Source: Verrucomicrobiales bacterium (GTDB lineage Bacteria; Verrucomicrobiota; Verrucomicrobiia; Verrucomicrobiales; DEV007). From it: 15,742 bases of DNA. A program made the translations under genes and the position numbers. The notes beneath the pieces are model-generated. The model searched no databases. It saw nothing but the letters and a program-made list of their open reading frames with translations, and was not told the origin of the DNA. This document shows positions 1 through 15,742 of this stretch, piece after piece; the stretch's first letter is position 1; each line of letters starts with the position of its first letter. The stretch is taken from NCBI GenBank assembly GCA_007123695.1, contig SLGN01000509.1, forward strand, positions 1 to 15,742, given 5' to 3'.

Positions 1-3000
1 AGCATGGCGATGTTGAAACGCTTGAGGCTCTCGGCGTGGCGCCGATGGAGCGGCTCCATGCGGTAGAGGGAGATCCAGACGGCGTCGAGCAGGTGGCCGG
101 GCACCCAGCGGCAGTTGTGGACGAGCTGTCGGAACAGGGCGCGGGCACGCTCCGCATTCTTGGATTCCATGGCCTCCAGCATCTCGGTTCCGAAGTCGCC
201 GACGTCGCCGATGGCCGCCTCGATTTCGGTCTCGGGGATGTCGAGAAGCTCCCGCAGGCTTTGCCATTCCGCCCACCAGGCGGGCTCGCTCTTCCAGACG
301 GCACGGGCCAGCCCGGGATCGTCGGCGAACTCGAGCATGGCCTCCAGCCGGGCCTCCATCGCGGTGTGTTGACGGTAGAAGTCGCGATTCGCTCCGACGA
401 GGGAGAGCACGCCGAGAGCTTCCTCGGGGCGGCCAAGTTCGAGGAGGAGATGGGCTCGGCGCAGGAGACCGTCGCCGGCGGACGCATACTGGACGAATCG
501 CTCGATTTTGGCCCACGCCGCTACCGCTTCCTCCCATCGTCCCAGCTTCTCGAGACAGTCGGCCTCGCGATGAATCGCGGTCGGCGCGAAACCTTCCGGG
601 ATGCCCGGCTCCGATCCGAGCGAAGCGTAGTGGGCGACCGCCCCGTCGAGGTCCTTGGCGAGGTTTTCCAGCATGCTTCCCTCGAGGAAGCGCACCTCCC
701 AGCAGTTGTCGTCGCCCTGCGGGATGCGGCCCCCTATGTCGAAGAGATGCCGCAGCAGGGCGGAAGGCGTGCCGGCCCCGCCGACGCGCTCGGAATGCTC
801 CAGGTTGGAGGCGGCACGCCAGACGAGGCGGAAGAAGTCGCCGTCGGGCTCGTGGGTGGAAAGCAGGTGCAGGGCGAGTCGGTGGGCGAGGCCGGTGTTC
901 CCGTTGCGTTCGGCCTCGGCAAGGCCCGCGGTGGCGGCGTCGCGGTCGGGCGGCCAGCCGTGGGAGGGAGGCGCGAATGCGGGCAGGTCCGGATTCGCCG
1001 CGACGAAGGCGCGGAAATCCTCCTGCAGCCGGGCGGCGGCGGCGTGGCCCCTGATGCTTGCGGTTGCGGCGGCCAGAGCTTTGGGTAAATCCTCGCCGGC
1101 GACTTCGGGGGCCATTTCCTCCAGAAGGGCAAGCAGCGCCTCGGACCTGTCGTCGCGGCCGTCTTTCCCGAAGCTCGGAGCGATGCGGGCGAGGTGGGCC
1201 AGGGCGGGCTCGGCTTCGGCCCCGAAGCTTTCGTTGAAATCGGCGAGCAAGGCGGCAAGCTCCGCCTCGCGGTCGAGTTCGAAGAGATGCTGGACCGCCC
1301 TGCCAAGGAGGAACGGCGCCGAATCCTCCTGCCCGAGTTCGAGGCCCGCGCGGGCGGCGGCCAGGCCGGGCTCGTGCTGCTCCAGATCGCCGCGGGCCCG
1401 GGAAAGCTGCAGCGAGGACCATGCGCGGCGGAAGGGGGCGAGAGCCTCGTCGCCCGCGAGCGGTTCGAGAATGCCGACCGCATCCTCGGGGCGGTCTTGG
1501 GCGAGGATGGCGAGGGCGAGCAGATACCGGGCCCAGGCCAGAGTGTCCGGGTCGATTTTCGAAGAGGGCTTTGCGAGGAGCTGGCGCAGGGCGGTCTCGG
1601 CCTCCGCATCCTTGTCCTCGCCGAAATCCGCCGCAGCGAGCCGGACGCGCGCCTCGAAGACAGTCCGCGGATCGTCGGAGAACAGCTCGATGGTCTTGCG
1701 CAGGGCGGCCCGGCGAAGCCCCGGATTTCCCTCCTCGGGATAGCGCTGGTCGACTAGTGCGAGCTGGCCCTCGCCCGTCGGCATGAGCGGAAACTTCCCC
1801 AGCGCCGGAGCCGCGCCCGACGCGGGGGCGGGCGTGGCGTCGCCGGACGCGGCCAGCCAGAGAGGTTTGCTCAGCCACGCATCGAGGGACCGGCCCCCGC
1901 GCCAGACCACATTGTGTTCGGCGGGCTCGATGCTGGAGCGGACGACCCGCGCCTCGTAGAACAGGCGGCAGAGGGAACCCTCCGTCTCCCAGCGAGCCTC
2001 GACCTCGTAGGGCTCGGCGTCGAGCCGGAAAGGCGGGGGCGGCTCGGCGGCGCTCCAGCCATCGGGCAGGCTCACTTCTCCGGTGACCCGCCAGGTGACG
2101 GGCCAGACGAAGCGGGCCGTCTCCCGGGTCTCGTCCTGCCCCACGTGGAGCTCGACGGGCGCACCGGCGGGAAAGGGCAGGGCGACACGTTCGCCGTCCC
2201 CCATGCCCGACCGGGTGAAATAGGCGCGCCAGACGAGGTCGGGCGCGGACGGTTCGGTGTCGAGGTCGACGAGATTCGCCCCGGGCACGAGATCGTCGAG
2301 CGTGCCTTGGGCGTCGCGTTTCCATTCCTCGCGGCTCATTTCCTCGTAGTAGGCGCGGTCGAAGGCGAGGAAGTAGCCGCTGCTGCGGGACTCCAGCCAT
2401 CCTTCGAGCGAACCGTCCTCGCCCTGCTCGGCATCGAGGTGGTAGTGGACGAGTCCGCCCGGCGAGACGGGCGTGCGCACCCATTCGACGCCGTCCTCGA
2501 GAATCACGAGCGCCTCCCGGTCGCTGCTGGATGGCGACAGCATCCCCGGGGTGACGTGGTGGATGGTGGGATCGGTGAATTCCCACCCGCGCGGCGTCTT
2601 CACCGCCACGATGGCGTGGTTGAAATGGCGTGCGTCGGGGCTGCGCCGCTCGACCCGCCCAAGATGTTCGGTCTGGATCAGGGCGAGACGGGCTTCGATT
2701 CCGAGGGACCGGAGCAGCAGGGCGGCGAGGTTCGACTTGTCCTTGCAGTCGCCGAAGGCCGAGTTCCACACCTCCTCCGGGGCACGAGGCTGCAACGCGC
2801 CAAGCCCGAACTCGAGGCCGGTGTAGCGGATGTCGCGAGCCACGCGGGCGAGAACCGCTGCGATCTTTTCCGCCTTCGTCTCCGCGTCGCGCGTCCAATC
2901 CAGCGCCAGCGCGGCGAGACCCTCCGGCAGCTCCGACCTCTCGCCGAGCAGCCGGCCGTACCAGTCGGCGAAGGTCTCCCAGTCGGGCAGGGTCGTCAGG

Positions 3001-3833
3001 AAGACGGCGGGCCCGGCCTGGGTCGCGAGCGGCCGCCCCGGCTCTGCGCGGATGCCTTTGATCCTTTCCTTTTCATAGTTCCAGACGACCCAGTCTTCCC
3101 CGGCGGAACTCTTCGCTACCTTGGGAATGCCGGAGCCGAGACGGGTCTCGCGAAGCCGCTCCGAGAGGGAGGCGGGCAGGTGGAGGAGGGTGCGCGAGCT
3201 GCGCGTGGGCCAGTAGGCGCCCCAGACCTCCCAGAAGCCGAAATGGCCGGGAATGCGCGGTTCCAGCTCCTCGACCACGACGAGATTGCGCGTGACGGTG
3301 CCCGGCTTCACTCCCGGATAGATGATCCGCATCTGTCCGCGGTCCATGTAGATCTTGTCGCTGGCGTTTCCCTGGGGCGACTCCATGATGACCGATCCGT
3401 CCGCCACCGGCAGGGCCGTTCCTCCGGGCGGCAGGGAGAGGGCTTCGACGAGATGGATGCGCTGATCCCAGGTGCGGAAGGAGTAGGTGTCCTCGGCGGC
3501 CAATCGGGCTCCGGATTCGTTCAACGCCTCGTAGACGCGGTGGTAGACGAGGAGGCGGCGTCCCTCCCCGTCTGAATGGGCGATGGTTTCGTCGAGCAGG
3601 ATGATCCCGTCCTTGCCGGAGGCATCGAAGTCGCCGCGCCGTTCGAGGACCGTCTCCAAAGGCGTGAGCAGCGGCGCAAGCTTTTCGAAGAAAACGGCCG
3701 GCGGCTCGCGGGAAAGCTCCAGCGCCGCGGCGGCGCGACGGTCCGGCGCAGAGTCCTCGCCGGGGGCCGACGGAGCGAGGAGCAGCAGCGCGAGAACGGG
3801 CGTCGCCATTCGTGGAACTTGGAGCATGGACAT
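1..3833 (-). CDS. Secreted DUF3857 / transglutaminase-like protein with long helical C-terminal region (3' end outside window)
   Basis: An open frame runs from an ATG at 3833 to the left edge, giving 1277 residues with no stop seen. The N-terminus (MATPVLALLLLAP from Met9) is a signal peptide, so the protein is exported. Residues about 40-240 fit DUF3857, including IIYPGVKPGT and a FWEVWGAYWPT segment. A transglutaminase-like core follows. Its catalytic triad can be read directly: Cys363 in FGDCKDKSN, His406 in HFNHAIV and Asp421 in FTDPT. From about residue 650 the chain becomes Ala/Leu/Glu-rich and helical, with TPR-like repeats (for example DGAVAHYASLG and LGRWEEAVAAWAKIERF). Members of this family are periplasmic or surface proteins in Bacteroidota and PVC bacteria. 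Their substrate is unknown, and peptide cleavage or cross-linking is inferred only from the fold. Met1 (3833), Met3 (3827) and Met9 (3809) are all possible starts. The next gene upstream on the same strand ends 82 bp away. Confidence 0.9.
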   Translation of the reverse strand, partial: MSMLQVPRMATPVLALLLLAPSAPGEDSAPDRRAAAALELSREPPAVFFEKLAPLLTPLETVLERRGDFDASGKDGIILLDETIAHSDGEGRRLLVYHRVYEALNESGARLAAEDTYSFRTWDQRIHLVEALSLPPGGTALPVADGSVIMESPQGNASDKIYMDRGQMRIIYPGVKPGTVTRNLVVVEELEPRIPGHFGFWEVWGAYWPTRSSRTLLHLPASLSERLRETRLGSGIPKVAKSSAGEDWVVWNYEKERIKGIRAEPGRPLATQAGPAVFLTTLPDWETFADWYGRLLGERSELPEGLAALALDWTRDAETKAEKIAAVLARVARDIRYTGLEFGLGALQPRAPEEVWNSAFGDCKDKSNLAALLLRSLGIEARLALIQTEHLGRVERRSPDARHFNHAIVAVKTPRGWEFTDPTIHHVTPGMLSPSSSDREALVILEDGVEWVRTPVSPGGLVHYHLDAEQGEDGSLEGWLESRSSGYFLAFDRAYYEEMSREEWKRDAQGTLDDLVPGANLVDLDTEPSAPDLVWRAYFTRSGMGDGERVALPFPAGAPVELHVGQDETRETARFVWPVTWRVTGEVSLPDGWSAAEPPPPFRLDAEPYEVEARWETEGSLCRLFYEARVVRSSIEPAEHNVVWRGGRSLDAWLSKPLWLAASGDATPAPASGAAPALGKFPLMPTGEGQLALVDQRYPEEGNPGLRRAALRKTIELFSDDPRTVFEARVRLAAADFGEDKDAEAETALRQLLAKPSSKIDPDTLAWARYLLALAILAQDRPEDAVGILEPLAGDEALAPFRRAWSSLQLSRARGDLEQHEPGLAAARAGLELGQEDSAPFLLGRAVQHLFELDREAELAALLADFNESFGAEAEPALAHLARIAPSFGKDGRDDRSEALLALLEEMAPEVAGEDLPKALAAATASIRGHAAAARLQEDFRAFVAANPDLPAFAPPSHGWPPDRDAATAGLAEAERNGNTGLAHRLALHLLSTHEPDGDFFRLVWRAASNLEHSERVGGAGTPSALLRHLFDIGGRIPQGDDNCWEVRFLEGSMLENLAKDLDGAVAHYASLGSEPGIPEGFAPTAIHREADCLEKLGRWEEAVAAWAKIERFVQYASAGDGLLRRAHLLLELGRPEEALGVLSLVGANRDFYRQHTAMEARLEAMLEFADDPGLARAVWKSEPAWWAEWQSLRELLDIPETEIEAAIGDVGDFGTEMLEAMESKNAERARALFRQLVHNCRWVPGHLLDAVWISLYRMEPLHRRHAESLKRFNIAM

Positions 3834-3839
3834 GGCCCC

Positions 3840-3869
3840 GTTCTATCCCGGCGCGGTCGACTTTGACAA
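3840..3869 (-). promoter_or_regulatory. Candidate sigma70-type promoter giving a leaderless transcript for the DUF3857 gene
   Basis: On the minus strand TTGTCA (3869-3864) is followed after 18 bp by TAGAAC (3845-3840). These match the sigma70 consensus at 5/6 and 4/6 positions. A start site about 7 nt downstream of the -10 box falls on the ATG at 3833, which would make the mRNA leaderless or give it a 6-nt leader to Met3. No Shine-Dalgarno sequence precedes the start, which agrees with this. This is a consensus match read by eye, not a mapped promoter. Confidence 0.35.
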
Positions 3870-3915
3870 GCACAAGTTGTCTTTCGCAGAGGATCGGGGA
3901 ACGCGCCCCCGCACC

Positions 3916-4479
3916 CTACTCGTCCCAGAACCGTCTCTCGAAAACCTGCCAACGTCCCTCGGCCTCGCGAACTTTCCCCGTCCAACCGGAACCGGACAGG
4001 GCCGGGGCGGAGTTTCTCCGCACGGAGACGGTCCAGACAGCTCCCTCGGAAGCCAGCTTCACCTCGATCAAGTCGCCGAACTCGCCGTCTTCCCGGTCGC
4101 GATAGCTGGTGCGGCTTTGCCCAGGTTGATGCGAGATCGTTTCCAGACGCGAGGCGGGCCGGGCCTTGGGGATCGTCTTGCGAATCTCCGCCAGGAGGGC
4201 CGGAGGCGGGTCCTGTCCGTTCCACGCGATGAACGAGAGAAAATGGATCTCTTCGGGACCAGGATGCGGCAACACCTTTGCGAGGAGTCCGACAGGAACG
4301 CCAGCGATACGTTTCTCCTCGTTGGGAGCATCTGTTAGGGAAACTCCGGTGCCTGAACCGTCTGCGCGATCCGATTCGGTGCGTGGACCATTTTGCGCGA
4401 CCAAGTCGTCCTCGACTCCCACGCAAAAGAAGAGGGCAATTACTCCGGCGGCGAACAAACCCGGCGCCGGATTCTTCAT
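3916..4479 (-). CDS. Small secreted protein of unknown function
   Basis: I do not recognise the family. From the ATG at 4479 the product is 187 residues. It begins with a signal peptide (MKNPAPGLFAAGVIALFFCV), with likely cleavage near LVAQ-NGP. There is no proper lipobox around the Cys. A polar low-complexity linker follows (TESDRADGSG), then a mixed alpha/beta region ending in alternating hydrophobic strands (VWTVSVRRN, GRWQVFERRFWDE). The C-terminal pattern looks like a compact beta domain. The frame stays open upstream to an ATG at 4521 (217-residue numbering Met17) and a TTG at 4569 (217 residues). I chose 4479 because it leaves a conventional signal-peptide n-region. No strong ribosome site favours any of the starts. 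The gene lies just upstream of the DUF3857 gene on the same strand and could be co-transcribed with it. Its base composition is visibly less GC-rich than its neighbours. Confidence 0.7.
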   Translation of the reverse strand: MKNPAPGLFAAGVIALFFCVGVEDDLVAQNGPRTESDRADGSGTGVSLTDAPNEEKRIAGVPVGLLAKVLPHPGPEEIHFLSFIAWNGQDPPPALLAEIRKTIPKARPASRLETISHQPGQSRTSYRDREDGEFGDLIEVKLASEGAVWTVSVRRNSAPALSGSGWTGKVREAEGRWQVFERRFWDE

Positions 4480-4780
4480 CCGAGTCCGCAGACGAGCCCG
4501 TCCATTCCGCTGCGTTTCCATTCGTTTTCCCAACTGCCGGTGGAACTTCCAAACCTGTAGGACTTTCAAGTCAGGCAGCCGCCCGTGGTGGCTCGCTGCG
4601 AAGGACAGGGTCGCCCGAACCGGTGTGTGCGGTCAATGGGATTCCTGGAAAAATTGCGGATTTCGGGCACGAGGGGTAAGCAGCCGATCGATCCGCTCTC
4701 TGGCCCGAACACGTCCCCCCCAGCCCTTGCCGCTTCGGGCGGGCATCCTGTAGACTCTCCCCAGCCCCCGGAACCGCCGC
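4480..4780. other. Divergent intergenic region between the small secreted gene and the cytochrome/DUF1553 gene
   Basis: About 300 bp with no convincing gene other than the possible N-terminal extension of the minus-strand gene up to 4569. It should hold promoters for both flanking genes. The heptamer TTCGGGC occurs at 4662-4668 and 4734-4740, with its reverse complement at 4703-4709. Nothing resembles an RNA gene or an insertion sequence. Confidence 0.5.
4727..4756 (+). promoter_or_regulatory. Candidate promoter for the cytochrome/DUF1553 - DUF1501 unit
   Basis: TTGCCG (4727-4732) and TAGACT (4751-4756) are separated by 18 bp, each matching sigma70 consensus at 4/6 positions. The predicted start near 4763 would leave a leader of about 18 nt before the ATG at 4781. 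The match is modest and was found by eye. Confidence 0.25.
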
Positions 4781-7150
4781 ATGTCCAAGGTGTCCCCCGT
4801 CTCGCGCCTTTGCCTCCTCTCTCTGCCCCTGCTCATCACCGGGGCGGCGGGACCGTCGCGAGGCGACGAAAAGGCCGACCTCGCCTTCTTCGAGTCGAAG
4901 ATCCGGCCCGCCTTGGTCAAGCATTGCTACGAGTGCCATTCGGAGGACGCCAAGAAGCTCGGCGGCAAGCTGCGGCTCGACACCAAGGAGGAGACGCTGC
5001 GGGGCGGCGAATCGGGCGCGGCCCTCGTCGCGGGCAAGCCGGAGGAGTCGCTGCTGCTCTTCGCCCTGAAATGGGAGGACGGCCTGGAAATGCCGCCGAA
5101 GGAGCCGCTGCCCGAGTCCGTTGTCGCCGACTTCGAAAAATGGATTGCGATGGGCGCGCCGGACCCGCGCTCCGGCCCGCCCGTGCCGGTGGCCCCGCCG
5201 GAGGAAACGAGGACGTCGCACTGGTCATTCCAGCCGGTGGAAAAACCCGAGCTGCCGACGGTCCGCGACGCAGAATGGCCGCGCTCGGACATCGACCGCT
5301 TTCTCCTCGCCAGGATTGAGGAGGCCGGGCTCGCGCCGACCGCCGACGCCCCGCCCGAGCGGCTCGTGCGCCGGCTCCACTTCGACCTAACGGGGTTGGG
5401 TCCCTCGTACGACAGGGTTGGGTCCTTCGTCGCCGACCATGCCGCACGTGGGGACGAGGCCGTCGCCGATCTCGTCGACGAGCTGCTCGCCTCGCCCCAT
5501 TTCGGCGAGCGCTGGGGACGGCACTGGCTCGACGTGGCCCGATACGGCGAGTCGAACGGAAACGACGGGCTCAGCCGCAACCCGACTTTTCCCCACGCCT
5601 GGCGCTACCGCGACTACGTCATCGACGCCTTCAACGCGGACCTCCCCTTCGACGTCTTCGTCAGGGAGCAGGTCGCGGGCGACCTGATGGCATCCGCCGA
5701 CGCGGCCGAGCGCGACCGGCGCCTCGTCGCGACCGGTTTCCTCGCGCTGGGGGCGAAGCCGGCCAAGGCGATGAACGAGAACTTCGACATGGACGTGGTC
5801 GACGACCAGATCGCGGTGGTCGGCTCGGGGCTGCTCGGCCTCAGCGTGGCCTGCGCCCGCTGCCACGACCACAAGCACGACCCCATCCCGACGCGCGACT
5901 ACTACGCCCTCGCCGGCATCTTCCAGAGCACCGAGACGATGTGGGGGCTCGCCGCAAACGAGGGCCTCACCGCCCCGGCCACGGACCTGCACGTGCTGGC
6001 GACGGCGCCGAGGGTGCCGCCTCCGGCGGGCTTCGTCGAGACGGTTTCGCCGATCCAGTCGAATACCGGAAAGCCCAAGCCGATTCCGAAGCCGAAGTGG
6101 GAACCGGGCACGCCGCTGGCCATGGGCGTGCGCGACCGGCCTGCGCCGGAGGACGCGCGCATCAACCTCAAGGGCGAGTCGAAGAAGCTCGGCGACCGCG
6201 TTCCCCGGGGTTTCCTCACCGCCTGCGCCATGCCGGGGGAGAAGCTCGTCGAGCGGAAATCGGAGAGCGGCCGCCTCGAGCTGGCGGAGTGGATCGCGCG
6301 CCCCGACCACCCCCTCACTGCGCGGGTCTTCGTGAACCGGGTCTGGCGGCATCTCTTCGGCGAGGGCCTCGTGGCCACGCCCGACGACTTCGGCGTCTAC
6401 GGAGAACGTCCCTCGCATCCCGAGCTGCTCGACCATCTCGCGGCCCGCTTCGTCGGCGAACTGGGCTGGTCGACGAAGGCGCTGGTGCACGAGCTGGTCC
6501 TGAGCCGCGCCTACCGCCTCGACAGCGCCGCCGACGCCCGCCTCGCCGAAGCCGATCCCGACAACCGTCTCCACGCCCGCCATTCCCGCCGCCGCCTCGA
6601 GGCCGAGGCCATCCGCGACCGCCTCCTCCAGGCCAGCGGCGAGCTCGACCCGACCCGGCCCGAGGGATCGATCATCCGCCATCGCGACATCATGGTGCAG
6701 CTCGCGGGGAGCCTGCACGAGCCGAGCCGCCATCGCAGCGTCTACCTCTGCTACCTGCGCAACTCGCCCCCGCCCGAGCTGGCCCCCTTCGACCTGCCCG
6801 ACGCCCTCGCCACGCAAGGCAAGCGCGAGACCACGGCCCTGCCCGCGCAGTCGCTCTTCTTCCTCAACAGCCCCTTCGTGGTCGAACAGTCGCGGATCCT
6901 CGCGCGCCGCCTCCTCGCCTCTCCCGGATCCGCCGAAGACGGGGAGAAAGAGATCGCCGCCGCCGCAATCCGCCAGGTCTTTTCCCGCGACCCGCTCGGG
7001 GGCGAGGCCGACCGCATCGCCGCGCTCGCGCGGGACGCGGACGCGGCCTTGCGCGGGGAACAGCCCGACGCGACCCTGCGGCGTGAGATGGCCTGGGCAG
7101 CCGCCTGCCAGGGCCTGCTGGCGACCAACGAGTTCCGCTACCTCGACTGA
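4781..7150 (+). CDS. PSCyt1 / DUF1549 / DUF1553 (PSD1) planctomycete-type cytochrome c protein
   Basis: A 789-residue exported protein. Residues 1-28 form a signal peptide. A PSCyt1 cytochrome c-like region follows, with haem motif C49-Y-E-C52-H53. The DUF1549 (PSCyt2) region spans about 145-385; it includes [18 protein letters not shown] and a second haem-type motif, C358-A-R-C361-H362, in [11 protein letters not shown]. The DUF1553 (PSD1) region begins near residue 498 ([19 protein letters not shown]) and includes NRVWRHLFG at 519-527. The order is canonical for these multidomain proteins, which are greatly expanded in Planctomycetota and Verrucomicrobiota and usually paired with DUF1501 genes or sulfatases. 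An electron-transfer role in periplasmic polysaccharide breakdown is proposed for the family, but no reaction is established. The DUF1501 gene follows after 36 bp. The frame includes a short stretch of atypical codons at residues 203-224 (listed separately). The start is set by the signal peptide; no Shine-Dalgarno is present. Confidence 0.93.
5393..5430 (+). repeat. Short imperfect tandem repeat with central palindrome inside the DUF1549 coding region
   Basis: The 11-mer GGGTTGGGTCC occurs at 5393-5403 and again at 5415-5425. The match extends to 15 of 16 bases (5393-5408 against 5415-5430), a period of 22 bp. The perfect palindrome TCGTACGA (5405-5412) lies between the copies. The segment is read in frame as [13 protein letters not shown]. 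Codon choice changes here: CTA, TTG, GGT, AGG and GTT appear in a gene that otherwise uses CTC, GGC, CGC and GTC. It may be one copy of a dispersed genomic repeat; that part is inference. Confidence 0.6.
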
Positions 7151-7186
7151 ACGAACCCGACCGACCCACCCGCCACCCGATCCGCC

Positions 7187-8533
7187 ATGCAGCCGCCCCT
7201 TTCCCGCCGCCGCCTCCTCCGCTCCGCCTCCTGCGGCTTCGGCTACCTCGCCCTTTCGGCGCTTTGTCAGGAACGCGCCCTCGCCTCCTCCGCGCTCGTC
7301 CCGAAAGTGGCCCGCCATCCGGCCCGGGCCAAGCGCGTCGTCTTTCTCTGCATGAGCGGCGGCCCCGCGCAGCTCGACACCTTCGACTACAAGCCGCAGA
7401 CGGGGAGCAAGCCGCATCCCGGCTCGGTCTTCGGCTTCTCGCAGCATGGAGAGAGCGGGCTCTGGATCTCGGAGCTGCTGCCCGAGACCGCGAAGCACGC
7501 CGACAAGCTCTGCGTCCTCAACGGAATGCACGCCGACACCGGCAACCATGCCCAGAGCTTCCACCAGCTCCACACCGGCGACCGCCTCCGCCAGCGGCCC
7601 AGCCTCGGATCCTGGATCAGCTACGGCCTCGGCACGGAGAACCACAGCCTGCCCGGCTTCGTCAGCCTCAATACGTCGAAGCCGCAGGTCTACTCCAGCG
7701 CCTTTCTCCCCAGCGTCCATCAGGGCACCCCGGTGGGGGTCAACGGCGAGGACATGTCGGCGGCGACAATCCCCAACATCTCCGGGGGACATCTCCCCGC
7801 CTCGCTCCAGCGCCGCCAGCTCGACCTCGTCCAGGCGATGAACCGCGAGCACCAGTCCCTGCGGGCCGGGGACGCCGCGCTCGAGTCGGTCATCGAGTCG
7901 ATGGAGCTCGGCTTCCGCATGCAGTCCGAAGCCCCCGGCCTGCTCGACACCAGCAGCGAGCCGGCCGAGGTGCTGGAGCGATACCGCGTCGGACGCAGCG
8001 TCAGGGAGGGCACCTGCAAGCCGTCGGACTTCGGGCGGCAATGTCTCCTCGCACGCCGCCTCCTCGAGGCCGGGGTGCGCTTGGTCGAGCTCAACCACGG
8101 AAGCTGGGACCAGCACAAGAATCACCGCCGCGACCTGCGGGCCAACTGCGAGGCGACCGACGCGCCCATCGCTGCTCTGCTCGAGGATCTCGACCAGCGC
8201 GGCATGCTGGAGGACACCCTCGTGGTCTGGGGCGGCGAGTTCGGGCGTCCGGGCCTCGTCCCCGACGACGGCAAGGACGAGACCGGCCACAACGCCAACG
8301 GCTTCACCTTCTGGCTCGCCGGAGGCGGGGTGAAGGGCGGGCACGTCCATGGCAGGACCGACGACACCGGCGCCCGAGCCGTCGAGGGAAAGGTCCACTT
8401 CCGCGACCTCCACGCGACCATCCTCCACCTCCTCGGCCTCGAGCCCGACGCCCTCACCTACCAGCACGAAGGCCGCCCCCACCGGCTCATCGGGCCCGAA
8501 GGTGGCCGGGTGGCGCAAGAGATCTTCGCCTAA
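7187..8533 (+). CDS. DUF1501 family Tat-exported protein (sulfatase-like fold)
   Basis: 448 residues. The N-terminus has a twin-arginine motif, SRRRLL at 6-11, then a hydrophobic stretch to about residue 26, so export through the Tat pathway is expected. The DUF1501 core begins with [18 protein letters not shown] (53-70). It continues through [27 protein letters not shown] (348-354) and [14 protein letters not shown] (376-389), and ends in the characteristic [19 protein letters not shown]. Length and motif order are normal for the family. DUF1501 is related to the alkaline phosphatase/sulfatase superfamily. Its members almost always sit directly after a DUF1549/DUF1553 gene, as here with a 36-bp gap, and the two are presumably co-transcribed. 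Activity is not established. After WGGEFGR the usual TP is replaced by PG followed by a charged loop (DDGKDETG). The ATG at 7187 is the only start that keeps the Tat signal near the N-terminus; there is no Shine-Dalgarno. Confidence 0.93.
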
Positions 8534-8691
8534 AGACCGCCTCAGGACGGCTCTGCGGATCCTCTCGGCATAGGAGGGCAGCGGCGAGCGGTGGAGGCAA
8601 CGAGCCACACTCCCTATTGGCGGGCTTGCCGGACTTAAGCTCCCCAGAGTTCTACTTCGCCCCGACCTCGACGGATGAGATACCCGGAGGA
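8534..8691. other. Convergent intergenic region
   Basis: 158 bp between the stops of the DUF1501 gene and the cysteine desulfurase gene. An imperfect hairpin can be drawn: CTGC 8553-8556 with GCAG 8578-8581, and TCCT 8560-8563 with AGGA 8572-8575. It has no T-tract, so I do not call a terminator. No ORF here looks like a gene. Confidence 0.4.
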
Positions 8692-9837
8692 TCAGCGCCC
8701 CGGCAACACCACCCGCAGCTTGCCGACCGCCTTGGCTACGGCGGCCACGGCGGCGTCGATTTCGTCGGCGGTGGTGTAACGGGAAAGGGAGAAGCGCACG
8801 CTCGACCGCGCCCGGGCGGCCGGGTGCCCCATTGCCCGGACGATGCGGCTGGGCTTGACCTGCCCGGTGCTGCAGGCCGATCCGGGCGAGCAGCAGACGC
8901 CCGCCTCGTCGAGCAGGATCAGCAGGCCCTCGCCGTCGATGCCGGGGAAATGGAGATTGCTGGTGTTGGGCACGCGTGCGCCGGGATCGCCATTGATTTC
9001 CGCCCCCTCGACGGCGGCGAGGACGCCCCGCTCGAAGCGGTCGCGCAGGGCTGCGACTTCGCCGCCGGAACCGAGGGCGGAGGCGGCCAGCTCGGCGGCG
9101 GTTCCGAAGCCGACGATGGCGGCGACGTTCTCGGTTCCGGAGCGGCGTCCGGATTCCTGCCCGCCACCGAAAAGGGCCGGACGGAAGCGGGCAAGCCGAT
9201 GGACCCAGAGCGCGCCGACGCCCTTGGGGCCGTGCAACTTGTGGGCCGACATGGAAAGGGTGTGGATCGGCAGGTCGGCGACGCTTACGGGCATCTTTCC
9301 GACCGTCTGGACGGCATCGACGTGGAAGTAGGCGTCGTGCCCGGCGGCGAGCGCGGCGGCTTCGGCGAGCGGGCTGATCACCCCGGTCTCGTTGTTCGCC
9401 CAGATGAGGGCAGCGAGGGCGACGTCGCCTTTGCCGAGCTGCTCCCGCCACATTTCGAGGTCGAGCCGGCCGAGGGCATCGACGGGGCAGAACCGGGCCT
9501 CGCGTCCGTTTTCCTGGTGGAACTTCGCCACCTCCTCGACGGCGCTGTGCTCGACGGTCGAAGTCAGCAGGGCGGGCCGCTCGGTCCGCAGGGCGAGCGC
9601 CGAGCCGATCGCGGCGTTGTTCGACTCGGTGCCTCCGCTGGTGAAGACGATCTCGTCGGGGCGCGCTCCGACAAGGGCGGCGACCTGCTCGCGGGCCCGC
9701 TCCACGGCGCGGCGGGCCTCGCGCCCGAGCCGGTAGCCGGCCGAGGGATTGCCGTAGGCCTCTTCCAGCCAAGGCCGCATCGCCTCGAGAACCTCGGGAG
9801 CGATGCGGGTGGTGGCGTTGTTGTCGAGGTAGATCAT
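8692..9837 (-). CDS. Cysteine desulfurase, NifS/IscS family (PLP-dependent)
   Basis: 381 residues, normal for NifS-type enzymes. The enzyme removes sulfur from L-cysteine to give alanine and an enzyme persulfide used for Fe-S clusters or tRNA thiolation. Diagnostic features in order: the N-terminal MIYLDNNATT; the cofactor loop SGGTESNN (67-74); the stacking His97 in TVEHSAV; Asp174 and Gln177 in HVDAVQT; the PLP lysine Lys200 in MSAHKLHGPKGVGAL; RSGTEN (232-237); and the catalytic Cys322 in the mobile loop SPGSACSTG. The loop is of the group I (IscS/NifS) type. The ATG at 9837 lies 11 bp after the folC stop, so the two genes form an operon with folC first. No iscU, iscR or suf gene is visible nearby. 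Nothing in the window supports nitrogen fixation, so I give no symbol. No Shine-Dalgarno precedes the ATG. Confidence 0.95.
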   Translation of the reverse strand: MIYLDNNATTRIAPEVLEAMRPWLEEAYGNPSAGYRLGREARRAVERAREQVAALVGARPDEIVFTSGGTESNNAAIGSALALRTERPALLTSTVEHSAVEEVAKFHQENGREARFCPVDALGRLDLEMWREQLGKGDVALAALIWANNETGVISPLAEAAALAAGHDAYFHVDAVQTVGKMPVSVADLPIHTLSMSAHKLHGPKGVGALWVHRLARFRPALFGGGQESGRRSGTENVAAIVGFGTAAELAASALGSGGEVAALRDRFERGVLAAVEGAEINGDPGARVPNTSNLHFPGIDGEGLLILLDEAGVCCSPGSACSTGQVKPSRIVRAMGHPAARARSSVRFSLSRYTTADEIDAAVAAVAKAVGKLRVVLPGR

Positions 9838-9848
9838 CTTCGGATACT

Positions 9849-11075
<1,227 letters not shown>

Positions 11076-11144
11076 TGCCGAAGAAATACGTGCGACGCCC
11101 CCCGTTTGTCCACGGGCAAAGCGGCGTCCAATCCTGGGATATCT

Positions 11145-11173
11145 TTTACAATAGTCAAAAGCCTGGTTATTAG
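11145..11173 (+). promoter_or_regulatory. Candidate promoter for the acylphosphatase-ABC operon or a short leader RNA
   Basis: TTTACA (11145-11150; 5/6 to consensus) and TATTAG (11168-11173; 4/6) are separated by 17 bp. The predicted start is near 11180, about 200 nt before the acylphosphatase ATG. This is the best-spaced promoter-like pair in the region, but it is judged only by eye. Confidence 0.35.
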
Positions 11174-11206
11174 TTAAGGATCCGGTTATTGGTTCGGGAC
11201 GGTTAC
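11165..11206 (+). repeat. Three GGTTAY direct-repeat boxes, possible operator
   Basis: GGTTATTAGTTAAGGAT (11165-11181) and GGTTATTGGTTCGGGAC (11184-11200) agree at 13 of 17 positions with a 19-bp period. A third, partial copy, GGTTAC, begins at 11201. They overlap the -10 box and the predicted transcription start, which is where a repressor or activator could sit. A binding role is inference. Confidence 0.35.
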
Positions 11207-11263
11207 CCTTGCGTTCCGGAATGCCTTTTTATCACTCTGGGTTTTACACGATTTTGTCACTTA

Positions 11264-11309
11264 GCCTTTCGGCAAGGCACCGGGCTCCCCGGTGGTCTGG
11301 CATTTTTTT
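11264..11309 (+). terminator. Tandem hairpins plus T-tract: candidate intrinsic terminator or attenuator
   Basis: Two stem-loops can be drawn. GCCTT/AAGGC (11264-11268 with 11274-11278) has a 5-nt loop. A strong 7-bp stem, CACCGGG/CCCGGTG (11278-11284 with 11288-11294), has a 3-nt loop. They share the base at 11278, so they may compete. Seven T residues follow at 11303-11309, after an 8-nt spacer, which is longer than ideal for an intrinsic terminator. It lies about 70 bp before the acylphosphatase start and points into the operon, so it could end a short leader RNA or act as an attenuator. Confidence 0.4.
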
Positions 11310-11380
11310 CCTGCGCCCCCGATCACCGCCCTACCGCTTTCCGCTGGCATTGCCGGAGGTCTTTTGCTTAACTGTCATGG

Positions 11381-11653
11381 ATGATTGCGCGGCAGTATTT
11401 TTTCGTGGGCAGAGTCCAGGGCGTTGGCTTTCGCTACGCAACGAAGCAGTTGGCCAAGGGCTTCGACCTCCTCGGTTGGGTCAGGAACTGCGAGGACGGC
11501 CGCGTCGAACTCCAGGTGATGGGCGAAGAGGACGAGCTCGACGCCTTCATCGAGGAAATCCACGACAGCCCCCTTGGCCGCCACATCCAGGAACGCACCG
11601 AACGCCCTGTGCCCCCGCTCGAAGGCGTCTCGGGCTTCACCATCCGCGAATGA
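11381..11653 (+). CDS. acyP: Acylphosphatase
   Basis: 90 residues, the standard size for this family. The enzyme hydrolyses the carboxyl-phosphate bond of acylphosphates such as acetyl phosphate and 1,3-bisphosphoglycerate in the cytosol. The phosphate-binding loop GRVQGVGFRY contains the catalytic Arg18, and GWVRNCEDGRVEL carries the catalytic Asn36. The C-terminus SGFTIRE is typical. The ATG at 11381 gives the expected N-terminal length. A GGAGG at 11355-11359 is too far upstream (21 nt) to serve as a ribosome site. The last bases (ATGA, 11650-11653) overlap the start of the ABC ATPase gene, so the two are likely translationally coupled. That places a small housekeeping enzyme at the head of an exporter operon. 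Confidence 0.95.
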   Translation: MIARQYFFVGRVQGVGFRYATKQLAKGFDLLGWVRNCEDGRVELQVMGEEDELDAFIEEIHDSPLGRHIQERTERPVPPLEGVSGFTIRE

Positions 11654-12537
11654 ACCCAGAAGCGAACACAGCCGGCGAAGTCTCCGCCGTGGAGGTTAGC
11701 CATCTCACGAAAGTCTTCAGCCTTGGCCTGAAGAGGGAATACGTCGTCGCCGTGGACAACCTCTCTTTCCACGTCAAAGCGGGGGAGGTCTATGGACTGA
11801 TCGGGCCGAACGGATCGGGCAAATCGACCACCATGAAAGTCGTGCTCGGCCTGATGGCGCCGAGCAAGGGCAGCGCCAAGGTCTTCGGCCTCGACTCGGG
11901 CGACATCCGGGCGCGGAACGAGATCGGCTTCCTCCCGGAGAATCCCTATTTCTACAAACATCTCTCGGGCGCGGAAACGCTCCGCTTCTACGGAAAGCTC
12001 TGCGGCATGAAGGGACGGGACCTCGAGCGGCGCGTCGACGAACTGCTCAAGCTCGTCGATCTCGAGGGCGCCGCGACCCGGCGGCTCGGCGGGTATTCCA
12101 AAGGGATGCTCCAGCGCATCGGCCTCGCCCAGGCGCTCGTCCAGAACCCCCGTCTCGTGATCCTCGACGAACCTACCGCCGGAGTCGATCCGATCGGCTC
12201 CCGCCAGATCCGCGACCTCATCATGCGGCTTCGCGACGAGGGCTACACCGTTTTTCTCTGCTCCCATCTGCTCGAGCAGGTGCAGGAGGTCTGCGACCGC
12301 GTCGGCATCCTCTTCCGGGGACGCATGCGGCGCGAAGGCGCGCTCGAAGAACTCATCTCGGTGGACAGCCAGACATCGATCACCCTCGAGGGCGCCTCTC
12401 CGGAGCTCCTTGGGAAAATCCGCGAACTCGTCCAGCGCGACGAGGGCACGAGCCTCGTCGCCGAAGGCCATCCCCGCACCAGCCTCGAACACCTTTTCGT
12501 CCGCATCGCCGAGCGCGGCGAAGACCCCCAGCCATGA
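11650..12537 (+). CDS. ABC-2 type exporter, ATP-binding protein
   Basis: 295 residues, a single cytoplasmic nucleotide-binding domain (about 12-240) plus a short C-terminal extension as in drug/gliding-type ABC-2 exporters. Walker A is GPNGSGKST (52-60). The Q-loop region reads IGFLPENPYF, with Glu97 where many ABC ATPases have Gln. The signature is GGYSKGMLQR with YSKGM at 149-153, Walker B is VILDEPT ending Asp173-Glu174, the D-loop is GVDP, and the switch His is His206 in LCSHLLEQ. The LPE and YSKGM variants are common in this subgroup. The ATG at 11650 overlaps the acylphosphatase stop (ATGA). The gene's own TGA overlaps the permease ATG in the same way, so ATPase and permease should be made together. 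A frame extending further upstream exists but runs through acyP and the intergenic region and is not coding. The cargo cannot be told from sequence. Confidence 0.95.
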   Translation: MNPEANTAGEVSAVEVSHLTKVFSLGLKREYVVAVDNLSFHVKAGEVYGLIGPNGSGKSTTMKVVLGLMAPSKGSAKVFGLDSGDIRARNEIGFLPENPYFYKHLSGAETLRFYGKLCGMKGRDLERRVDELLKLVDLEGAATRRLGGYSKGMLQRIGLAQALVQNPRLVILDEPTAGVDPIGSRQIRDLIMRLRDEGYTVFLCSHLLEQVQEVCDRVGILFRGRMRREGALEELISVDSQTSITLEGASPELLGKIRELVQRDEGTSLVAEGHPRTSLEHLFVRIAERGEDPQP

Positions 12538-13490
12538 GCGACGAAGCCCCCCCTCCGAATCCCGAACCCGACCGCGCCACTCCGGCCCCGGCTCCCGGGG
12601 CCCGTCCCGTGCCGCTCTTCTCCTTCGGCCGCGTCGCCACCATCGCCTCGGGTACGGTCACGCAGTTGGTCCGGATGAAGACCTTCTACTTCCTGCTCGC
12701 CTTCGCCGCCGTGGTCGTGGCCGCCGGGAACTTCAACCTTCCCGCGACCCCGGCCAAGGAGCTGTCGATGATCAAGAAGGTCTCCTTCGGCACCATGGAC
12801 ATCTTTGCGTGGCTCTTCGCCATCGTCGCGACGGCCCTGCTGATCCCCCGCGACCAGGAGGACCGCACGCTCTACACCATTCTCTCGAAGCCGGTGCGCC
12901 GCATCGAATACCTCCTCGGCAAGCTGGGCGGGGTCCTCGTCGTCGTCGGGGTCTCCCTGCTCGCCATGTATGCGATCTGCGCCGTCATGATCGGGGCGCG
13001 CGAGGCGCTCTTCGTCGCTGCCGAGGTCGAGGCCATGACGGCCGACGGTCGCTACAGCGACGCGGAGATCGCCGAACAAGTCGGATTGATCCGCCAGCAG
13101 GGCTTGCGCGCCGAACTCGGCATCGCGGTGCTGGCGTCTTTCTTCAAGGCCGCCGTGGTTGCCGCGGTCACGATTTTTCTCTCGACCTTCGCCTCCAGCT
13201 CCCTGTTCACCATCATCGTCAGCATCCTCGTGTTCCTCATCGGGCATGCCCACTCCATGGCGACCAGCTTCTGGCTCCACGAGACGAACAACAGCGTCTT
13301 CGTCCAGATGCTCGTGAAGCTCATCAAGATCCTCATCCCCGACTTCCAGCTCTTTTCCTTCAGCGAGGGCATCGTGCAGGGCGAGCCAGTGGTCTACGCG
13401 CTCGTATGGCAGATGGGCGCGGTCACCGGGGCCTATCTGCTCGTTTTCCTCCTTCTCTCCCTGCTCGTCTTCGTCGACAAGGAGTTCTAG
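12534..13490 (+). CDS. ABC-2 type transporter, membrane permease
   Basis: 318 residues. A Pro-rich cytosolic N-terminal tail of about 28 residues (PPPNPEPDRATPAPAPGARP) comes before six predicted membrane segments: near 50-67, 88-105, 131-153, 196-216, 223-241 and 286-314. Between the second and third lies DRTLYTILSKPVRRIEYLLG (110-129), the characteristic cytoplasmic loop of ABC-2 permeases that contacts the ATPase. A soluble segment (156-190) between segments 3 and 4 is charged and probably extracytoplasmic. The C-terminus FVDKEF is typical of the group. The ATG overlaps the ATPase stop by four bases, and the next gene begins 16 bp after this stop. It is the partner of the upstream ATPase, forming a dimeric exporter of unknown substrate. 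Confidence 0.93.
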   Translation: MSDEAPPPNPEPDRATPAPAPGARPVPLFSFGRVATIASGTVTQLVRMKTFYFLLAFAAVVVAAGNFNLPATPAKELSMIKKVSFGTMDIFAWLFAIVATALLIPRDQEDRTLYTILSKPVRRIEYLLGKLGGVLVVVGVSLLAMYAICAVMIGAREALFVAAEVEAMTADGRYSDAEIAEQVGLIRQQGLRAELGIAVLASFFKAAVVAAVTIFLSTFASSSLFTIIVSILVFLIGHAHSMATSFWLHETNNSVFVQMLVKLIKILIPDFQLFSFSEGIVQGEPVVYALVWQMGAVTGAYLLVFLLLSLLVFVDKEF

Positions 13491-13506
13491 ACCGCGCACC
13501 GCGTCG

Positions 13507-14367
13507 ATGAAGCGCCTGTTTCAAATTTTACCGAGACCGCTCCTCGCCCTCGCCCTTCTCGGCGGCTTCGGATTGCTGCGGACCCCGGTCGAGCAGGGGC
13601 TGCGCACCCGCCTTGTCGAGGCGAACTTGCTGCTGCCGCCTCCAGCGCAGGGAGCGCTCGAGCAGATGGGGCAGTCGGCGCTGATGGGCACTCTCGGCGG
13701 TCTCCGCCCCCTCGTCGCCACCTACCTCACGCTCGAGGCCTTCGGGCATTTCAGCACGAAATCCTGGGACTCCCTGCGCCAGACCTACCAGATCATCACC
13801 AGCCTGGAACCGCGCGACGAAACCCACTGGACCTCGGTGGTGTGGCATCTCGGGATCAACGCCACGGCCAACATGGAGACGAGCCAGAACCTTCCCGCCT
13901 TCGAGAGGGAGCGGCGGTTCCGCGAATACGCGTTCCAGGCCATCGAACTGGCCGAGCGCGGCATTGCGCAAATCCCCGATTCCGTCGCCATCCGCATCCA
14001 GCTCGCGGAAGTCTACCGGGAAAAACTCAAGGACGACTGCGCCGTCGCCCGCGTCTACGGCGAACTCATGGATCTGCCCGGCGCTCCCGGCTATTCGCGG
14101 CGTTTCCACGGATACTTCCTCGCCCGGTGCCCGGGCCACGAAGAGGAAGCCTATGCCCACCTCATGGGCCTCTACCGCGAAGGCGAGCACCAGCATCTCC
14201 CCACCCTGATCAAGGAGATCAAGAATCTCGAGGAAGCGCTCGCCATCCCGAAGGAGTTCCGCATTCCGAACCCCGACCCCGATCTCATGCGGACGGCTCC
14301 CGGCGAGGCGCCTGCCTCCGCCCCGTCCCAGCTCCAGACCCTGCCCGGCGGCATCGTGGTTCCCTGA
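13507..14367 (+). CDS. Membrane-anchored TPR-like protein of a PVC-group ABC-exporter-linked family
   Basis: 286 residues. A hydrophobic N-terminal segment (about 9-25) acts as signal or anchor. The block LGGLRPLVATYLTLEAFGHF, followed by LRQTYQIITSLEPRDETHW and VVWHLGINAT, resembles a protein family that I know from Verrucomicrobiota and Planctomycetota. There the equivalent reads roughly as GGFRGLLAD-W-RA, L-P-F--W and WH-A-N-S, with TPR-like helices after it. Here too, helical repeats follow (AIELAERGIAQIPDSVAIRI, LAEVYREKLKDDCAVARVYG). The C-terminus is a Pro-rich tail. It begins 16 bp after the permease stop on the same strand, so it is probably part of the exporter operon, with the helical domain outside the cytoplasmic membrane. 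An accessory or scaffold role is inferred from context only. No Shine-Dalgarno is present. Confidence 0.85.
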   Translation: MKRLFQILPRPLLALALLGGFGLLRTPVEQGLRTRLVEANLLLPPPAQGALEQMGQSALMGTLGGLRPLVATYLTLEAFGHFSTKSWDSLRQTYQIITSLEPRDETHWTSVVWHLGINATANMETSQNLPAFERERRFREYAFQAIELAERGIAQIPDSVAIRIQLAEVYREKLKDDCAVARVYGELMDLPGAPGYSRRFHGYFLARCPGHEEEAYAHLMGLYREGEHQHLPTLIKEIKNLEEALAIPKEFRIPNPDPDLMRTAPGEAPASAPSQLQTLPGGIVVP

Positions 14368-14430
14368 ATGCCGCCGCTTACTTTTTCGCCTTTCCCAATT
14401 TCGGCGCCTCGAAAGCGGCCACCGAGTAGA

Positions 14431-14458
14431 CGAGAACCAACCCAACCGACAATTCTCG
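14431..14458. repeat. 6-bp inverted repeat with 16-nt loop between the exporter operon and the Whirly-like gene
   Basis: CGAGAA (14431-14436) and TTCTCG (14453-14458) are exact reverse complements. The location, 64 bp after the upstream stop and about 50 bp before the next ATG, would suit either a weak terminator without a T-tract or an operator. A chance match in GC-rich DNA is possible. Confidence 0.25.
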
Positions 14459-14510
14459 GAGTCGGCGGAGGAATCCCCGGCCCTCTTCCCACCCCACTTC
14501 GCGAGCGAGC

Positions 14511-14978
14511 ATGAAGACCAAGGAACCGGAAAACGAAGAATCCGCGAACAAATACGGACCCACCTACGCCATCTACAAGCCCAACAGCCGGGGCAGCGGC
14601 GGGGTCGTCCGCTTCGAATGGAACCGCGAGAAATCGTGCGTCTTCGTGGATGCCGCGCGGCAGTCGGGAGACAAGCAATTCGACTGGGAGACCAAGATCA
14701 CCATGAAATGGGCTCTTTCCGACCTCGGCGACGTCCTCGCCACCCTGCAGGGCCGCCAGTCGCAGACCAAGCTATTCCACCGTTCCGAGCGGGCCAACAG
14801 CGCCTTCGAGCTCACTTACCAAACCGACCCCGACCGGGCTCCCTACCTCCTCACCATCTCGCGCCAGGAACAGGAGGACAAAAGCCTCCGCAAGGTGAGC
14901 ATACCCGTGTCGCACGCCGAAGCCGCCATTCTCGAAACGGCTGCCCGGACGGCGATCGGGCGGATGCTCGGGTGGTGA
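14511..14978 (+). CDS. Whirly-like single-stranded-DNA-binding protein (putative)
   Basis: 155 residues, no signal peptide, so cytosolic. Three blocks line up in order with the plant Whirly domain as I know it. YAIYK (19-23) fits the opening SIYKGKAAL strand. KQFDWETK (55-62) then ALSDLGDVLATL (68-79) fits YDWEKKQ-FALS-TEVG-LL. Near the end, IPVSHAEAAILETA (131-144) then GRMLGW (150-155) fits VPVTKAEFAVL-TA then PHIMGW. LFHR (88-91) fits the EFFHDP position. Plant Whirly proteins bind single-stranded DNA or RNA as tetramers and act in organelle DNA repair and transcription. A nucleic-acid-binding role here is inferred from these motifs. The first 14 residues are charged and probably disordered. 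The gene lies 143 bp after the exporter operon on the same strand and converges on the HAD gene 18 bp away. There is no Shine-Dalgarno. The alternative is an uncharacterised verrucomicrobial protein with chance similarity. Confidence 0.8.
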   Translation: MKTKEPENEESANKYGPTYAIYKPNSRGSGGVVRFEWNREKSCVFVDAARQSGDKQFDWETKITMKWALSDLGDVLATLQGRQSQTKLFHRSERANSAFELTYQTDPDRAPYLLTISRQEQEDKSLRKVSIPVSHAEAAILETAARTAIGRMLGW

Positions 14979-14982
14979 AGCG

Positions 14983-15012
14983 CTTGGCGGATCGCCTCAC
15001 CCGCCCGCCAAG
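14983..15012. terminator. Candidate bidirectional terminator hairpin between convergent genes
   Basis: CTTGGCGG (14983-14990) and CCGCCAAG (15005-15012) form a perfect 8-bp stem with a 14-nt loop. It begins 4 bp after the Whirly-like stop and includes the last codons of the convergent HAD gene. There is no T-tract on either side, so it may only protect 3' ends or slow polymerase. Confidence 0.3.
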
Positions 15013-15692
15013 ATCGCGAACACCGTGGCAGCGTCGATCCCGACGAGGGAATCGACCACCAGGGCCGCCCCGCTCTCGGCGAAGCTTTCCGCGGGATGCG
15101 TCGTCGCGACCGCCAGCGCCTTCATCCCGGCGGCCAGCGCCGCCTCGATCCCGACATGGGCGTCCTCCACCACAAGGCAGCCCGTCGGCTGGCGACCGAT
15201 TTTCCGGGCTGCTTCGAGAAACACGTCGGGATGCGGCTTTCCCCTTTGCACATCCTCGGCACCGGTGAAGTTCGCACCGAAAAAGCGGTCCAGCCCCGTC
15301 GTGGCGAGGCAGACCTCGATGTTTTTCCGCGAAGTCGACGAGCCGAGGGAGACCGGAACCCCAGCCGCCTCGAGAGATTCGAGGAGAGGTTCGACGCCTG
15401 GAAGGGCCTCGATTCCCGAAGCGGCGAGCAGATCCCGGTAGAGCGCCTCCTTGCGTTCGCCGAGAGCTTCGATTTCCTCCACGTCCTCCGGCCGGGCCCA
15501 ACCGAAGACATGGGGAATGCACATCGAGTTCCGCATCCCGAAGGACTCCTTGAACTGCTCCCTCGTCAGGCTCTTCCCGATCTCGCCCGCAAGGAGGAAC
15601 CAGCTCCTCTCGTGCTGGTCGTGCGAGTCAACAAGAACCCCATCGAGATCGAAGACGACGCCGACACCGGAAGGAACGCAAGATTCTGCCAT
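14997..15692 (-). CDS. HAD-superfamily hydrolase, beta-phosphoglucomutase / phosphatase-like
   Basis: 231 residues from the ATG at 15692. All four HAD motifs are present. Motif I is VVFDLDGVLVDS, with nucleophile Asp15 and acid/base Asp17. Motif II is LGSSTS (Ser118), motif III is the Lys152 in RGKPHPDVFL, and motif IV is Glu176-Asp177 in LVVEDAHVGIEAALAAGM. The helical cap between motifs I and II (about 24-95) makes it subfamily I, close to beta-phosphoglucomutase and small-sugar phosphatases. The substrate cannot be told apart by eye. The frame is open upstream to a TTG at 15728, adding 12 mostly basic residues. I prefer 15692 because the DxD motif then sits at the usual distance from the N-terminus. 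It converges on the Whirly-like gene. Only 50 bp of upstream sequence is in the window, so no promoter is assigned. Confidence 0.93.
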   Translation of the reverse strand: MAESCVPSGVGVVFDLDGVLVDSHDQHERSWFLLAGEIGKSLTREQFKESFGMRNSMCIPHVFGWARPEDVEEIEALGERKEALYRDLLAASGIEALPGVEPLLESLEAAGVPVSLGSSTSRKNIEVCLATTGLDRFFGANFTGAEDVQRGKPHPDVFLEAARKIGRQPTGCLVVEDAHVGIEAALAAGMKALAVATTHPAESFAESGAALVVDSLVGIDAATVFAILAGG

Positions 15693-15742
15693 ATTACGGG
15701 ATCTTCGCTTCTTTCTCCAAAACCGCAACCGCGACGGAAAAA

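Follow-up and report, generated by a model that had tools for sequence, protein, structure and literature searches.

Judged by its sequence, the product of a gene at positions 14,511 to 14,978 (plus strand) of a 15,742-nucleotide stretch of Verrucomicrobiales DNA, the whole of which is called the window below, is a bacterial member of PF08536, the family that also holds the plant Whirlies. Plant Whirly proteins guard chloroplast and mitochondrial DNA. We propose that the bacterial protein is probably an accessory single-stranded DNA (ssDNA)-binding protein, distinct from the OB-fold class, that serves repair and recombination. In the portions available, two reviews place the Whirlies in plants and in some algae; the one calls them plant-specific, and the other repeats a report that a cyanobacterium had no Whirly homologue. 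A thin literature search for Whirly in Verrucomicrobia or for "bacterial Whirly" returned nothing relevant. A family described as plant-specific thus appears to have a bacterial branch. Because automated annotation already names a few of the relatives "Whirly transcription factor," what is new is the extent and setting of this branch rather than the Pfam label.

Membership in the family was assessed with profile and pairwise searches. PF08536 matched the window protein at E 4.3e-9 (36.8 bits, compared with a curated cut-off of 23). When the protein was searched against the PDB with phmmer, StWhy2 was the best match (1.6e-5), and the top six of 10 matches were plant Whirlies. A search of a database of 5.8 billion proteins returned 938 candidates, 884 of them at E <= 0.001. 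A profile built from 48 diverse relatives (alignment A1) retrieved six plant Whirly sequences alone from the PDB (best 1.5e-8), and PF08536 in turn matched all 48 of these relatives at E <= 1 (best 6.6e-12). Moreover, hhalign comparison of the relatives with four plant Whirlies gave a probability of 97.6 and a score of 77.8, whereas 60 column shuffles (one value being a repeat of an older one) reached at most a probability of 3.9 and a score of 21.5, and the reversed alignment gave 0.2. An earlier note, made from the DNA letters, had argued that the resemblance to Whirlies was hard to explain by chance, and these searches and controls bear that out. The profile of OB-fold single-stranded DNA-binding protein (SSB; PF00436) did not match the window protein at E <= 10. 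The profile of trypanosome MRP1/MRP2 (PF09387) likewise did not match it, and matched 1 of the 48 relatives at 0.077. Neither the phmmer search nor the A1 profile search of the PDB returned an MRP chain or a PUR match.

Structure prediction agreed with the sequence searches. The predicted fold of the window protein consists of four strands, a helix, four strands and a helix, that is, the two four-stranded sheets and two helices of the Whirly family. When this model was compared with solved structures, its best matches were Whirlies and MRP1/2; identity to plant Whirlies in the structure alignments was 18-23%, and the match to MRP1/2, which are RNA binders, was nearly as good as that to Whirlies. 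PUR domain proteins (PURA and Borrelia Bpur) scored far below both. A significant profile match together with the predicted fold supports the suggestion, also made in the earlier note, of a deep homologue of the Whirly fold. Neither of the outcomes that the note had listed as refuting its idea, a missing profile hit or a fold unlike Whirly, was obtained.

The window gene starts with ATG and ends with TGA, and encodes a protein of 155 amino acids (coordinates include the stop). All of the motifs by which the protein had originally been likened to plant Whirlies were found, in the claimed order, on the plus strand. These include KQFDWETK (residues 55-62; 14,673 to 14,696), which carries the DWE-K block common to plant Whirlies and in which F57 and W59 are invariant and D58 nearly so in the 48-member alignment; LFHR (residues 88-91; 14,772 to 14,783), of which FH also occurs in plants; IPVSHAEAAIL (residues 131-141; 14,901 to 14,933), which spans the end of the last strand and the start of the C-terminal helix; and GRMLGW (residues 150-155; 14,958 to 14,975), which lies directly at the stop. 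The C-terminal tryptophan of GRMLGW was present in 120/120 of the best 120 of 884 relatives, and aligns with the plant GW. Across the same best 120 of 884 relatives, 58 columns were >=97% identical, and these contain 12 basic and 8 aromatic residues. The median pI of a set of 183 proteins was 9.33.

The opening YAIYK strand was also present as claimed, but required a correction, in that it runs on as a YKPN-x-RG-x-GG loop in place of the KGKAAL of higher plants. According to column counts in the 120 relatives and secondary structure, strand 1, this near-invariant loop and strand 2 (YAIYKPNSRGSGGVVRF) occupy residues 19-35 (14,565 to 14,615, plus strand); the loop is placed opposite KGKAAL from chain order, not from residue alignment. 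In a set of 184 proteins that includes the plasmid protein P0184, the YKPN..G.GG pattern occurred in 180 and exact KGKAAL in none. As described in the available part of one source, KGKAAL is needed for ssDNA binding and for the assembly of tetramers into larger spheres, and the WHIRLY-like proteins of green algae and Marchantia retain the fold while missing KGKAAL (PMC9070903). The window protein resembles these algal and Marchantia proteins in this respect, a likeness drawn by description only. Because KGKAAL is missing, the window protein falls outside the higher-plant WHIRLY subgroup. Compared with StWhy2, AtWHY1/2/3 and StWhy1/p24, it has the YKPN..G.GG loop, lacks KGKAAL and lacks an organelle-targeting extension; with the first strand of the prediction starting as early as residue 18 of 155, there is no long N-terminal extension.

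The distribution and setting of the gene were then considered. Within the window's order, a match was found in 60 of 288 genomes, a patchy distribution; one of the positives (G561) is a single-contig assembly. At 41 loci (from 40 genomes among the 60 positives, plus the window), the gene stands alone: any one neighbour within 3 kb was common to at most 2 of 13 genera, and in one family (f3) flanking genes recurred in two genera. The window genome has one Whirly gene and keeps its own canonical SSB, a protein of another family, on a separate contig. Among eight genomes of this close group, seven had one SSB gene and one had two, the second being weak. At the window gene itself, both an SSB neighbour and a LexA-type box are absent. 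Elsewhere in the window (4,781 to 8,533), a large cytochrome-like protein followed by a DUF1501-like protein was recognised by eye, a pair that we take to be common in planctomycete and verrucomicrobial genomes.

One functional indication came from a LexA-type box in a sister family. The palindrome TGTTC-N4-GAACA, one of seven patterns searched and chosen before looking, is presumably the Verrucomicrobia LexA motif; its identity as a LexA-type box follows from its presence at lexA and recA in these genomes. In sister family f2, perhaps of the Akkermansiaceae/Luteolibacter type, an exact copy lay within 90 nt upstream of the Whirly gene start at 14 of 16 loci; of the remaining two, one had two one-mismatch sites and the other had none. 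No exact copy was found upstream of the Whirly gene in the window's own family f1 (7 loci, the window included), in f3 (17 loci) or in f83 (1 locus), and one f1 locus other than the window's had a one-mismatch site. Throughout the 41 loci (580,820 bases), one other exact site was detected, 373 nt upstream of the Whirly gene at one locus. In G561, five exact sites accompanied lexA, recA, a Y-family polymerase, the Whirly gene and a dnaG ORF (264 nt upstream). In G307, eight exact sites included those of recA, lexA and the Whirly gene; another preceded an ORF that looks dnaE2-like by eye (73 aa as cut, with no Pfam match), another lay beside an SRAP gene, past its end, and the last three were assigned to no gene. 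The core GTTC-N4-GAAC preceded lexA in 4 of 5 f1 genomes (not G404) and in 4 of 5 f3 genomes (not G234; in G449 at one of two copies), and preceded recA in 4/4 f3 genomes and 0/5 f1 genomes, the window's included. These counts indicate that the motif is in use across the order, and at the Whirly gene in f2 only. In the window genome, about 80% complete, lexA was not found, and the single exact site lies near an ORF that appears transporter-like by eye. A genome of the window's genus, G433, had 15 exact sites compared with 1 for the reversed control (1-8 exact sites in the other four genomes), and one of the 15 adjoins a lexA match.

A second indication came from a deeper bacterial branch, which has about 23-35% identity with the window protein and is predicted to share its fold, and for which plant Whirlies outranked MRP. 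An OB-fold SSB gene lay directly upstream on the same strand at 22 of 34 deeper-branch contig loci; one of the 12 loci without it ends 282 nt upstream, and none of the four viral-collection loci of this branch had an SSB neighbour. In a second set, drawn from genomes and sharing genomes with the first, the arrangement was seen at 18 of 24 loci, in 10 families. The gap between the two genes was often about 10-90 nt, with some one-base overlaps and a few gaps of up to about 500 nt, and the SSB of the pair was confirmed by Pfam in both cases tested. Fifteen checked genomes with the pair had two or three SSB genes each, and four checked deeper-group genomes without it had 1, 1, 1 and 0. At four loci without SSB (L136, L137, L138 and L140), a MutS gene was found upstream (Pfam on L138); three of these four carry RUG names and are presumably of rumen origin. 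At another locus without SSB the upstream gene was a Mg-chelatase, presumably of the ComM/YifB kind.

Additional features were observed around the SSB-Whirly pair. A promoter-like pattern, GGAA[AT]-N8-18-[CG][GCA]TTTC[CT]TT, was seen in 9 of the 22 pairs (L109-L142), roughly 100 nt before the start of the SSB gene; the pattern, defined after viewing the sequences, had exactly 9 plus-strand occurrences in 454,520 bases of 38 loci. It could be the promoter of a specialised sigma factor. Two conserved ORFs were located near the pair at 15 and 14 loci (L113:6146-7177 and L113:5164-6210, minus strand); in the one pair tested, neither had a Pfam match, and the former appeared faintly sigma-factor-like by eye.

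It is this setting of the relatives, namely SSB, MutS and the LexA-type box, that supports the window product as an accessory single-strand binder, and it favours the role in ssDNA handling that the earlier note had put forward. By analogy with plant work, the protein would bind ssDNA with no strong sequence preference and act as a small oligomer or tetramer, and would cover single strands when they are exposed, protecting them from degradation and from annealing at short repeats that match by chance. In repair and recombination it would act alongside RecA and the ordinary SSB; the OB-fold SSB, its gene partner in most deeper-branch loci, probably does the same job. We infer that the window's own copy acts likewise, despite having no SSB neighbour or LexA-type box. 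Because identity to the SSB-paired branch is so low, function is carried over from that branch by inference, and this transfer from the relatives to the window's own gene is the weakest step of the proposal. Such a protein suggests that repair in some bacteria draws on a second single-strand binder, one outside the OB-fold class, and a bacterial branch that is linked, in relatives, to SSB and a LexA-type box would offer a simple test bed for the family.

Alternatively, the protein might regulate transcription by opening or binding single-stranded promoter elements, as has been proposed for potato p24/PBF-2 and Borrelia Bpur. Pfam calls the family a transcription factor, plant p24 has been called a transcriptional regulator, and transcription is modulated by a bacterial protein with a PUR domain, whose fold is related, according to the available part of its report (PMC3764826). 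Yet the neighbours in the deeper branch are DNA-maintenance genes (SSB and MutS), and in f2 the Whirly gene itself has the LexA-type box, so that we regard a regulator as unlikely. That the protein binds or anneals RNA, in the manner of trypanosome MRP1/MRP2, is a quite improbable alternative: the nearly equal closeness of the predicted fold to MRP1/MRP2 speaks for it, but sequence profiles find Whirly and not MRP, the deeper branch ranks plant Whirlies over MRP, and the SSB pairing and LexA-type box point to DNA.

Relatives on mobile elements raised the further alternative of a plasmid or phage accessory, captured by chromosomes, that serves replication of the element and not host repair. Distant relatives were found in 188 of 72,556 plasmid records, the organisms listed being Proteobacteria, and four IMG/VR contigs of 55-252 kb (L064-L067) carry Whirly-like genes of the deeper branch. 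The vicinity of L065 contained a MutS domain I ORF, a sub-threshold RecT and a DUF2800/PD-(D/E)XK ORF; because an IF-1-like gene (by eye) is also there, this contig may belong to a host genome. The neighbours at 11 plasmid loci included replication initiators (2), helicases or dnaB (4), exonucleases (1) and transfer genes (2). Such adjoining replication genes, as well as the patchy occurrence within the order, would suit an element-borne trait. Against this, IMG/VR contigs and phage records yielded no member of the close group, its sole plasmid match was distant (31%, E 8e-3), and SSB pairing over 10 families together with the LexA-type box suggests host use; we therefore consider an element-borne role very doubtful. 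Contamination, with plant or algal DNA wrongly placed in a bacterial bin, might find some support in the fragmented window assembly (759 contigs), but can be practically dismissed given the close relatives throughout the order, single-contig G561 among them, and the missing targeting extension.

The plasmid proteins are themselves a lead, from their sequences, to a third Whirly-like branch. The 11 aligned members share an HVYGGKAAL-like stretch followed by R-x-Y-[ND]-W-x-x-K; exact GGKAAL was present in 2 of 11, and the looser G-x-[KR]-A-A in 8 of 11. A profile of this branch searched against the PDB returned plant Whirlies first (p24, 3.5e-5), and hhalign aligned the GGKAAL region with plant KGKAAL (probability 88.1). 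Examples of plasmid-borne proteins with a Whirly-like domain are L068:5431-6504 and L204-L213.

In an unrooted maximum-likelihood tree of 49 rows, the plant, plasmid and deeper groups each lay beyond a supported branch, the close group sat unresolved around the joint, and the branch joining plant to bacterial sequences measured 2.58 changes per column. It is possible, as the earlier note had suggested as one of two options, that plant Whirlies descended from bacteria, and the bacterial branch bears on the source of the plant organelle proteins. A tentative joint reading, to which we give somewhat less than even credence, is that prokaryotes possess an ancient class of single-strand binders with the Whirly fold, apart from OB-fold SSB and with at least three branches. 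The first would be that of the window's order, SOS-controlled in one family; the second would accompany an additional SSB in Kiritimatiellae/Lentisphaerae-type bacteria and have kin on large viral-collection contigs; and the third would reside on Proteobacteria plasmids, with a GGKAAL-like motif and in some cases a position beside replication genes. Transfer from bacteria or their plasmids would then have given rise, out of this class, to the Whirlies of plant organelles and perhaps to trypanosome MRP. Finally, a very divergent relative (L142:4504-4992), which had no Pfam match, was observed on a contig labelled Phycisphaerales, beside ORFs of no recognised kind.
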